From Thermus hydrothermalis (GTDB taxonomy: Bacteria > Deinococcota > Deinococci > Deinococcales > Thermaceae), in the NCBI RefSeq assembly GCF_022760925.1, contig NZ_JAKTNT010000001.1, positions 168,644-232,643 of the forward strand: a DNA stretch of 64,000 nt, in the 5' to 3' direction. Below, piece by piece: positions 1 through 64,000 of this stretch. Within the stretch, counting starts at the first letter, position 1. Each line of letters begins with the position of its first letter. The translations under genes were made by a program, and so were the position numbers. Under the pieces are notes generated by a model, which ran no database searches, had not been told where the DNA came from, and saw only the letters and a list, made by a program, of their open reading frames with translations.

Positions 1-594
1 GCTTTGGTTCTGCCCGTGGACCCGAACGCCGATATTGGGGCCCCGCAGGTAGTGGAAGGGGAGGCCCGCCTGGTGGGCGCGGAGCCAAAGGTCCCAATCC
101 CAGTAGTCCCCCATGCTGGGGTCAAGGCTGCCCAAGGCGAGGAGTGTGGCCCGGGGTAGGGCTGTGCCGGAGGCCAGGATGCGGTTGTCCTGGAGAAGCC
201 ACTCCCCCGCCTCCCCCGGGGCAAAGGGGAGGACCTCGAGGCCTACGAGGAGGACCCCTTCCCCGTAGGCTACCCCCTCCCCTCTTCCGAGGGCCCGCCA
301 GACCCGGTGCAGGTAGGTGGGGGTGAGGAGGAGGTCATCGTCGTCCAGGAAGAGGACGATTTCCCCTTGGACTTCCTCCAGTCCCGTGAGGCGGGCCTCC
401 ACCTGCCCCCGGCCCCGGTTCCAAAGAGCCCGGATCCTGGGATCTTGGAGGGAGGAGGCCGCCTCGAGGCCCTCCCCCTCCCCGTCCTCCACCACCAGGG
501 CCTCAAAGGCCGTGAAGGTCTGCCGAAGGAGGGAGCCCAGGGCCTCTAGCAAAAGGCCAGGGCGGCCCTTGGTGGGGATGAGGACGCTAATCAT
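1..594 (-). CDS. Family 2 glycosyltransferase, C-terminus outside window
   Basis: The protein opens with a GT-A nucleotide-binding start ([19 protein letters not shown]), then an acceptor of sugar-nucleotide type (VVEDGEG) and an acidic DDDD stretch (FLDDDDLLL, about residues 88-96) that corresponds to the metal-binding DXD region of GT2 enzymes. It then has the GT2-like [12 protein letters not shown] segment. It most likely transfers a sugar from a nucleotide donor to a cell-surface polysaccharide or lipid; the acceptor cannot be told. The ATG overlaps the end of surE by 8 bases, so the two are co-transcribed. The reading frame stays open to base 1, so the C-terminus is missing here. Family is clear; substrate unknown. 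Confidence 0.85.
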
Positions 595-1321
595 GGGCTA
601 GGCTTGGCTGCAGGCGTTTTTCGTCCGTGAGGTCCAGCCGCAAGGGGGTGGCGGCGATAAAACCCTGCTCCACCGCCCAGCGGTCCGTCCCCTCCTCCGC
701 CTCTTGGAGGGGCTTGGCGGCGAACCAGTAGAGGGGCCTGCCCATGGGGTCCTCCCCCGGCACCACCACCCCCTCGTAGGCCCGCACCGACTGCCGCGTC
801 CAGAGGAAGCCCTTGGGCTCGAGGGGAAGGTTCACGTTCACCAAGAAAGGAGCGTTGAGCCGGAGGAGGGTTTCCAAGGTACGCACGATCCATGGCTTCA
901 GGCGCTCAAAGTCTGGGGTTCTGCCGTTTAGGGGCACGCTAAAGGCGGCGGCGGAGAGGCCAAAGAGCCGCCCCTGTTTGGCGGCGGCCACCGTGCCGGA
1001 GTGCCAGATCTCGTGCCCCAGATTGGTCCCCAGGTTTACCCCCGATAGCACGAGGTCTATGGGGCCAAAGAGGTGTAGCCCCAAGGCCACGCAGTCGGCG
1101 GGGGTTCCCCGGACCCGGTAGGCGGGGAAATCGGGCCCCGGCAAGGGGGCGGGATGGGGATAGGCCCTCACGGGATGGGCGATGGTGATGGCGTGCCCCG
1201 TGGCGCTTTGCTCCGTTTCCGGGGCCACCACGAAGACTTCCCCCAGGCGGGTTGCCGCCTCGGCCAAGGCCCACAGTCCCGGGCTAAAGATGCCGTCGTC
1301 GTTGGTCACCAGAATCCTCAT
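587..1321 (-). CDS. surE: 5'/3'-nucleotidase SurE
   Basis: This 244-aa protein begins [15 protein letters not shown], the SurE signature in which the two Asp residues bind the divalent metal. It continues with [16 protein letters not shown] and the [10 protein letters not shown] loop with its metal-binding Asn, and TPADCV. SurE is a metal-dependent nucleoside monophosphate phosphatase linked to stationary-phase and stress survival. The length equals that of the characterised Thermus thermophilus enzyme. It is the first gene of a short minus-strand operon with the overlapping glycosyltransferase. The terminator-like hairpin of the sugar transporter operon lies just upstream. Confidence 0.95.
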
Positions 1322-1356
1322 GCCCTAAGGGTAGGGGCCGGGTGTCAGGAGGCCAT

Positions 1357-1395
1357 CAGAAAAGGCCCCGGGCTTAGCCCGGGGCGGCTTTTTGC
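1357..1395. terminator. Hairpin terminator between ugpB-like gene and surE
   Basis: A perfect GC-rich stem (GCCCCGGGCT at 1365-1374 with AGCCCGGGGC at 1376-1385) is followed by CTTTTC on the minus strand and by GGCTTTTTG on the plus strand. It lies just after the stop of the minus-strand binding-protein gene, so its main role is probably to end that operon before surE. The short loop implies that the innermost pairs open. Confidence 0.7.
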
Positions 1396-1401
1396 GGCTT
1401 G

Positions 1402-2721
1402 TTAGCGGCTTGCCACGCTCCGGTTATAGCGTTCCAGCGCGGCATCCGCCCGGGCCTTGGCCTCCTTCAAGGCATCCCGGGCGGGTTTGCCCCGGAGGAC
1501 TTCCTCCCAAGCGGCCTGCACGTACTGGCGGATCTCGGGGAAAGCGCCCATCAAGCACCCTGCGCTGGCGCTATTGACCTTACTGGTACCCAGTTGTTGG
1601 ATCGCCGTGGTGTAGTTGGGCTGGCGCACGTGGGCTTGGCGCACCTCGGGAAGTTCGGTCACCCCCTTCACCACGGGGAAGTAGCCGGTGTCCAGGTGCC
1701 ACTGGGCTTGGGTTTTGGGCTCCAAGAGGAAGCGCACGAAGCGCCAGGCGGCCTGGGTTTCCCCTTCGGAGAAGCCCCTTAGGACGTAAAGGGCTGCGCC
1801 GCCAATGGCCACCCCGTTCCGTTCCCGCAGGTAAGGGTAGTAGGCGGTGCGCAGGGGGAAGCGCCCCCCCACCTGGCGAAGAACCCCCGTGAGGCTCGCC
1901 GTGGAGTAGGCGGCGATGGCCGCCTGGCCCTGGGCGAAGAGGCTTTGGGAGTCAGCCCAGTTCCGGCCCGTGTTGGCCGCCACGCCTTCCCGCACCAGGC
2001 GGGCGTAAGTGTCCAGGAAGGCCACAGCGGCCTCGTTGTCAAAGGTCACCGCCGTGGCCCTGGCCTTGCGGCCGTTTTCGTTGTTGCAGAAGTACTCGCC
2101 GGAGTTGTAGGAGATCTGCTCCACGAACCAGGAGTCAATGGGGATGGAGAGGCCGTAGCGCACCGTGCGCCCCTGGGCGTCCTTTTTGGTGAGCTTGCGG
2201 GCAGCCTCCTCCAGGTCCTTTAGGGACCAGGTCGGCCTGTAGGGGATTCCGGCTTCCTGGAAAGCGGCCATGTTGAAGTAGAGGATGGGGTTGGAAGAGT
2301 TAAAGGGGAGGCCGTAGAGTTTACCCTCGAGGGTGTAGTAGCTCCTGGGTTGGGGCAGGAAGCGGTCCAGGTCAAACCCGTCCCTTCGGGCCAGATCCTC
2401 CAGCGGCACCACAGCCCCGGAGTCCGCCATGATCCGGGCCCCGATATCGTAAACCTGGATCACGTGGGGGTAGCCCCGGCCTGCCCGCAGGGCGGCGAGG
2501 AGCTTGTTGATGCCGTCGTCGTAGCTCCCCACGTATTGGCTTTTCACCTGGACAGCGTTTTGGCTCCGGTTGAACTCCTGCACGAGCTTTTCCGTGGCCT
2601 CTCCTAACACCCCGCCCATGGAGTGCCAGAACTCCACGGTCACCCGTTGCGCCTGGACGGGGGCTAGGAGGAGCCATCCCAAGGCGCTAACCTTGGTCAA
2701 TCCCAAGAACCATGTCCGCAT
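1402..2721 (-). CDS. Sugar ABC transporter substrate-binding protein, UgpB-like
   Basis: The protein has 439 aa with a signal peptide (residues 1-24, cut after APVQA). The mature part starts VTVEFWHSMGG and continues with LVQEFNRSQNAVQVK and VGSYDDGINKLLAA, the pattern of UgpB-type extracellular binding proteins of the carbohydrate-uptake family (family 1). This subgroup often takes glycerol-3-phosphate or glycerophosphodiesters, but other sugars are possible. It is last in a four-gene operon after two permeases, with no dedicated ATPase gene. The transporter therefore probably shares a general MalK/UgpC-type ATPase encoded elsewhere, as is usual for this family. Confidence 0.85.
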   Translation of the reverse strand: MRTWFLGLTKVSALGWLLLAPVQAQRVTVEFWHSMGGVLGEATEKLVQEFNRSQNAVQVKSQYVGSYDDGINKLLAALRAGRGYPHVIQVYDIGARIMADSGAVVPLEDLARRDGFDLDRFLPQPRSYYTLEGKLYGLPFNSSNPILYFNMAAFQEAGIPYRPTWSLKDLEEAARKLTKKDAQGRTVRYGLSIPIDSWFVEQISYNSGEYFCNNENGRKARATAVTFDNEAAVAFLDTYARLVREGVAANTGRNWADSQSLFAQGQAAIAAYSTASLTGVLRQVGGRFPLRTAYYPYLRERNGVAIGGAALYVLRGFSEGETQAAWRFVRFLLEPKTQAQWHLDTGYFPVVKGVTELPEVRQAHVRQPNYTTAIQQLGTSKVNSASAGCLMGAFPEIRQYVQAAWEEVLRGKPARDALKEAKARADAALERYNRSVASR

Positions 2722-2733
2722 ACGCCACCTCCT

Positions 2734-3549
2734 TTATCCCTTCAGCCCGCCCAGGGCGATGCCCCGGATGAAGGCCCTTTGGGCGAGCAGGAAGGCGAAC
2801 AGGGTAGGGAGAAGAACGAGGACAGCTCCCGCGGCCACCACGTTCCAACGGGCCACCTCTTCGTTCAGGAGGAAGTTCAGGGCGATCTGAGCCGTCTGCA
2901 TCTCCCGGCTTTTGGTGACCACCAGAGGCCAGAGGTACATGTTCCAGGTACCGATAAAGGTGAGGGCGGCCAGGGCGCCAAGGGCGGGGGCGGTGAGGGG
3001 CAGGGCCACGTGGCGCAGGACCTGCCCGTGGGTGGCCCCGTCTATGCGGGCGGCGTCAAAGTAGTCCTCCGGAATGGTCCTCAGGGTTTGGCGGAGGAGA
3101 AAGACGCCCAAGGGGCTTGCCAGGAAGGGGACGGTGAGGGCCCAGTAGGTGTCCAGCCACCCAAGGCGGTCCACCAGGAGGTAAAGGGGCAAGAAGGTTA
3201 CCTCCCCGGGAACCAGGAGGAGGGCCACCGCTAGGCCAAAGAGGGCTTCCCGGCCCCGGAAGCGTAGCCGCGTGAGGGCGTAGGCGGCGAGGAGGCTCGT
3301 GGCCAGGACCCCCAGGGTCACGGCGGTGGAAACGAGGAAGCTATTGAGGAGGAAGCGGGCCAGGGGAAACTTGGCCAGGGCCTCGGCGTAGGGGGCGAGG
3401 GTGGGGTTTGGGGGTAGAAGGGTGGGGGTGTAGAGGTCCCCCTCGCTCCGGAGGCTTGCGGAAAGTAGGGTGAGGAGGGGAAGGGTGAGGAGGAAGGCGT
3501 AGGCGGTGGCGAGGAGGTAGGTGGGGAGAAGTCTCAAGCGCTTACGCAT
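2734..3549 (-). CDS. Sugar ABC transporter permease, UgpE/MalG-like
   Basis: About 271 aa with six predicted membrane segments. The EAA loop (DAARIDGATHGQVLRHVALPLTAPAL, near residues 180-205) is the contact for the ATPase and is typical of the MalG/UgpE subfamily of permeases. I place the start at the ATG at 3549, which overlaps the stop of the partner permease by 8 bases; a longer reading frame from 3591 would run deep into that gene. It pairs with the upstream permease as the heterodimeric membrane channel of a carbohydrate importer. Confidence 0.85.
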   Translation of the reverse strand: MRKRLRLLPTYLLATAYAFLLTLPLLTLLSASLRSEGDLYTPTLLPPNPTLAPYAEALAKFPLARFLLNSFLVSTAVTLGVLATSLLAAYALTRLRFRGREALFGLAVALLLVPGEVTFLPLYLLVDRLGWLDTYWALTVPFLASPLGVFLLRQTLRTIPEDYFDAARIDGATHGQVLRHVALPLTAPALGALAALTFIGTWNMYLWPLVVTKSREMQTAQIALNFLLNEEVARWNVVAAGAVLVLLPTLFAFLLAQRAFIRGIALGGLKG

Positions 3550-4453
3550 AGTGCACCCTCCGGCCCAAAAGCCAGAACTGGAGCGCCGCAAGCGCCAGGA
3601 GGAGGAGGAAGAGGAGGAAGGCTTCGGAAGCCGCCAAGGGTACTTGGAAGTTGAAGAAGGCGTCCTGGTAAACTCGGTAAATCCAGACCATGGTGCTCTC
3701 GGCGGGTCCTCCCCGGGTGAGGAGGTGGATCTGCCCGAAGGCGGTGAGGCTTTTGAGCACCACCAGGAGCCCCACCAGGAAGAGGGTGGGGGAGAGGAGG
3801 GGGAGGGTGATGCGGAAGAAGCGGGTCCAGGGGCCCGCCCCGTCCACGGTGGCCGCCTCGAGGACCTCCTCGGGAATGTTCTGGAGCCCCGCCGTGAGGA
3901 GGATGGCGGTGAAGCCCACCCCGGCCCAGGCGGTGACCACCGCCAAGGTGGGCAGGGCCAGCTCGGGGGAGGTGAGCCAGGGAAGGGGAGGGAGGCCGAG
4001 GGCGGCTAGGGTCCGGTTGGCCCACCCCCCCACGGGGTGGAGAAACCATCCCCAGGCCACCGCGGCCACGGCGGTGGGGACGGCGGTGGTGAGGAAGAAG
4101 AGGGTGCGGAAGAGGGTCACGCCGGGGTAAGGGCGGTAAACCAAGAGGGCGGCGAGGAGCCCCAGGAGGAGCTCCAGGGGCGCGGTGATGAGGGCGAAGA
4201 CCAGGGTGGTTTGGACGCTTTTCCAGAACTCGGGGCGGGAGAGGGCCTCGAGGTAGTTGGCTAGCCCCACCCATTCCCGGCCCTTCCCGAAAAGGTTTTC
4301 CTGGTGGAGGGAAAGCCAAAGGGCCTCCCCCACGGGCAGGATGAGGAAGAGGAGGAAGAGGCCGTAGGCGGGGAGGAGGAAGGGCAAGGGCTCCAGGGCA
4401 TACCGCCTCGCCCCGCCCTTTTCCTGGGTGAGAACCCGTTCCACGGGGGCCAC
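3542..4453 (-). CDS. Sugar ABC transporter permease, UgpA/MalF-like
   Basis: A 303-aa integral membrane protein with six predicted transmembrane helices and an EAA motif (LEAATVDGAGPWTRFFRITLPLLSPT, near residues 205-230) of the MalF/UgpA type. It begins with GTG one base after the stop of the isomerase-like gene, and its stop overlaps the next permease. Gene order (epimerase, UgpA, UgpE, UgpB) and tight spacing show one transcription unit. Substrate assignment rests only on similarity of the binding protein to UgpB. Confidence 0.85.
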   Translation of the reverse strand: MAPVERVLTQEKGGARRYALEPLPFLLPAYGLFLLFLILPVGEALWLSLHQENLFGKGREWVGLANYLEALSRPEFWKSVQTTLVFALITAPLELLLGLLAALLVYRPYPGVTLFRTLFFLTTAVPTAVAAVAWGWFLHPVGGWANRTLAALGLPPLPWLTSPELALPTLAVVTAWAGVGFTAILLTAGLQNIPEEVLEAATVDGAGPWTRFFRITLPLLSPTLFLVGLLVVLKSLTAFGQIHLLTRGGPAESTMVWIYRVYQDAFFNFQVPLAASEAFLLFLLLLALAALQFWLLGRRVHYA

Positions 4454-4454
4454 C

Positions 4455-5216
4455 CTACCGGTCCTCCGTCAGGGAAACGTCAAGCCCTTGGCGTAAGCGC
4501 GCCAGGTAGGCCAGGGAAGCCCGGGGATCCCCCCGCACCTCCAGAACCAGGGGAAGGCTAAGGTAGGGAGGGAGCCAGCGGGCATGGTCCAAAACCCCCT
4601 GCCCGAGGTTCCAGTGGCGGTCGTAGACCCCGTCGGTGTCGTTGAGGTGCAGGTGCTCTGGTCCGAGGGCAAGCCAGGGCTCGGGCTTTGGGGTGGCGCT
4701 GAACACCCGGGCATGGGCGGCGTCAAAGCAGAAGCCCAGGGCTTCTGGGTAGGCGGCGAGAAGGGGTTGCAAGGCCTCGGGGCTGGGCTCGTGGGTGTTT
4801 TCCAGGAGAAGGCGGATGCCCAAGGCTTGCGCCCTCCGTACCACCGCCCTGAGCTTTTCCGCCAGGCGCTCCGCCCGGGCCTGGGCCTCCTCGGGGGTCC
4901 GGCCATGGGGAATGCCCGAGTGGAAGACCGTCCGGTCTGCGCCCAGTTCTGCCGCTCGTTCCAGGCCGAAGAGGAGGCGCCTTAGGGTGAGGGCCCGCAC
5001 CTCGGGGTCGGGGGAGAGGAGGTCCAGGTTCCAGAAGGGAAGGTGGGCGGAAACGGGTTCCTTTAGCTCCTGGGCCAGGCGGTGGAAAAGGGCGTCGTCT
5101 TCCAGGTGCTCTGGGTCCAGGTAGACCTCGAGGCCCACCCCGAGCGCCTCCAGTTGGTTGCGTTGGGGTAGGACCTGGTCCAGGGGAAGGGCTAGGCGGA
5201 GGTCCATGGACCCCAC
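4455..5216 (-). CDS. Sugar phosphate isomerase/epimerase-like TIM-barrel protein
   Basis: The 253-aa protein has the xylose-isomerase-like TIM-barrel pattern (AP endonuclease 2 family). Conserved metal-site stretches are visible: VSAHLPFWN, RTVFHSGI, LLLENTHEPSP (Glu), GFCFDAAHARVF (Asp and His) and HLHLNDTDGVYDRH. Such enzymes isomerise or epimerise sugars, or hydrolyse phosphoesters. It is the first gene of the Ugp-like transporter operon, so it likely acts on the imported compound. The start could be the ATG at 5216 or the ATG three codons later (MDLRLALPL). The exact reaction cannot be named from sequence. Confidence 0.75.
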   Translation of the reverse strand: MGSMDLRLALPLDQVLPQRNQLEALGVGLEVYLDPEHLEDDALFHRLAQELKEPVSAHLPFWNLDLLSPDPEVRALTLRRLLFGLERAAELGADRTVFHSGIPHGRTPEEAQARAERLAEKLRAVVRRAQALGIRLLLENTHEPSPEALQPLLAAYPEALGFCFDAAHARVFSATPKPEPWLALGPEHLHLNDTDGVYDRHWNLGQGVLDHARWLPPYLSLPLVLEVRGDPRASLAYLARLRQGLDVSLTEDR

Positions 5217-5354
5217 CCTATGCGTTTCCCTTCAGGGGTGTGTCATCAAGCCTTCTGCATTCCCCCGGGGCTGGGTGGCTTCTCTGCTAACCCTTCCTTT
5301 GGCCCCAAGGGGCGGGCTTTCCTTTGGATGGGCGTGCTTTATACCCTTGACAAG

Positions 5355-6377
5355 ATGAAGCTCAGGCACCACCCTATGGGTATGGACTGCTGCGTGGACC
5401 GCAGGAAGGTAGTCCAGGGGTTGTCGGGGCTTGCGCTCGGGGGTTTGAGCCTAGCGCAACGGGGAAAGAAGCGGATAAAGCTTGCCTTTTGCTCCCAGCT
5501 CCTCTGCATCATTCCCTATGAGGTAGCCCAACGTCGGGGCTATTTCGCCGAGGAAGGCCTCGAGGTGGAGCTCGTCTATGCCCGGGGGGGAGCGCAAGCG
5601 CTCCAGTTTTTGGTGGGCAAGGCAGTGGACTACGCCGCCACCAGCCTGGACGCCGCCCTGCAGGCTTACCGGCAAGGGGCGCCCATCGTCCGCGTCCTTT
5701 CCACGGGGAGGCTTCCCCTTTTTGCCCTGGCCGCCGGGCCTAAGAGCACGGTCCGGAGCGTCCCTGACCTTCAGGGCAAGACCGTGGGCATCTCCGCCCT
5801 GGGCAACGCGGACCACGTGCTCTTGGTTTACCTCCTGAAGAAGGCTGGGGTGGATCCCAGGCGGGTGCAGTACGCCACCTTGGGCCCCAACCTGTACGAG
5901 GCGCTTCGGGCGGGGCACGTGGAGGTGGGGATGGTTCAGGAACCAGCCCTCACCCTTCTCAAGGAGGCGGGAGGAAGGGAGATCGTGAACCTCATGGACC
6001 TCAAGCAGGCCCAGGCCTACCTGGGCGGGGCTTACGAGTTCATGGGGGTGGCGGTGCGGCGGGAGGAGCGGGAGGCGCGCCTTGGGGAAATAAAGGCTAT
6101 GGCGCGCGCCCTGGAAAAGGCTCTCCGCTTTGTCCACGCGGCGGACGCCCGCCTCATCGCCGACACCCTTCCCAAGGCCTTGATTGCGGGCGGGGACGAG
6201 GAGCGGCTTAAGGCCGTTATCCAGCGGTATCGCAAGGACCTTTACCCCACGAGCGTGCGCATTGACCTCGAGGCCGCCAGGAGGGTAGCGGAAAGCCAGG
6301 TGGAGGCGGGGCTCCTACCCCCTTCCTTCAAGGTGGAGAGCCTATTGGACCTAGAGGTGGTCGGTGCTACGGGTTAA
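5355..6377 (+). CDS. ABC transporter substrate-binding protein, NMT1/THI5-like, possibly SaoB-type
   Basis: About 340 aa. The N-terminus carries a Cys-Cys pair and a twin-arginine-like signal (DRRKVVQGLSGLALGG), suggesting folded export by Tat. The mature part starts KLAFCSQLLCIIPYEVAQRRGYF with two more cysteines near the expected ligand site, then EGLEVELVY and GAQALQFLVGKAVDYAATSLDA, typical of NitT/TauT/THI5 binding proteins. The ATPase gene overlaps its end by 14 bases. The cysteine content, together with the downstream DsrE-like protein, resembles substrate-binding (seleno)proteins called SaoB. The start could also be 5376 or 5382, both in frame; no good ribosome site decides it. Confidence 0.75.
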   Translation: MKLRHHPMGMDCCVDRRKVVQGLSGLALGGLSLAQRGKKRIKLAFCSQLLCIIPYEVAQRRGYFAEEGLEVELVYARGGAQALQFLVGKAVDYAATSLDAALQAYRQGAPIVRVLSTGRLPLFALAAGPKSTVRSVPDLQGKTVGISALGNADHVLLVYLLKKAGVDPRRVQYATLGPNLYEALRAGHVEVGMVQEPALTLLKEAGGREIVNLMDLKQAQAYLGGAYEFMGVAVRREEREARLGEIKAMARALEKALRFVHAADARLIADTLPKALIAGGDEERLKAVIQRYRKDLYPTSVRIDLEAARRVAESQVEAGLLPPSFKVESLLDLEVVGATG

Positions 6378-7110
6378 AGGCCTTCGCCTGGGCTATGGCC
6401 CCGTCCCCGTCCTGGAGGGGGTGGACCTCGAGGTGGGAAAGGGGGAGTTCGTCAGCCTGGTGGGCCCCTCGGGGAGCGGTAAGAGCACCCTTCTGCGGGC
6501 CATCGCCGGCCTGCTTCGGCCGGAGGCCGGGGAGGTGGAGCGGGACTTTGGCGCGGAGGAACTTGGCTTCCTCTTCCAGGAGGACGCCCTCTTGCCCTGG
6601 CGCACCGCCCGGGAGAACGTGGCCCTGGGGCTGAGGATCCGGGGGCTGGCGAAAGGGAAAGCGTTGGCCGAGGCGGATGCGTGGCTTTCCCGCCTGGGCC
6701 TTGCGGGCCTTGGGGACCGCTTTCCCCACGAGCTTTCTGGAGGGCAGCGGAAACGGGTGGCCCTGGCCCAGGTCCTGGCCATCAAACCCCGCCTCCTCCT
6801 CATGGACGAGCCCTTGGCCAGCTTGGACGCCATTCTCCGGACCCAGGTGACCCGGGACCTCCTCGGCCTGGTGGAAGCCGAAGGCATCGCCGTGCTCCTG
6901 GTCACGCACGATCTGGAGGAGGCCATCGCCCTTTCGGACCGCATCTACCTTCTTTCCAAGGGGCCAAGGGCACGGATGGTGCGGGAGTACCGCATTCCCT
7001 TCCCCCGGCCCCGAGACCCTGTGGGGGTAAGGGCGGAACCCCTGTTCGGCTCCCTTCTGCAGAGGCTTTGGCGGGATCTGGAGGAGGTTTCCCCATGCGT
7101 CGCCTACTAG
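6364..7110 (+). CDS. ABC transporter ATP-binding protein, SsuB/TauB family
   Basis: A 248-aa ATPase with Walker A GPSGSGKST, Q-loop FLFQEDALLPW, signature LSGGQRKRVALAQ, Walker B LLLMDEPLASLD and switch His in LLVTHDLEEA. The QEDALLPW form is typical of nitrate/sulfonate/taurine-type importers. It begins with a GTG inside the last codons of the binding-protein gene and overlaps the permease gene by 16 bases. It powers the importer encoded by this cluster. In an SAO-type system it would be the SaoA subunit, which is an inference from neighbours. Confidence 0.88.
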   Translation: MLRVKGLRLGYGPVPVLEGVDLEVGKGEFVSLVGPSGSGKSTLLRAIAGLLRPEAGEVERDFGAEELGFLFQEDALLPWRTARENVALGLRIRGLAKGKALAEADAWLSRLGLAGLGDRFPHELSGGQRKRVALAQVLAIKPRLLLMDEPLASLDAILRTQVTRDLLGLVEAEGIAVLLVTHDLEEAIALSDRIYLLSKGPRARMVREYRIPFPRPRDPVGVRAEPLFGSLLQRLWRDLEEVSPCVAY

Positions 7111-7844
7111 TGCTCATAGGGCTCCTTCTCTTCTGGGAAGTCCTGGCAGGCCTCGGTTGGGTGAACCCCCTTTACGCTCCCCCGCCCCACCAGGTGGTCC
7201 TCACCCTCCTGGAGCTCTTCCAAACGGGGGAGATCCTCCCCCACCTCCAGGCCACCTTCACCGCCGCCCTTCTGGGCCTAGGGGGCGGTATCCTCCTCGG
7301 GGGCGTCTTGGGCCTGATGGCCGCCTTCAGCCCGTTCTTCTCGGACCTCTTGGAGCCCTTGATGCTCCTGCTGAACGCCATCCCGCGGGTCATCCTGGCG
7401 CCCCTTTTCGTCATTTGGCTGGGGATCGGCCTGGCTTCCAAGGTGGCCCTAAGCCTCATCCTGGTTGCGGTGCTCATCTTCTTCGCCGTCTATAGCGGGG
7501 TGAAGCAGGTGGATCCCCGGCTTTTGGAGCGGGTGCGCACTTTAGGTGGGGGAAGGGGTTGGTTGCTGCGGGAGGTCTACCTGCCCTCCCTTTCGGCCTG
7601 GGTCCTGTCTTCCCTGAAGGTGGCGGTGGGCTTTGCCTTCACGGGGGCGGTGGTGGGCGAGTTCGTGGCCTCGAGCCGGGGTCTTGGCTATCTCCTTTCC
7701 TTCGCCCAAAGCACCTACAACGCCCGGCTTTCCCTGGCCCTCATTACCCTCATCGTCCTGTTTGTCCTTTTTCTCTTTTTCCTTTTCGGCAAGTTGGAGG
7801 ACAGGCTTCTTCGCTGGAGGCCTAGGAACCAAGGAGGTTTCTAA
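7095..7844 (+). CDS. ABC transporter permease, SsuC/TauC family
   Basis: About 249 aa, starting at ATG 7095 (MRRLLVLIGLLLFWEVLAGLGWVNPLYAP), with about six membrane helices and the late EAA-type loop (LLERVRTLGGGRGWLLREVYLPSLSAWVLSSLK). This matches the NitT/TauT permease family. Translation coupling is evident on both sides: 16 bases overlap with the ATPase gene, and the stop TAA shares a base with the ATG of the DsrE-like gene. A homodimer would form the channel, as is usual when only one permease is encoded. In an SAO-type system it would correspond to SaoP. Confidence 0.87.
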   Translation: MRRLLVLIGLLLFWEVLAGLGWVNPLYAPPPHQVVLTLLELFQTGEILPHLQATFTAALLGLGGGILLGGVLGLMAAFSPFFSDLLEPLMLLLNAIPRVILAPLFVIWLGIGLASKVALSLILVAVLIFFAVYSGVKQVDPRLLERVRTLGGGRGWLLREVYLPSLSAWVLSSLKVAVGFAFTGAVVGEFVASSRGLGYLLSFAQSTYNARLSLALITLIVLFVLFLFFLFGKLEDRLLRWRPRNQGGF

Positions 7845-8245
7845 TGCGCGTAGCCTACGTTTTGGCGAGTCCTCGGGCGGCGAGCCACAAGCTCGGGCAG
7901 ATGATCCTGCCCCAACTGGAGGCGGGGGTGCACGGGGCGGAGGTGGTGGGGATCTTCTTCTTTGACGACAACACCTTGGTCCTGCAACGGGGGAACCCCA
8001 TTGGGGAGCGCCTGGCGAAGGTGGCCAAGGAGAAGGGGATCCTCCTCATGATGTGCGACCTTTGCGCCCTGGAGAGGGGGCTTGCGGAGGGGGAGGCCCG
8101 TTGGTGCACGCCCACGGGGGAGGGGCGGAAGGTGCCTGGGGAATGCCGGGTGGCGGCCCACGTGGTGGAGGGGGTGGAGGTGGGGTGTTTCCCGGACCTC
8201 TACCGGGCCCTGGCTGGCCGGGTGGACCAGGTGATCACCCTCTAG
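7844..8245 (+). CDS. Cysteine-rich DsrE-like protein, SaoD-like
   Basis: A 133-aa soluble protein with a DsrE/DsrF-like Rossmann start (MRVAYVLASPRAASHKLGQMILPQLEAGVHGAEVVGIFFFDDNT). Its cysteines are LLMMCDLCALERGL, ARWCTP, PGECRVAA and VGCFPDLY. DsrE-family proteins bind or relay sulfur species. This layout, and its position as the last gene of a NitT/TauT-type ABC operon, fits the DsrE-related SaoD of the proposed selenocysteine-assisted organometal transport cluster. All positions here are Cys; no selenocysteine signal is needed. Family membership is likely; the SAO link is inference and the cargo is unknown. Confidence 0.65.
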   Translation: MRVAYVLASPRAASHKLGQMILPQLEAGVHGAEVVGIFFFDDNTLVLQRGNPIGERLAKVAKEKGILLMMCDLCALERGLAEGEARWCTPTGEGRKVPGECRVAAHVVEGVEVGCFPDLYRALAGRVDQVITL

Positions 8246-8348
8246 GGGGTTGCGCCGCGAAGGTTACCCTTCACACGCACATCCCCGGAGGCGATTTTGC
8301 TTTGCTAGTCAGGCCCGAAAGGGCGGGGTAGAGCGGTAGACTGGTGCC

Positions 8349-8900
8349 ATGGAGCAAGCCAAGCCACCCCCTTTCCAGGCCATCCTTTTGCTCCAGGGAG
8401 TGGCCTCCCCGCCCAAGGGGCCTGGCCACTTTCCCTCGGTGCAGGTTCTGGACCGCACGTACCGGGTGCCCGGGAATGGCCTGGCCCCCAAGGCCAGGGC
8501 CGGCTTACCCGGGGTACTTCAGGCTTTCCTGCGGCGAAACCCGGGAGGGGGTCCTGTGCCCGTCCTCCTCTATCCCCGCACGGAGGGGTGTTCCTTGGAC
8601 CTGGGGAAGACGCTCCTTGCCAAGATCTACACCACGGAGCCTCCCCCCCTAGCGCCAGGACGCTTCAGGGTGGTGGGGCTCCTCGTGGACCGGGAGGGGC
8701 AACGCCTGCGGGTGGAGGTACGGCCCAACCCGGAGAAGGGCACGCTAGGAGAGGCCTTCACCCTCTGCCTGCGGCTAGCCCCAGGGCTTGCCGATGCCCC
8801 TTTGCCTTTAGGGCGGGTCCTGGACCTGCGGGGCCGCCTCGAGGAGGACCTGAGCCTCTTGGTGGAGGAAGCGCAAGAGGTCCCCGGCGGTTTGCGCTAG
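8349..8900 (+). CDS. Unknown conserved-looking protein
   Basis: 183 aa, no signal peptide and no membrane segment. I do not recognise the family. It is rich in beta-strand-like stretches (AILLLQGVASPPKGP, VPVLLYPRTEGCSLDL, GRFRVVGLLVDREGQRLRVEVRPNPEKG) and ends in an acidic helix, which could suit an OB-fold or similar small barrel. Codon usage is normal for the window. It stands alone, 100 bases after the DsrE-like gene. A short GCCC/GGGC hairpin (around 8310-8322) lies between them. Start ATG 8349 is the first in the frame after that hairpin. Confidence 0.5.
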   Translation: MEQAKPPPFQAILLLQGVASPPKGPGHFPSVQVLDRTYRVPGNGLAPKARAGLPGVLQAFLRRNPGGGPVPVLLYPRTEGCSLDLGKTLLAKIYTTEPPPLAPGRFRVVGLLVDREGQRLRVEVRPNPEKGTLGEAFTLCLRLAPGLADAPLPLGRVLDLRGRLEEDLSLLVEEAQEVPGGLR

Positions 8901-9040
8901 GGGCCCCACCGGTGCCCTTGGGAGCTGGCCAGGGGACATTGCATTAGCCTCAAAGGTGCGCTGTGATCCCAAGCTCCCACCGCCTAAGCCGAGGTCGTTC
9001 CTCTAGAACGAGGTTTGACCAGTAGCCCAAAGTGCCCTCC

Positions 9041-9068
9041 TTGACGCCTTCAAGTGTAAGCATAAGGT
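9041..9068 (+). promoter_or_regulatory. Candidate sigma-A promoter for the TAXI gene
   Basis: TTGACG (9041-9046) and TAAGGT (9063-9068) are 16 bases apart in the stretch between the unknown gene and the TAXI binding-protein gene. The -35 box is good, the -10 box only fair. It would give an approximately 75-base leader. Confidence 0.4.
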
Positions 9069-9130
9069 GGCCCAATGGAACGCTTTTGGACAAGGAGGGG
9101 CTTGTGGTGCGGCTCCTTTCTCAGTAAACT

Positions 9131-9148
9131 CCCCTCCAACCGGAGGGG
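9131..9148 (+). promoter_or_regulatory. Hairpin that encloses the ribosome binding site
   Basis: CCCCTCC (9131-9137) pairs perfectly with GGAGGGG (9142-9148) across a 4-base loop. The right arm is the Shine-Dalgarno sequence itself, 4 bases before the ATG at 9153. Formation of the stem would hide the ribosome site of the TAXI gene. Confidence 0.5.
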
Positions 9149-9152
9149 TGCC

Positions 9153-10136
9153 ATGAAGCGGTGGCTTTGGGTTTTGGCCCTTTGGGGAGTAGCCCTTGCG
9201 CAAAAGCCCCAGATCGTCATCGGGACGGGCGGTGTGGGCGGGGTCTACTTCTACTACGGGACGGCAGTGGCGGAGATCCTCAACAAGGCCGGCGTGGTCC
9301 AAGCCCAGGCCATGCAGTCCGGCGGGTCCATGGAGAACCTCATGCTCCTCCGGGACCGTACGGACCCTGCCCGGGGCCTCTACTACTGCGGCACCGTGCT
9401 GCCCGATGCGGCTCTCCTGGCCTTCCAAGGGGAGGAGCGTTTCCAAGGAAAGCCCGCGCCCGTACGCATCCTTTTCACCATGTACCCCAATTTTTTCCAC
9501 GTGGTCACCACGGAGGATAGCGGCATCCGCGTCCTGCAAGACCTAAAGGGAAAGCGCGTTTCCACCGAGGTGGCCGGGGGCATCATTGAATACGAGGCCC
9601 GCCTCCTTATGTCTGCGGCCATTTCTGGCTTTGACCCCAAGCTCCACTTTGGCAAGTGGGAGCGGGTACGGGTGGCGGAGGCGGCCCCGATGCTCTCCGA
9701 GGGGAACCTGGACGCCTTCTTCTGGTCTGGTGGCTTGCCCACGGGGAGCATTCTGGAGCTTGCGGGTAGCCTCGCCCGGAAGGGGAAGCGCCTCTTCCTC
9801 GTTCCCCTGCCCCCGCAGAGCACCCCGGTGCAAGTGCTCAAGCGACGCTTTCCCGGTGTGGTAGACACGGGGATTATTCCAAAAAGTGTCTACAACACGC
9901 GGTACGATACCCCTACCCTTACCTTCTGGAATCTCTTCGTCTGCCCAGCGAGCCTTCCCGAAGAGGTGGCCTACGCGATGGTGAGGGCCGTTTTTGAGAA
10001 CCTCCCTGCCCTGTACGCTGCCGTGGCCCCTGCCCGGGACACCACCCTGGATAACGCTGTCCGCTCCCGGAATGGCAAGGTGCCCTACCACGAGGGGGCT
10101 GTGCGCTACTTCCGGGAAAGGGGGGTGTGGCGCTAG
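9153..10136 (+). CDS. TAXI-family TRAP transporter solute-binding protein, orphan
   Basis: About 327 aa with a signal peptide (MKRWLWVLALWGVALAQ). The mature protein starts IVIGTGGVGGVYFYYGTAVAEILNKAG, the TAXI hallmark, and includes the QSGGSMENLMLL and IRVLQDLKGKRVSTEVAGGIIEYEA segments. TAXI proteins capture organic acids for TRAP transporters driven by ion gradients. No DctQ/DctM-type membrane gene is nearby, so the partner must be elsewhere or absent. I chose ATG 9153 because it gives a clean signal peptide and has a strong ribosome site; an upstream in-frame start at 9075 adds an implausible leader. It converges with the phosphatase gene, overlapping by 4 bases. Confidence 0.85.
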   Translation: MKRWLWVLALWGVALAQKPQIVIGTGGVGGVYFYYGTAVAEILNKAGVVQAQAMQSGGSMENLMLLRDRTDPARGLYYCGTVLPDAALLAFQGEERFQGKPAPVRILFTMYPNFFHVVTTEDSGIRVLQDLKGKRVSTEVAGGIIEYEARLLMSAAISGFDPKLHFGKWERVRVAEAAPMLSEGNLDAFFWSGGLPTGSILELAGSLARKGKRLFLVPLPPQSTPVQVLKRRFPGVVDTGIIPKSVYNTRYDTPTLTFWNLFVCPASLPEEVAYAMVRAVFENLPALYAAVAPARDTTLDNAVRSRNGKVPYHEGAVRYFRERGVWR

Positions 10137-10774
10137 GGCGTCCGGTAGGCCAGCCATAGGGCTTCCATGGTGGAGAGGCGGGTTTTGGGGAGGAGTTCGT
10201 ACGGGGTGAGGTTGTGGAGGCGCAGAAGAGGCTTTTCCCCCAGGTCCAGGATGGAGAGCCCGCAGGGGTGCACTTCCAGGGGGAGGAGGCCTCTTTGCCC
10301 GGTGAGGGCAAAGCTGAGGAGGGCCCGGATCACCCCTCCGTGCGTCACCAGGAGGGCGGTGTCCCAGTGTCTCTCTAGGAGGCGCTCGTAGGCGGGGAGG
10401 ACCCGGTTCAAGAAGTCGGAGTACCGTTCCCCGCCCAGGAAGCGCTCGGAGAGGTCCTTGGGATGGAACGCTTCCCGGAAGGCCCGCTCTGCGTCTTTTA
10501 GGTCTCTAAGCCTACCTGGGCGGATCTCTTGGAAGTCTGGCCAGGCCTCCACGGGGACCGTGCGCCCCTTAAGGACGAGGGCAAGGGTTTCCTCGGTGCG
10601 GGGCAGGCCTGTGTGGACGGCGAGGTCCAAGGGCACCTTCCGAAGGAGTTTCCCTACCGCCTCCGCCTGCTTTCTCCCCCTCTCGGTCAGCCTCACCCCT
10701 TGCGGGGGCACGGGCTTCCCTTGGGGAAAGTAATCCACCTCGCCGTGGCGCAGAAGGAGAAGCCGCCTCCTCAT
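10133..10774 (-). CDS. Histidine phosphatase family protein
   Basis: A 213-aa branch-1 histidine phosphatase: the phosphohistidine motif is LLLRHGEVD (His near residue 9), followed by LTERGRKQAEAVGKLL, VHTGLPRTEETLALVL, the acid region EIRPGRL, and the second catalytic His in LLVTHGGVIRALL. It would remove phosphate from a small molecule or a protein. It is the last gene of the minus-strand arm of the acyl-CoA locus and its start overlaps the stop of the DUF6285 gene by four bases. It may clear a phosphorylated intermediate or be unrelated to it. Confidence 0.85.
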   Translation of the reverse strand: MRRRLLLLRHGEVDYFPQGKPVPPQGVRLTERGRKQAEAVGKLLRKVPLDLAVHTGLPRTEETLALVLKGRTVPVEAWPDFQEIRPGRLRDLKDAERAFREAFHPKDLSERFLGGERYSDFLNRVLPAYERLLERHWDTALLVTHGGVIRALLSFALTGQRGLLPLEVHPCGLSILDLGEKPLLRLHNLTPYELLPKTRLSTMEALWLAYRTP

Positions 10775-11121
10775 GGGTAACGCTCCAGGTATTTGGGGTT
10801 GGCTACTTTGAGCTTGCGGACCACGTGGGCCTTGAGGTAGGCGAACGTGCCAGGCGGGGCGTGGCCCTGGCGGATGCGCAGGGCCAGGGAAGTCAGGAGC
10901 GCGTCCACCTCCCCTTCCTCGCCCAACAGCTCCGTCAAGGCCCTGCGCTCCTCTGCTTCAAGGTCCTCCCCTAAGGCCACCTGCCTCCGCGCAATACCCA
11001 AGGCGTTTAGGGCCACAAGGGTTTGGAAGCGAAGCCGGGGGTCTGTGAGTGCGGGGAGGACTTCCCGCTCCAGAAACTCCGCCACCGCCTCCAGCAACTC
11101 GTCCAGTGTGGGCCTATCCAT
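10771..11121 (-). CDS. DUF6285 protein, LvaB-like kinase partner
   Basis: About 116 aa when started at ATG 11121 (MDRPTLDELLEAVAEFLEREVLPAL). It is all-helical in appearance, with the LRFQTLVALNALGIARRQ and EGEVDALLTSLALRIRQGHAP segments typical of DUF6285. These small proteins sit next to APH-like kinases in acyl-CoA operons; LvaB of the Pseudomonas levulinate pathway is such a small companion, required for 4-hydroxyacyl-CoA phosphorylation by LvaA. Here it overlaps the kinase gene by 8 bases, which supports a complex. Role inferred from context. Confidence 0.75.
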   Translation of the reverse strand: MDRPTLDELLEAVAEFLEREVLPALTDPRLRFQTLVALNALGIARRQVALGEDLEAEERRALTELLGEEGEVDALLTSLALRIRQGHAPPGTFAYLKAHVVRKLKVANPKYLERYP

Positions 11122-12091
11122 AGCTTTCCAGAAGGTAAAGGACCTCGTACTCCATCTCCGCCGCAAGTCTGCCTAGGACGGCGAGCTCCACGCTCCGCTC
11201 TTCCCCGTTGAGGTGCCTCCGGGCCTGCTTCAGCGCCCCGAGGCCCCAGCGCACGTTGCCTAGGACCTCCCACCAGAAGAGCTCTTTTTCCCCAAAGTCC
11301 TGGCCGGTGAGGGCGTTGTAGCGTTCCAGGAAGGGCCCCACCTCGCCCACTCCCCCAAGGCGCTTGGCGTCCTCCCCAAAGCGCCAGGCCCGCACCAGGG
11401 GCCAGGCCAGGTCCTCCCGGGGGTCGCCAAGGTGGGCGAACTCCCAGTCCAGGACCGCCACCAGCCCCTCCTCGTCCACCAGTAGGTTGCCGACGCGGAA
11501 GTCCCCGTGAACGAGGACCAAGGGGCGTTCCCGAGGAGGGTGGTCCTGAAGCCAACGTAGGCCCCACTCCAGGGCGGGGTGGGGCTCCTCGAGGGCGTCC
11601 AGGTCCTCGTAGGCCGTTTCCAAGGCGGTGCGCCAAGGGTGGGCTTCGGGGGCCGGGAGGAAGGAGACCTTCTCCAAGGGTATGGTGTGGATCTTCGCAA
11701 GCTCCTCCGCCATGGCCAAGGGAAGCTGCTCCCGGGCTTTGGCGTACTCCGGCCGCCGCACCACCCGGGTGCCGATGGACTCCCCCTCCAGGCGGCGCAT
11801 CAGGAACGCCTCTCGGCCCTCCATGTCGGGAAGATAGGCCAGGGGTTCTGGTACCCGCACCGCGTGCGCTTGGGCCAGTTTGAGGATGCGGAACTCCGTG
11901 GCCAGGCTGAGGGTGCCCCGGTAGATTACTCCCCCCGCTGCCCGCCGCAGGAAGAGGGGGTGGAGCGCATCGCCCGTACGGTAGTCTACCGCCCACGCTT
12001 CCTTGGAGGCCCCTCCCGGCAGGCGTTGGAGCCGGACCACCTCCCCTGGACCTAGGAGATCCCTTAGCGTGGCCTCTAGTACTTCCTTCAT
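11114..12091 (-). CDS. APH-like phosphotransferase, LvaA-like hydroxyacyl-CoA kinase
   Basis: About 325 aa of the aminoglycoside-phosphotransferase fold. Visible motifs are RLPGGASKEAWAV (nucleotide loop), the Brenner-type catalytic loop LVLVHGDFRVGNLLVD with Asp and Asn, and VLDWEFAHLGDPREDLAW as the metal-binding DFG equivalent. In ACAD10/11 and in LvaA this kinase type phosphorylates the 4-hydroxyl of hydroxyacyl-CoA esters. I start it at ATG 12091, whose ATGA overlaps the dehydrogenase stop; longer upstream reading is in the wrong frame of that gene. Antibiotic resistance is an unlikely role given the neighbours. Confidence 0.8.
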   Translation of the reverse strand: MKEVLEATLRDLLGPGEVVRLQRLPGGASKEAWAVDYRTGDALHPLFLRRAAGGVIYRGTLSLATEFRILKLAQAHAVRVPEPLAYLPDMEGREAFLMRRLEGESIGTRVVRRPEYAKAREQLPLAMAEELAKIHTIPLEKVSFLPAPEAHPWRTALETAYEDLDALEEPHPALEWGLRWLQDHPPRERPLVLVHGDFRVGNLLVDEEGLVAVLDWEFAHLGDPREDLAWPLVRAWRFGEDAKRLGGVGEVGPFLERYNALTGQDFGEKELFWWEVLGNVRWGLGALKQARRHLNGEERSVELAVLGRLAAEMEYEVLYLLESYG

Positions 12092-13242
12092 GGCCGAAGC
12101 CCCTTGTAGAGGGCCCGCTTCCCCACGGAGGCCCGGTGGACCTCGCTGGGGCCATCGTAGATGCGGAAAGGACGCACCTCCCGGTAGAAGATGGATAGGG
12201 GGATGTCCTCGCTGATCCCTAGGGCCCCGGTGATCTGCACCGCGCGATCCACGGCCCGGCCAACCGCTTCGGAAACGAAGACCTTGGCCATGGAGGCTTC
12301 GTGGCGGATCCTCTCCCCGCGGTCCAGCTTCCAGGCGGCGTGCCATACCATGAGCCGGGCGGCGTGGAGCTCTATGTGGCTGTCAGCAATCATGAACTGG
12401 ACGCCCTGGTGTTCGGCCAGCTTCTTACCGAAGGAGTCCCGCCGCAACGCATAGTCTTGGGCGATCTCCGTGGCCCGGACCCCCACGCCCAGCCAGCGCA
12501 TGCAGTGGGTGAGCCGGGCGGGGTCTAGGCGTAGCTCAGCGTAGGCGAAGCCCTTGCCCACTTCGCCCAGGATGGCGTCTTCGCCCACCTCGCATGCCTC
12601 CAGGACGAGCTCCCCGTGCCCCCCCACGGACCAGTGGTCCATGGTGGGGATGGTGCGCACCAGCTTGAGGCCCGGGTTTTCCCGGTCCACCAGGAAGAGG
12701 GTGGGACCCTCCTCGGTGCGGGCCAGGACCAGGAAGAAGGCCGCCCCCTCGGCCCCTGTGGTGAACCATTTCCGGCCGTTCAGGATGTACTTTCGGCCTT
12801 GGCGTTGGGCTGTGGCCTTGAGGAGGGTAGGATCAGCCCCAGCGCCCATGGGCTCGGTCATGGCGAAGCCGGAGCGAACCTCACCGGCCACCAAAGGCTC
12901 CAGGTAGCGCCTTTTCTGCTCGGGGCTCGCCACCTTGTGGAGGAGGTGCATGTTGCCCTCGTCGGGAGCGGCGGCGTTGAGCGCCCTGGGGCCTAAGAGG
13001 CTCCTTCCCGCCTCCTCCAAGACCACCGCCAGTTGGGTCCAGGAGAGGCCCAGGCCGCCCATCTCCTTCGGCATGTGGGGCAGAAAAACCCCCCACTCCC
13101 TTGCCTCCAGCTGTAGCGTTTTGGTAAGGGTCTCAAGGTTCGCCGGCGTCGCCTCCCGCTCCCGGGGTATGACCCGTTCTTCCAGAAAGGCCCGTACCCT
13201 CTCCCTTAACGCCTCGGTCTCCCGGTCCAACGAGAAGTCCAT
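12088..13242 (-). CDS. Acyl-CoA dehydrogenase family protein, ACAD11/LvaC-like
   Basis: A 384-aa flavoenzyme with the FAMTEPMGAGADPT flavin/substrate segment, ILNGRKWFTTGAEGA, FGKKLAEHQGVQFMIADSHIEL and QITGALGISEDIPL. It resembles the ACAD10/11-LvaC group that converts 4-phosphoacyl-CoA to 2-enoyl-CoA rather than ordinary beta-oxidation enzymes, judged mostly from its pairing with the kinase and DUF6285 genes. Its start ATG at 13242 lies inside the MerR gene end (110-base overlap), while its stop overlaps the kinase start (ATGA). FAD binding is expected; the exact acyl substrate is unknown. Confidence 0.85.
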   Translation of the reverse strand: MDFSLDRETEALRERVRAFLEERVIPREREATPANLETLTKTLQLEAREWGVFLPHMPKEMGGLGLSWTQLAVVLEEAGRSLLGPRALNAAAPDEGNMHLLHKVASPEQKRRYLEPLVAGEVRSGFAMTEPMGAGADPTLLKATAQRQGRKYILNGRKWFTTGAEGAAFFLVLARTEEGPTLFLVDRENPGLKLVRTIPTMDHWSVGGHGELVLEACEVGEDAILGEVGKGFAYAELRLDPARLTHCMRWLGVGVRATEIAQDYALRRDSFGKKLAEHQGVQFMIADSHIELHAARLMVWHAAWKLDRGERIRHEASMAKVFVSEAVGRAVDRAVQITGALGISEDIPLSIFYREVRPFRIYDGPSEVHRASVGKRALYKGLRP

Positions 13243-13669
13243 CCCGCACCTCCTTCGGGGCGAAGTGCTTGGTGAGGAAGCGGTAGAAGCGGCGGATCAT
13301 CCGTTCCTGCCGCTCTATGCTGGCGAGCACTTCCCCCGTTTTCCGCCACATGGCCCAAAGCTCTTCGTCCGAGAGGGGAATTTCCTCCCGACGCCAGTCC
13401 TGCCGGTAGGTTCCATCGGGGTGGAAGATGGCCTTCTTAAGGGCCATTATCTGGCGAATCTCGTCCAGGGTAAACCCTAGTTGGTTGAGGTCTTGGATGT
13501 CCTGAACCAGGTAGAGGGCGAATTCCGTGTAGAGCTTCCGCCCCCCTTGGGTGAGGGCACCGGGCTCCAAAAGGCCGAGCTGGGCATAGTGCTGTAGGAT
13601 GCGCCGCGAAACGCCGCTCGCCCGGGCGAGGTCGCTCAGGGTGTAGAGGGAGGGAAGCGTTGGGGGCAT
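13133..13669 (-). CDS. MerR-family transcriptional regulator
   Basis: 178 aa. The N-terminus is a winged-helix MerR DNA-binding domain (LYTLSDLARASGVSRRILQHYAQLGLLEPG, then LYTEFALYLVQDIQDLNQLGFTLDEIRQIMAL). The centre forms the dimerisation helix (DEELWAMWRKTGEVLASIERQERMIRRFYRFL). No cysteine metal site is seen, so the effector is probably organic, perhaps an acyl-CoA. It is transcribed divergently from the ligase gene across a 100-base spacer with a good promoter. The last 36 or so residues overlap the dehydrogenase start and look like low-complexity read-through, so the C-terminus may be a relic of a lost stop. Confidence 0.8.
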   Translation of the reverse strand: MPPTLPSLYTLSDLARASGVSRRILQHYAQLGLLEPGALTQGGRKLYTEFALYLVQDIQDLNQLGFTLDEIRQIMALKKAIFHPDGTYRQDWRREEIPLSDEELWAMWRKTGEVLASIERQERMIRRFYRFLTKHFAPKEVRDGLLVGPGDRGVKGEGTGLSGRTGHTPGAGGDAGEP

Positions 13670-13700
13670 GGACCCAGTTTAGCACAAGGTGCCCATAAAC

Positions 13701-13714
13701 GTACATAAATGTTC
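13701..13714. promoter_or_regulatory. Candidate regulator palindrome in divergent spacer
   Basis: GTACAT-AA-ATGTTC is a near-perfect inverted repeat (5 of 6 pairs) that ends 4 bases before the -35 box of the ligase promoter, in the spacer between the MerR gene and the ligase gene. It is the only obvious dyad there and a plausible regulator site. Confidence 0.35.
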
Positions 13715-13718
13715 ACTC

Positions 13719-13747
13719 TTGACATAGGTTGTCCAAAACCCTATAGT
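13719..13747 (+). promoter_or_regulatory. Strong sigma-A promoter for ligase-SDR-liv operon
   Basis: TTGACA (13719-13724) and TATAGT (13742-13747) are separated by 17 bases, a near-consensus vegetative promoter. It lies 24 bases before the ligase ATG. The spacer is the normal 17 rather than the 19 typical of classical MerR-activated promoters, so the neighbouring MerR protein may act as a repressor or at the upstream palindrome. Confidence 0.75.
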
Positions 13748-13770
13748 GGGCGCAAAGCGCGGAGGGCAAA

Positions 13771-15066
13771 ATGGCGGCCTACTGGGAGCCGGAAGTGGAA
13801 ACCATGCCTCGGCGGGAGCTGGAGGCCTTGCAGCTGGAGCGCCTTCGCTTCCAGGTGGAGCGCCTCTACCGGGAAAGCCCCTTCTTCCGCGAAAAGTGGG
13901 CTGGCCTTTCCCTGGAGATCCGGCACCTGGAAGACATTGCCCGCTTTCCCCTGGTCACCAAGGGTGAGCTGAGGGAGGAGCAGCGCCTCCACCCGCCCCT
14001 AGGGCGCTACACGGTGGCTCCCCAGTCGGAGTGGAGGGAGTACCACCCCAGTAGCGGCACCACCGGCTTCCCAGTGGGAACGGTATGGAGCGAAAGGGAC
14101 GTGGAGAACATTACCCAGGTAACCGCCAGGACGCTCTTCGCCTATGGGCTACGGCCGGGGGACACGCTCCTCAACGGGTTTAGCTACGGCCTCTGGGTTG
14201 CGGGGATGGCGGTGCACTACGCTGCCCGGGCGCTCGGCCTCTTCGTCTTGCCGGTGGGTGCCGGTCAGACGGAACGCCACCTGGAGCTCCTCTCCCGCTT
14301 TCGGCCCAAGGCCCTCACCGCTACCCCCTCCTTTGGGCTTTACCTGGCCGAGGTGCTGAAGGAGAGGGGGCTAGAGAGCCCTTTAAGGATAGGGGCCTTC
14401 GGGGGAGAAGCGGGGACGGAAAACCCTGCCACGCGGAGCCGGTTGCAGGAGGGTTTGGTGTTGCGCGCTTACGACTACTACGGTTTGGCGGAGATGGGAC
14501 CCACCTTTGCCGGGGAGTGCGCCTTCCAACAGGGGCTTCACTTTGCCGAGGACCACTACCTGGTGGAGGTGGTGGATCCTGAGAGTAAGGAGCCTCTTCC
14601 GGAGGGGGAAGTGGGCGTCCTGGTGCTCACCCACCTCACCCGGGAGGCCACCCCTTTGGTGCGCTACTACACGGGGGATCTGGCGCGTATCACCAAAGAG
14701 CCTTGTCCGTGCGGCCGCACGCACCTCCGAGCGTTGGGGGGTATTCTGGGCCGTGCGGACGATCTTGTGGTCTACCGCGGGGCCAAGTTCTATCCCGGCC
14801 AGGTGGAGGAGGTGGTGCGGGGTTTTCCCGAATTGTCCAGCGAGTACCGGATAGAGGTCCTCGAGGTGGATGGGGTGGCCAGGGAGGTCACGGTGGTGGT
14901 GGAGCTGGCCCGTCCTCAGGACCTCGGCGAAGGGTTTGCGGATAGGATCCGGCAGCGCCTCAAGGAGGCCCTGGGGGTGACCCCAGGGGTCCGCCTCGAG
15001 GCCCCCGGTACCCTGGAACGCACGGCCTTTAAGGCCAAGCGGGTGGTGCGGCATGCCGGGGCTTGA
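13771..15066 (+). CDS. PaaK-like acyl/aryl-CoA ligase
   Basis: A 431-aa adenylate-forming enzyme of the phenylacetate-CoA ligase branch. The phosphate-binding loop is HPSSGTTGFPVGT, followed by SYGLWVAGMAVHYAA, the FGGEAGTE and YDYYGLAEMGPTFAGEC motifs, and RYYTGDLARI with the Cys-containing CPCGRTHLRALGGILGRADDL segment and YPGQVEEVV near the C-terminus. It would activate an aromatic or branched carboxylic acid with ATP and CoA. It is first in an operon with an SDR and a complete Liv importer, so it likely acts right after uptake. The N-terminus is at ATG 13771. Confidence 0.85.
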   Translation: MAAYWEPEVETMPRRELEALQLERLRFQVERLYRESPFFREKWAGLSLEIRHLEDIARFPLVTKGELREEQRLHPPLGRYTVAPQSEWREYHPSSGTTGFPVGTVWSERDVENITQVTARTLFAYGLRPGDTLLNGFSYGLWVAGMAVHYAARALGLFVLPVGAGQTERHLELLSRFRPKALTATPSFGLYLAEVLKERGLESPLRIGAFGGEAGTENPATRSRLQEGLVLRAYDYYGLAEMGPTFAGECAFQQGLHFAEDHYLVEVVDPESKEPLPEGEVGVLVLTHLTREATPLVRYYTGDLARITKEPCPCGRTHLRALGGILGRADDLVVYRGAKFYPGQVEEVVRGFPELSSEYRIEVLEVDGVAREVTVVVELARPQDLGEGFADRIRQRLKEALGVTPGVRLEAPGTLERTAFKAKRVVRHAGA

Positions 15067-15784
15067 GGGGCTTCCGGTGTTGGTGGTGGGGGCCACGCGG
15101 GGGATTGGCCTGGCGGTGGCCCAGGAGCTCGTTCGCCAGGGAGCGAGGGTGGGCATCACGGGGCGGGACCCTGACCGGGTGCAGGGCGTGGCTGAGCGGC
15201 TTGGCGCCTGGGGCATGGCCGTGGACGTACGGGAACGGGAACGCTTGGCCGAGGCGGTGGCCCGCTTTGCCCACGAGGAAGGGCTTTACGGCTTGGTGTA
15301 CAACGCCGGTACCAGCCCTGCCTTCACCCGGGCTGAGCGCTTGCCCTTGGAGGTGTGGGACGAGGTGCTTGCCGTAAACCTTACCGGGGCTTTTGTGGCG
15401 GCCCGGGCTTTCGCCCAAGAGCTTAAGGGCCCTGGGAGCCTGGTCCTGATAGGGTCCGTCCTGGGCTTCCGGGGTGGGGCCCGGCTGGCTGCGTATACGG
15501 CGTCCAAGGCGGGTCTTTGGGGACTCGCGCGTTCCTTGGCCTTGGACTGGGCGGACAGGGGTATCCGGGTGAACCTTGTGGCCCCTGGTTGGACGGAAAC
15601 GGAGATGACGGAGGGCTTGCGGAACCACCCGAGGCTTGGCCCTGCCATCCTGCAGGAGATCCCCTTGGGGCGCTTGGCTCGCCCTGAAGAGGTGGCGAGA
15701 GTGGTAGCCTTCCTCTTGGAGCCGGAAAACGCATACCTGACGGGAGGCGTCTACGCCGTGGACGGCGGCGTGGGAGCGAGATAG
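15053..15784 (+). CDS. Short-chain dehydrogenase/reductase
   Basis: 243 aa, Rossmann fold with the cofactor loop VVGATRGIGLA, YNAGTS (NAG motif), catalytic Ser in LIGSVLGFRG, Tyr-Lys in AAYTASKAG, and VAPGWTETEM. It uses NAD(P)H or NAD(P)+ to interconvert a ketone and an alcohol. It starts 14 bases before the ligase stop. In the proposed levulinate-like pathway it would take the place of LvaD, reducing the 4-keto acyl-CoA to the 4-hydroxy form; equally it could be a 3-hydroxyacyl-CoA dehydrogenase. Confidence 0.85.
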   Translation: MPGLEGLPVLVVGATRGIGLAVAQELVRQGARVGITGRDPDRVQGVAERLGAWGMAVDVRERERLAEAVARFAHEEGLYGLVYNAGTSPAFTRAERLPLEVWDEVLAVNLTGAFVAARAFAQELKGPGSLVLIGSVLGFRGGARLAAYTASKAGLWGLARSLALDWADRGIRVNLVAPGWTETEMTEGLRNHPRLGPAILQEIPLGRLARPEEVARVVAFLLEPENAYLTGGVYAVDGGVGAR

Positions 15785-15794
15785 GAGGTGATCT

Positions 15795-16991
15795 ATGAAG
15801 GTCCTAAGGTGGGTCGGGGTTTTGGCTTTGGTGGTCGGTTTGGCGTGGGCGCAGGGACAGCAGCCCATCAAGATCGGGGCGCTTTTCATCCTGAGCGGCA
15901 ACTTTGCGGGCTACGGAAAGTCGGGTTCGCAAGGGGCGCAACTGGCGGTGGACGAGATCAACGCCCGGGGGGGTGTGCTGGGCCGTCCCTTGCAGCTCAT
16001 CGTGGTGGACGACCAAGGGAACCCGGAGGTGGGTGTCAGGGAGGCCCGCAGGCTCATCCTGCAGGAGAAGGTGGATTTTCTCTTTGGCGTTGACTCCAGC
16101 TCGGTGTCCCTGGCGGTGGCGCCCCTCACAGACGAGTACAAAATCCCCCTGGTGGTCACCCATGCGGCCACCCCAACCCTGACGGAGCAGTGCCGGCCCT
16201 ACGTGTTCCGTACCTCCAACAACGCCCGCATGGACGCGTGGGCGGCGGCGGCCCTGGCCGCCACCTTACCGGTGAAACGCTGGGCCAACATCGGCCCTGA
16301 CTACGAGTTCGGCCGCGTTTCCTGGCAGGACTTCATCACCCGCTTGAAGCAGTTGCGTCCCGATGTGGAGGTGGTGAGCGAGCAGTGGCCCCGCTTCGGC
16401 TCCACGGACTACGCCAGCTTCATCACCGCCCTGATGCGGGCGCGGCCGGAAGGGGTCTTCTCCACCCTGTGGGCGGGGGACATGGTCATCTTCGCCCGCC
16501 AGGCGAAGGCCTTTGGGTTTTTCAACCAGGTGCGCTATTTCGTCAACCCTGTAGGGGCTGCCCTAGAGGTCCTCGGACCCTTGGGCAAGGAGGCCCCGGA
16601 GGGGCTTCTCGTTTCGGCCCGCTACTGGTTCCTCTACCCCAACACCGAGCGGAACCGAGCCTTTGTAGAGGCATACCGCAAGCGCTACAACGAGTACCCC
16701 AGCTACAACGCCCAGGAGGCCTACGCCGGAATGCACATGCTCGCCCTGGCGATCCAGAAGGCCCGTTCTACCCAGGCGGAGGCGGTGCGCCGGGCCTTTG
16801 AGGCCGATGGCGGGCTCACCTACGACGCCCCCGAGGGGCGCAAGCGCCTGCGCCCTGAGGACCATCAGGTGTTTGAGGGGCTCGTTTGGGGCTACACCAA
16901 GCATACCCCCGAGTATCCCTTCGCCATCCTGGACCGCATGCGCATCATCCCGGCCACGGACACGGTTTACCCCACGCAGTGCAAGCGGTAG
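15795..16991 (+). CDS. Liv-type ABC transporter substrate-binding protein
   Basis: 398 aa with a signal peptide (MKVLRWVGVLALVVGLAWAQ). The mature protein starts IKIGALFILSGNFAGYGKSGSQGAQLAVDEINARGG, the standard leucine-binding-protein opening. It includes FGVDSSSVSLAVAPLTDEYKIPLVVTHAATPTLTE and ends with a Cys before the basic tail. Family members bind branched amino acids, amides, urea or aromatic and fatty acids. Preceding ligase and SDR genes suggest a carboxylic acid rather than an amino acid. A strong ribosome site (AGGAGGTG) sits before ATG 15795. Confidence 0.85.
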   Translation: MKVLRWVGVLALVVGLAWAQGQQPIKIGALFILSGNFAGYGKSGSQGAQLAVDEINARGGVLGRPLQLIVVDDQGNPEVGVREARRLILQEKVDFLFGVDSSSVSLAVAPLTDEYKIPLVVTHAATPTLTEQCRPYVFRTSNNARMDAWAAAALAATLPVKRWANIGPDYEFGRVSWQDFITRLKQLRPDVEVVSEQWPRFGSTDYASFITALMRARPEGVFSTLWAGDMVIFARQAKAFGFFNQVRYFVNPVGAALEVLGPLGKEAPEGLLVSARYWFLYPNTERNRAFVEAYRKRYNEYPSYNAQEAYAGMHMLALAIQKARSTQAEAVRRAFEADGGLTYDAPEGRKRLRPEDHQVFEGLVWGYTKHTPEYPFAILDRMRIIPATDTVYPTQCKR

Positions 16992-16994
16992 GCC

Positions 16995-17876
16995 ATGGAA
17001 CTGGGCTTCTACCTCCTGCAGCTCCTTACCGGCTTGGCCTACGCCAGCACCCTCTTCCTCCTTGCCGTGGGGCTTTCCCTCATCTTCGGGGCCATGGGCA
17101 TCGTGAACTTCGCCCATGGCTCCTTCTACATGCTGGGAGCCTACCTGCTTTACGCCTTCGCCCAGGGCCAGGCACAAGGCTTCTGGCAGGGGCTTTTGCT
17201 GGTGGGGGCGGCGGGGGTGGTGATCGGGGCATTGGTGGAGCGCCTCTTCATCCGGCCCATCTACCGAAGGCCGGAGGAGTACCAGATCCTCCTCACCTAC
17301 GCCCTCCTTCTTATCCTCGAGGACCTCGTGCGCTTTGCTTTTGGTGCCGCCTACCGCTCCTTCCCCATGCCCCCCGCCTTTGCCAATCCCCTTTTCGTCC
17401 TGGGGACCCCTTTCCCTAGTTATTACCTCTTCTTGGTGGGCTTGGCTGCCTTGGTGGCCTTCCTCCTTTGGGCCTTTCTCCAGCGCACGCGCCTCGGCGT
17501 GTGGGTGCGGGCGGCCACCCAGGACCGGGAGATGCTAGAGGCATTGGGCGTCAACGTCCCCCTGCTTTACACCACCGTCTTCGCTGGGGGAATAGCCCTG
17601 GCTGCCCTGGGTGGGGCGGCCCTCCTTCCTCTCCAAGCGGCCACCCCAGGTATGGCGGTGGACGCGGTGATCCAGGCCTTCATCGTGGTGGTGATTGGGG
17701 GCTTGGGTAGCGTCTGGGGCGCCCTTTTGGGGGCTGTGCTTATAGGGCTTCTCCAGGCCTTTGGCATACTCCTGCTTCCGGAGATGGCCATGGTCTTCCC
17801 CTTCGCCCTCATGGCCCTGGTCCTGCTCCTCCGTCCCTGGGGCCTCCTCGGGCGTCCACCGGCGGTGCGGACATGA
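16995..17876 (+). CDS. livH: Liv-type ABC transporter permease LivH
   Basis: 293 aa with about eight membrane helices. The opening (LLTGLAYASTLFLLAVGLSLIFGAMGIVNFAHGSFYMLGAYLLY) and late loop (AATQDREMLEALGVNVPLLYTTVFAGGIALAALGGA) are LivH hallmarks. It forms the channel with LivM. The next gene overlaps by four bases (ATGA). Symbol by family; the real cargo of this transporter is not necessarily leucine. Confidence 0.88.
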   Translation: MELGFYLLQLLTGLAYASTLFLLAVGLSLIFGAMGIVNFAHGSFYMLGAYLLYAFAQGQAQGFWQGLLLVGAAGVVIGALVERLFIRPIYRRPEEYQILLTYALLLILEDLVRFAFGAAYRSFPMPPAFANPLFVLGTPFPSYYLFLVGLAALVAFLLWAFLQRTRLGVWVRAATQDREMLEALGVNVPLLYTTVFAGGIALAALGGAALLPLQAATPGMAVDAVIQAFIVVVIGGLGSVWGALLGAVLIGLLQAFGILLLPEMAMVFPFALMALVLLLRPWGLLGRPPAVRT

Positions 17877-18802
17877 GGCTTCTCCTCCTCTTCCTCTTTC
17901 TGGCGGTGCTGGGTCCGGCCCTTTCCGAGTATGGACTCAAGCTCCTCAGCGAGGCCTTAATTCTAGGGCTTTACGCCATGGCCTTTAACCTCCTTTTCCA
18001 CCAGGCAGGCCTCCTCTCCTTCGGCCAGGCGGCCTTTTTCGGCATCGGCGCTTACACCATGGCCCTTCTGGTGAGCCGGGCAGGATGGCCCTTTCTCCTC
18101 ACCCTACCCCTCGCCCTTTTGGCCTCAGGCCTGGCGGCGGTCCTTATCGGGTTCTTGAGCCTGCGCCTAACCCGCATCTACTTCACCATGCTGACCTTGG
18201 CCTTCGCCCAGCTCCTTTACGCCGTGGCCCACAAGTGGTACGCCTTCACCGGGGGGGACAACGGGATCACGGACTTGCGACCCCATGGGGTGTTAGGGGA
18301 GAGCCTGCCCTTTTACTACCTGGTCCTCGCTTCCTTCGCCCTGGGGGTGGGGTTCCTCGCCCTGCTGGAGCGGTCGCCCTTTGGCTATGCCCTTCGGGGG
18401 CTTCGGGACAACCGGGCCCGTGCTGAGGCCGTGGGGATCGGGGGATTTCGCCACCTTCTCCTGGCCTTCGTGCTTTCCGGCCTCCTCTCTGGCTTGGCAG
18501 GGGCCCTTCAGGGGGCGTTGCAGCGTTCCGTTTTCCCCGAGTACCTCTTCTGGACCCGTTCGGCGGAGGCCATCCTGGCCACGATCCTGGGAGGGAGTGG
18601 GGTCTTCCTGGGGCCTGCGGTAGGGGCTGCGGCCTTTCTCTTCCTCCGGGTTTTGGTCCAATCGCAAACGGAGTACTGGCCCTTTTTCCTGGGGGTGGTC
18701 CTTCTCCTCACCGTGCTCTTCTTCCCCAAGGGGCTAGCCGGGGTGGGGGAGGAAGTGGTGCGGAGGCTTAAGGGGGTGCGCGGTGGCGTCCCTCAAAGTT
18801 GA
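17873..18802 (+). CDS. livM: Liv-type ABC transporter permease LivM
   Basis: 309 aa, about nine membrane helices, with LLSFGQAAFFGIGAYTMALL near the start and the conserved GYALRGLRDNRARAEAVGIGGFRHLLLAFVLSGLLSGLAGAL loop of LivM. It pairs with LivH. It starts inside the last codon of livH and overlaps the LivG gene by 20 bases at its end, so translation of the four transporter genes is coupled. Confidence 0.88.
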   Translation: MRLLLLFLFLAVLGPALSEYGLKLLSEALILGLYAMAFNLLFHQAGLLSFGQAAFFGIGAYTMALLVSRAGWPFLLTLPLALLASGLAAVLIGFLSLRLTRIYFTMLTLAFAQLLYAVAHKWYAFTGGDNGITDLRPHGVLGESLPFYYLVLASFALGVGFLALLERSPFGYALRGLRDNRARAEAVGIGGFRHLLLAFVLSGLLSGLAGALQGALQRSVFPEYLFWTRSAEAILATILGGSGVFLGPAVGAAAFLFLRVLVQSQTEYWPFFLGVVLLLTVLFFPKGLAGVGEEVVRRLKGVRGGVPQS

Positions 18803-19532
18803 CAAGGTCTACAAGTCCTTCCAGGGCTTTTTGGCCCTGGGTGGGGTTTCCCTGGAGGTGCAGGAAAAATCCTTCCATGCGCTCGTGGGGCCTAACGGGG
18901 CCGGGAAGACCACCCTTTTCAACGTGATCACCGGGCGCCTGGTCCCGGACCAAGGGAAGGTGTACTTCCGGGGCCACGACATTACGGGTTGGCCCACGCC
19001 CAAGGTGGCGCGCATGGGCATTGCCATCGCTTTCCAAAGGGCCCAGCCCTTCGCCTCCATGACGGTTCTGGAGGCGGTGGTCTTGGCCCGGCTTGGCTAC
19101 ACCGGACACACCTTTCACCTGCTTATGCCCCTGGGGCGCTTTGCCGAGGCCAGGGCTAAAGCGGAGGAGGCCTTGGGCAAGGTGGGCCTCGAGGCGCATG
19201 CGGGCCGCCGGGTGGCCGAGTTGCCCCTGGGAGACCTCAAGCGCCTGGACGTGGCCATGGCCCTAGTGGCTGAGCCCGAGCTCCTCCTTTTAGACGAACC
19301 CTTAGCTGGGCTCTCCCGGGCGGAGCGACGGCGCATGGTGGACTTTATCGGCGACCTGTTGCGGCGAGAAGGTGTGACCCTTCTTTTTACCGAGCACGAC
19401 ACGGAGGCGGTGCTGGCCCTGGCGGACCGGGTCACCGTGCTTCACCAAGGCCAGGTGCTGGCGGAGGGCACGCCTGAGGCGATCCGGGGCGACCCGGCGG
19501 TGCGGGCGGCATTCCTCGGAGGGAGCCCATGA
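18783..19532 (+). CDS. livG: Liv-type ABC transporter ATPase LivG
   Basis: 249 aa. Walker A GPNGAGKTT, Q-loop region AIAFQRAQPFASMTVLE, the signature-like LPLGDLKRLDVAMAL (a degenerate LSYGxQR form seen in LivG), Walker B LLLLDEPLAGLS, and LLFTEHDTEAVLALADRVTVL. It starts at GTG within livM. Together with LivF it energises the importer. The weak signature (PLGDLKRL instead of SYGxQR) is a deviation worth noting. Confidence 0.87.
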   Translation: MASLKVDKVYKSFQGFLALGGVSLEVQEKSFHALVGPNGAGKTTLFNVITGRLVPDQGKVYFRGHDITGWPTPKVARMGIAIAFQRAQPFASMTVLEAVVLARLGYTGHTFHLLMPLGRFAEARAKAEEALGKVGLEAHAGRRVAELPLGDLKRLDVAMALVAEPELLLLDEPLAGLSRAERRRMVDFIGDLLRREGVTLLFTEHDTEAVLALADRVTVLHQGQVLAEGTPEAIRGDPAVRAAFLGGSP

Positions 19533-20215
19533 GCCTGGTGGTGGAGGACTTGCGGGCGGGCTACGGGGAGATTTCCGTCCTTCACGGGGTGAGCCTGCGG
19601 GTGGAAGAGGGGGAGGTGGTGGCCCTTCTTGGGCGGAACGGGGCCGGAAAGACCACCCTGATCAAGGCAGTCATGGGCCTCGTGCGCCGCTTTTCCGGGC
19701 GCTTGCGCTACCATGGCCAGGATTTTAGCGACTGGCCCCCCTACCGGCGGGCACGGCTGGGTTTGGGCTATGTTCCTGACGACCGCCGCATCTTCCCCGA
19801 GCTCACCGTGAGGGAAAACCTCCTCGTGGCCGCACGGCCTGGCCCCTGGAACCTGGAGCGAGTCTTCCAAATCCTGCCGCGGTTGGCGGAGATTCAGGAC
19901 CGCCGGGGTGGGCTCCTTTCCGGCGGCGAGCAGCAGATGCTCACCATCGCCCGCACCCTCCTGACTAACCCCAGGCTCCTCCTTCTGGATGAACCTACGG
20001 AGGGCCTCGCCCCGCTTATCGTGGAGGAGATCGCCCGCCTCGTCCTGGCCCTTAAGGCGGAGGGCATGCCCGTCCTCCTTGCGGAGCAGAACCTCCGGTT
20101 TACGGGGAGGGTGGCGGACAGGGCGTATGTCTTGGAAACAGGCGAGGTGCGCATGGAGGGCCGCATGGCGGACCTGGTCCGAAGCGAGGAGGTTATGGCC
20201 CTCCTGTCCTTATAG
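19529..20215 (+). CDS. livF: Liv-type ABC transporter ATPase LivF
   Basis: 228 aa with Walker A GRNGAGKTTLIKAVMGL, the LivF-typical LGYVPDDRRIFPELTVRENL, signature LSGGEQQMLTIARTLLTNP, Walker B LLLLDEPTEGLAPLIVEEI and the LLAEQNLRF segment. It overlaps livG by four bases and closes the operon ligase-SDR-livK-H-M-G-F. It converges on the AbrB-like gene 14 bases later. Confidence 0.9.
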   Translation: MSLVVEDLRAGYGEISVLHGVSLRVEEGEVVALLGRNGAGKTTLIKAVMGLVRRFSGRLRYHGQDFSDWPPYRRARLGLGYVPDDRRIFPELTVRENLLVAARPGPWNLERVFQILPRLAEIQDRRGGLLSGGEQQMLTIARTLLTNPRLLLLDEPTEGLAPLIVEEIARLVLALKAEGMPVLLAEQNLRFTGRVADRAYVLETGEVRMEGRMADLVRSEEVMALLSL

Positions 20216-20229
20216 GCCGGTTAGCCCGC

Positions 20230-20718
20230 TCACCGGGCACCTAGGCCCAGGAGGCGGGCCAGGAGGGGAACGAGGAGGAAGACGAGGAAGACCCGCACCG
20301 TGTGGAAAAGACCCACGAGCCCAGCGTCCCCCCCTTCGGCCCGGCTCAAGGGGCCCATGCCGGTGATGCCGCCGGGGGAGAGGGCGAAGAAGAGGGTAAG
20401 GGGGCTAAGCCCCAGAAGGCGGGCGTAAAGGAAGGCCAAGAGCAGGGCCAGGGCCAGAAAGCCCAGGGCGGCAAGGGTTGCCCAGGGCAGGAGCCATCCC
20501 TGGAGGAGGTCCCGGCGGAAGGCCATGCCCACGACAACCCCGGCTAGGAGTTGGGCCAAAAGGTCCAACCCTGCTGGTGCGGGCGATGGGGTAGGAGAGA
20601 GCACCTGGGAGAGACCCGCCCCGAGCATGGCCCCCACCACCGCCCCTCCGGGGAGGCCCAGGCGGTGGAAGGCTAGCCCCAAGACGAGCCCTAGGACGAG
20701 AGGGCGGAGAAGTTCCAT
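20230..20718 (-). CDS. AbrB-duplication-domain membrane protein
   Basis: About 162 aa from ATG 20718 (MELLRPLVLGLVLGLAFHRLGLPGGAVVGAMLGAGL). It has five or six short hydrophobic helices and the GVVVGMAFRRDLLQG and ALSPGGITGMGPLSRAEGGDAGLVGLFHTVRVFLVF segments of the AbrB/ComA-type duplication domain. Full members have two such repeats (about 340 aa); this protein holds about one, so it may work as a dimer. Members are membrane proteins linked to ammonia or small-solute transport, but function is not settled. Confidence 0.7.
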   Translation of the reverse strand: MELLRPLVLGLVLGLAFHRLGLPGGAVVGAMLGAGLSQVLSPTPSPAPAGLDLLAQLLAGVVVGMAFRRDLLQGWLLPWATLAALGFLALALLLAFLYARLLGLSPLTLFFALSPGGITGMGPLSRAEGGDAGLVGLFHTVRVFLVFLLVPLLARLLGLGAR

Positions 20719-20902
20719 GTCCTTCGGTATATCCCCGAGCGTCCCCGCCCGACAAGGGCCAGGGCGCGCCCCTTGGCGGAAACGGGCGTCCCTAGGGGTT
20801 TGCGCCGAAGCGAACGAGCGGGAAAAAAAAGAAACGACCTTGTCCTGAAGGGGGCGGTGGCGTATAGTCCCCCTTGTAGGCCTAAGTTGGGAGGTGATGG
20901 CC

Positions 20903-21976
20903 ATGAAACGAACGGTGTGGCTTTTGGCTTTGCTCGGTGTATGGGCCTTGGGGCAGCAGTCCCGCCCCGCTTCCGATCCCCAGGTGGTGGAGGCGGCCCG
21001 CAAGGAGGGCCGTCTCATCATCTACTCCTCCACGGACCAGGCGAGCGCCCAAGCGCTTTTGGACGATTTCCGCCGCCTCTACCCATTTATCCAGATTGAA
21101 TACAATGACCTTGGCACCCAGGCCATTTACGACCGTTTTGTGAGCGAAACCGCAGCGGGAGCGAGGAGCGCCGATCTCCTCTGGTCCAGCGCCATGGAGC
21201 TCCAGGTGAAGCTGGCGAGCGAGGGCTATGCCCTGCCCTACGACTCCCCGGAGGCCAAGAACTGGCCCGCCAACGCCCGCTTGCAGAACCTGGCCTATGG
21301 GACCACCCTCGAGCCGGGGGTGGTGGTCTACAACCGCCGCTTCCTCAAACCCGAGGAAGTGCCCACCACCCGCGAGGGCTTGGTTCGCCTCCTGCAGGAG
21401 CCCAGGATGCGGGGGCGCGTGGCCACCTGGGACCCCGAGCGGAGCGCCGTGGGCTTCACCATCCTCAAGGCGGATTACGACCGTTACCCCGCCTTCCAGG
21501 ACCTGGTGCGGGCCTTCGGCCGGGCCCAGGCTTCCCTCTACTCCTCCACCGGGGCGGCCTTTGAAAAGGTCATCTCCGGCGAGCACTACCTGGCCTATGG
21601 CTTCTTCGGCTCCTACGCCCTCCTGCGCCAGCGCACGGTGAAGGATTTGGGCATCGTCTACCTCACGGACGGGACGGTGGCCATCCAGCGGGTGGCCTTC
21701 ATCAACCGGCGGGCGGCGAACCCCAACGCCGCCAAGCTCTTCCTGGACTACCTCCTTTCCCTCCGGGGCCAGAACCTCATGGCCTACACCGCCCTGATCT
21801 TCGCCAGGCGGGAGACGGTGGTGGGCGAGGCCACGCCCCAGGCCCTGTACAAGGCCGTGGGCGGCAAGGACAAGGTCTACGCCATCCCCGTTTCCCAGGA
21901 GATCCTCAAGAACCTGGACCCGCAGGAGCGCTTGCGCTTCCTCACCTTCTGGCGGCAGGCCATCCGGGGCCAGTAG
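20903..21976 (+). CDS. Ferric-family ABC transporter substrate-binding protein, substrate uncertain
   Basis: About 357 aa with signal peptide (MKRTVWLLALLGVWALGQQ). The mature start VVEAARKEGRLIIYSSTDQASAQALLDDFRRLYPFIQIEYNDL and the SSAMELQVKLASEGYALPY and TTLEPGVVVYNRRF segments place it in the FbpA/AfuA family. The adjacent-tyrosine pair used by classical FbpA proteins for iron is not visible where expected (SGEHYLAYGFFGSYALL), so free Fe3+ may not be the ligand. ATG 20903 has a GGGAGGTG ribosome site 6-7 bases upstream; in-frame starts at 20894 and 20897 overlap that site. First gene of a five-gene unit with permease, ATPase and sensor-regulator pair. Confidence 0.8.
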   Translation: MKRTVWLLALLGVWALGQQSRPASDPQVVEAARKEGRLIIYSSTDQASAQALLDDFRRLYPFIQIEYNDLGTQAIYDRFVSETAAGARSADLLWSSAMELQVKLASEGYALPYDSPEAKNWPANARLQNLAYGTTLEPGVVVYNRRFLKPEEVPTTREGLVRLLQEPRMRGRVATWDPERSAVGFTILKADYDRYPAFQDLVRAFGRAQASLYSSTGAAFEKVISGEHYLAYGFFGSYALLRQRTVKDLGIVYLTDGTVAIQRVAFINRRAANPNAAKLFLDYLLSLRGQNLMAYTALIFARRETVVGEATPQALYKAVGGKDKVYAIPVSQEILKNLDPQERLRFLTFWRQAIRGQ

Positions 21977-21979
21977 GGG

Positions 21980-23677
21980 GTGGGCGTGCTGGGCCGGAGC
22001 CTCTTTTCGCCCAACCTGGCCCTTCCCCTCCTGGCGGGGTTGGTGGCGGTCTTGGTCTTGGCCCCCTTGGGCATCCTCCTCTACCAAAGCCTCCTCACCG
22101 CCCCCTTCTTCGCCCCGGTTAAGCGGCTTGCCCTCGAGGCCTACCGCTACCTCCTCCACGACCCCTACTTCTTTGAGGCCCTGAAGAACTCCTTCGCCAT
22201 CGGCCTCGGCATGGTGGGGGTGGCCGTCCCCCTGGGAAGCCTCTTCGCCTTCCTGGTGACGAAGACGGACCTCCCCTTCGCCCGATTCTTTGAGCTCCTC
22301 CTCCTCGCTCCCATCTTCATCTCCCCCATCATCCTGGGCATCGGGTTCATCGTGGTCTTCGGTCCCTCGGGCCTGGTGTCTGGCCTGGTGGAGGCGGTCT
22401 TTGGCCGGGTACCCTGGACCATATACACCCTCCCCGCCATCGCCGTCATCGCCGGCCTTACCCACGTGCCCTATGTCTACCTCTACGTGGCGAGCACCAT
22501 CCAGAACGTGGACGCTTCCCTGGAGGAGGCAGCCCGGGTGGCCGGGGCCAGGCCCTTCTGGGTGGCCCTAAGCGTCACCCTCCCCTTGGTCCGGCCCGCT
22601 TTGGTTTACAGCGCCGCCCTCATGCTCCTCTTGGGGTTTGAGCTTTTCGGCCTACCCCTCGTCCTCGGGGACGCCAAGGGCATCATGGTCATCACCACCT
22701 ACCTCTACCGCCTCACCGCCATCACCGGCACCTCCGCTTACCACCTCATGGCGGCGGTGAGCGTGGCCATCGTGGCCATCGCCATGGCCCTGGTCCTTTT
22801 GCAACGCTACCTGGTGGGGCGGATGGAGGGGCGGTACGTGGCCATCGGGGCCCGGGGTTACCGCACGGAGCGGCTTCCCCTGGGCAGGCTCCGCTACGTC
22901 TGGGCCCTCCTTCTCGCCCTCTACCTCCTGGTGGCGGTGGTCCTCCCCGTGCTGGGCGTGGTCTTCCGGAGCCTGGTCACCAGCTGGGGGCCTGGGGTGG
23001 ACCTCCGCGAGGTCCTCACCCTGGGCCACTACCTGGAGGTCTTCAAGCTTCCAAACCTCAGCCGGGCGGTGACCAACACCCTGGTGGTGGCCGCCCTAGG
23101 GGGGGTCCTGGCCCTGGGCTTTTACCTTCTCATCGCCTTGGGGATCCAGCGGGGCGGGGGGTATGGCCGGGTATTGGACTACCTGGCGGGCCTGCCTCGG
23201 GCGGTGCCGGGTATCGTGATGGGGCTCGCCTTCCTCTGGCTTTTCCTCTTCTTCAAGCCCATTGCTCCCCTGCGGAACACCCTCCTCGCCCTCATCCTGG
23301 CCTACACCGTGGTCTGGATGCCCTACGGGGTGCGCCTCCTCACCGCCGCCCTCCTCCAGGTGGGGCGGGAGGTGGAGGAGGCGGCGCGCATCGCCGGGGC
23401 CTCGCCGGTGAGGGCCTTCTTGCACGGCACCCTTCCCCTCCTCAAAGGGGGTATCCTCACCGCCTGGTTCCTCCTCTTCATCCAGTTCGTGCGGGAGTAC
23501 TCCACGGGGGTCTACCTGCTCACGGCGGGCACGGAGGTGCTGGGGGCCCAGATCGTGGCCCTTTGGGGCACGGGGGCGGTGGACGTGATCGCCGCCCTGG
23601 CCACCCTCCAGGTGCTCATCGTGAGCGCGGTGTTTTTGCTGGCGAACCGCCTTGGGGTGCGGCCCCAGGGGCTTTGA
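21980..23677 (+). CDS. Fused-permease subunit of ferric-family ABC importer (FbpB-like)
   Basis: 565 aa with two homologous permease halves, each of about six helices. Each half carries an EAA loop: LEEAARVAGARPFWVALSVTLPLVRPAL in the first, VEEAARIAGASPVRAFLHGTLPLLKGG in the second. This duplicated architecture is typical of FbpB/AfuB and related importers. The GTG start is 3 bases after the binding-protein stop; a second GTG two codons later is equally possible. It forms the whole channel by itself. Confidence 0.88.
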   Translation: MGVLGRSLFSPNLALPLLAGLVAVLVLAPLGILLYQSLLTAPFFAPVKRLALEAYRYLLHDPYFFEALKNSFAIGLGMVGVAVPLGSLFAFLVTKTDLPFARFFELLLLAPIFISPIILGIGFIVVFGPSGLVSGLVEAVFGRVPWTIYTLPAIAVIAGLTHVPYVYLYVASTIQNVDASLEEAARVAGARPFWVALSVTLPLVRPALVYSAALMLLLGFELFGLPLVLGDAKGIMVITTYLYRLTAITGTSAYHLMAAVSVAIVAIAMALVLLQRYLVGRMEGRYVAIGARGYRTERLPLGRLRYVWALLLALYLLVAVVLPVLGVVFRSLVTSWGPGVDLREVLTLGHYLEVFKLPNLSRAVTNTLVVAALGGVLALGFYLLIALGIQRGGGYGRVLDYLAGLPRAVPGIVMGLAFLWLFLFFKPIAPLRNTLLALILAYTVVWMPYGVRLLTAALLQVGREVEEAARIAGASPVRAFLHGTLPLLKGGILTAWFLLFIQFVREYSTGVYLLTAGTEVLGAQIVALWGTGAVDVIAALATLQVLIVSAVFLLANRLGVRPQGL

Positions 23678-23686
23678 GGTGCGGCC

Positions 23687-24805
23687 ATGACGGAGAAGCG
23701 CACGACGAGCTTGCTCTCAGGGGTTAAGGGGGATGAGGCCCCCTTGGTGGTGGAGGCCCTGGAGGTGCGGCTTGGGGAGAACCCTGTCCTCAAGGGGGTG
23801 GACCTCACCGTGGCCCCCGGGGAGGTGGTGGCCCTTTTGGGTCCCTCGGGCTCCGGCAAGACCACCCTCCTCCGGGCGGTGGCGGGCCTGGTGCGCCCGA
23901 GCGGGGGCCGGATCGCCCTGGGGGACACGGTTTTCTTTGACGGAGGAAGGGGGGTCTTCCTGCCCCCAGAGCGGCGGGACCTGGGCCTCGTCTTTCAGTC
24001 CTACGCCCTTTGGCCCCACCGCACGGTCTTTGAGAACGTGGCCTATGGGCTCCGGCTTCGGAGGGTGCCGGAGAAGGAGGTGCGGGAGCGGGTGCTCCAC
24101 CTCCTGGACCGCCTGGGGCTGACGGGTCTGGAGGGGCGCTACCCCGGGGCGCTTTCCGGAGGACAACAACAACGGGTTTCCCTGGCCCGGGCTCTGGCCT
24201 ACAACCCCAGGCTCCTCCTTCTGGACGAGCCCCTCTCCAACCTGGACGCCAAGCTCAGGGACCAGGCCCGGGTCTGGCTCCGGGAAACCCTAAAGGCCAC
24301 GGGCAAGGCCGCCCTCTTCGTTACCCATGACCAGGCGGAGGCCATGGCCATTGCCGACCGCATCGCCCTCCTGAACGAGGGCCGGGTGGAGCAGGTGGGG
24401 ACGCCCGAGGAGCTTTACCGCAACCCCCGAACCCTTTTCGTGGCGGACTTCCTGGGCAACCCCAACGTGGTGGAGGCTCTGGTGGTGGTCGTGGAAGAGC
24501 CTTGGGTGCGGCTAGAGCTTTCCGGCTTCCCCGTGCGGGCACGCGCCATGGGGCCCCTGGTCCCGGGGAGGCTTGCCAAGCTGGTCCTCCGCCCCGAGGC
24601 CTTGCGCCTGGCGGGGCCTGGGGAGGCGAACGCCCTGGAGGGGGAGCTTGCCCATTCCCTCTACCTCGGGATGCACCACGAGCACTGGGTCAGGGTGGGG
24701 GAGGCCCTTCTTAGACTCCTTAGCCCCACGCCCCTTCCCGGGCCCAGGGTGCGCCTGGCCTTTGACCCCGAGGCAGCCTTGGCCTACCCCGCCCAGGGGG
24801 GATAA
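23687..24805 (+). CDS. ABC transporter ATP-binding protein, FbpC/PotA-like
   Basis: 372 aa. Walker A GPSGSGKTT, Q-loop LVFQSYALWPHRTVFENV, signature LSGGQQQRVSLARALAYNP, Walker B LLLLDEPLSNLD, switch LFVTHDQAEAM. The C-terminal third is a TOBE-type regulatory domain (VEALVVVVEEPWVRL onward). This is the FbpC/PotA layout. It sits 9 bases after the permease gene and directly before the sensor kinase gene. Confidence 0.88.
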   Translation: MTEKRTTSLLSGVKGDEAPLVVEALEVRLGENPVLKGVDLTVAPGEVVALLGPSGSGKTTLLRAVAGLVRPSGGRIALGDTVFFDGGRGVFLPPERRDLGLVFQSYALWPHRTVFENVAYGLRLRRVPEKEVRERVLHLLDRLGLTGLEGRYPGALSGGQQQRVSLARALAYNPRLLLLDEPLSNLDAKLRDQARVWLRETLKATGKAALFVTHDQAEAMAIADRIALLNEGRVEQVGTPEELYRNPRTLFVADFLGNPNVVEALVVVVEEPWVRLELSGFPVRARAMGPLVPGRLAKLVLRPEALRLAGPGEANALEGELAHSLYLGMHHEHWVRVGEALLRLLSPTPLPGPRVRLAFDPEAALAYPAQGG

Positions 24806-24812
24806 TGGCCTC

Positions 24813-26141
24813 GTGGTGCGCGCCTTGGCGGTGCCGCTCCTGGCCCTGTGCTTGGGCTTAGGGGTCTTGGAGGCCTTTCGGGCAAATGGGCTCCTGTCCG
24901 AAGCCCTCCTGGCGGAAGCCCGCCGGGTGGCCGAGGCGGGAGCTTTGGGGGTGGCGCTGGAGCGCTTGGGTGGCCGGCTTACCGCTAGCCCCCCTAGCCC
25001 CTTGCCCCTCTTGGGGGAAGGGGTGGAAGGGGTAGAGGTGGGGCCCACGGGCCTTAGGGTTTGGGTCGCCCGGCCTTCGGGTCCCGTGGACCTTGTGGTG
25101 GAGCGGGCCTACCCCCTCTACCTTCCCGCCCTGGGGCCTTACCTGGTCCTTTTCCTCCTCGCTTTCCTCTGGGACAGGGCCCGGGTGCTGGGGGAGGTGC
25201 AGGGCCTACTGGGACTTTCCCTAGGGGCGGCCAAGGAGCGGCTTGCGGCTTTGGAGGCGGCCCTTGCCTCCTTGGAAGAAGGGGTGGCCATCGTCCGGGG
25301 TGGGCGCGTGGTCTACCTCAACCGGCGCGCCCTGGCCCTCCTGGGGTTGCCCGAGGGGGCCATGACCCCCTTGGCCCTGGAACGGGTGTGGCCGGCCTTG
25401 GCGGCGGCAAGGGGTGCGGAGGTCCTGCCCCTTCCCGGGGGCCGGCCTGCGAGGGTGCGGGAAAGCGCCTCCGCCGGGTACCAGGTGATCGTCTTCCAGG
25501 ACCATGCGGAACTGAGACGCCTTGCGGAAAGCCTCACGCAAAGCCGCCGCCACCTGGACCTTTTGCGGGCCCAGACCCACGAGTTCCAGAACTTTTTGCA
25601 CCTCCTGGGGGGTCTTTTGGAGCTCGGGCGGGTGGAGGAAGCCCTGCGGCTTTTGCGGAGCGAGGGCGAGGTGGAGGCACGGCTGGAGGAGGTGCTCGCC
25701 CGGGTGGAGCTTCCCCTTTTGGCGGCCCTCCTTTTGGGCAAGTGGCGCCGGGCCCAGGAGCTGGGCGTGGAGATGGCCTTGGAGGGGCATCTCCCTGCCC
25801 GCTACGCCCCTTTTGGGGACCTATTGGCCTCGGTTCTGGGCCAGCTTTTGGAAAACGCCCTCGAGGCGGCAGCCCAAAGGCCCGGGGGCCAGGTGCGGCT
25901 CCGCTTCCGGGCAGAGGAGGAGGGCCTCTATGTGGAGGTGCGGGACAACGGCCCGGGGCCTAAGGGAGAGGTCCTCTTCCAGCCGGAAGCCAGCGGCCGA
26001 GGGGCGGGCAGGGGCTACGGCCTGGCCCTGGCCCGTACCCTGGTGCGGGCGGCAGGGGGGGAGCTGGGGTACCGGCGGGAGGAGGGTTGGACCGCTTTCT
26101 GGGTAGCCTTCGGTAGGCTATGGACCGAGCGCTCATCGTAG
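24813..26141 (+). CDS. CitA/DcuS-type sensor histidine kinase
   Basis: About 442 aa from GTG 24813. An N-terminal membrane helix (VRALAVPLLALCLGLGVL), an outside sensor of only about 90 residues, a second helix (YLPALGPYLVLFLLAFLW), a PAS-like domain (LASLEEGVAIVRGGRVVYLNRRALALLGL), the SPOB-type phosphoacceptor LLRAQTHEFQNFLHLLGGLLELG, and an ATP-binding domain with LLENALEAAAQ and VRDNGPGPKGEVLFQP. The H-box form is that of citrate/dicarboxylate sensors. The response regulator gene overlaps by 22 bases. It likely senses the transporter substrate or a carboxylate chelate of it. Confidence 0.85.
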   Translation: MVRALAVPLLALCLGLGVLEAFRANGLLSEALLAEARRVAEAGALGVALERLGGRLTASPPSPLPLLGEGVEGVEVGPTGLRVWVARPSGPVDLVVERAYPLYLPALGPYLVLFLLAFLWDRARVLGEVQGLLGLSLGAAKERLAALEAALASLEEGVAIVRGGRVVYLNRRALALLGLPEGAMTPLALERVWPALAAARGAEVLPLPGGRPARVRESASAGYQVIVFQDHAELRRLAESLTQSRRHLDLLRAQTHEFQNFLHLLGGLLELGRVEEALRLLRSEGEVEARLEEVLARVELPLLAALLLGKWRRAQELGVEMALEGHLPARYAPFGDLLASVLGQLLENALEAAAQRPGGQVRLRFRAEEEGLYVEVRDNGPGPKGEVLFQPEASGRGAGRGYGLALARTLVRAAGGELGYRREEGWTAFWVAFGRLWTERSS

Positions 26142-26752
26142 AGGACGATCCTCGGGTGGCCTCTTTGCACCGGGCCTTTCTGGAGGCGGAGGGGGTCCAG
26201 GTGGTGGGGGTTGCAGGTAGCCTCGAGGGGGCCCTCTCCGCCCTGGCGCTGGAGCCCGATCTGGTCCTTCTGGACCTCTACCTCCCGGACGGCCACGGGC
26301 TGGACCTCTTGCCCGCCCTGGTGGGCACCTACGTCATCGTCATCACCGCTGCCAAGGACGTGCCCACCGTGGAGCGGGCCCTTCTGGGCGGGGCCATGGA
26401 CTACCTGGTGAAGCCCTTCGGGCAAAGCCGTCTGAAGGAGGCGCTAAGCCGCTACCGCGCCTTCCGCGCCCTCAAGAAGAAGGACGAGGTTTCCCAAGCG
26501 GACCTGGACCGCCTCCTCGCCCGCAGGCGGACGCCCAAGGGTCTGGACCCCCTTACCCTGGAACGGGTGCTCGCCCTCTTTCAGGGCCGGGAGACCCTCA
26601 CCGTGGAGGAGGTGGCCCTGGCCCTGGGCCTCTCCCGGGTCACCGCCTGGCGCTACCTGGAGGGGATGCGGCGGGAAGGGCTCTTGGAGGGAGAGGTGGA
26701 CCCTCGGGGCCAGGGGCGCCCCCTGAGGCGCTACCGCTTGGCGGGGGGTTGA
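26120..26752 (+). CDS. CitB/DcuR-type response regulator
   Basis: 210 aa. Receiver domain with acidic pocket VEDDPRV, phosphoacceptor Asp in VLLDLYLPDG (near residue 52) and Lys in YLVKPFG. The C-terminal half has the CitB/DcuR helix-turn-helix (LTVEEVALALGLSRVTAWRYLEGMRREGLLEGEVDPRGQGRPLRRYRL). It is the cognate partner of the overlapping kinase gene and probably controls the upstream transporter. The gene converges with the beta-glucosidase gene and the two stop ends overlap by 22 bases. Confidence 0.88.
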   Translation: MDRALIVEDDPRVASLHRAFLEAEGVQVVGVAGSLEGALSALALEPDLVLLDLYLPDGHGLDLLPALVGTYVIVITAAKDVPTVERALLGGAMDYLVKPFGQSRLKEALSRYRAFRALKKKDEVSQADLDRLLARRRTPKGLDPLTLERVLALFQGRETLTVEEVALALGLSRVTAWRYLEGMRREGLLEGEVDPRGQGRPLRRYRLAGG

Positions 26753-28038
26753 GCCGCCTCCCCCCCGGTCCTTTCCCGGTACCAAAAGGCGCTCCGCTTG
26801 GGGATGCGCCTGCCCGAGGCGAAGTCCACGTAGAGGAGCCCGAAGCGCTTCGTGTAGCCGTGGGCCCACTCAAAGTTGTCCAGGAGGCTCCAGACGAAGT
26901 AGCCCTTAAGGGGCACTCCTTCGGCCTTGGCCTTCAGGGCCGCCTCCAGGTGCGCCTCCAGGTAGGCCACCCGCTCGGGGTCTTCCACCACCTCCTCCCC
27001 CCGCCAGAGGTCCGGGTAGGCGGCCCCGTTTTCCGTGATGAAGAGGGGCCAGGGGGTTTCCTGGGCGAGGCGCTTTAGGAGACGGTAAAGCCCCTCGGGG
27101 TAGACCTCCCAGCCCATGGCCGTGGTGGGCCGCTCCGGGGGGAGGTAGCGCACGGGATAGGGGCCCTCCCCCCGGGCCACGCGGGCCCGGGTGTAGTAGT
27201 TCACCCCCAGGAAGTCCAGGGGCCTTGCCATGCGCTCCAGGTCCTTGGGGTGGATGGGCACGCTGGGTGGGTTGGCGAAGGGGCTTTCCGGGTAGCCCCG
27301 GCCCAGGAGAAGGTCCAGGAAGAAACGGTTGTGGTAGCGGTCCGCTCGGTCCACGGCCTCCTCGTCCTCTCCCTCCACCCAGGTGAAGTTGAGGACGATG
27401 CCCACCTGTTTGGCCCCGGTTGCCCGTAGGGCCTCCACCGCCAGGCCGTGGCCCAGGAGGAGGTGGTGGGCGGCGCGGAGGGCGGCCTCGAGGTTCCTGA
27501 GGCCCGGGGCGTGCTCCCCCGTGAAGTGGCCTAGGAAAGCGCTACACCAGGGCTCGTTGAGGGGAGCGAAGTAGGGCACGCGGTCGGAAAGGGCCCGGGC
27601 TACCAGGGCGGCGTACTCGGCGAAGGCGTAGGCGGTCTCCCGGCTCCGCCACCCGCCCCGCTCCTCCAAGGCCCAGGGGAGGTCCCAGTGGTAGAGGGTG
27701 AGGAAGGGGGTGATCCCCTCCGCCAATAGGGCGTCCACCAGGCGGTCGTAAAAGGCGAGGCCCTTGGGGTTAATGCGCCCCTTGCCCTCGGGGAGGATCC
27801 GGGGCCAGGCCACGGAGAACCGGTAGGCCTTTAGGCCCAGCCAGCGCATCCAGGCTATGTCCTCCCGAAAGCGGCGGTAATGGTCGCAAGCGGGTTCGCC
27901 TGAGCTCCCGTCGCGGATGGCTCCTGGGCGTTGGCTAAAGACATCCCAAATGGAGGGGCCCCGCCCGTCCTCCCTCGTGGCCCCTTCCACTTGGTAAGCG
28001 CTGGTGGCCGCTCCAAAGAGAAAGCTTTCCTTTTCCAC
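26731..28038 (-). CDS. GH1 beta-glucosidase
   Basis: 435 aa, the usual length for Thermus family 1 glycosidases. It opens with the GH1 N-terminal signature FLFGAATSAYQVEG. The acid/base Glu lies in APLNEPW (about residue 162) and the nucleophile Glu in FITENGAAYPD (about residue 336); NYYTR and the glycone-binding WSLLDNFEWAHGY are also present. It hydrolyses beta-glucosides and often beta-galactosides, in the cytoplasm since there is no signal peptide. It is the last gene of the LacI-controlled sugar operon, downstream of a matching importer, suggesting uptake of cellobiose or similar disaccharides. Confidence 0.95.
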   Translation of the reverse strand: MEKESFLFGAATSAYQVEGATREDGRGPSIWDVFSQRPGAIRDGSSGEPACDHYRRFREDIAWMRWLGLKAYRFSVAWPRILPEGKGRINPKGLAFYDRLVDALLAEGITPFLTLYHWDLPWALEERGGWRSRETAYAFAEYAALVARALSDRVPYFAPLNEPWCSAFLGHFTGEHAPGLRNLEAALRAAHHLLLGHGLAVEALRATGAKQVGIVLNFTWVEGEDEEAVDRADRYHNRFFLDLLLGRGYPESPFANPPSVPIHPKDLERMARPLDFLGVNYYTRARVARGEGPYPVRYLPPERPTTAMGWEVYPEGLYRLLKRLAQETPWPLFITENGAAYPDLWRGEEVVEDPERVAYLEAHLEAALKAKAEGVPLKGYFVWSLLDNFEWAHGYTKRFGLLYVDFASGRRIPKRSAFWYRERTGGEAAQPPAKR

Positions 28039-28048
28039 AAGATACCTC

Positions 28049-28906
28049 CTATCCCTTGACCGCCCCCGCCGTGAGGCCCTGGATGAGCCAGCGCTGCACC
28101 AGGAAGAAGAGGAAGAGAACGGGCAGCGTGGCCACGGTGGCGGCGGCCATCACCAGGTCGTAGCGGTTTTGGAAGTTACCCACAAAGTTGCGGATGCCCA
28201 CGGGAATGGTGGCGGTGGCCTCGGTGGTGAGGATTTGGGCGAAGAGGAGCTCGTCCCAGGCGGTGAGGAAGATGTAGACGGCGGTGGCGGCGATGCCCGG
28301 CAGGGCCAGGGGCAGGATTACCCGGTGGAAGGCTTGGAAAGGGGTGGCCCCATCCACCAGGGCTGCTTCCTCCAGCTCCTTGGGTATGGAGGCGAAGAAG
28401 CCCCGGAGAATCCAGATACTCATGGGCACAAAGAAAGCGGTGTAGGTGAGGACCAGGCCCGAGTAGCTCCCCACGAGCCGCACCTCGAGGCCCCACGCCT
28501 CCCTGGCCCAGTTCTGGAAGGCGATGTACATGATGTAGATGGGGATGAGGAAGAGGATCCCCGGGATTACCTGGGTGAGGAGCACGCTTCCCCCGAAGAG
28601 CTCGGCTCCAGGGAAACGGAACCGCGCCAGGGCGTAGCCCGCCAGGGTGGCCACCCCCAAGGCGAAGAGGGTGGTGAGGCCGCAGACCAAGAGGGAGTTC
28701 TTGAGGTACTGGAAAAAGGGCAGGGCCCGCCAGATCTCCAGGTAGTTGCCCCACTGGGGCACCTTGGGGAAGAGGCTCCCCGTGGCCGCCTCCAGCTGGG
28801 TCATCAAGGAGGTGTTCACCATCCAGAGGATGGGGAAGAGTTGCCCTGCTAGGCCTAGGACCAGGACGCCCCAGGCGCCCCACGCAAGCCAACGTTCCTC
28901 GCGCAC
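28049..28906 (-). CDS. Beta-glucoside ABC transporter permease, MalG-like
   Basis: 285 aa with six membrane helices. The EAA loop LEEAALVDGATPFQAFHRVILPLALPGI (near residues 175-203) is MalG-like. It starts with GTG 3 bases downstream of the partner permease and ends 10 bases before the GH1 gene. It is one half of the importer channel for the sugar cleaved by the glucosidase. Confidence 0.85.
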   Translation of the reverse strand: MREERWLAWGAWGVLVLGLAGQLFPILWMVNTSLMTQLEAATGSLFPKVPQWGNYLEIWRALPFFQYLKNSLLVCGLTTLFALGVATLAGYALARFRFPGAELFGGSVLLTQVIPGILFLIPIYIMYIAFQNWAREAWGLEVRLVGSYSGLVLTYTAFFVPMSIWILRGFFASIPKELEEAALVDGATPFQAFHRVILPLALPGIAATAVYIFLTAWDELLFAQILTTEATATIPVGIRNFVGNFQNRYDLVMAAATVATLPVLFLFFLVQRWLIQGLTAGAVKG

Positions 28907-28909
28907 CGT

Positions 28910-29836
28910 TCACCTCGCTTTCAGGTCTTCCCGGAAGACCCGGTACCAGAAGAGGATGAGGAGGAGGGTCAAGAGCATGTACAGGGTGCTGGCGGCAGCC
29001 CCCAGGCCGAAGTTCCACATGCCGAAGGTGTTCCGGAAGAGGTTGGTCATGAGGAGGTCCCCCCATTCCCCGGGATAGCCGGCCCCGTGGCCGAACATCA
29101 TGTAGACGATGTTGAAGCTGTAAAGCGTGCCGAGGAGGCCGTAGAGGAGCAGGATGGCCGTCACGGGCCGGAGGAGGGGCCAGGTGATGTGCCGGAAGCG
29201 TTGCCAAGGCGTGGCCCCATCCACCTTGGCCGCCTCGTAGAGCTCCTGAGGGATGGTTTGGAGGGCCGCCAGGTACGTGACCATGACGAAGGGCCAGCTC
29301 CGCCACACCGTGGGGAGGACGATGGCGAAGAAGGTGAGGGGGCCGATGAGCCAGTGGGGCTTCTCGGGCAGGAGGTGGAGCACGTCCACGAGGAGGGTGT
29401 TGATCACCCCGTTTTTGAGCCACATGAACCCCCACAGGAGTCCCACCACGTAGCTCGGCACCACCCAGGGGAGGAGAAAAAGGGTTCGCCAAAGCCCTCT
29501 AAGGAGCAGGGGTCGGTTGAGCACGTGGGCGAAGAGGAGCCCCAGGGAGAGGGTGAGGGCGTTGACCACCAGGGCGTAGAGCAGGGTGGTGCGCACGGCG
29601 TAGAGGAAGCCCGTGCGGAAGGTGGACTGGGGGTCAAAGAGGATTTCCCGGTAGTTCGCCAGGCCCACGAAGGGGGCGCTGAGGTAGAGCCTTAGGGTGC
29701 TTAGCTTCAGATCCAGGAACCCCATGTAGATACCCTGGAGCATGGGGCCGTAGTGGACGAGCACCATGCCCAGGAGGGCGGGAGCCACGAAGAGGTAGGC
29801 GAGGCCGTGGCGTTGCCAGAATTTTGCTAGACCCAT
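28910..29836 (-). CDS. Beta-glucoside ABC transporter permease, MalF-like
   Basis: 308 aa with six membrane helices and the EAA loop LYEAAKVDGATPWQRFRHITWPLLRPVT. It follows the binding-protein gene after a spacer with a strong stem-loop, and it pairs with the MalG-like permease. No ATPase gene is in the operon, so a shared MalK-type ATPase must supply energy. Confidence 0.85.
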   Translation of the reverse strand: MGLAKFWQRHGLAYLFVAPALLGMVLVHYGPMLQGIYMGFLDLKLSTLRLYLSAPFVGLANYREILFDPQSTFRTGFLYAVRTTLLYALVVNALTLSLGLLFAHVLNRPLLLRGLWRTLFLLPWVVPSYVVGLLWGFMWLKNGVINTLLVDVLHLLPEKPHWLIGPLTFFAIVLPTVWRSWPFVMVTYLAALQTIPQELYEAAKVDGATPWQRFRHITWPLLRPVTAILLLYGLLGTLYSFNIVYMMFGHGAGYPGEWGDLLMTNLFRNTFGMWNFGLGAAASTLYMLLTLLLILFWYRVFREDLKAR

Positions 29837-29849
29837 GATGTTTAAGGAA

Positions 29850-29867
29850 GGGGGGCATACGCCCCCC
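29850..29867 (-). terminator. Intercistronic stem-loop after sugar-binding protein gene
   Basis: GGGGGGC and GCCCCCC form a 7-bp perfect stem with a 4-base loop in the 37-base gap between binding-protein stop and permease start, followed on the minus strand by TTCCTT. It could be a partial terminator or a 3'-end stabiliser that lets the binding protein be made in excess over the permeases. Confidence 0.55.
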
Positions 29868-29873
29868 TTTCTG

Positions 29874-31178
29874 CTACCTCAAGGCGCTATTGATGGCGGC
29901 GGAGGCCTTGTCCATGAGGTCCTTCAGGCCTTCCTGGGTAAGCCGCTTCTGCGCCACCAGGTCCCAGGCCATGCCCAGGTGTTGCACCGCCAGGTTCTCC
30001 ACCCCGCCCCAGCCTGCCAAGGTGGGGTAGGTGCGGCCGAACTGGGCCGCCTGGACGAAGACCCGCATGAGGGGGTTCCCCTGGACCTCGGGGGCGTTCC
30101 AGGCGGCGCGTAGGGCGGGGAGCATGCCGCTCATGCGGGCGTAGGTGACCTGGGCCTCGGGGCTTCCCAGGTACTTCAGGAGCTCCTTGGCCAAATCCTT
30201 GTTCTTGGAGAAGTTGAAAAGGGCCAGGTTGGAGCCCCCGAAGAAGGTGTACCGCCCCCTGGGGCCTGCGGGGTAGGGGGCTACCCCCAGGTTCTTGGCG
30301 GCTACCCGCTCGGCGAACCCCCCCTTGGCCTCGGGCACCTGGGCCCGCTGGATCATCCAGGGGCCGCTGGCGAAGACGGCGCACTTCCCCGCCTGGAAGT
30401 CGGCCTCAATCTGCGCCGTGTTCTTCTCCAGGCTTTCGGCGGGGACGTAGCCCTTTTGCGCCAGGGAGAGGAAGAAGTAGAGGCCCTGGAGGCTTTCGGG
30501 GGTGTTCAGGGCGCTTTGCCACCTTCCCTGCGCCTGGCGCACCACATCGCCCCCTGCGCCCCAGATCCAAGGGGCGGCGTTGTGGAGGACGTCCCAGGAG
30601 TTCTTGCCCGGGGTGCACAAGGGGGCGAGGCGCCCCTTGGTTTCTGGGTCGGTGAAGGAGGAGGCGGCGAGCCGGGCAAGCCCCGCCTCAAAGTTTTGCC
30701 AGTTGGCGAACATCTGGGAGGGGTTCACCCCCGCTGCCTGGAGGGCGTCCGTCCGGTAGTAGAAGGCCCTGAGCTCGGAGAACCAGGGCAGGGCGGTGGC
30801 CCTGGTGCTTCCCGCCAAGCGGGTGGTGTTCCACACGGCGGGCAGGTAGGCGTTTTGCCCGCCGAGGGCCTGGAGCACGTCGTCCAAGGGCTCCAACACT
30901 CCCATGGCGCTGATGGCCCCCACCCAGGTGGTGCCGAGCTGGGTGATGTCGGGCCCCACGCCGCTCGTGGCGGCGGCGGTGATGCGGGTCCAGGCCACGC
31001 CCCAGTCCAGGACCGTGACCTTTACCTGCACGTTGTTGGCCCGTTCAAAGGGAGCCACCAGGGCCTTGAAGTCCTCTGCCGGTTGGGCGCTGTTGGGCAT
31101 GATCCAGACCTCGAGGGTCCGTTGCGCAAGACCGAGGGAAAGGGCGAAGAAGAGTGTTGAAAGCGCTTTCTTCCACAT
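29874..31178 (-). CDS. Sugar ABC transporter substrate-binding protein (family 1)
   Basis: 434 aa with a signal peptide (MWKKALSTLFFALSLGLAQ). The mature part begins RTLEVWIMPNSAQPAEDFKALVAPFERANNVQVKVTVLDWGVAWTRITAAATSGVGPDITQLGTTWVGAISAMGVLEPLDD, the standard pattern of family 1 sugar-binding proteins. It is the first structural gene after lacI. Its codons 3-7 contain the palindrome GAAAGCGCTTTC, a predicted LacI operator. The next gene boundary holds a stem-loop. Substrate is probably cellobiose or another beta-glucoside, inferred from the GH1 gene. Confidence 0.85.
   Translation of the reverse strand: MWKKALSTLFFALSLGLAQRTLEVWIMPNSAQPAEDFKALVAPFERANNVQVKVTVLDWGVAWTRITAAATSGVGPDITQLGTTWVGAISAMGVLEPLDDVLQALGGQNAYLPAVWNTTRLAGSTRATALPWFSELRAFYYRTDALQAAGVNPSQMFANWQNFEAGLARLAASSFTDPETKGRLAPLCTPGKNSWDVLHNAAPWIWGAGGDVVRQAQGRWQSALNTPESLQGLYFFLSLAQKGYVPAESLEKNTAQIEADFQAGKCAVFASGPWMIQRAQVPEAKGGFAERVAAKNLGVAPYPAGPRGRYTFFGGSNLALFNFSKNKDLAKELLKYLGSPEAQVTYARMSGMLPALRAAWNAPEVQGNPLMRVFVQAAQFGRTYPTLAGWGGVENLAVQHLGMAWDLVAQKRLTQEGLKDLMDKASAAINSALR
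31157..31170. promoter_or_regulatory. LacI-type operator inside the binding-protein gene start
   Basis: TTGAAAGCGCTTTC contains the perfect 12-bp palindrome GAAAGCGCTTTC with the central CG typical of LacI/GalR operators. It lies within codons 3-7 of the binding-protein gene and shares its core with the site upstream of lacI, so the same repressor probably binds both. Confidence 0.6.
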
Positions 31179-31200
31179 AGAAACCTCCTTCTAGGCAAAC

Positions 31201-31216
31201 CCGTCCCTTGGGACGG
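31201..31216 (-). terminator. Stem-loop between lacI and the sugar operon
   Basis: CCGTCCC and GGGACGG pair perfectly across a two-base loop in the 73-base gap between the lacI stop and the binding-protein start. On the minus strand it is followed by GTTTGCC, so it may be a weak terminator or attenuator for lacI read-through. Confidence 0.4.
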
Positions 31217-31251
31217 TCCGAAGGCCTAAAGCCGAAGGGCCTGCGTTTCCT

Positions 31252-32244
31252 TCAGGCTCCCACCTCCTTCACCGAACTCCTTTCCACCAGCTGGAGGGGG
31301 ATGGGGAAGAGGGTGGGCACTTCCCCTTCCAGCAGGGCTTTCAGAGCTTGGGCCAGGGCGCGGCCTATTTCCCGTGCCGGCTGGCGCACCGTGGTCAGGG
31401 GAGGGATCTGGTAGGCGGCCAGGGGAATATCGTCAAAACCCACCAAGGAAACGTCTTCCGGAACCTTGATCCCACGCTCATAGAGGTAGAGCCGGGCCCC
31501 TATGGCCGTCTGATCGTTGGCGGCGAAGACGGCGGTGGTATCGGGAAAGCGGGCGAAAAGCTCCTTGGTCGCCTCGTAACCCCCATCCTCTTGGAGGTTG
31601 CCGTAGACCACCCGGGGTGCAAGCCCCGCCTCCCGCATGGCCTTGCGGTAGCCTTGGAGGCGCTCGCGCACGTCGGCGCCGCCGCGGTGGCTGGAGATGT
31701 GGGCAATGTGGCGGTGCCCCTTCTCCAGGAGGTACCGGGTGGCCCGGTAGGCGGCTTCCCGGTTGTCCAGGACCAAGGACCAGGTCTGGGGCCCCGTGAG
31801 GGCCTGGCCGAAGGCCAGGACGGGGACGCCTAGGGGCTTGAGGGCGGACTCCTCCAAGGAGGTGCCGAGGAGGACCACCGCCTCCACCCGGTGGCCCCGG
31901 AGGAAGTCCAGGGCTTCCAGCTCCCGCACCAGGCTCCAGTGCCCGGGTACGGCGATGGGGCGGAAGGGGGTGGCCTCCAGCTCCAGGGTGATGGCCTCGA
32001 GGATGGGCCCATAGAAAGGGCTCCCGAAATCGGGCAAGAGGATGCCCACGGCGTACGAACGCCCCTTGGCCAAGCTTTGCGCCAGGGGGCTTGGCGTGTA
32101 GCCCAGTTCCTCTATGGCCTGGAGCACCGCCCGAACCTTTTCCCGGGACACCCGGGCGGTGCCGTTGAGGACGCGGGAAACGGTGGCAGGCGAAACCCCG
32201 GCGCGGCGGGCCACCTCGGCGATGGTGGGGTGCGTGCGGGTCAT
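31252..32244 (-). CDS. LacI-family repressor of the beta-glucoside operon
   Basis: About 330 aa from ATG 32244. The N-terminus is a classic LacI helix-turn-helix and hinge (PTIAEVARRAGVSPATVSRVLNGTARVSREKVRAVLQAIEELGYTPSPLAQSLAKG). The rest is a periplasmic-binding-protein-like sugar-sensing domain (AVGILLPDFGSPFYGPILEAI ... VFAANDQTAIGARLYLYERGIKVPEDVSLVGFDDIPLA). It stands upstream of the sugar operon in the same direction, with an operator overlapping its own promoter, so autoregulation is likely. An upstream in-frame start at 32295 would span the operator and is unlikely. Confidence 0.9.
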   Translation of the reverse strand: MTRTHPTIAEVARRAGVSPATVSRVLNGTARVSREKVRAVLQAIEELGYTPSPLAQSLAKGRSYAVGILLPDFGSPFYGPILEAITLELEATPFRPIAVPGHWSLVRELEALDFLRGHRVEAVVLLGTSLEESALKPLGVPVLAFGQALTGPQTWSLVLDNREAAYRATRYLLEKGHRHIAHISSHRGGADVRERLQGYRKAMREAGLAPRVVYGNLQEDGGYEATKELFARFPDTTAVFAANDQTAIGARLYLYERGIKVPEDVSLVGFDDIPLAAYQIPPLTTVRQPAREIGRALAQALKALLEGEVPTLFPIPLQLVERSSVKEVGA

Positions 32245-32256
32245 GGTTTGGAACCT

Positions 32257-32285
32257 AGGGTAGCACGGCTTGAAAGCGCTTGCAA
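32257..32285 (-). promoter_or_regulatory. lacI promoter overlapped by LacI-type operator
   Basis: On the minus strand TTGCAA (32285-32280) and TACCCT (32262-32257) are 17 bases apart, about 13 bases before the lacI ATG. The operator TTGAAAGCGCTTGCAA (32270-32285, plus-strand reading) covers the -35 box and half of the spacer, so bound repressor would block polymerase. Core GAAAGCGCTT equals that of the site at 31157-31170. Confidence 0.65.
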
Positions 32286-32364
32286 GAGGGGTCAAGGCTG
32301 AGCTCTAATCACTTTGTTCCGTAGGGGCTTGACAAGGGAAAACAAAGAGGGGGTTGTGTAAGGT

Positions 32365-33124
32365 ATGCGAACCCACAACCCCCTCCTCCAGGCTACCACC
32401 ACCTGGGTCCACACGGTCTTCCATCCCCTCAGAAAACCCGCGCGCACCAACTTGGCCCTCTTCCTCTCCGCTCCCCTTGACCCGACCCTCTCCAACCTCG
32501 CCCGCAGAACCCCCCTGCCCACCCTCGCCCAAAGCCGCCTCAACCGCCTCTGGCGCTTCCTCCACCACCCCACCCGGCAAAACCCCTGGACCCTCACGGC
32601 CCACCTCCTCCTCCTCGCCCCCCGCCTCGCCTAAGGAAGCCTGCTTCCCATCCTCGTGGACTGGACCCCAGGGGAGGATGGGAAGCATCAGGTCCTGGTG
32701 GCCGCCCTCCCCAAGGGAGGGAGGGCCCTGGGGGTGGCCTTCGCCCTCCATCCCCTCTCCCCCTTCCCCAGCCAGAGCCGGGTGGAGGAAGCCTTCCTCC
32801 TCCGCTTGGGCCGCCAGGTCCAGGCCCTAGGGTATGTCCCCCTCTTCCTCCCCGACCGGGGCTTTGACCGGGTCTCCCGGATAGGCAGGAGGAACGAGCA
32901 TGGGTTTCCTCCTGGGGCTACGGGGCCACCGGGAGGGGGAGATGGAGAAGGGGGAACGCTTCCTCTCGGGACCTAAAGGGGCAGGGGGTGGTGCGATCTG
33001 AGGGGCATAGCCTTTTCCGCCTGGCTTGCCTCCTTCTGGCGGAGGGTCCTCCTTCCCTGCAGGGCGTGGTGGTGCGGGTGCTTGGGGGTCTTTCCCGGCA
33101 ACTGGCACGGGGGCGGGGAAAGTG
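32365..33124 (+). pseudogene. IS4-like transposase, broken
   Basis: The N-terminal part reads MRTHNPLLQATTTWVHTVFHPL and, like other Thermus IS4-type transposases, continues to LLLLAPRLA. There a TAA (32632-32634, likely from CAA) breaks an otherwise continuous frame that resumes GSLLPILVDWTPGEDGKHQVLV with the first catalytic Asp, and runs to LFLPDRGFDRVS with the second. After about 32880 the frame is lost and a large middle part is missing. The C-terminal piece (VRSEGHSLFRLACLLLA ... GGLSRQLARGRGK) is found in another frame, ending at TGA 33122-33124. No clear terminal inverted repeats were found. Confidence 0.75.
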
Positions 33125-33148
33125 ATGAGAGCTCAGAGGCCGGGGGGG

Positions 33149-33177
33149 TTGACATTTGGGATGTTCCGCGATACATT
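33149..33177 (+). promoter_or_regulatory. Promoter of the xylose operon
   Basis: TTGACA (33149-33154) and TACATT (33172-33177) are exactly 17 bases apart, a good sigma-A promoter about 75 bases before xylF. It begins 25 bases after the end of the transposase remnant. Confidence 0.7.
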
Positions 33178-33178
33178 T

Positions 33179-33216
33179 ACTTTGAGTCGGGAAAAAAAAG
33201 AAAGGCTTCTCAAACT
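33179..33216 (+). promoter_or_regulatory. Inverted repeat just downstream of the xyl promoter
   Basis: ACTTTGAG (33179-33186) and CTCAAACT (33209-33216) are inverted repeats (7 of 8 pairs) separated by 22 bases that include a run of eight A. It covers the expected transcription start, a suitable place for a ROK-type XylR operator. It could also be a leader hairpin. Confidence 0.4.
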
Positions 33217-33254
33217 CCTGGTCAACCCCTTCCCGGCTCGGTAGGAGGTTGCGT

Positions 33255-34301
33255 ATGCGGAATGGGTGGCTTGGTGTTCTGGTGCTGCTGGTGTTTGCAG
33301 GTGGGGTTTGGGCCCAACAACGCCCCTTGGTAGTAGGTGTAAGTTGGGCCAACTTCCAGGAGGAGCGTTGGCGGCGGGATGAAGCGGCCATCAAGGAGCA
33401 GCTGGCTCGCATGGGCGCTCAGTATGTGAGCACCGATGCGCAAAGTTCTGCAGAAAAGCAGCTTAACGATGTGGACAGCCTTATTTCCCGAGGGGTAAAC
33501 GCCCTCATCATCCTCGCTTGGGACAAGGACGCTATTCTTCCTGCGGTCCAAAAGGCTCGCGCAGCTGGCATCCCCGTGGTGGCTTATGACCGCCTAATTG
33601 CCGATCCATACGCCTTCTATATTTCGTTTGACAACGTGGAGGTGGGGAGGCAACAAGCCCGTGCTGTGTACCAGGTGCGGCCTCGAGGGAACTATGTCTT
33701 CATCCTAGGTGCGCCCACGGATCCTAATGCAGATCTGTTGCACCAAGGACATCTTGAAGTCTTACAACCTGCCATTGACCGGGGTGAGATTCGCGTAGTG
33801 GGCAAACAGTATACGGAGGGTTGGCGTCCGGAAGTTGCCCAGCGCAACATGGAACAGATTCTGGCAGCCAACCGAAATCAAGTGGATGCAGTGGTAGCCT
33901 CCAATGACGGTACCGCAGGGGGTGTGATTGCGGCCCTGGCTTCGGTGGGGTTGGCCGGGCGTGTACCCGTTTCCGGCCAGGACGGCGATTGGCCTGCTTT
34001 GAACCGGGTGGCTCGAGGATTGCAGACCGTAAGCGTCTGGAAGGATGCCCGAGAGCTTGGACGTCGGGCTGCAGAGATCGCAGTGCTCCTAGCTCGGGGG
34101 ACTCGTCCGGACCAAATCCCGGGTGCTCAGAGGTTCCGCGTTCCGGGGGATCCTAGAGGTACCGTGGTGAACGCAGTGCTGTTGCGGCCTATTCCTATTA
34201 CACGCGACAACTTGCATATCGTCCTCGAGGCCGGTTGGATCACGAAAGAAGCGCTTTGCCAGGGTGTAAGCGGGCCGCAGGCGCCCGCAGTTTGCCGCTA
34301 G
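33255..34301 (+). CDS. xylF: Xylose ABC transporter binding protein XylF
   Basis: About 348 aa with a signal peptide ([21 protein letters not shown]). Mature features of pentose-binding proteins: [82 protein letters not shown] and [14 protein letters not shown]. This pattern is XylF. ATG 33255 has AGGAGGT 6 bases upstream; a TTG two codons earlier overlaps that site. First gene of the xylose operon. Codons end in A or T more often than in flanking operons. A strong stem-loop follows the stop. Confidence 0.92.
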
Positions 34302-34308
34302 GCCTAAG

Positions 34309-34340
34309 GGGGCTCAGGGGAAGTCCCCTGAGCCCCTTTT
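34309..34340 (+). terminator. Strong stem-loop with T-tract between xylF and xylH
   Basis: GGGGCTCAGGGG (34309-34320) pairs with CCCCTGAGCCCC (34325-34336), followed by TTTT (34337-34340). The 12-bp perfect stem sits between xylF and xylH, so it is probably a leaky terminator or stabiliser that raises the binding protein over the membrane parts. Confidence 0.7.
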
Positions 34341-34349
34341 GGAGGAGCC

Positions 34350-35573
34350 ATGAACGCCATGTACCCTTCAGATAAGGTAGGGAAAAGTCCCCGTGCCGAC
34401 ATGGGCACATACTCGCAAAATGCCTTCCTTCTTTTCGTTCTAGGACTTCTCTGGATTGTCTTTCATCTAATGACCTTGGGCCAACCGGGCAAGTTTCTAT
34501 CCCCCCAAAACCTTTGGAACCTTTCCGTACAAACCGCCGTGGTAGCCATCTTGGTAGGGGGAATGGTCCTGGTCATTGTGGCCCGGCAGATTGACCTTAG
34601 CGTGGGATCGCTTTTGGGTTTCACCGGGATGGCCATGGCTCTTTTGCAAGCGGTCCCGCCCATTGGCCAAGGATGGCCCTGGCCCCTAGCCCTTTTGGTG
34701 GGCCTGCTCCTGGGGGCTGGGGCGGGCCTTTTACAAGGGTATCTGATCGCCTATCTTGGGGCTCCTTCCTTTATCGTTACCATGGCTGGGCTCCTTGTTT
34801 TCCGTAATGCTGCCTACTTGATTGCCGAAGGTCGGACCGTAGGCCCTCTTCAGGACGAGTTTCTGATTCTGGGCGGGGGACTCCAAGGTTCGATCGGGCC
34901 TTTTTGGTCTACGGTGGTTACCCTTCTGGCCTTGGCCTACACCCTCTGGGCTGTATGGCGTGGCCGGTGGCTTCGGCAACGCCATGGTCTTTCCGTGCGC
35001 CCCCTTTGGGTGGACCTCGCTGTAACCCTCTTCCTGGGTTTGGTTTTTGGGAGCTTTCTCTGGGTCATGAACAGTTTTCCTCACCCTGTTACGGGCCAAG
35101 GCCGGGGGATCCCTGTGCCCGTACTCATTGCCCTTGGTGTCCTCGTGCTTCTCCATTGGGTATCCCAGCGCACGCGTTTTGGCAGGTATGTGTACGCTAT
35201 CGGCGGCAATCCTGAGGCGGCCCTGTTAGCGGGCATTCCTGTTCGCCGTGTCCAAGTTCTGGTGTTTGGTCTAATGGGCTTCCTCGCCGCCCTGGCTGGG
35301 GCAGTGCAAGCGGCACGACTTGCCTTTGTGCCCACGGGCATGGGCACGCTGCTGGAGCTGTACGTGATAGCTGCTGCTGTGGTGGGAGGTACTTCGTTGG
35401 CTGGGGGAAGCGGAACCATTCTTGGGGCGGCGCTGGGGGCCTTGATCATGTCTAGTCTGCAAAACGGTTTGGTGTTAATGGGCGTCCCTACAGAGTGGCA
35501 GAACCTAATCCTAGGTGTGGTCTTGGTGGTGGCTGCCGTGTGGAACGCTAGGTTTCACCGGAGGCGGACATGA
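34350..35573 (+). CDS. xylH: Xylose ABC transporter permease XylH
   Basis: 407 aa, about ten membrane helices. Conserved sugar-permease motifs of the RbsC/XylH type: [87 protein letters not shown] and [24 protein letters not shown] 34350 has GGAGGA just upstream. The next gene overlaps by 4 bases. It is longer than RbsC because of extra segments in the middle ([25 protein letters not shown]), as is typical of XylH. Confidence 0.9.
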
Positions 35574-36319
35574 GCCTACCGCTGTTGCGCGCGGAAAACG
35601 TATCCCTACGTTTTGGTGGGCTGCAAGCTTTGGACAGGGTATCCTTTGATCTCCACGAGGGCGAGGTTCATAGCTTGGTGGGGCACAATGGGGCGGGAAA
35701 GACCACCTTCATCCGGGTCTTAGCGGGGGTTTACACCCCACAGGAAGGGAGGATCCTCCTGCGGACTGGGGGCGGGCTCGAGGAGGTGCGCTTTACCTCC
35801 CCAAGAGATGCGCAGCGTTTTGGCATTGAAACCATTCATCAGAACCTGGCCTTGGCTGATAATTTGGATGCAGTAGCCAACGTTTTTTTGGGTCGGGAAC
35901 GCGTTCGGCATCTTTCTCTGGATGAGGAATTCATGGAGACGGAGGCGAGAAGGGTATTGGAGCGGGTAGGAGCGAGGCTACCTTCCCTCAGGGTCCCGGT
36001 GCACCGCCTCTCGGGGGGCCAGCGCCAAGCGGTGGCCATTGCCCGGGCCCTACTCTTCCGGGCAAAGGTCCTGATCATGGATGAGCCCACCGCCGCCCTT
36101 GGCCCGGGGGAAACGGCTCGGGTCAAAGCGCTCATCCGCGCTCTCCGCGAGGAGGGTCTGGGTATTGTCCTCATTAGTCACGATCTCCACGACGTCTTTG
36201 ACCTAAGCGACCGGATTACGGTGATGAAGGGAGGCAGGGTGGTGGGAACGGTGCGGGCCTGCGAGAGCACCCAGGAGGAGGTGTTGGGGATGATTTTGGC
36301 TGGAGAGCCCAAGAGGTAG
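35570..36319 (+). CDS. xylG: Xylose ABC transporter ATPase XylG, single-domain form
   Basis: 249 aa. Walker [11 protein letters not shown]-loop [13 protein letters not shown], signature [20 protein letters not shown], Walker [16 protein letters not shown] and [20 protein letters not shown]. coli XylG and RbsA have two ATPase domains in about 500 aa; this one has just one, so a homodimer is expected, as in FrcA-like systems. It overlaps xylH by four bases and is followed by the ROK regulator. Confidence 0.88.
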
Positions 36320-36335
36320 GCAGGGATTTGGGAAA

Positions 36336-37469
36336 ATGCGGACCAGTATGCCTAACGCTTCCGAAATCCCCAAAGGCGGTACCCGGCAGCTTCGTCGTTG
36401 GCACAAGGCTAGGATTCTGGACCTGTTGCGTAAGCAACCCGGGCTTTCTCGGAGCGACCTAGCCAGACACCTAGAGCTCTCTCCCTCAGCCGTTACGGAG
36501 GCCGTGGCCGAGCTTCTAGAAGAGGGCCTCCTCTTGGAACGGCCCCTCCCTCCCCAGGGCCAGGGCCGGCCTTCCATCGCCCTCGAGGTAGAGGGCGAAA
36601 GGAACGTGGTCCTTGCCTGGGAAATAGATGTGGACCGGATGGCGGTGGCCCTTATGAGCCTAGCGGGGGACGTGCGGGTAAAGACGGTCCTGCCCCCGGC
36701 GCCGAGGGACCCTCAAGAGGCGCTAGCCCTTTTGGCGGCAACCACGTACCCCTTGCTTTCGGGCAGGCGGGTTCTCGGCGTAGGCGTCGCTGTGCCGGGC
36801 CTTGTGGAACCCGAAGAAGGTCACTTGACCCTAGCACCCAACCTGGGCTGGCAAGACCTGGCCTTGGGGGAGATGGCACAGAAGGCTCTGGCAAGCTTGG
36901 GGCTTGCAGAAGTTCCTCTCATAGTGGAAAACGAGGCGAATGCCGCAGCGTACGGCCTTTATGCCTTGGGGGGGTGGGAGGTAGGCCACTGCGTGTACCT
37001 GAACCTGGGCGTAGGCGTGGGAGGCGGCGTCGTGGTAGACCGGAAGGTTTACCACGGGGCCCGTTTTCACGCAGGTGAGGTGGGCCATATTCCCCTGAAC
37101 CCCGATGGGCCTTCCTGTGGTTGTGGCAAACAAGGATGCGCCGAAGTCTATTTGAGCTTTCGCCGGTGGAACGCGAACGCCTCCAAGGAACTTCTGGCGG
37201 AGATAGGGGACAAGCTGGCGCACCTTTGCGCCATCGTGTTGAGCACGCTAGATCCGAACCTCATCGTGCTAGGAGGACCTTTGGTGGGGGCCACAGGGGA
37301 GGAGCTTCTTCGCGAGGTTCGTCAAAGGCTCCCTAAATACGCCTTGCGGGTTCACTCTCCTGAGCAAGTTGTTCTTTCCCCTTTTGGGCGGGAAGCCGCT
37401 CTTCTGGGGGCAGGCGCTTTGGCTGCTGCCCAGTTCATAGATCAAATGGCTTTTGTGGAGGTGGTTTAG
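36336..37469 (+). CDS. xylR: ROK-family regulator, XylR-like
   Basis: 377 aa. N-terminal winged helix-turn-helix ([46 protein letters not shown]), then a ROK sugar-kinase-like domain: [62 protein letters not shown] and the zinc-binding [10 protein letters not shown]. As in other XylR proteins it probably represses the operon until xylose binds. It lies inside the operon, so its own level follows the operon. ATG 36348 is an alternative start. The stop is immediately followed by the ATG of xylA. Confidence 0.87.
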
Positions 37470-38633
37470 ATGTACGAGCCTAAACCGGAGCACAAGTTCA
37501 CATTTGGACTTTGGACGGTGGGTAATGTGGGCCGGGATCCCTTTGGGGATGCGGTTCGGGAAAAGCTTGATCCAGTTTACGTCGTGCAGAAGTTGGCGGA
37601 GCTTGGGGCTTATGGGGTGAACCTGCACGACGAGGACCTCGTCCCCAGGGATACGCCGCCTCGGGAGCGGGACCAAATCCTTCGTCGGTTTAGGAAAGCC
37701 CTTGAGGAAACCGGTCTCCGGGTCCCCATGGTTACCGCAAACCTCTTTTCCGACCCTGCCTTCAAGGACGGTGCCTTTACGAGCCCAGACCCATGGGTCC
37801 GGGCCTATGCGCTTCGCAAGAGCTTGGAAACGATGGACTTAGGCGCGGAGTTAGGAGCGGAGATCTACGTGGTTTGGCCCGGGAGGGAGGGAGCGGAGGT
37901 AGAAGCTACGGGCAAAAGCCGTCATGTGTGGGAGTGGATGCGGGAGGCGCTCAACTACATGGCTGCTTACGCCAAGGACCAAGGTTATGGGTACCGCTTC
38001 GCTTTGGAACCAAAGCCCAACGAACCTAGGGGCGACATCTATTTCGCCACGGTGGGAAGCCTTCTGGCCTTTATCTACACCCTCGAGGACCCTGACCGCT
38101 TTGGCCTCAACCCCGAGTTTGCGCACGAAACCATGGCAGGGCTAAACTTCGTCCACGCAGTGGCTCAGGTCCTGGAGGTGGGTAAGCTTTTCCATATAGA
38201 CCTTAACGATCAGAGGATGAGCCGGTTTGACCAGGACCTCCGCTTCGGCGCAGAAAACCTGAAAGCTGCCTTCTTCTTGGTAGACCTCCTGGAGCACTCC
38301 GGCTACCAGGGTCCCCGCCATTTTGACGCCCATGCCCTGAGGACAGAGGATGAAGAAGGGGTTTGGGAATTTGCCCGGGGATGCATGCGTACGTATTTGA
38401 TCCTAAAGGAGAAGGCCCAGGCCTTCCGGCAGGACCCCGAGGTTCAAGCCTTGCTTGCGGAGTATTACCGGGCGGACAAGGAAGCCTTGGCCCTTCTTGG
38501 CTCCTATAGCCGGGAAAAGGCGGAGGCCTTGAAGCGTGCGGATATTCCCTTGGAAGGGGTGCGGCGAAGGGGATACGCGTTGGAGCGGTTGGACCAACTT
38601 GCGGTGGAACACCTTCTCGGGGTACGCGGATGA
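37470..38633 (+). CDS. xylA: Xylose isomerase
   Basis: 387 aa, exactly the length of Thermus xylose isomerases, opening [19 protein letters not shown]. Catalytic His and Asp lie in [11 protein letters not shown] (about residues 54 and 57). Metal ligands are seen in [12 protein letters not shown] (Glu/Lys), [12 protein letters not shown] (Glu/His), FHIDLNDQ (Asp) and RHFDAHALR (Asp). It converts D-xylose to D-xylulose with Mg2+/Mn2+/Co2+. Gene begins right at the stop of xylR and overlaps xylB by four bases. Confidence 0.97.
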
Positions 38634-40096
38634 AGGCGGTTGTGGGGCTGGACTTGGGTACCAGCGGGCTGAAGGGGGTGATTCTGGACGAGAGGGGCCA
38701 AAAGCTGGCCGATGCCCGGGCCAGCTATCCCCTGCATGTTCCCCAACCGGGTTGGACCGAGCAGGATCCCCGCGATTGGGCGAAGGCCTTGAGGGAGGTC
38801 CTCGAGGCCCTCACGTCCAGGCTCCCCCAAGTAGAGGTGGTGGCTATCGGTCTTTCTGGGCAGATGCATGGGGCCGTGTTCCTTGACCGGGAGGGGGAGC
38901 CAATACTTCCGGCTCCTCTTTGGAATGACCAGCGCACGGCGGAGGAGGCCAAGTGGATAGAGGAGGTGATCCCTCGTCCCGAGCTGATCCGGCGCACGGG
39001 CAATCCGGCTATCACCGGTTTCCAACTCCCCAAGATTGTTTGGCTTAAGCGTAAGCGTCCCGACTTGTTTCGGCGGGTCTATAAGGTGTTATTGCCCAAA
39101 GACTACCTGGGTTTCCTCCTTACCGGGAACTGGGCCACGGAATACTCCGACGCTTCCGGCACCGGGGCCATGGCGATCCGGGAACGGGTTTGGGACGAAG
39201 AGCTGCTTAGGGCGCTTGGGCTAGCCGTTTCCCTTCTCCCCGACCTTGGGGAAAGCCACCGCGTGGTGGGAGGGCTCCGGCCGGAGTGGGCTCGAGCGGT
39301 TGGTCTCAGGACAGGTACCCCCGTGGTGGCGGGAGCCGGGGACAACGCCGCCGCTGCCATTGGGCTAGGGGTTTCCCGCTATCGGCCGGGCACCGGTAGC
39401 GTTTCCTTGGGCACGAGTGGGGTCATCTTCCTTCCCATTGAAGCGCCTTTGCCCGATCCTGAGGGACGGATCCACCTTTTTTGCCACGCTGACGGTGCCT
39501 ACCACCTTCTAGGGGTAACCCTGAGCGCCGCGGGGAGCTTGGAATGGCTTCGCCGACTTTTCCCCGAGGTTTCGCTAAAGGAGCTCCTTGCGGAGGCGGA
39601 GAAGGTTCCTTTGGGAGCGCAGGGGCTTTACTTTCTCCCGTTCTTGGCGGGAGAGCGGAGCCCCTATTTGGAGCCGGCGTTGCGGGGCGCTTTCTTGGGT
39701 CTTTCCTTGGTGCATGAACGCGGCCATTTGGTGCGGGCGGTCCTGGAAGGGGTGGCCCTAAGCTTAGGGGTTGTTTATGAGGTAATGCGTTCCTTGTCGC
39801 AAGCCGAAGCGTTTCTGGTCACCGGCGGAGGTTCGGCCTCTAGCCTTTGGCTAAGCCTCTTGGGAGGAGCTCTACAGGTTCCCCTTTACCAGGTTGTGGG
39901 CGAGGAAGGAGCTGCCCGGGGAGCGGCCATCCTGGCTATGGTAGGGGGAGGGGTGTACCCGGACCTCGAGGCCGCCCTTCAGGCAACCCGGTTGCCGGAG
40001 GTAGCGGTAACCGAGGTAGATCCAGGCGTTCGCCAGCTTCTTCCAGAATACGAGGCCTGGGTGTCCATGCTTCTGGAACGTTATCGGAGGTCCTAA
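38630..40096 (+). CDS. xylB: Xylulokinase
   Basis: 488 aa, FGGY kinase. [18 protein letters not shown] (phosphate loop), [28 protein letters not shown] (substrate-binding), [40 protein letters not shown] with catalytic Asp, [13 protein letters not shown] and [20 protein letters not shown]. It phosphorylates D-xylulose to feed the pentose phosphate pathway. ATGA overlap with xylA shows translational coupling. The next gene begins with GTG directly after the TAA. Confidence 0.96.
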
Positions 40097-41098
40097 GTGC
40101 TTGGCGAAAATCTAAATAGGCTCCGGCTTTGGATGCGAACCCAGGGGTTCTCCCGCTTCTACGTCGCCCGCCCTGAGAACTTCGCCTGGCTCACCGGGGG
40201 TAGCAACACCCTGGGGTTCGGGGAGGGGGTGGCGTACTTGGAAATCGGGGAAGAGCTTCTCCTTCACACGAGCCGCATAGAACACCCCCGGATGGCGGAG
40301 GAGGAGGTCCCCGGGCTTCCCGTGCGAGTGCACCCGTGGTACGCCTTCCCGCCCCCGGGTAGCCCGAACGACCTCGAGCACGACCTCACGTTCCTCCGGC
40401 TCACCCTCTCCAAGAAGGCGCAGGAGGCCTTTCACCGCCTGGGAAAGGAGGCGGCGGAGGCGGTGGGGGAGGTGGTCCGGGGGGCAAAGCCCACTTGGAG
40501 AGAGCGGGAGCTAGCGGGGGCCTTAGCCGAGGCCCTCTGGGGACGAGGAATCCGCCCGCAACTCCTCCTGGTGGCGGGGGAGGAGCGGCTTTTTCGGCAC
40601 CGCCACCCCCTGCCTAAGGACCGGCCCCTGGGGCGGAGCTTCATGGCGGTGGTTTGCGCCGAGCGGGGAGGTCTCGTTGCCAACCTCACGCGGATGGTCA
40701 ACCTGGGGGACGGGGAGGTGGAGGCCCGCTACCGCAAGGTTTTGGAGGTGGAAGAGGCGGCCTTGGACGCTTCCCGGCCGGGGGCCAAGCTGGGGGAGGT
40801 TTTCGCTGCCCTCCAAGCGGCCTACGAGCGGGTGGGCTTTCCTGGGGCCTGGGAGGAGCACCACCAAGGGGGCGTGGGCGGGTACCGGTCCCGGGAGGCC
40901 ATCGCCGTGCCGGGCCACCCTTTGACCCTGGAGGAGGGGATGGCCTTGGCCTGGAACCCGAGCCTTGCTGGGGCCAAGGTGGAGGACACCTTTCTCCTGA
41001 CTGGGGAGGGGCTTCTCAACCTGACGGAGGATCCCCGTTGGCCCACGGTGCGGGTGGGGGGCAGGGCCAGGCCTGACCTTTGGCGGGGAGATGGGTGA
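40097..41098 (+). CDS. M24-family peptidase-like protein, metal site incomplete
   Basis: 333 aa. An N-terminal creatinase/prolidase-like part (LRLWMRTQGFSRFYVARPENFAWLTGGSNTLGF) and a pita-bread domain (HRLGKEAAEAVGEVVRGAKPTWRERELAGALAEALWGRGI, HHQGGVGGYRSREA, LEEGMALAWNPSLAGAKVEDTFLLTGEG). Active M24 enzymes use two Asp, one His and two Glu. Here the region for the two Asp (VVCAERGGLVANLTRMV) has none, so it is probably not a metallopeptidase. It directly follows xylB without gap and so belongs to the operon. Its GC content rises back to the typical level. Function unknown. Confidence 0.7.
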   Translation: MLGENLNRLRLWMRTQGFSRFYVARPENFAWLTGGSNTLGFGEGVAYLEIGEELLLHTSRIEHPRMAEEEVPGLPVRVHPWYAFPPPGSPNDLEHDLTFLRLTLSKKAQEAFHRLGKEAAEAVGEVVRGAKPTWRERELAGALAEALWGRGIRPQLLLVAGEERLFRHRHPLPKDRPLGRSFMAVVCAERGGLVANLTRMVNLGDGEVEARYRKVLEVEEAALDASRPGAKLGEVFAALQAAYERVGFPGAWEEHHQGGVGGYRSREAIAVPGHPLTLEEGMALAWNPSLAGAKVEDTFLLTGEGLLNLTEDPRWPTVRVGGRARPDLWRGDG

Positions 41099-41158
41099 GG
41101 CCCGAGAGGGGCATCGGGTGTTCTCAGCGCAACCCGTGGACCACGCCCCCAGTAGGTA

Positions 41159-41395
41159 GGGGCCAAAGTTCCCGGCTCGGAGGTGGTCACCCTCTCCCGC
41201 ACCCAGATCCTCACCGCCCTCAACAAGCGGGAAAACTGGTACCTGGTGGTGGTCGAAACGGATGGGCAGAGGGCCTTGCGCATCCACTACGTCCCTCCCT
41301 TCATGGGTGAGCCCGACTTCGCCGCCACCAGCGTCTCCTACGACCTCAAGCAGGTCCTGGATCGGGCGGTGCGGGTGGTGGAGGTGGCGAAATGA
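41159..41395 (+). pseudogene. Fragment resembling a DUF3883 C-terminal domain
   Basis: The open stretch between TAG (41156-41158) and the stop at 41393-41395 reads VTLSRTQILTALNKRENWYLVVVETDG and ends in DFAATSVSYDLKQVL. This is the ending typical of DUF3883 domains, which are found at the end of large helicase- or nuclease-linked proteins. Only the last 70-80 residues remain, with no start or upstream domain. It looks like the tail of a deleted gene. No RBS for the GTG at 41183. Confidence 0.5.
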
Positions 41396-41458
41396 TACGC
41401 CCGTATAGCAGGCTCCGAGCTTGTTATACAAAAGGGGGGGTTTAGTATCATAAGCCCC

Positions 41459-42019
41459 GTGCGCCCCGAAGCCTTCTCACCCCAGGCCCCGGGCAAGCTC
41501 CTTTCCATTGGGCAAGGCGCCTACGCCTTCCTCCCCGACCCCTTGCCGCCCCCTTTGGAATGGACAGCGCCTTTGGTCCGCCTCCTGGACGAGGCGAGGG
41601 GGAGCCTCGGCGAGCTGGCGGGCCTTCTGCACACCCTGCCTAACCCATACCTTTTCATCCGGCCTTTCATCCACAAGGAGGCCGTGCTCTCATCGCAGAT
41701 TGAGGGTACCCAAGCGAGCATGGTGGACGTGTACGCCCTCGAGGTCCAGGCCCCTCTTTTTCCACCCCCAGAGTTGCGGGAGGATGCCAAGGAAGTCCTC
41801 AACTACATTCGCGCCCTGGAGCGAGGGAGCGAGCTCCTAAAGGAACTTCCCCTTTCCCTGCGGCTCCTCAGGGAGATGCACGCTGTTCTCCTGCAAGGGG
41901 TACGGGGCCAAAGCCGGGCCCCGGGCGAGTTCCGGCGAACGCAGAACGGGATTGACTTCCCGGGGCGCACTTGTAGCCCAAGTTTCCCATCTAAGGGGCC
42001 GTGGCACGCATTTGGCTAA
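41459..42019 (+). pseudogene. Fic/DOC family protein, C-terminally truncated
   Basis: 186 aa starting at GTG 41459. It matches the N-terminal half of Fic proteins: IRPFIHKEAVLSSQIEGTQASMVDVYALE (the inhibitory helix region), EDAKEVLNYIRALERGSELLKELPLSLRLLREMHAVLLQGVRG and APGEFRRTQNGID. After that the sequence diverges and ends; the catalytic HPFxxGNGR loop is absent, so AMP transfer cannot occur. Upstream, GTATAGCA and TGTTATAC form a near-palindrome (around 41410-41434). It is probably the remainder of a self-regulating Fic gene cut by a deletion ending near the AI-2E family gene. Confidence 0.65.
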
Positions 42020-42028
42020 GATGGGGGC

Positions 42029-42955
42029 GTGGGTCGTTTCTTCGTTGGCCTTTTTCTTCTAATTCTCGCCCTTTGGGCGTTGGGAAAGCTTTATCCCCTT
42101 TTCCTTTGGGTCTTCCTAGCCTTCACCTTGGCGGCCGCTTTGGACCCCCTGGTGGGCGTGCTTCGCCGTTTTCTACCCCATCCCTCGGCGGTGGTCCTGG
42201 CTTACCTGGGGGTCCTAGGGGTCCTGGCCTTAGGGCTTTACCTGGTGGCGCCCCTTTTGGCCCGGCAGTTCCGCAACCTGAGCGAGGTCCTGCCCCAGGC
42301 CTTCGCCTTTCTTCAGGGGAACCTGGGGCTTTCCGGCTCCGGGCTTCTTTCCTCCCTGGCTCCCTCCTTCCACATCGCCGGGGACCTCCTCCTGCGGGTA
42401 GGGGAGACCGTGTCCGGCCTGGTCTTGGCCCTGGTTCTGGCGGTGATGATCAGCCTCGAGCCCCACCTGGTGCCCCGGGCGGCCCCTTACCTCCCGGGGG
42501 ACGGCTGGTCGGAGGTGCTGGAGGGCACCTGGCGCCGCCTGGGATACTGGGCCCGCGCCCAGTTCCTCATCGCCCTAAGCTTCGCCCTCCTTTTCGGGGG
42601 TTGGCTCTTCGCCCTGGGGGTGCCGAGCCCCTTCGCCCTTGGGTTCCTCGGGGGGGTGCTGGAGGTGATCCCCTTCGTGGGGGGGATCACGGCGGCGTTG
42701 CTGGCAAGTCTGGTGGCCCTTTCCTCCTTAGGGCCCCTAAGCGCCCTTCTCGTCCTGGCAGGCTATGGGGGTATCGCCCTCCTGGAGGGGAAGGTTCTCA
42801 TCCCCCTCATCTATGGGCGGACCGTGGGGTTCCACCCCGCCCTGGTCCTCCTCGCCATTTTCGCCTTTGGCAAGCTCTTCGGCCTCCTGGGCATCTTCCT
42901 CGCCGTGCCCATGACGATCCTCGCCTCAGGGCTTCTTTCCCGCTGGCGCCGCTAG
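42029..42955 (+). CDS. AI-2E transporter family (PerM-like) membrane protein
   Basis: 308 aa with eight or so membrane helices, GTG start. Signature pieces: LWVFLAFTLAAALDPLVGVLRRFLPHPSAVVLAYLGV at the N-terminus, and FALGFLGGVLEVIPFVGGITAALLASLVAL, LLEGKVLIPLIYGRTVGFHPALVLLAIFAFGKLFGLLGIFLAVPM near the C-terminus. Family members are exporters or Na+/H+ antiporters; the autoinducer role holds for few of them. It converges with the APC permease gene, overlapping by four bases. Confidence 0.85.
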   Translation: MGRFFVGLFLLILALWALGKLYPLFLWVFLAFTLAAALDPLVGVLRRFLPHPSAVVLAYLGVLGVLALGLYLVAPLLARQFRNLSEVLPQAFAFLQGNLGLSGSGLLSSLAPSFHIAGDLLLRVGETVSGLVLALVLAVMISLEPHLVPRAAPYLPGDGWSEVLEGTWRRLGYWARAQFLIALSFALLFGGWLFALGVPSPFALGFLGGVLEVIPFVGGITAALLASLVALSSLGPLSALLVLAGYGGIALLEGKVLIPLIYGRTVGFHPALVLLAIFAFGKLFGLLGIFLAVPMTILASGLLSRWRR

Positions 42956-44808
42956 CCCCCCACGTGGACCACGGGCCGCCGCCGGGGGTCGGCCTCCACC
43001 CGGCGCAGGATCTCGTGGGTGAGGGTGGGTACGTCCCCTTCCCCGAAGAGGAGGAAGTCCAGGGCGGCCTGCCAGGGTCCTTCATCGGACCACTCAAAGT
43101 AGATGTGGGGGCGCTTTCCCGTCCGCTCCCGCAGGTAAAGGAGGAAGGCGGCCAGGGTGTTGGGGGCGGCGGTACCCAGGATGCGGAAGACCTTGGCGTC
43201 CCGGTGGTCTACCCCCCAGACCTGGGCCACGGTGCTGAACTCGGAGGGATCCTGCACATAGACCTCCACGAAGACGATGGGGTCGTGGGCGGGGATGTGG
43301 GTGGCCTCGCGGATGCGGCGCTCCTTGTCCCAGTAAACGGACCTCCCACCCCGCTCGGGCCGGTGGGCCACCAGGCGGAGGGGGGCCTCCTGCTCTTTCA
43401 GGTGGGCCACCATCCGCTCCGCCATCTCGTCCAGCTGGAAGGCTTCTACCCGGAGTTCAAAGGAGCGCAAGGTGCGGGAGAGGAAGGAGAGGAAAAGCGT
43501 TGCGGCGATGAAGAAGGAGGCGATGCGCACCCCGTCGGGCCGCTCCACCACGTTGGCCACCAGAACGTAGGCGAAGACGGGGAGGAGGGTCTGGAAGTAG
43601 CGGGCTTCCTTGCGTTTCTCCCTTTGGGCGGAAAGGGCCACGCCCAAGGCGGCGGAGCTCATCACCACCAGGACCCCGGTGGCGTAGGCCGCCGCCTGGG
43701 CCTCCACCTGGGCACGGAAGAGGAGGGTGATGCCGAAGGCCACGCCGGTGAAGAAGAGCACCAGGATGCGGTGCTGTCGGGCCCACTCCGGGGCCATGCC
43801 GAACCGGGGAAGGTAGCGGGGCACGAGGGTAAGGAGGCCCGCCATGGCGCTGGCCCCAGCGAACCAGAGGATCACGATGGAGAATAGGTCGTAAAGGCTG
43901 CCAAACCCCTCCCCCAGGTAGCGGTGGGCCAGGAAGCTGATGGCCCTACCGGAAACCTCCTCGCTTTGCCAGAGCTCGGGGGGAATAAGGAGGGCGGTGG
44001 CGAAGCCCGCTGCCACCAGGAAGGAGGCCATCACGGTGGCGGCCGCCAAGAGGAGGCGCTGGCCCCCCCGGATCCGGCCCCAAGGCCTTTCCGGGGTGTC
44101 CTGGGGTCCCCCCCGGATGAGGGGCATCACCGCCACGCCGGTTTCATAGCCGGAAAGGCCCAAAGCCAGCTTGGGAAAGGCGAGGGTGGTGGCGAGGATA
44201 AGGCCTAAGGGATCGGCGTGGGCGCGGAGGAGCCCTTGCCACCATTGGGCCAGGTGCTCGGGACCCACGTGGCTGAGGGCCACCCCCAGGGTGATGGCGT
44301 TCAGGGCTAGGTAGCCCAAGGTGATGGGCACGGCGAGGCCGATGGCCTCCCGGAAGCCCAGGTAGAAGACGAAGCCCAAGAGGGCGATGAGGAGGAGGGT
44401 GAGGCTCACCTGGCTCCCCTGGAGCCAGGCGGGGGCCACGGGGTTGCCGATGAGGTGGACGGCGGCGTCGGCGGCGGAGAGGGTGATGGTGATGACGAAG
44501 TCCGTGGCCATAAAGCCCAGGACCACCAGGACCAAGACCTTGCCCCGCCACCCGGGGAGGAGCCGGGTGAGGAGGCCCACGGACCCCTCCCCGTGGGGGC
44601 TCTCCTCCGCCAGGCGGCGGTACACCGGAAAGACCCCCAGGAGGGCGAAAAGGCCCAAGGCGATGTTGGCGAGGGGGGAGAGGAACCCCGCCGCCAGGAG
44701 GGCGATGCCGGGCTGGTAGCCCAGGGAGGAGAAGAGGTCCACCCCGGTGAGGCAGAGCACCTGCCACCAGGGGTAGCGGCCTTCGTCCGTGTGTCCTTGG
44801 AGCTTCAT
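42952..44808 (-). CDS. APC-superfamily permease with soluble C-terminal domain
   Basis: 618 aa. About 12 membrane helices in the first 420 residues. The start (WWQVLCLTGVDLFSSLGYQPGIALLAAGFLSPLANIALGLFALLGVFPVYRRLAEESPHGEGS) matches amino acid/polyamine/K+ type APC carriers. The last 190 residues are soluble and contain FELRVEAFQLDEMAERMVAHLKEQ and YIPAHD-like segments, reminiscent of a regulatory domain. Substrate unknown. Its start overlaps the stop of the transglutaminase-like gene by four bases, so both are co-transcribed. Confidence 0.75.
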   Translation of the reverse strand: MKLQGHTDEGRYPWWQVLCLTGVDLFSSLGYQPGIALLAAGFLSPLANIALGLFALLGVFPVYRRLAEESPHGEGSVGLLTRLLPGWRGKVLVLVVLGFMATDFVITITLSAADAAVHLIGNPVAPAWLQGSQVSLTLLLIALLGFVFYLGFREAIGLAVPITLGYLALNAITLGVALSHVGPEHLAQWWQGLLRAHADPLGLILATTLAFPKLALGLSGYETGVAVMPLIRGGPQDTPERPWGRIRGGQRLLLAAATVMASFLVAAGFATALLIPPELWQSEEVSGRAISFLAHRYLGEGFGSLYDLFSIVILWFAGASAMAGLLTLVPRYLPRFGMAPEWARQHRILVLFFTGVAFGITLLFRAQVEAQAAAYATGVLVVMSSAALGVALSAQREKRKEARYFQTLLPVFAYVLVANVVERPDGVRIASFFIAATLFLSFLSRTLRSFELRVEAFQLDEMAERMVAHLKEQEAPLRLVAHRPERGGRSVYWDKERRIREATHIPAHDPIVFVEVYVQDPSEFSTVAQVWGVDHRDAKVFRILGTAAPNTLAAFLLYLRERTGKRPHIYFEWSDEGPWQAALDFLLFGEGDVPTLTHEILRRVEADPRRRPVVHVGG

Positions 44809-45722
44809 AAGCCCTCCAAAGCAGCCTCCACCCCTGGGGGCACGAAGCCCGCCACCTGGTAAAGGCCCCGGGCCCGTTCAAGGGCCGCCCTCGCCTCCCC
44901 AAGGCGCCCCTCCTTGCGCAACGTGAGGCCGAGGACGTATTGGGCCAAGGGGTTTCCCGGGGCCAGCGCCACGGCTTTGCGGAGCATGGCCTCGGAACGG
45001 GCCAGGCCCTTAGGGGTACTGGGCCCCCGGAACACCCCGCCCTTGGCCTGCTCGCCCCGGTAGTAAAAGAACTGGCTCCGGACGTAGGGGAATGGGAGGG
45101 GCGCCACCTGGTCTGGGGTAAGGGTGCCTTCCTTGGTCCGGTAGCTGAGGATGGCCCCGTCCGGGGCGTACTGGGGTTCGGCGAAGCGCAGGCCTCGAGG
45201 GGTGGCCACGAAGAGGCCCCGGTGCTTCGGGAACGGGGTGGGCTCGGAGGGGTCCACCAGGTAGTCCCGCCCTCCCAGGCGTAGGACCGCCACCGCATGG
45301 CCCAGGTTGCTTCGCTTCCCCTCGGGGTTCTCGTACACCATGTAGACCCCCGAGGCGAGCCCCATAGAGGAGAGCATCCCCTGCACCAGGACCGCCTGGA
45401 GCAGGCACTGCCTTTCCCCTTTGAGGGCGGCGTAGGCGAACTCGTAGCCCTCCTCGAGGCTGAAGCGGGGGAGGAGGCGCTTGATGACCCGGAAGGTCCA
45501 GGCGGCGGCTTCCAAGGGAGGGGCCTGGGCCTTACGATTGAGGGCGGTACGGAAATCCTCGTGGAAGGCGTGCCGGAAAGCTCCCTCCCACCAGGGGAGG
45601 AAAGGCGGGGCCCCCGCCACCTCCCGGTAGGAGTCCTCTACCAGGGTGGCGAAGGCAGGCGTATCCAGGGGGAAGGCCAAGGCGCTAGGGAGAAGGAGGA
45701 ACACCCAAAGGATGGGTATCAC
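44805..45722 (-). CDS. Secreted transglutaminase-like protein with TPR-like tail
   Basis: 305 aa with signal peptide (VIPILWVFLLLPSALA, GTG start). The middle has a transglutaminase-like triad pattern: Cys in KGERQCLLQAVLVQGMLSSMGLASGVYMV, His in SNLGHAVAVLRLGG and Asp in YLVDPSEP. The C-terminal 80 residues resemble tetratricopeptide repeats (SEAMLRKAVALAPGNPLAQYVLGLTLRKEGRLGEARAALERARGLY). Such proteins may act as proteases or structural enzymes outside the membrane. It lies first in a two-gene operon with the APC carrier. Confidence 0.6.
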   Translation of the reverse strand: MIPILWVFLLLPSALAFPLDTPAFATLVEDSYREVAGAPPFLPWWEGAFRHAFHEDFRTALNRKAQAPPLEAAAWTFRVIKRLLPRFSLEEGYEFAYAALKGERQCLLQAVLVQGMLSSMGLASGVYMVYENPEGKRSNLGHAVAVLRLGGRDYLVDPSEPTPFPKHRGLFVATPRGLRFAEPQYAPDGAILSYRTKEGTLTPDQVAPLPFPYVRSQFFYYRGEQAKGGVFRGPSTPKGLARSEAMLRKAVALAPGNPLAQYVLGLTLRKEGRLGEARAALERARGLYQVAGFVPPGVEAALEGL

Positions 45723-45730
45723 AGACAGAA

Positions 45731-45736
45731 ACTATA
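45731..45736 (-). promoter_or_regulatory. Consensus-like -10 box directly before GTG start
   Basis: TATAGT on the minus strand ends 8 bases before the GTG at 45722, so the transcript would begin nearly at the start codon. This suggests leaderless translation, which is common in Thermus. No good -35 box is seen. Confidence 0.4.
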
Positions 45737-45764
45737 CGCCTGGCAAGCGAGGGGTGGTGGCGGG

Positions 45765-47036
45765 CTAAAGTTCCGGCACCTCCTCCATCTGTTCGGGAAG
45801 GAAAAAGACCCTCGCCCGGTCGTCATAGCCGAGGAGCCCGGCGTACCGTCCCCACTCCCGCACCACGGCGAGGACCCTCCTGGCCTCGGGCTCGGGGAGG
45901 TGCTGGCGGAGCCGGGCCAAAACCCGCTCCTCGGGAACCTGCCGCCTTGCCAAGAGGGCCTGGTGGAGGCGGGCGAAGAGGGGTACCTGGCGCAGGAGGT
46001 GCTCGCCGAATAGGATCTTCCGCTCCTCGGGGGTGGCCGAGGCCCAGGCGGCCCCCGCCGGGGTGAGCTCGGCGTCTCCCCGCTCCGCTCGGGCGAAGCC
46101 CAAAAGTTCTAGGGCTTCCAGGAGGGGGAAGAGGTCGTCCACCTCGAGCCCCTCCTCCGCCGCCAGCACGGGCAGGTCCGCCCGCCCCCCGTGCCGGGCC
46201 AAGGCTTCCGCCAGGCTCGCCAGGGCCTCCACGGAGGCCGAGGGCAGGCGCACGATCTCCTCCTCTAGATGCCTTTCCACCTCCTCCCGCAGGGTGAGGG
46301 CCTGGTAGATCTCCTCCACCACCGCCCGGAAGCGGGGATGGTGGGGATCCCGGGGGTGGGCTAAGGGGATGGGGATTTCCCGGCCGATCCTTGCCGGGCT
46401 TCCCTGGAGGACCAAGGCCCGGTCCGCCAGGGCCACCGCCTCTTCAATGTTGTGGGTGACCAGGAGGATGGCCCGGGCGGAAAGCCGTCCCGCCTGCCAT
46501 AGGTCCAGAAGGTCCCCCCGTAGCCCCTCGGCGGTGAGGGGGTCCAGGGCGGAAAAGGCCTCGTCCAGGAGGAGGACCTTGGGCTCCACCACCAGGGCCC
46601 GGGCCAGGCCCACCCGTTGCTTCATCCCCCCGGAGAGCTCCTTGGGCAGGGCCTCCTCAAACCCCTGGAGGCCCACGAGGGCGAGGGCCTCCCGGGCGCG
46701 GCGTACCCGCTCCTCCTTAGGTACCCCGCGGGCCTCGGGGCCCAAGGCCACGTTCTCCAGGACCGAGAGCCAGGGGAAGAGGGCGAAGCTCTGGAAGACC
46801 GTGGCCATGCCCTCCACCGGACCCTCCACCCGCCTGCCCTGGAAGCGCACCTCCCCCCGGTCCGGGGGGATGAGCCCGGCCAGGATGCGGAGAAGGGTGC
46901 TCTTCCCCCCGCCCGACCGCCCCAACAGGGCCACGATCTCCCCCTCCCCCACGGCGAGGTTCACGCCTTCCAAAACGGGGAAAGGCCTCTCCCCCGCGCT
47001 AAAGGCCTTGCTCACGTCCTCCGCCTCCAAAAGCAT
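45765..47036 (-). CDS. ABC transporter ATPase with AAA-associated C-terminal domain
   Basis: 423 aa. The first 250 residues are a NitT/TauT-type ATPase: Walker A GRSGGGKST, Q-loop TVFQSFALFPWLSVLENV, signature LSGGMKQRVGLARALVVEP, Walker B LLLDEAFSALDPLT (Ala instead of Pro after Glu, a common variant) and LLVTHNIEEAVALADRALVL. The remaining 170 residues are the AAA-associated domain, a helical winged module (LFPLLEALELLGFARAERGDAELTPAGAAWASATPEERKILFGEHLL). It powers the duplicated permease encoded by the upstream gene. No binding protein gene accompanies the pair. Substrate presumably an anion. Confidence 0.85.
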   Translation of the reverse strand: MLLEAEDVSKAFSAGERPFPVLEGVNLAVGEGEIVALLGRSGGGKSTLLRILAGLIPPDRGEVRFQGRRVEGPVEGMATVFQSFALFPWLSVLENVALGPEARGVPKEERVRRAREALALVGLQGFEEALPKELSGGMKQRVGLARALVVEPKVLLLDEAFSALDPLTAEGLRGDLLDLWQAGRLSARAILLVTHNIEEAVALADRALVLQGSPARIGREIPIPLAHPRDPHHPRFRAVVEEIYQALTLREEVERHLEEEIVRLPSASVEALASLAEALARHGGRADLPVLAAEEGLEVDDLFPLLEALELLGFARAERGDAELTPAGAAWASATPEERKILFGEHLLRQVPLFARLHQALLARRQVPEERVLARLRQHLPEPEARRVLAVVREWGRYAGLLGYDDRARVFFLPEQMEEVPEL

Positions 47037-47045
47037 CCCAACCTC

Positions 47046-48719
47046 CTATAGGCGGTACCTCTCCTCCGCCAGGCGGTAAAGCCGCCGCCAGACGAGGCGG
47101 TTTAGGGCCACCACGTAGAGGCTCATCACGGCGATGCCGAGGAGGAGGTGGGGCCCTTGGCCCTCCGCCAGGGTCCAACGGGCGATGTAGCTTCCAAGGC
47201 CCGTGGCCTCGAGGGTCTTCCCATGCCACGTGACCACCTCGGCCACAATGGAGGCGTTCCACGTGCCCCCGCTCGCCGTGATGAGGCCCGTGACCAGGAA
47301 GGGGAAGCAGGCGGGGAGGAGGAGGCGCCGCCAGAGCGCCCAACCCCGCAGGCCAAACCCCCGCGCCGCCTCCTTCAGGTCCCCGGGAACCGCCATGCTC
47401 CCGGCCATGACGTTGAAGAGGATGTACCACTGGGTGCCCAGGGCCATGAGGAAGGCGGAGAAGACCTCGAGGGACAGGTGGAAGCGCAGGAGGAGGTAGG
47501 CGAAGAAGGGGTAGAGGAGGTTGGCGGGGAAGGCGGCCAAAAACTGCAACAGGGCCTGGACCCGCACGGCAAGCCGGGGCCTTTGGCCGAGGAGGATGCC
47601 CACGGGAACCCAGACCACGCTGGCGAGGAGCATAACCCCGAGCACCCGCAACAGGGTGAAAAACCCCAGGGCGAAGGCGTGGGCCACCTCGGCGAGGCTC
47701 AAGGGGCGGAGGGTGGCGAAGAGGGCCGCCAGGCCCCATAGGGCCAGCAGGGCCAGGGCGGCGTAGAGGGGCCAGGTGGGGAGGCGAAGGGGACGGGGGG
47801 GACGGAGGCGACGCTCGTAGCGGAGGAGGGCCTCCAGGGCCCAGTCCGCTCCCCTTTCCGCAAGGCCCCGCACGGTACGGGTGCGCCGCAAGAAGTCCAG
47901 CACCCAGCTCCTCGTCGGTTCCTGTCCGGCCCTTTCCTCGTACTTGAAGCGCTGGCTCCAGGCCACGAGGGGGCGGAAGAGGAGCTGGTCGTAGAGGACG
48001 ATTACGCAAAGCATGGCCAAGACGGCGAGGGCCAAGGCCTCGAGGTTGCCCTGGGCCAGGGCGGAGGCCATGTAGGACCCGATCCCGGGCAGGTCCACCT
48101 CCGTCTTACCCACGGCGATGGCCTCCGAGGCCACCACGAAAAACCAGCCCCCGGACATGGACATCATGGCGTTCCACACCAGCCCGGGAAGGGCGAAAGG
48201 GAGCTCCAACCGCCAAAACCGTTGCCAAGGGGTGAGGCGGAAAAGCCTGGCGGCCTCGTCCAGCTCACGCGGCACCGTCTTCAAGGCCTGGTAGAAGCTG
48301 AAGGCCATGTTCCAGGCTTGGGAGGTGAAGACGGCGAACACGGCCGCCAGCTCGTACCCCAGGGCCCGCCCCGGGAAAAGGCCGGCCAGGGTCCCCACGG
48401 ACGCTGCCAGGAAGCCTAGGATGGGCACCGACTGGAGAATGTCCAAAAGGGCCACCAGGAGGGGCTCGAGGCGGGTCTTGGCCGCCAGGGGTGCGTAGAG
48501 GAAGGTGAAGAAGGTAGAGAGGATGAGGGCGAGCCCCATGCGGAAGGCGGTGCGCAGAGCGTACCCCGGTAGGTGGATGGGGTCTAAGGCGATGGGCGTC
48601 GGGGCAAAGGGGCCCGCCGCTTCCTGGGAGGCCCTCAGGAAGAGGGCGAGGAGCCCCAGGGTGAGGCCCAGGGCCAAGAGGTCGTAGCGGTTGGGCCGCT
48701 CGCGCAGGATGGGTACCAT
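47046..48719 (-). CDS. Duplicated permease of anion-type ABC transporter (COG4986-like)
   Basis: 557 aa with two permease halves, each of about six membrane helices. The first has the loop LDEAARLFRLTPWQRFWRLELPFALPGLVWNAMMSMSGGWFFVV; the second has LKEAARGFGLRGWALWRRLLLPACFPFLVTGLITASGGTWNASIVAEVV. This duplicated NitT/TauT-like permease with an AAA-associated ATPase matches the anion-transport type without classic binding protein. An extended -10-like TAGAAT lies about 42 bases upstream on the minus strand. Substrate unknown. Confidence 0.85.
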   Translation of the reverse strand: MVPILRERPNRYDLLALGLTLGLLALFLRASQEAAGPFAPTPIALDPIHLPGYALRTAFRMGLALILSTFFTFLYAPLAAKTRLEPLLVALLDILQSVPILGFLAASVGTLAGLFPGRALGYELAAVFAVFTSQAWNMAFSFYQALKTVPRELDEAARLFRLTPWQRFWRLELPFALPGLVWNAMMSMSGGWFFVVASEAIAVGKTEVDLPGIGSYMASALAQGNLEALALAVLAMLCVIVLYDQLLFRPLVAWSQRFKYEERAGQEPTRSWVLDFLRRTRTVRGLAERGADWALEALLRYERRLRPPRPLRLPTWPLYAALALLALWGLAALFATLRPLSLAEVAHAFALGFFTLLRVLGVMLLASVVWVPVGILLGQRPRLAVRVQALLQFLAAFPANLLYPFFAYLLLRFHLSLEVFSAFLMALGTQWYILFNVMAGSMAVPGDLKEAARGFGLRGWALWRRLLLPACFPFLVTGLITASGGTWNASIVAEVVTWHGKTLEATGLGSYIARWTLAEGQGPHLLLGIAVMSLYVVALNRLVWRRLYRLAEERYRL

Positions 48720-48782
48720 GGCTGGATGTCCGGTTTGGCTGGACTACTGCCGCCCTGCGCATTCTACGCCGGCACGGCCTTC

Positions 48783-49064
48783 TCAGAGTAGCCCGAAGAG
48801 GCTCAGGAGGAGCACCGCCAGCACGAAGAGGGTGATGCCCACGAAGGACCAGTCCCCCTCTTCGGCGAAGAGGAGGGCGGAAAGGGCGACCCGGACCACG
48901 GGGGTGAGGACGAGAACGTAAAGCCCCGCACAGGCCAACCCCTCGGCGACCCGGGGAGCCATGCCTAGAATCCCCAAGTGCCCGAGCCCCCCCAGGGCCA
49001 GGAGCGTCGCCGCCAGGAGGACCCCGTAGCGGAGCACGAGGGCAAGGAGGTTCCTTTGCCTCAC
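48783..49064 (-). CDS. DUF1634 membrane protein
   Basis: 93 aa with three hydrophobic helices (LVLRYGVLLAATLLALGGLGHL, GLACAGLYVLVLTPVVRVALSALLF and WSFVGITLFVLAVLLLSLFGLL). DUF1634 proteins nearly always accompany TauE/SafE-type sulfite/anion exporters, and here the GTG start overlaps the stop of the TauE/SafE remnant. With its partner broken, this gene may itself be losing function. Confidence 0.75.
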   Translation of the reverse strand: MRQRNLLALVLRYGVLLAATLLALGGLGHLGILGMAPRVAEGLACAGLYVLVLTPVVRVALSALLFAEEGDWSFVGITLFVLAVLLLSLFGLL

Positions 49065-49530
49065 CCCTTACCCCCTTCTAGGATCATCTCCAAACCCAGG
49101 CCGGCGATGGCCAGGGCGAACACCCGCCTAAGCCGGGGCGTGGGGCTTGCCGGCAAGAGCCTAGCCCCCCAGAAGGCCCCTAGGAGCACCCCGAGGACCA
49201 CGGGGAGCGCCACCCCGGGGTCCACGTAGCCCCGGCGGAAGTACAGCCCTGCGCTGGCCGCCGCCGTGACCCCGATCATGAAGTTGGAGGTGGTGGTAGA
49301 AATCTTGTAGGGGAGGCCCATTACCCGATCCATGGCCAGGACTTGAGGGCCCCTGAGCCGATGCCCAAAAGGCCCGAAAGCGCCCCGGCGAGCCCCATGA
49401 GGAGGAAGCCCTGGGGCAGGTGGCGCACCCCGTAGGCCGTTTCGCCCCTTGGGCTGGGGTAGCTTCCAGGGAGCCGGAGCTTTAGGGCAAGGGGGTGGGA
49501 AGGAACGGTCCTGGTGCGCATCCGCCGCAC
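49061..49530 (-). pseudogene. TauE/SafE-type exporter, truncated and frameshifted
   Basis: The C-terminal half is found in two frames. One piece ends GFLLMGLAGALSGLLGIGSGALK and is followed by junk, while the other frame resumes AMDRVMGLPYKISTTTSNFMIGVTAAASAGLYF to the true end. One base is missing near 49340. The first 120 or so residues (first helices) are gone; upstream sequence turns directly into the start of the oppositely oriented PepSY gene. GGIGxGxxxxP-type motif GLLGIGSGALK is the second repeat of the family. Confidence 0.75.
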
Positions 49531-49559
49531 TCGTCCGAGCCCAAGCCGTCTACCCCAAA

Positions 49560-49991
49560 GTGCCCAAGAAGACAGAGGCAGCAGGTGTCAGCGCTTTGGC
49601 TCTCGGGTTCTTGGCCTTGGCCCAGGTGGCGTAGATGGGGGCGCAGGCGCCCAGCTACCAAGGCTCCATCCCTGTACAACAGGACTACGCCACCGAGGCG
49701 GAGGAGGCCTCCGCTTACCAGGCTCTGGCCAAGGTGACCGCCCAGGAGGCGGTGAAGGTGGCGCTGCAGGCCCTTTCCACCACGGCGGCCCCTGTGCGGG
49801 TGTCCTTGGGGAACGAGAACGGGTACCTGGTGTGGGAGGTGGTCCTGGCGGGCCGAGAGGTCAAGGTGGATGCGGGCACGGGCCAGGTTCTCCACCGGGA
49901 GGCCCTGGGCAAGGAGGAGGGGAAGTCCGCCGGGGAGCACGGGGAGGAGAGCCACGAGGGCGGCGAAGGGGAGGTAGAGGACGGGCCGTAG
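49560..49991 (+). pseudogene. PepSY-domain protein with in-frame TAG in the signal peptide
   Basis: From GTG 49560 the frame reads a signal peptide (MPKKTEAAGVSALALGFLALAQVA), is stopped by TAG at 49632-49634, and then continues in the same frame for 118 residues: PVQQDYATEAEEASAYQALAKVTAQEAVKVALQAL, followed by the PepSY pattern VSLGNENGYLVWEVVLAGREVKVDAGTGQVL. The last part is rich in Glu, Gly and His. Restarting at the ATG right after the TAG would give a protein without signal peptide. PepSY proteins are secreted or membrane-bound and may inhibit peptidases. Confidence 0.7.
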
Positions 49992-50046
49992 CCTACGGGT
50001 GAGGGGGTCGGGCAACCCACCCCCTTTTCCTCATCTTGGGGGACGT

Positions 50047-50529
50047 ATGCGCGAAACGCTTTTCGCTCTCGTGGTTCCTTGGGCCATCGCCATGGCACAA
50101 GCGTTGCCGACCTTAGGTTTTAGGGATACGGCGGGAAAAGCCCAGGCCTGGGCCCGGCTCGGCAACCCTCCAGAGGAGATCAGCCTATTCTGCTCCTAGG
50201 GGAAGCCCGTGTACAGCGTGGACCTGGCCAAGGGGCGGGCTCCCTTGCAAGTGTACGTGGATGGGGTTACGGGGAAGGTCTTAGGCTCCAAAAGCCTGAA
50301 GGAGCGGGCCTTGAGGGCCAAGGCTTGGCTACGGGAAAACCCAGGCATTCCCCTAAAGGAGGCCATCGCGCTAGCGCAACGGACCTTAGGCGCACAGGAG
50401 TTCCCGCAAGAGGTAGCCTTCCCGCGCCCCCAAGGAAGGCCGGTATTGCAGGTGGATTGCAGCCGGGAGCAGGTGCTCCTGGATGCGCGGACCAGGGCCT
50501 ACTTGGGTAAGTGGCCCACGGGTCGCTGA
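50047..50529 (+). pseudogene. Second PepSY-domain protein with in-frame TAG
   Basis: The gene starts at ATG 50047 with a signal peptide (MRETLFALVVPWAIAMAQA). A TAG at 50197-50199 breaks the frame after EEISLFCS; then it runs on to 50529 with VYSVDLAKGRAPLQVYVDGVTGKVLGSKSL and KEAIALAQRTLGAQEFPQEVAF, and a second PepSY ending PVLQVDCSREQVLLDARTRAYLG. Full-length it would be 160 aa with two PepSY units. A C-to-T change of a CAG codon is one way to make such a TAG. Weak terminator-like stem AAGGGG/CCCCTT at 50582-50596 follows. Confidence 0.7.
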
Positions 50530-50581
50530 GGCGCTTTCGGGAGCCCGTTGAGTAGGGGTATCCGGGGATATCGCCAGGACG

Positions 50582-50600
50582 AAGGGGCTTCCCCTTTGTC
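50582..50600 (+). terminator. Short stem-loop after PepSY pair
   Basis: AAGGGG and CCCCTT form a 6-bp stem around CTT, followed by TTGTCCC. It stands between the second PepSY gene and the PAP2 gene. A second imperfect dyad (CCTTTCCCTA / TAGGGAAGG, 50601-50624) follows and may be part of the next promoter. Confidence 0.35.
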
Positions 50601-50690
50601 CCTTTCCCTAAGCTATAGGGAAGGGAGTTGTCGCCCAATGGCAAGGAAGGGTGCCGAATGTTTCCAAGGCGTGGCTTAGAGAGGAGCGCA

Positions 50691-51323
50691 ATGCGACAGG
50701 CTGGAGCTCTCCTTTTGCTCTATGGAACCCTCTTCGGGGCGCTTTTACTTTTCGCCGAGCTGGCGGAGCACGTGTACCGGAAGGAGGGGTTCGGGTTTGA
50801 TGGGCCCATCCTGACCTGGTTCCACCAAATCCGCAGCCCTGTGGGTGACTGGGTGGCGCTCACGCTGACCGGGAGCGCCTCTTTGCCCCTAATGGTCCTC
50901 TGGGTGCTGGGACTTGGTCTTTGGGCAGCGCTCAGGAAACGCCCCTGGCTCCCCTTCTTGCTCCTCGTAGGGGGGACCGAGTTGCTGAACCTGGCCGGAA
51001 AGTTCCTCTTCGCCCGGCCACGTCCTCACCTCTTTCCGCAGATCACGCCCGAGTCCGACTTTAGCTTCCCTTCCGGCCACACCATGGCGAGCCTGGCCCT
51101 GGCCTTGGGCCTCTACTGGCTCTTGGAGGACGAGCCTGGGCGGGCCAGGAGGGTCTTGGCCTTGGCCTCCCTGTAGGCGGTGGCCGTGGCCCTTTCCCGG
51201 CTGTACCTCCAGGTGCATTACCCTTCCGACGTGCTGGCGGGCTGGGCCCTTACCCTGGCCTGGTTCGCCGCCCTGAGGCTCGTTTGGAGGTGGAGGGGTG
51301 CGTGTCCTCCTGGTAGAGGATGA
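50691..51323 (+). pseudogene. PAP2-family membrane phosphatase with in-frame TAG
   Basis: From ATG 50691 (good GAGGAG site) the frame encodes membrane helices, then the lipid phosphatase motifs KFLFARPRPHLF and FSFPSGHTMASLAL. A TAG at 51174-51176 interrupts, after which the same frame continues with the third motif [19 protein letters not shown] and ends at 51323. All three catalytic motifs are thus present, but the third, with its catalytic His, lies behind the stop. Without read-through the enzyme is dead. It overlaps the response regulator gene by 26 bases. Confidence 0.8.
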
Positions 51324-51500
51324 CCCTCGGGTAGGGGAGCCTGTCCAGGAGGCCCCCCAAGGGGAGGGCTACGCCGTGGACTGGGTGAGGACCGGGGAGG
51401 AGGCCTTGGGGTTGGTTTCCGCCTTCCCCTACGACCTGGCCATCCTGGACGTGATGCTTCCCGGCATGGACGGCTTTGCCCTCCCGCGAAGGCTCAGGGG
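51298..51500 (+). pseudogene. OmpR-type response regulator, truncated receiver
   Basis: GTG 51298 starts [66 protein letters not shown], with acidic pocket and phosphoacceptor Asp. Then the homology stops at about 51497 and merges with the DUF421 fragment of the opposite strand. The Lys region, DNA-binding domain and any kinase gene are lost. PepSY-PAP2-regulator order resembles a small operon linked to envelope stress. Confidence 0.75.
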
Positions 51501-51703
51501 GGATCGGGGCCGATCATGGCGTTTTGCACCACGTTGGAGAGGAGGAGCAGGGTGAGGAGGTCCAAAGGGGTCATCTGCCCCAGCACCTTTTTCCCACTCA
51601 GCCGGAGGAAAAGGAGAAGGGTTAGGTAGACCACCCCCACGCGGAGGAGGGTGAAGAGCACGGTAACGGGGTCGCCGAGGGCTTCCAGCCAGGGATTGCC
51701 CAT
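51494..51703 (-). pseudogene. DUF421 (YetF-like) membrane protein, N-terminal fragment
   Basis: 69 residues with DUF421 N-terminal features: FTLLRVGVVYLTLLLFLRLSGKKVLGQMTPLDLLTLLLLSNVVQNAMIGPD. At this point normal members continue with a second and third helix and a C-terminal YetF domain; here it is cut off just at the point where the response regulator fragment begins from the other side, a tail-to-tail deletion junction near 51495-51500. Confidence 0.75.
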
Positions 51704-51826
51704 ACACCCATGATGCGGCAGGGGGGCGGCAAAGCGGGTTTGGAAGGCCGGCTGGGGCCCCCAGGTGACCTTCCCCTTAGGGGGTGTGCCCAGGGGGCCC
51801 CGCCTTGGGGCGCCTTCCCGCCGGGG

Positions 51827-52306
51827 CTACCCTCCCCCTAGCCGCCCCAAGGTGAGGCCCACCAGGAAGACCAGGCCCCCGCCCACCAACACCTGGGCCA
51901 CCGTGGCCCCCAAGGGGCTACGCATGTACCGGTAGCGGATCCAGGCGATGGCCAGGAGCACCAACACCACCACGGCGGGGGCCAGGGCCACCCCCATGTG
52001 GGGTATGAGGAGGGGCAGGGTGTGGAAGGTTTCCCCTCCGGTGACGCTCCCCCGGAGCACGGGGTGCCCGCGGCCCGAAAGCTTCCCGTCGTCCGAAAGC
52101 GCTTCCGCGAGGCCCATGGAGAGGGCAGCCCCCAAGGCGGCCGCTATTCCCACCAGGAAGGCGCTATGGGGGTTGCCCGTGAGTCCGGCGGCGGCGAAAA
52201 GGGGGGCCAAGGTGGAAACGGAGCCGTCCATGAGCCCAAGAAGGCCCGGTTGGACCACCTGAAGGACGAGGCGGTGTTCGTCTTCGGGCAGGGTGCGGGG
52301 GTCCAT
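51827..52306 (-). CDS. VIT1/CCC1-like metal transporter family protein
   Basis: 159 aa with about four helices. The pattern [63 protein letters not shown] is that of the iron/manganese VIT1/CCC1 family. The middle loop is short, so it is a compact variant. Typically moves Fe2+ or Mn2+ across membranes. Stands between decayed genes yet appears complete. Confidence 0.7.
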
Positions 52307-52445
52307 GGCCTCAGGTTACCGCGGGCTAATTCTTACTGCAAATGAGTCTCGTTAGCAACCATTTTCCCCCACTTCAACCCCCTGCGGACGGAAGCTAGGG
52401 TAAGGGTGGGGGATCTAGACCTCCCCTCCCGCTCGGTTCTTCCGC

Positions 52446-53434
52446 CTAAAGGCGGAGGTACACCCCTTTGCGGTCCAAGAGCCACAGGACCACGGCCCAA
52501 AGGAGGACGTACCCCAAGGTGAACCCCTACCCGCCCCAGGCGCCAAACCGGGACCCCAAATACCCGAGTGCGGCGGCCATGGGCCCGCCCAGGAAGGTGA
52601 GCTTGAGGCCTACGGGGACGGCGTAGGCCAACAAGGGATTGGTTCCGAAGGGACGAAGGGCCGCCTGCAGCCGGGGCAGGCGGGTTAGAACCGCAAACAC
52701 CGCCACCCCGAAGAACAGGGCAAGGAGGAGATACGCAGGGGTCCAGTACGTCTTGTCCGGGGGGAGGAGGGCTCCGGTCAGGGCTCCCCCCACCAAACCC
52801 AAAAGGCCCCAAGGCCAGAGGGGTTTCCCCTGGCGTAAGCCCTCGCCAAGGCCGGTGGCCAGGAGGACGAAGGCCCCCGTGGGTAAGGCGGAAAGGAGGC
52901 CCCGGAGACCCAAGGGCGCAAGGTAGGTGCGGTTGAGGTGGAGGAGGAGGTTGGTGTCTTCCCGAAAGACCCCCTGACCCGCCCCAGGCACCGGCACCAA
53001 GAGGAGGGCCGCCTCGTACATGCCGAGGAGGAGGGCCAGGAGGGTGCGCCGCAAGGGAGGGAGGTCGTAGAGCCACGCCCCCATCCAGTAGGCGAGGGAA
53101 AGAGTTGGAGCACGTCCAGGGCGAAAACGGGCCGCTTGGCCTGTAGTCTCGTGAGGCCTAGGCCGAGGAGGAAGAGGAGAGCCACCCGGCCCAGGAGGCG
53201 GAGCTCGTAGGCCAGGGGGGAAACGCCTCGGCGTAGGGCCCCCTCCCGGCTGAAGGGTATGGCCGCCCCCATGGCGAGGAGGTACCAGGGGAAGACCAGA
53301 TCCGCCACGAAGTAGCTCCGGCCAAAGGGGCCGTGGCCAAGCCAGGGGGGTGCTCCGGAGGGCAGATTGTTCACGAAGAGCATGAGGAGGACGGTAAGCC
53401 CCCGGAAGGCGTCCAACCGGATGTCCCGCTTCAT
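52446..53434 (-). pseudogene. DUF5009/NagX-like membrane acyltransferase, frameshift plus TAG
   Basis: Starts MKRDIRLDAFRGLTVLLMLFVNNLPSG, the conserved opening of heparan-alpha-glucosaminide acetyltransferase-like proteins. Near 53097-53102 one base is lost (FALDVLQLF in one frame, LAYWMGAWLYDL in the next). The second frame runs through the membrane helices to RFGAWGG, where a TAG (52527-52529) stops it; the same frame then continues GFTLGYVLLWAVVLWLLDRKGVYLRL to 52446, a normal C-terminus for the family. So there are two lesions in one gene. Its start overlaps the stop of the deacetylase gene (ATGA). Confidence 0.75.
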
Positions 53435-54549
53435 CGCTGGGCGAGGAGGCCCCCCACGGTGCCCAGGGCGAGCCCCCGGGCCTTCGCCTTGTGGGCGAAG
53501 AGGGGCAGGACCTCCAGGGTTCCCACCACGTTGTCGTGCAGGAGGACGATCCCCCCAGGCCGGAGGTGGGCCTCGAGGCGGCGCCCCAGGACGCTTCTGG
53601 GGAGGCCCGCATAGTCCCCGGGGTCATCCGTCCAGAACACCGTGGTGAGGCCAAGCTCCTCCGCTACCCGTAGCACGGTGGGGTTGTACCGCCCCCCAGG
53701 GGGACGGAAGTATTGGGGCGTCCTTCCCGTGATGGTCTTCAGGACCTCGTTGCAGAGCAGGAGTTCCCGCCTAATTTCCTCCGGGGAAAGCTTGGCTAGG
53801 CGCACGTGGTGGTAGGTGTGGTTGCCGAGCTCGTGCCCTGCCTCTACCATGTCCCGCACGAAATAGGGGTAGGCCTCGGCGTTGCGCCCAATGACGAAAA
53901 AGGTGGCCTTCAGGCCAAGCCGCTTGAGGAGGTCTAGGAGGAGCGGGGCGAAGAGGGGATGGGGGGCGTCGTCAAAGGTGAGGGCGGCGAAGGGGCGGGT
54001 TGGGTTCCCGTGGTAAAGGAGGGACCCCTTGGCGCCCAAGCGGCTTTGCAGGATCTGGTTGGCCCTTTCCCGGGCCCGAAAGGCCTCGGGGCCCTCCACG
54101 GCGGGGTGGTCTTCCAGGACGGGCTCGAGGGGATAGCGGGTCGCCCTCCCTGGGTTCAGCCAGAGGCGCTCGTATCCCACGGGTTCCCTCAGGGCGAAAA
54201 AGGCAGGGGCTAGCGGCTTGGGTACGCTGGCGGTGAAGAGGGGAAGGTCCTCAGGCCCCCGGTAAGGGGCTCCGTAGACGGAGAGGTCCACCTCGTCCAG
54301 GGAGGGCCTTGCCCGCCAAGCCTCCTCCGCCGCCCGTTGGGCCAGGTGGAGGAGGCGTTCCGGGTTTTTCGTTTCCGCCTCCAGCACCACGTGCGCGGCC
54401 TCCATATAGCCGTTATCCAGGTACACGGCGCGCACCACCCCAGGTAGGGCTAGGTGGAGGACAGGCAGGTCTTGATGGGGCAGGGGCTTAGCTGGGGTGT
54501 CCTTTTCCCCCCACGGGAGGGGGGCTAGGAGGAGGACAAGGGGCCACAT
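53431..54549 (-). CDS. Polysaccharide deacetylase family protein
   Basis: 372 aa with a short signal peptide (MWPLVLLLAPLPWG). The C-terminal 190 residues are a NodB domain: LTFDDAPHPLFA (metal and catalytic Asp pair), HELGNHTYHHVRL (metal His pair), YFRPPGGRYNP, VFWTDDPGDY and IVLLHDN. The first 180 residues are a less common N-terminal domain. It removes acetyl groups from cell-wall or extracellular polysaccharide. Likely operon with the upstream beta-propeller gene (10 bases gap) and with the broken acyltransferase. Confidence 0.88.
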   Translation of the reverse strand: MWPLVLLLAPLPWGEKDTPAKPLPHQDLPVLHLALPGVVRAVYLDNGYMEAAHVVLEAETKNPERLLHLAQRAAEEAWRARPSLDEVDLSVYGAPYRGPEDLPLFTASVPKPLAPAFFALREPVGYERLWLNPGRATRYPLEPVLEDHPAVEGPEAFRARERANQILQSRLGAKGSLLYHGNPTRPFAALTFDDAPHPLFAPLLLDLLKRLGLKATFFVIGRNAEAYPYFVRDMVEAGHELGNHTYHHVRLAKLSPEEIRRELLLCNEVLKTITGRTPQYFRPPGGRYNPTVLRVAEELGLTTVFWTDDPGDYAGLPRSVLGRRLEAHLRPGGIVLLHDNVVGTLEVLPLFAHKAKARGLALGTVGGLLAQR

Positions 54550-54559
54550 AGGCCGAATC

Positions 54560-55471
54560 TTAACGCACCAGGTCTAGGCCATCGGGGAAGCGTAGCTCCC
54601 CGGGCCCAGAACCGGGACGGTCCGTTTTGCCGTACTGGAAGACCACGCGGTTGGTCTTCCGGTCCACCACCAGGATGCGGTGGCGCCGGTCGTCGGTGAG
54701 GGCCACGAGGCCGCTAGCAAGCCCCACCGCCACCGAGGGGTGGTCCAAGCGTCCGGCCTTGCCCGTGGGGGCATACCGCCAGAGCACCCGCCCTTTGAGG
54801 TCCACCTCCAGCACCGCCCCAGGGGACCACCCGTCCACCACCAGCAGGGTACCCCAGGGGGTCAGGTTGGCGTCCGAGGGGTAGTGCAGGGGGAGGGGTA
54901 AGGTGCGGAGGCGGTGGCCGTAGAGGTCCACAATGGCCACGTCGTGCCCTACGATTTCGGTGACCACAAGCCGGTCCATGCCCAAGGGGAAAGCGCCGTT
55001 GGGCTTGTTGAAGTACCCGTTCCCGTTGCGGCAAACCCGGGTTTGGCCCAAGGTGCGGAAGAGCTTCCCCTGCTCGGTGAGTAGGAGGACACGGCAGTTG
55101 CGGATGTCCGCCACCGCCAAGAGGCCCGAGGGCAGGGGGACCAGGTCATCGGGGTTGTCCAACTGGCCAGTTCCAGGCCCGGGCTGCCCTGGCTTGCCGT
55201 AGACCCAAAGGAGCTTTCCCTCTGGATAGCGGACGGCGGCCACAGCGTCCACCTCGGGGTCGGTGATGTACGCTGTTCGGCCCCCTGGGGCAAAAAAGAC
55301 GTCGTCCGTGTAACGGAAGGGTGGGGGAAGGGGTACGGTGCGCACCAGTTTACCTTCCGGAGAGAGCTCCACCAGGCGGTGGTTGCCCGCATCCGCTATG
55401 ACCAGACCCTTTCCCAAGGGCGCTGCCAGACCCAAGGGGAGCGCCAGCACGAGGGGAAGCCATCGGCGCAC
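54560..55471 (-). CDS. Secreted NHL/PQQ-type beta-propeller protein
   Basis: 303 aa with signal peptide (MRRWLPLVLALPLGLAAP). Repeated blades such as GLVIADAGNHRLVELSPEGKLVRTVPLP, GLLAVADIRNCRVLLLTEQGKLFRTLG, RLVVTEIVGHDVAIVDLYGHRL, LLVVDGWSPGAVLEVDLKGRVLWRYAP and LVALTDDRRHRILVVDRKTNRVVFQYG indicate a six- to seven-bladed propeller. Probably a binding or scaffold protein rather than an enzyme. Upstream of the deacetylase gene in the same direction. Confidence 0.75.
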   Translation of the reverse strand: MRRWLPLVLALPLGLAAPLGKGLVIADAGNHRLVELSPEGKLVRTVPLPPPFRYTDDVFFAPGGRTAYITDPEVDAVAAVRYPEGKLLWVYGKPGQPGPGTGQLDNPDDLVPLPSGLLAVADIRNCRVLLLTEQGKLFRTLGQTRVCRNGNGYFNKPNGAFPLGMDRLVVTEIVGHDVAIVDLYGHRLRTLPLPLHYPSDANLTPWGTLLVVDGWSPGAVLEVDLKGRVLWRYAPTGKAGRLDHPSVAVGLASGLVALTDDRRHRILVVDRKTNRVVFQYGKTDRPGSGPGELRFPDGLDLVR

Positions 55472-55514
55472 GAGAAAAGTTTGTACCCCGAACTTGAAGG
55501 GAGCCTGAAGTCGT

Positions 55515-56744
55515 CTAGGCCAGGGTCTGTACCAGGAGGAAAAGGTTCAGGGCCAAGACCAAGAGGGCGCTCCCCCAGGCCAGGAAGCCCACCCACCTAG
55601 GCACCCTTAGGGGGCCCATCACCCTGGGGTCCCCCACCAGGGCGAGGAGGGGAAAGAGGGTAAAGGGGAGTTGCAGGGAGAGGACCACCTGGGAGAGGAC
55701 GATGAGCCCCATGGGGGAAGCATGGAGGGTGAGGGCGATGGAAGCGGGGAGCACCGCCAGCACCCTCACGAGGAGGCGGAGCCGGGCGGGGTTACTCCGG
55801 CTTTGCAAAAAGCCCTCCACCACCACCTGGGCGGCCAGGGTACCGGTGGTGGTGCTGGAAAGCCCGCTCGCCAAAAGCCCCACGCCGAAAGCCGTGGCCG
55901 CCAGGGGGCCCAGGAGGGGGGTGAGGGTGTGGTAGGCCTGGGCCAGATCGGCGATGACCAGGCCCCGCCCGTGGAACACCGCCGCGGAAAGCACGAGGAT
56001 GGCGGCGTTCACCAGCCAGGCCCCGCCCAGGGCGAGGCCGGTGTCCAAGAGGAGGTACCGGTATACCCTTGGGCCGTCCTCCCCCAGCCGGGTTCTCACC
56101 TGGGCCGAGTGCAGGAAGAGGTTGTGGGGCATGACCGTGGCCCCCAGGATCCCCAAGGCCACGAAGAGGGCCCCGGGCTCCAGGAGGGTGGGGTTGGGCA
56201 GGAAGAGGTTGCGCGCAAGCTCCTGGGGGTCGGGCCGGGCCAGGGCGAGCTCCACCACGTACGCCAAGCCGATAACCCCCACCAGGGCGGACACCGCCAG
56301 CTCCACCGCCCGAAAGCCGTACCGCTCCAGGTAAAGGATGAGGAAAACGTCCAGCACCGTGATCCAGGCGGCCAGGACCAAGGGGAGCCCTAGGAGGAGG
56401 TTCAGGGCCACGGCCATGCCCATGAACTCCGCCAGGTCCGTGGCCACCATGGCCACAAAGGCGGTGAGGAAGAGGATTCGCCCGGGCTTTCCGGGGTACC
56501 TTTCCCTTAGGTGCTCCGCCAGGTCCTTCCCCGTGGCGACCCCTAAGCGGGCGGCCAGGGCTTGGAAGAGGAAGGCCATGGCGCTCGCCAGGGTCACCAC
56601 GAAGAGGAGGCGGTAGCCGTAGCGGCTACCCGCCTCGAGGCTCGTGGCCCAGTTTCCCGGGTCCATGTAGCCCACGGATACCAGGAACCCGGGGCCCAGG
56701 TACCACCACCAGGGGCGACTTTTAGGTTTGCCTAAAAGCCCCAT
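55515..56744 (-). CDS. mntH: Nramp-family divalent metal transporter MntH
   Basis: 409 aa with 11 helices. The two metal-binding signatures are present: GYMDPGNWATSLEAGSRYGY in helix 1 and LGATVMPHNLFLHSAQVRTR in helix 6. This is the proton-coupled Mn2+/Fe2+ importer. Codons 3-9 contain a perfect inverted repeat and the sequence just upstream has a further DtxR-like half-site pair, so metal-dependent repression is likely. It is divergent from the cytochrome c gene (88 bases between starts). Confidence 0.93.
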   Translation of the reverse strand: MGLLGKPKSRPWWWYLGPGFLVSVGYMDPGNWATSLEAGSRYGYRLLFVVTLASAMAFLFQALAARLGVATGKDLAEHLRERYPGKPGRILFLTAFVAMVATDLAEFMGMAVALNLLLGLPLVLAAWITVLDVFLILYLERYGFRAVELAVSALVGVIGLAYVVELALARPDPQELARNLFLPNPTLLEPGALFVALGILGATVMPHNLFLHSAQVRTRLGEDGPRVYRYLLLDTGLALGGAWLVNAAILVLSAAVFHGRGLVIADLAQAYHTLTPLLGPLAATAFGVGLLASGLSSTTTGTLAAQVVVEGFLQSRSNPARLRLLVRVLAVLPASIALTLHASPMGLIVLSQVVLSLQLPFTLFPLLALVGDPRVMGPLRVPRWVGFLAWGSALLVLALNLFLLVQTLA

Positions 56745-56757
56745 GCCTTTAGGCTAA
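56719..56757 (-). promoter_or_regulatory. DtxR/MntR-like operator region at the mntH start
   Basis: CTTTTAGG (56719-56726) and CCTAAAAG (56731-56738) form a perfect inverted repeat with a 4-base spacer; its core TTAGG-N4-CCTAA has the half-sites and spacing of DtxR-family operators. A second related stretch, TTAGCCTAAAGG (minus strand), lies between it and the intergenic region. The first lies inside the mntH coding start. Confidence 0.55.
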
Positions 56758-56780
56758 CACGCCTTCCCCTGGAAGGCTGC

Positions 56781-56813
56781 GCTTCAGCCAGGCTTCAGGT
56801 TTGGGTGTACTCT
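56781..56813 (+). promoter_or_regulatory. Tandem GCTTCAG boxes and -10 of the cytochrome c operon
   Basis: GCTTCAG at 56781-56787 and again at 56792-56798, 11 bases apart (one helical turn), followed after 9 bases by TACTCT (56808-56813) as -10. No -35 consensus is present, so activation by an OmpR-type regulator at the repeats is plausible. The same pair recurs at 59139-59156. Confidence 0.55.
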
Positions 56814-56832
56814 GGTACGGAGGAGGTGAAGC

Positions 56833-57279
56833 ATGCGTAAGGTACTTATGATTGCCCTTGGCCTTTCCCTCGGCCTCGCCGCCGCCCAAAGCGGCCAGGC
56901 CTTGTACGGCCAGTACTGCGCCACCTGCCACCAGGCGAACGGCCAAGGGGTTCCGGGTGCCTTCCCCCCGCTGGCGGGGCACGTCCAGGAGATCCTGGCC
57001 AAGAAGGGCGGCCGTACTTACCTGGTGGACCTGGTCCTCTTCGGCCTCCAGGGCCAGATCCGGGTCAAGGGCCAGGCCTACAACGGGGCCATGCCCGCCT
57101 GGGGGCCCCAGCTCAAGGACGACCAGGTCGCCGCCATCCTGAACTACGTGGCCAATAGCTTCGGCAACAAGCCCCCTGCGGGCTTCAAGCCCTATACCCC
57201 GGCGGAGGTCAAGGCGGAGCGGGCCAAGAACCTCACCCCGGCTAAGGTCTACGCCCTCCGCCAGGCCCTCAAGCTCTGA
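56833..57279 (+). CDS. Cytochrome c552-like mono-heme protein
   Basis: 148 aa with a signal peptide (MRKVLMIALGLSLGLAAAQ). The heme motif is YCATCHQANGQG, and the axial Met is in YNGAMPAWG. The surrounding GVPGAFPPLAGHVQEILAKKGGRTYLVDLVLFGLQGQI and C-terminal GFKPYTPAEVKAERAKNLTPAKV are close to cytochrome c552 of Thermus thermophilus, the electron donor for ba3 oxidase. It acts in the periplasm. The next gene (regulator) starts on its last base, so it shares the transcript with a two-component system, unusual for a housekeeping cytochrome. Confidence 0.92.
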   Translation: MRKVLMIALGLSLGLAAAQSGQALYGQYCATCHQANGQGVPGAFPPLAGHVQEILAKKGGRTYLVDLVLFGLQGQIRVKGQAYNGAMPAWGPQLKDDQVAAILNYVANSFGNKPPAGFKPYTPAEVKAERAKNLTPAKVYALRQALKL

Positions 57280-57941
57280 TGGGTCCTAGGCTCCTCCTCG
57301 TGGAGGATGACCTTACCCTGGGCCAACTGGTGGTCCAGGCCTTGGAGGCCCAGGGTTTTCACGTGCGCTGGGCCAAGGACCAGGAGGAAGCCTTAGCCTT
57401 CGTTTGGGAGGAGTCCTTTGACCTCTTAGTCTTGGACGTGCGCCTACCCGAGGGCGAGGAGGCGGGTTTCGCCCTGGCCCGCGCCCTGAGGGAGTCCGGC
57501 TTTTCCCTACCCATCCTCTTCCTCACCGCCAAGGATGCCCTCGAGGACCGCCTCGCGGGCCTGGAAGTGGGGGAGGACTACCTCACCAAACCCTTTGCGC
57601 TCCCCGAGCTTCTGGCCCGCACCCGAGCCCTCCTCCGCCGGGGGGAGCTCCGGCCCCGGCGGGTGGAGGTGGGCGATGTGGTCTTGGAGGTGGAGGCGAG
57701 GCGGGTTCTGAAGGGGGGCGTCCCCGTGGGGCTCACCGCCAAGGAGTACCAGGTGCTGGAGCTCCTCCTCCTCAACCCCGGCCGGCTCTTCTCCAAGGAG
57801 GAGATCCTGGAGCGCGTCTGGGGTCCGGACTACGAGGGCAACTCTAACCTGGTGGAGGTCTACGTGAAAAACCTGCGCAAGAAGCTGGGAGAGGGAATCG
57901 TGGAAACCGTGCGGGGCCTCGGCTACCGTGCGCCCGGATGA
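57279..57941 (+). CDS. OmpR-family response regulator
   Basis: 220 aa. Receiver: LLVEDDLTLGQLV, phosphoacceptor Asp in DLLVLDVRLPEGEE, and Lys in EDYLTKPFALPEL. Winged-helix output domain: GLTAKEYQVLELLLLNPGRLFSKEEILERVWGPDYEGNSNLVEVYVKNLRKKLGEGIVETVRGLGYRA. It overlaps the kinase gene (ATGA). The tandem GCTTCAG boxes before the cytochrome gene and inside the kinase gene end are its likely targets; the signal is unknown. Confidence 0.92.
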   Translation: MGPRLLLVEDDLTLGQLVVQALEAQGFHVRWAKDQEEALAFVWEESFDLLVLDVRLPEGEEAGFALARALRESGFSLPILFLTAKDALEDRLAGLEVGEDYLTKPFALPELLARTRALLRRGELRPRRVEVGDVVLEVEARRVLKGGVPVGLTAKEYQVLELLLLNPGRLFSKEEILERVWGPDYEGNSNLVEVYVKNLRKKLGEGIVETVRGLGYRAPG

Positions 57942-59209
57942 GCCTCAGGCTTCGCCTTGCCCTCGCTGCATCCCTCGTGGCCCTCGTGGGTTTGGGGCTC
58001 GGCCTTTTCCTCTCGGCGCTTCTCCTCTCCCGCCTGGCCCTTGCGGAGGTGGACCAAACCCTCCGCCTTCAAGCCAACCTGCTTCTGGAGTCCGCTTTGG
58101 CGGAACCTGACCGCCTGGTCCCCCCGGAGATGGAGGCCGAGGCCTTGGGAGGGGAGTTCCCCGGCGTGGCTTGGCTTTACGTGGACGGGGAACTCCGTTG
58201 GGAGGGTGGGCTGGGCTCGGCCCCCGACCTGTTGCGGACCTATACGGAAACCCGCCCGGCCACCTTGAGCGGGTGGCGGGTGTACGCCCAGGCGAGGGGA
58301 GAATACCGGGTGGTGGTGGCCCAACCCCTGGGCGTGGTGGACCGGCTATCCGCCCTTTTCCTTCGCCTAAGCCTCCCCATCTGGCTGGGCTTGGGCGTCC
58401 TCACGGGCATCCTCGCCTACTTCTTGGTAGGTCAGGCCCTTTGGCCCCTGCGCCGCCTGGCCCAGGGGGCCGAGCGGTTTACCGTGGTGGACCCACCCCC
58501 GGGAAACGACGAGGTGGCCCGGCTCGCCCGGAGCTTCGCCCGCCTCCTCGCCGCCCTCAAGGCGGAACGGGAGCGGGAGGTCCGCTTCCTTGCGCTGGCC
58601 AGCCACGAGCTGAAGACGCCCATCGCCGCTTTCCGCGTGGGGCTAGAAACCCTATTGCGGGCGCGGGAGGTGAACCGGGAAACCCTCGGGCGGCTCAAGC
58701 TCCAGGCGGAGCGCCTCGAGGCCCTGGCGGAAAACCTCCTCGCCCTCTCGCGCGCCCAAGCGCAAGACCTCCGGTGGGAGGAGGTGGACCTGGTGGTCCT
58801 GGCTGGGGAGGTCTTTGACCGCTTCCAGCCCTTGGCGGTGGCCCGGGGCCGGGAAATTCTCTTGGAAACAGAGCCCGTGCTCGTTCAAGCCGATCCCCGT
58901 CTCCTGGAGCGTGCCCTCAACAACCTGGTGCACAACGCCCTGCTCCACGGCCAGGGCACGGTGCGCCTGCGGGTGGGCGTAGAAGGGGGCAGGCCTTTCG
59001 TGGAGGTGGGGGACGAGGGGCAAGGGCCTCCGCCCGGAAGGGCGGAGGGCTTAGGGATGCGGGTGGTGCGCCAGGTGGCGGATGCGCTTGGCGCAGAGAT
59101 TCTTTTGCGCCGCGAGCGGGGGTTTGCCGTGCAGCTCCGCTTCAGGACCGCTTCAGGGTCCTCCGCTTCAATAGGGCCTGGAGCGGATGCTCCGGAGGTG
59201 CGAGGATGA
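57938..59209 (+). CDS. Sensor histidine kinase partner of OmpR-type regulator
   Basis: 423 aa. Two membrane helices (residues about 6-35 and 143-165) flank a periplasmic sensor of around 105 residues. Then a HAMP domain (LVGQALWPLRRLAQGAERFT), H-box LALASHELKTPIAAFRVGLE, N-box NNLVHNALLHG and G-box-like VGDEGQGPPPGRAEGLGMRVVRQVADALG. The C-terminus is encoded by a region with three GCTTCA elements. Its stop overlaps the start of the next secreted protein gene. Confidence 0.92.
   Translation: MSLRLRLALAASLVALVGLGLGLFLSALLLSRLALAEVDQTLRLQANLLLESALAEPDRLVPPEMEAEALGGEFPGVAWLYVDGELRWEGGLGSAPDLLRTYTETRPATLSGWRVYAQARGEYRVVVAQPLGVVDRLSALFLRLSLPIWLGLGVLTGILAYFLVGQALWPLRRLAQGAERFTVVDPPPGNDEVARLARSFARLLAALKAEREREVRFLALASHELKTPIAAFRVGLETLLRAREVNRETLGRLKLQAERLEALAENLLALSRAQAQDLRWEEVDLVVLAGEVFDRFQPLAVARGREILLETEPVLVQADPRLLERALNNLVHNALLHGQGTVRLRVGVEGGRPFVEVGDEGQGPPPGRAEGLGMRVVRQVADALGAEILLRRERGFAVQLRFRTASGSSASIGPGADAPEVRG
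59139..59171 (+). promoter_or_regulatory. GCTTCAG direct repeats inside kinase gene end
   Basis: GCTTCAG at 59139-59145 and at 59150-59156 (11-base period), plus a third copy GCTTCAA at 59165-59171. They lie 35-67 bases before the ATG of the secreted protein gene 59206. Spacing and sequence match the pair upstream of the cytochrome gene. Confidence 0.5.
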
Positions 59210-59631
59210 AAAGGGTACTGGGGTTGCTTCTAGCTTCGGCCATGGCCTTGGCGGCCTCGGTGGGTGGGCATAACGGGCTTAAAGTGGCGAGCGTCTTCCC
59301 GCCCAGGACCTTGCCCCCGGGCACGGTCTTGGTCCTGGAGGACGCCAAGGGGATGGCGCTGTGGCAGACGGGTAAGGGCACGCTCCCGAGCGCGGAGGAG
59401 CTGGGCAAAGCCGCCTACGTGGTCTTCGCCCTGCCCTCGGGACAGAGCTACCGTTACCCCGTGGTGGGAAAGGCCACCAGCCTTGCCACGGTAAGGGTTC
59501 GGGTGCGCAAGAACGTTTACGCCCTTAGCGCCCTGCTCAAGAATAGGCACGTGGCTGTTGGAAAGGATGGGAACTTGGAGATGGTGCAATCCGTTAAGCC
59601 TCCTAAGGCCGCTCTCCCTAAGAAGCCATAG
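59206..59631 (+). CDS. Secreted hypothetical protein
   Basis: 141 aa with a signal peptide (MKRVLGLLLASAMALAASVGG). The mature part is beta-rich (GLKVASVFPPRTLPPGTVLVLEDAKGMALWQTGKG, KAAYVVFALPSGQSYRYPVVGKATSLATVRVRVRKNVYALSALL) and ends in a basic, proline-rich tail. I do not recognise the family. It overlaps the kinase stop and has possible GCTTCAG control boxes of its own, so it could be a target or an accessory factor of the two-component system. Confidence 0.6.
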   Translation: MKRVLGLLLASAMALAASVGGHNGLKVASVFPPRTLPPGTVLVLEDAKGMALWQTGKGTLPSAEELGKAAYVVFALPSGQSYRYPVVGKATSLATVRVRVRKNVYALSALLKNRHVAVGKDGNLEMVQSVKPPKAALPKKP

Positions 59632-59667
59632 AGATCTTCCGGTTTTTCTAAGCCGGCCCTGGGACAG

Positions 59668-59699
59668 AAACCCCCTACCGGGACCACCGGTAGGGGTTT
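59668..59699. terminator. Bidirectional stem-loop between secreted protein and Argonaute
   Basis: CCCCTACCGG (59672-59681) pairs perfectly with CCGGTAGGGG (59687-59696) around a 5-base loop, with AAA on one side and TTT on the other. It lies between two convergent genes and can end transcripts from both. Confidence 0.7.
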
Positions 59700-59753
59700 A
59701 CCCACTAGTTTGGGAGCTCCCGTTTCCCGTACACCCGCACGCCAGGCTGTGGC

Positions 59754-61586
59754 TTACACGAAGAAGACCTTCTCCCGGTCCACCTCCTTCAGGTGGCGCA
59801 CCCCGAGCCTGCCCACTTCCTTCACCAGGCGGTCCGCCAGGTGCAGGGGCGCAGGGAGCCGAGGGAAGGCGAAGCCGCTTGCCGGGTAGAGTCGGGTCAG
59901 GTGATAGATCTGTTCCGCCAAGACCTCTAGGGGTGTGTCCCCTTCTTCGTGCACCAGCTTGAGCGGCCTCGGCGTGCCGCGGAACTCCCGGTGCACGGTG
60001 AGGAGCAAAAACGTCCTGTTCTCTAAGGGCACGAGGAGGCCATCCGAGAGGCTGCCACGGGTGGGGTAAATCCTACCACCCCCCGATTTCCGCACGGATA
60101 CCAGGTCAAAGCCGATCCCTAGCTGCCGAAGCTTCTCCAAAGCCAGGGTGAACTCGTCTTTTGGCAGGAAACCGTCGCGGAGGAGGAGAACCCTGGAGGG
60201 TAGCCTTCCGCTCTTGCGCTTAAAGACGAGAAGGGCTTCCTCCAGGAGGTCCCAGACCACTTCCCCGGGGATGCTTTCCCCCGCTTGCGCCTCGGGAAGG
60301 CTCCAAAGGAGATGCCCGCCATCGCTCCCCACCGCACAGGCCGCACCCCCAAAGCGGAAAGACTTTCTGCCTCCCGCATCGAACCCTACGGCCAGGTCCG
60401 CGGGGTAGGTACCCTTCAGCGCTACCACCTGCAACCCCGCCTTGGCGAGAAGCCCCAGAAGGGCGTTTTCTAGGCGATGGCGCTCTTCTTTTTGGATGGG
60501 GAGGTTGAGGAGCTGGCTCGGGAGCCCCTCCTTTAGGAAGAGGGCCTTCAGGCGGTTGCGCTCTTCCCAAGAAAGGGGTGGGGTCAGAACCAGTACGGCT
60601 TGAACGCCCGCTTCTTTTGCTCTTGCCAGAGCTTCACGAAAGGCGAGGGTTTGGGAAGGGTCCGCATGGATTTCCCGGACATGGAGCCGGGCCTGGCTTG
60701 CCCTAAAAGTATGTTCCAAGGCCCTGAGAAGGAAATCGGGCCATCCTCGAGCCCCGTCTAGGCGGAGGAGGGCCAGGGTGGTTTCCTGAGCCCGGTAAAG
60801 CCCCACGCGTAACGCATCCGCCGGTTTGCCCACCTTCGTTCGGGCCCGAAGCTCGGGCATGCGCATACGGCACGCCCGGGCCTCTACGGGCTTGGGGTGC
60901 TCCACCCCGAGCTTTCGCGCCACCAACAGGGCAACCTTGCGCGTTTCTTCCTGGCGTTGGTTCCAAGGAATAGACAAGACTAAGTTAGATCCCCCTTCTT
61001 CGTGGAGGTCCTCGAGGGTAAGCACCGGAACAAGCAGGCTCGTCAGGTGGGGAATTTCCTTCTTTGCGTCCTTGGCGTTTGCCACCCACGCCACCCGACC
61101 CCATCTTCCATCCCGAATGCGTCCCTTGGAAGCGTGGTACTCCACAAGGCTTAGGCCCCCCGAAAGCAGGATGCTTTTGGGGTCTTCCTCCCCCAGCCTG
61201 AGGAGCTCCCAGGTGCGGCCATCGTAGGTGTTCTTAACCCGCTTGGGTGGGGGGTGACCCTGGGCGAGCCAAGCCTCGAGGGTCCTATCGCAGAGGATCC
61301 GGTAGGTGGGGTCTACCTCCAGGATGATCTCCCCGGCGGCGGAAACCCAAAGGTCTAGGGTTGCTCCTTTAAGCACCCGCCACCCGGAGCCCCGAGCGTG
61401 CTCCTTCCGATAGAACGCCCATCCCTCAACCCAAAAGCCCTTTCCGCGGAGCTGTTCTAGCACTTCCCGAAGGCTGCGGGCCAAGGCGGAAAGGGACCCC
61501 GTTCGGGGGGGTTGCGAGGGTCCAAGGCCCTTCGTGGTTTTGCATTGATAGGTGTTTGGCTGCGGATCTAAAAGCCCAACGGCCAC
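59754..61586 (-). CDS. ago: Prokaryotic Argonaute (TtAgo-like), N domain missing
   Basis: 610 aa, against 685 in Thermus thermophilus Ago. Linker 1, PAZ (LDLWVSAAGEIILEVDPTYRILCDRTLEAWLAQ onward), MID and PIWI are collinear. All four catalytic residues are in place: Asp in AVGFDAGGRKSF (about 403), the glutamate finger in SLPEAQAGE (about 437), Asp in LLLRDGFLPKDE (about 471) and Asp in LHLADRLV (585). Homology begins only near LSALARSL, so the first 100 or so residues (N domain) are gone and replaced by a short unrelated lead. GTG 61586 is the first in-frame start. It is a DNA-guided nuclease family involved in defence and chromosome decatenation. Confidence 0.88.
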   Translation of the reverse strand: MAVGLLDPQPNTYQCKTTKGLGPSQPPRTGSLSALARSLREVLEQLRGKGFWVEGWAFYRKEHARGSGWRVLKGATLDLWVSAAGEIILEVDPTYRILCDRTLEAWLAQGHPPPKRVKNTYDGRTWELLRLGEEDPKSILLSGGLSLVEYHASKGRIRDGRWGRVAWVANAKDAKKEIPHLTSLLVPVLTLEDLHEEGGSNLVLSIPWNQRQEETRKVALLVARKLGVEHPKPVEARACRMRMPELRARTKVGKPADALRVGLYRAQETTLALLRLDGARGWPDFLLRALEHTFRASQARLHVREIHADPSQTLAFREALARAKEAGVQAVLVLTPPLSWEERNRLKALFLKEGLPSQLLNLPIQKEERHRLENALLGLLAKAGLQVVALKGTYPADLAVGFDAGGRKSFRFGGAACAVGSDGGHLLWSLPEAQAGESIPGEVVWDLLEEALLVFKRKSGRLPSRVLLLRDGFLPKDEFTLALEKLRQLGIGFDLVSVRKSGGGRIYPTRGSLSDGLLVPLENRTFLLLTVHREFRGTPRPLKLVHEEGDTPLEVLAEQIYHLTRLYPASGFAFPRLPAPLHLADRLVKEVGRLGVRHLKEVDREKVFFV

Positions 61587-61828
61587 GTGTTTTCTCGTGC
61601 AAGGCCTGCTAGGGAATAAGGAAGCACACGGGCTAACCGTCCCAGTGGGGGCGCCCGAGGGTCATCCCCCGCGACGCCACCTGGAGCAGGAGAAAGCCTT
61701 CTAGAAGGAAATCCGCTTCACTATAGGTGAGGTCACTTACTATTAACCAATATAGAGAAGGGCCTCCTCCCTGGCGTTTAAGGTTCGTGTAAGGGGGCGA
61801 TGGCTAGCCTAGGGGAGGAGGTGAAGGT
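61587..61828. other. Region between ago and lipoprotein gene, possible N-domain relic
   Basis: This is where the Argonaute N domain should be encoded. On the minus strand one frame reads FLLLQVASRGMTLG, faintly like the TtAgo stretch around residue 65, then a stop; no open frame covers it. TATAGT (minus, 61725-61720) and TATAGA (plus, 61751-61756) are possible -10 boxes for ago and for the lipoprotein gene. Confidence 0.35.
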
Positions 61829-63098
61829 ATGCGTTTCCCATGGCAGTCGGTTGTGTTGGGTTTCGGCCTAGCCCTCCTCCTTGCCGCCTGCGGGGGGCGG
61901 GGGGCAGTCGGGGGGAAGCAACGCCAGCACCGTGACGGTTTCCCTCTTGGACCCCGCTGGCGCCCTGGCAGGGGCGTACTACCGGGTTGGTTCGGGGAAC
62001 TGGCAACCCATCAACTTTACGGGGGGACAGTTTGCCTTCCAGGCGAGCGGGCAGTACGAGGTGGTGGCCCGCTGCCGAGGTGAACCGGACCGGATTTACC
62101 ACACCAAGGCCACGCCTTCCCAGCTGAGCCGGGTGGTGGTCCAATGTTCTACCGTAAGTGCAACCCAGGCTCGGGTCACGCTCACCGCCCACCTTCCCTC
62201 TTCCATCGGTGATACCCCGATTGAGGATGGGAGCACGTTGTTGGCAGCTGAGCTTGATGTGAGGTTCTTCCCTTTGCTTGGTTGGGCTCTTATCCCGGAA
62301 AGGGGGCAGGTACAGTCCCGCCAGGCGCAGCTGACTGCGTTTTTCCCTCCTGGTTTACAGGATGTTCTTCTGACACTTATGGGCACAGGCGTTACGGGTA
62401 CAGGCTTTTCCCACTGCTTACAGCCGATTGGGTGGAAGCGGGTACGCCTAGATATTGCGGACGCCCAAAGCTACACGGTGGACGAGAACGGCTGGCAGGC
62501 CTTCCACACCACGCCCTCCATACGCGTTTCCTCTGGTGGAAACCCCAGCACGCCTTGGGCCTACGTGGCCTACTTCAAGGAAGGCATGAAGAGCTTGGGC
62601 TACGTTGGCTTCTCCGACGGTACCACGGATTGCCGCTACGGTACCCTTCCTCCCCAGGAGGGGGGCGTGTACCTGGGCATAGCGGTATCTGCTACAAGCT
62701 TTAGCGAAAGCTCCTTCCAGGCATTTGCCGTCTTGAAGGATTTGCGGGGGCAGGACTGGGTGGTGGAGATGCCTCCGCTTTGGCCAGACGGGGCCTTGAT
62801 CGTTTCGGGTAGCACGGTGACCCTCAGCTATCCGCATGCGCTTAGCTACACCCTCCGGGCGAACGGCTTCCTACAAGATAGGCAGACCCTAACCAACATT
62901 CACCTTTACGCCACCCTGTTCCCAGGGAACGGGGGCGCTGTTTATGCACCTCCCGACGCGGGGGAAGAGCTCGGCTACGTGGTGAACCCTTCCGACACCT
63001 ATTCGGTGGAGGCCTTGGCCTTTCTCCGGAACACCAAGGGCACCTCTCCTTCGGGCCTTTTTGGTCCGGGAGTTTTCCCCGATGAAGCCACCTTGTAG
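61829..63098 (+). CDS. Lipoprotein with frameshift in a poly-G tract
   Basis: ATG 61829 starts a lipoprotein signal (MRFPWQSVVLGFGLALLLAAC, lipobox Cys 21). Right after the Cys are three runs of six G (61892-61897, 61899-61904, 61910-61915). In the present sequence the frame then leads to a stop near 62083; loss of one G would join it to the 400-residue frame SGGSNASTVTVSLLDPAGALAG that runs to 63098. The mature part has Ig-like or carbohydrate-binding features (FTGGQFAFQASGQYEVVARC) and conserved Cys pairs, but no known family. Ribosome site GGAGGAGG is strong. Phase-variable or sequencing/decay effect cannot be separated. Confidence 0.65.
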
Positions 63099-63209
63099 GG
63101 GTTGGATCTCGCCGTCGCTAGCATCTTCGTGGCTCAAGGCGACTGAATCCTCTTTTGCGGGGGCCGAAAGAGGGGCCTACGTGAAGGGCTGAAAGGAAAA
63201 GAATCCTCA

Positions 63210-63245
63210 GGTGCAGGCCACATCTTGGCCCCGCACCTTTCTTTT
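63210..63245 (+). terminator. Terminator of the lipoprotein gene
   Basis: GGTGC-A-GGCC (63210-63219) pairs with GGCC-CC-GCACC (63227-63237), followed by TTTCTTTT. It lies 110 bases after the lipoprotein stop. Confidence 0.65.
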
Positions 63246-63624
63246 GCTCCATTGAGGTCTGAGTTAAGCGGCGGGTACTAGGTGCCAAGCGGTTGTTCGG
63301 GCCAGGCGAAGGAGGATGGAGAAGGGCACCTTTTAGGCTCCTTTGGCAAGGCGGGTAAGTGTGGGGCTTAGGTTAGGGGCCCGGGTATAGGGCCATGACG
63401 CTAGGGGGAGGGATAAAAGCGCCACCTGGGAAGGTGCTGTCCAACCTCGCTACACTTTGAGATGAGTCCCTTTTGTCTTCCCCGATAGAAGGAGGGGCAC
63501 CTCGAGGCTTTCCTCGTGATAACGGCTAACGCACAGGAACCTCGGCACCCATCTTGCTGCCATGTTAGCCGGCAGAAAAGCGCCGAAACCCTGTGCGCCC
63601 GCCCGTGGGAGGGTCCCTTCTAGC
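63246..63624. other. Intergenic stretch without recognisable gene
   Basis: About 380 bases with stop codons in all frames and no convincing tRNA, repeat or coding signal. It is somewhat less GC-rich than the flanking genes. It follows a terminator and lies behind the stop of the convergent RCC1-repeat gene. Confidence 0.4.
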
Positions 63625-64000
63625 CTATGGGGAAGGTGTCCACACGAGAACCCTTTTCGGGCAAGGAGTGTCTGTCGTGTCCCCTGTGCCTAGCTGTCCC
63701 CGGTCGTTTAGGCCCCACGCGTAGAGGGCGAGGTTGCCTCCTTCCTGAACGATTGCCAAGGAGAAATCGTATCCTGCTTTCACCAACACGGCCCCACTAA
63801 GAAATCCCGTGCACCCCCCACCCTTGACCCGCGCCGGCGTGGGGGAGGGGTCGCCCGCGGTGCCCTGGCCTAACTGGCCGTGGTCGTTGCTTCCCCAGGC
63901 CCATACTCCGCCGCTTTGGTCTATGGCCAAATTGTGGGTTCCTCCAGCAGTGACAAAACGGACTTGGGTACCAGAGGGGAAAGGCACGCGTTGGGGTGTG
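63625..64000 (-). CDS. RCC1/BLIP-II repeat protein, N-terminus outside window
   Basis: The frame enters from beyond base 64000 and ends at TAG 63625-63627, giving 124 residues. It shows RCC1 repeats: VTAGGTHNLAIDQSGGVWAWGSNDHGQLGQGTAGDPSPTPARV, followed by VLVKAGYDFSLAIVQEGGNLALYAWGLNDRGQLGTGDTTDTPCPKRV. Such beta-propeller repeats occur in secreted bacterial proteins of binding type. The beginning and cellular location cannot be seen. Confidence 0.8.
   Translation of the reverse strand, partial: TPQRVPFPSGTQVRFVTAGGTHNLAIDQSGGVWAWGSNDHGQLGQGTAGDPSPTPARVKGGGCTGFLSGAVLVKAGYDFSLAIVQEGGNLALYAWGLNDRGQLGTGDTTDTPCPKRVLVWTPSP

What the first reader, a model, noticed from the sequence alone, without database searches (positions are those of the whole stretch)
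59754..61828. Argonaute with intact catalytic tetrad but without N domain
The frame begins at the level of linker 1 of Thermus Ago while PAZ, MID and PIWI with D-E-D-D are well kept. The 240 bases upstream show no open frame for the N domain, only a faint relic. Strong conservation of the active site suggests either a very recent loss or a functional short form. The N domain normally helps part guide and target strands, so a short form could have changed turnover.
Basis: partly seen in the sequence, partly recalled or inferred. Interest (0 to 1): 0.7.

Follow-up and report, generated by a model that had tools for sequence, protein, structure and literature searches.

The report
Broken, 5'-truncated Thermus Argonaute gene
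This is the back end of an ordinary Thermus Argonaute gene whose front end (promoter and N domain) was cut off by a DNA rearrangement and whose first remaining codons are frameshifted, so it is most likely a recently broken gene and not a new working short Argonaute.

Summary
A 610-aa minus-strand ORF (59754-61586) encodes the L1-PAZ-MID-PIWI part of a Thermus long-A Argonaute: 90% aa identity to T. brockianus over the part read in frame, 73% to TtAgo, with the D-E-D-D tetrad intact and no N domain. Comparison with the intact T. brockianus locus gives the cause. DNA homology ends sharply at window 61534 (T. brockianus codon 96). About 1.05 kb beyond it, holding the promoter region and codons 1-95, is missing from the whole genome. 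About 4.8 kb of other DNA takes its place. Just inside the break lie a 1-nt deletion (frameshift) and a 3-nt deletion, so ORF codons 1-17 are foreign DNA, 18-30 are Argonaute DNA read out of frame, and only 31-610 are in frame. dN/dS on this branch (0.17) equals that of the T. brockianus branch (0.19), which fits a recent loss but cannot exclude a working short form. No promoter, Shine-Dalgarno site or N domain elsewhere in the genome was found. Broken ago genes recur in Thermus plasmids. Best reading: a young pseudogene of a known family.

The parts
59754..61586 (-). 610-aa ORF (GTG start): remnant of a Thermus long-A Argonaute gene
59754..61496 (-). ORF codons 31-610 plus stop: Ago body read in the original frame (L1-PAZ-L2-MID-PIWI; TtAgo about 109-685)
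61026..61274 (-). PAZ_3 domain (ORF residues 105-187)
60480..60833 (-). Ago MID domain (ORF residues 252-369)
59808..60554 (-). Piwi domain (ORF residues 345-593) with catalytic D403, E437, D471, D585
61473..61474 (-). 3-nt in-frame deletion relative to T. brockianus (between these bases)
61495..61496 (-). 1-nt deletion relative to T. brockianus (between these bases): frameshift
61497..61534 (-). ago DNA (T. brockianus codons 96-108) read out of frame by the 610-aa ORF (about codons 18-30)
61534..61535 (.). breakpoint: end of homology with the T. brockianus ago locus (pTB1 position 208373, codon 96)
61535..61586 (-). non-ago DNA that by chance supplies the GTG start and codons 1-17
61535..64000 (.). 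visible part of a ~4.8-kb block (to G000:C1 position 234989 = 66346 in window numbering) that replaces 1.05 kb of ago 5' region; holds genes 74-77% like pTB1 194.4-197.9 kb
57279..59209 (+). response regulator and sensor kinase genes downstream of ago, syntenic with T. brockianus pTB1

Best explanation
A young pseudogene of a Thermus long-A Argonaute. SHOWN: relative to T. brockianus, a rearrangement replaced the ago upstream region and codons 1-95 (essentially the whole Pfam N domain) with about 4.8 kb of other DNA, the frame is further broken by a 1-nt deletion about 39 bases inside the remnant, and no N domain remains in the genome. INFERRED: the gene lost its transcription and translation start, so no functional Ago is made. 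The 580 in-frame codons and the D-E-D-D site survive because the break is recent compared with the split from T. brockianus. The mechanism is therefore loss of a plasmid-borne DNA-guided nuclease by ordinary gene decay, as has happened several times independently in Thermus.
For: Sharp end of 89.5% DNA identity at 61534, inside the gene. The missing 1.05 kb is absent from the 99.99%-complete genome as DNA (only stray 30-56-bp hits elsewhere) and as protein, while the same protein queries find the N domain in all seven other ago-bearing Thermus genomes of the set. Frameshift and 3-nt deletion beside the break. No promoter-like site between 61400 and 61900; no Shine-Dalgarno-like motif before the GTG or the internal in-frame starts (judged by eye). 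The block beyond the break holds other broken genes (a phosphomannomutase N-terminal fragment and a lipoprotein gene split by a frame break). Broken ago loci recur on Thermus plasmids: an IS in HB27-derived strains, a frame-broken gene in HB5018, a 3' end cut at an IS in AK1, a 58-aa stub in TF24 and relatives, a 97-aa stub in T. aquaticus.
Against: 580 codons are still open. Branch dN/dS is 0.17, no higher than 0.19 in T. brockianus, and differs from 1 (p 0.007). The DNA break coincides with the end of the Pfam N domain (T. brockianus residue 97), which could look like a clean domain loss.
Confidence: 0.86

Rival explanations
1. A functional N-less Argonaute: translation starts at the GTG (61586) or at an internal start, and the L1-PAZ-MID-PIWI protein still binds guides and cuts or binds targets, with altered duplex handling because the N-domain wedge is gone.
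For: Open frame, D-E-D-D and MID residues intact; dN/dS not relaxed; the 95% limits on branch omega are about 0.07-0.45.
Against: No initiation signals; 30 leading codons are not Ago sequence; not seen in any other genome of the genus set; no N domain in trans as in split AfAgo. The dN/dS data equally allow up to about a third of the branch to have been neutral, so they do not favour function.
Confidence: 0.09
2. An assembly or sequencing artefact: the real genome has an intact ago and the junction is a misjoin.
For: Draft genome of 38 contigs; the neighbouring lipoprotein gene has a frame break in a G-rich run.
Against: The missing ago 5' region is on no contig of a 99.99%-complete assembly. 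The upstream T. brockianus homology resumes at 66347 on the same contig in the same orientation. The ago deletion is not a simple homopolymer slip.
Confidence: 0.05

Closest known systems
T. brockianus Ago (pTB1 A0O31_RS11950, WP_071678161.1)
   Same: orthologous locus, 90% aa identity over the in-frame part, same downstream two-component genes
   Different: T. brockianus is intact: 689 aa with N domain and its own upstream region
TtAgo of T. thermophilus (PDB 3DLB and others)
   Same: 73% identity; PAZ, MID, PIWI and D-E-D-D kept
   Different: TtAgo has the N domain; the window ORF lacks residues 1 to about 108 in frame
Split long-B pAgo, AfAgo with AfAgo-N (PMC10954474)
   Same: an Ago chain without its own N domain
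   Different: AfAgo has an N-L1-L2 partner encoded upstream, lacks PAZ and has an inactive PIWI; here no N-domain partner was found, and PAZ and the active site are present
Decayed ago loci of other Thermus plasmids (pTT27 of HB27-derived strains with an IS, pHB5018b, pAK1b, pTF24b, pTA78)
   Same: disrupted remnants of the same gene family
   Different: different lesions; those examined (L039-L043) are interrupted, frame-broken, cut at the 3' end or reduced to short C-terminal stubs, whereas here a 5' rearrangement leaves a nearly complete body

Membership tests
long-A pAgo (TtAgo type), functional | PAZ, MID and PIWI domains | tested here: met
   Pfam PAZ_3, Ago_Mid, Piwi above cut-off
long-A pAgo (TtAgo type), functional | catalytic D-E-D-D tetrad | tested here: met
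   aligned to TtAgo 478/512/546/660
long-A pAgo (TtAgo type), functional | N domain in the same chain | tested here: not met
   no Ago_N_2 (contrast); DNA homology ends at codon 96
long-A pAgo (TtAgo type), functional | expressed, guide-loaded protein | not testable with these tools
   only indirect: no promoter-like or Shine-Dalgarno-like signal
split pAgo (AfAgo type) | separate N-L1-L2 protein encoded in the genome | tested here: not met
   no N-domain match in own genome, positive in seven other genomes
short pAgo | MID-PIWI only, no PAZ, usually inactive PIWI with an APAZ partner | tested here: not met
   PAZ present and tetrad intact
pseudogene of long-A pAgo | loss of gene parts or frame relative to an intact ortholog | tested here: met
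   5' truncation and 1-nt deletion
pseudogene of long-A pAgo | relaxed selection | tested here: inconclusive
   omega 0.17 vs 0.19; up to about a third of the branch may be neutral

The most novel reading that the evidence does not exclude
A naturally N-less but catalytically intact long-A Argonaute is expressed from a chance start and works as a guide-binding nuclease with changed turnover.
Probability: 0.08. Interest if true: 0.55.

Novelty: new member of a known kind. Interest (0 to 1): 0.16.

Why it matters
It shows one more independent loss of plasmid-borne Argonaute in Thermus, caught early enough that the catalytic domains still look intact. It is a caution that an open frame with an intact active site is not evidence of a working short form. 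If the short form did work, it would be a natural test of what the N domain does in DNA-guided slicing.

Tried and rejected
N-domain relic upstream: tested against shuffles, nothing. N domain elsewhere in the genome (split Ago): nothing. A second Piwi protein in the genome: none. dN/dS as arbiter: not decisive; the T. thermophilus outgroup is near saturation at synonymous sites. AlphaFold2 model of the 610-aa ORF on a 4-row alignment: low confidence (pLDDT 57, pTM 0.37), not interpreted. A first genome-contig scan with the window protein found no relative; the second, with an alignment, found three relatives. The sister genome of the same species (G011) has neither ago nor this region, so it gives no pre-break state. 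The source of the 4.8-kb block was not found beyond its 74-77% resemblance to pTB1 194-198 kb. Paper searches for N-domain deletions of Ago gave no direct TtAgo precedent in the held library.

Full report
What is there. The minus-strand ORF 59754-61586 (610 aa, GTG start) matches Thermus thermophilus Argonaute from about residue 93 to the end at E 1e-283. Pfam finds PAZ_3, Ago_Mid and Piwi but no N domain, whereas intact T. brockianus and T. thermophilus Ago carry Ago_N_2 at residues 26-97. The catalytic D-E-D-D residues and the MID residues checked are all kept. It is the only Piwi protein found in the genome.

How the N domain was lost. The locus is orthologous and syntenic with T. brockianus megaplasmids pTB1 and pTbrSNM4-1b, where ago is intact (689 aa) and is followed by the same sensor kinase and response regulator. 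Over the shared part the DNA is 89.5% identical without interruption up to window 61534, which corresponds to the first base of T. brockianus codon 96, and then homology stops. Genome sequence beyond the window shows that T. brockianus upstream homology (pTB1 207319 and on) resumes at position 66347 in window numbering on the same contig and in the same orientation. About 1.05 kb (pTB1 207320-208372: upstream region and codons 1-95) has thus been replaced by about 4.8 kb. Part of that block resembles, at 74-77%, a gene pair that lies elsewhere on pTB1 at 194.4-197.9 kb. The block also holds a phosphomannomutase N-terminal fragment and a frame-broken lipoprotein gene. The missing ago part is nowhere else in the 99.99%-complete genome; the same protein queries find the N domain in all seven other ago-bearing genomes among the 27 of the genus, so the negative is meaningful.

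The ORF is not simply a shortened Ago. Aligned to T. brockianus, the remnant has a 1-nt deletion at 61496/61495 and a 3-nt deletion at 61474/61473. The 610-aa ORF therefore consists of 17 codons of foreign DNA, about 13 codons of ago DNA read in the wrong frame, and 580 codons in the true frame, starting near TtAgo residue 109. That the in-frame part begins near the start of linker 1 (domain limit from general knowledge of TtAgo) results from a breakpoint plus a frameshift. The region upstream (61535-61834) shows no N-domain relic above shuffled sequence. No promoter-like site is found at 61400-61900, and neither the GTG nor the internal in-frame starts (TTG 61484; GTG 61463, 61376, 61145) have a Shine-Dalgarno-like motif before them (judged by eye).

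Selection. A three-taxon codon model (window, T. brockianus, T. thermophilus) gives omega 0.169 on the window branch and 0.192 on the T. brockianus branch, no difference (p 0.86); omega = 1 on the window branch is rejected (p 0.007). The profile limits on the window-branch omega are about 0.07-0.45, and a two-phase model allows up to roughly a third of the branch to be neutral. Most of the divergence thus arose while the gene was functional; a recent break and a working short form predict the same result. The open frame is weak evidence too, because only about 3% of random substitutions create a stop. T. thermophilus is near synonymous saturation, which limits the model.

Context. Broken ago genes are common on Thermus plasmids: an IS inside ago in HB27-derived laboratory strains, a frame-broken gene in HB5018, a 3' end cut at an IS element in AK1, a 58-aa C-terminal stub in TF24 and five related records, and a 97-aa stub in T. 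aquaticus Y51MC23. Nineteen of the 27 genus-set genomes have no ago match at all, the same-species sister among them. Ago is thus often absent or lost in this genus, and the window adds one more loss event.

Comparison with known kinds. Truncated long pAgos without PAZ are known (PMC6299218). The chain that lacks an N domain in Archaeoglobus is complemented by a separate N-L1-L2 protein (PMC10954474); no such partner was found here. In TtAgo the N domain stacks on the duplex end at guide position 16 and is thought to act in duplex opening and activation (PMC8683029), so loss would be expected to matter; that step is inference. I file this as a young pseudogene of a long-A Argonaute (0.86), with a working short form (0.09) and an artefact (0.05) as rivals.

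Noticed in passing
61829-63098 (+): Lipoprotein-like gene next to the break: its signal peptide and lipobox (ATG 61829) and its main body (from 61881) are in different frames, with a G-rich run between them; the T. brockianus homologue is one frame. Real frame break or homopolymer sequencing slip.
   Followed up: partly
L024:7341-7781 (65341-65781 in window numbering, beyond the window): N-terminal fragment (146 aa, PGM_PMM_I) of a phosphomannomutase with nothing after it: another truncated gene in the block that replaced the ago 5' region.
   Followed up: partly
63625 to beyond the window end (-), L024:5625-6941: RCC1-repeat protein with a lipoprotein-like start, homologous at about 77% DNA identity to pTB1 194.7-196.0 kb, which sits at a different place relative to ago there.
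   Followed up: partly
L039 (NZ_CP144688.1, T. thermophilus HB27-derived laboratory strain): Transposase insertion splits ago on pTT27, in a strain described as delta cmr4 and in a second record (NZ_CP144686.1): laboratory HB27 lines may lack Ago without the user's knowledge.
   Followed up: partly
L042 (pTF24b) and five related records; L043:2992-3312 (T. aquaticus pTA78): Only 58-aa and 97-aa C-terminal stubs of ago remain: repeated erosion of ago in Thermus plasmids.
   Followed up: partly
L011:7380-9101 (T. brockianus SNM4-1): The two-component genes next to ago are annotated shorter than in strain GE-1 (945 and 456 bases against 1272 and 663).
   Followed up: no
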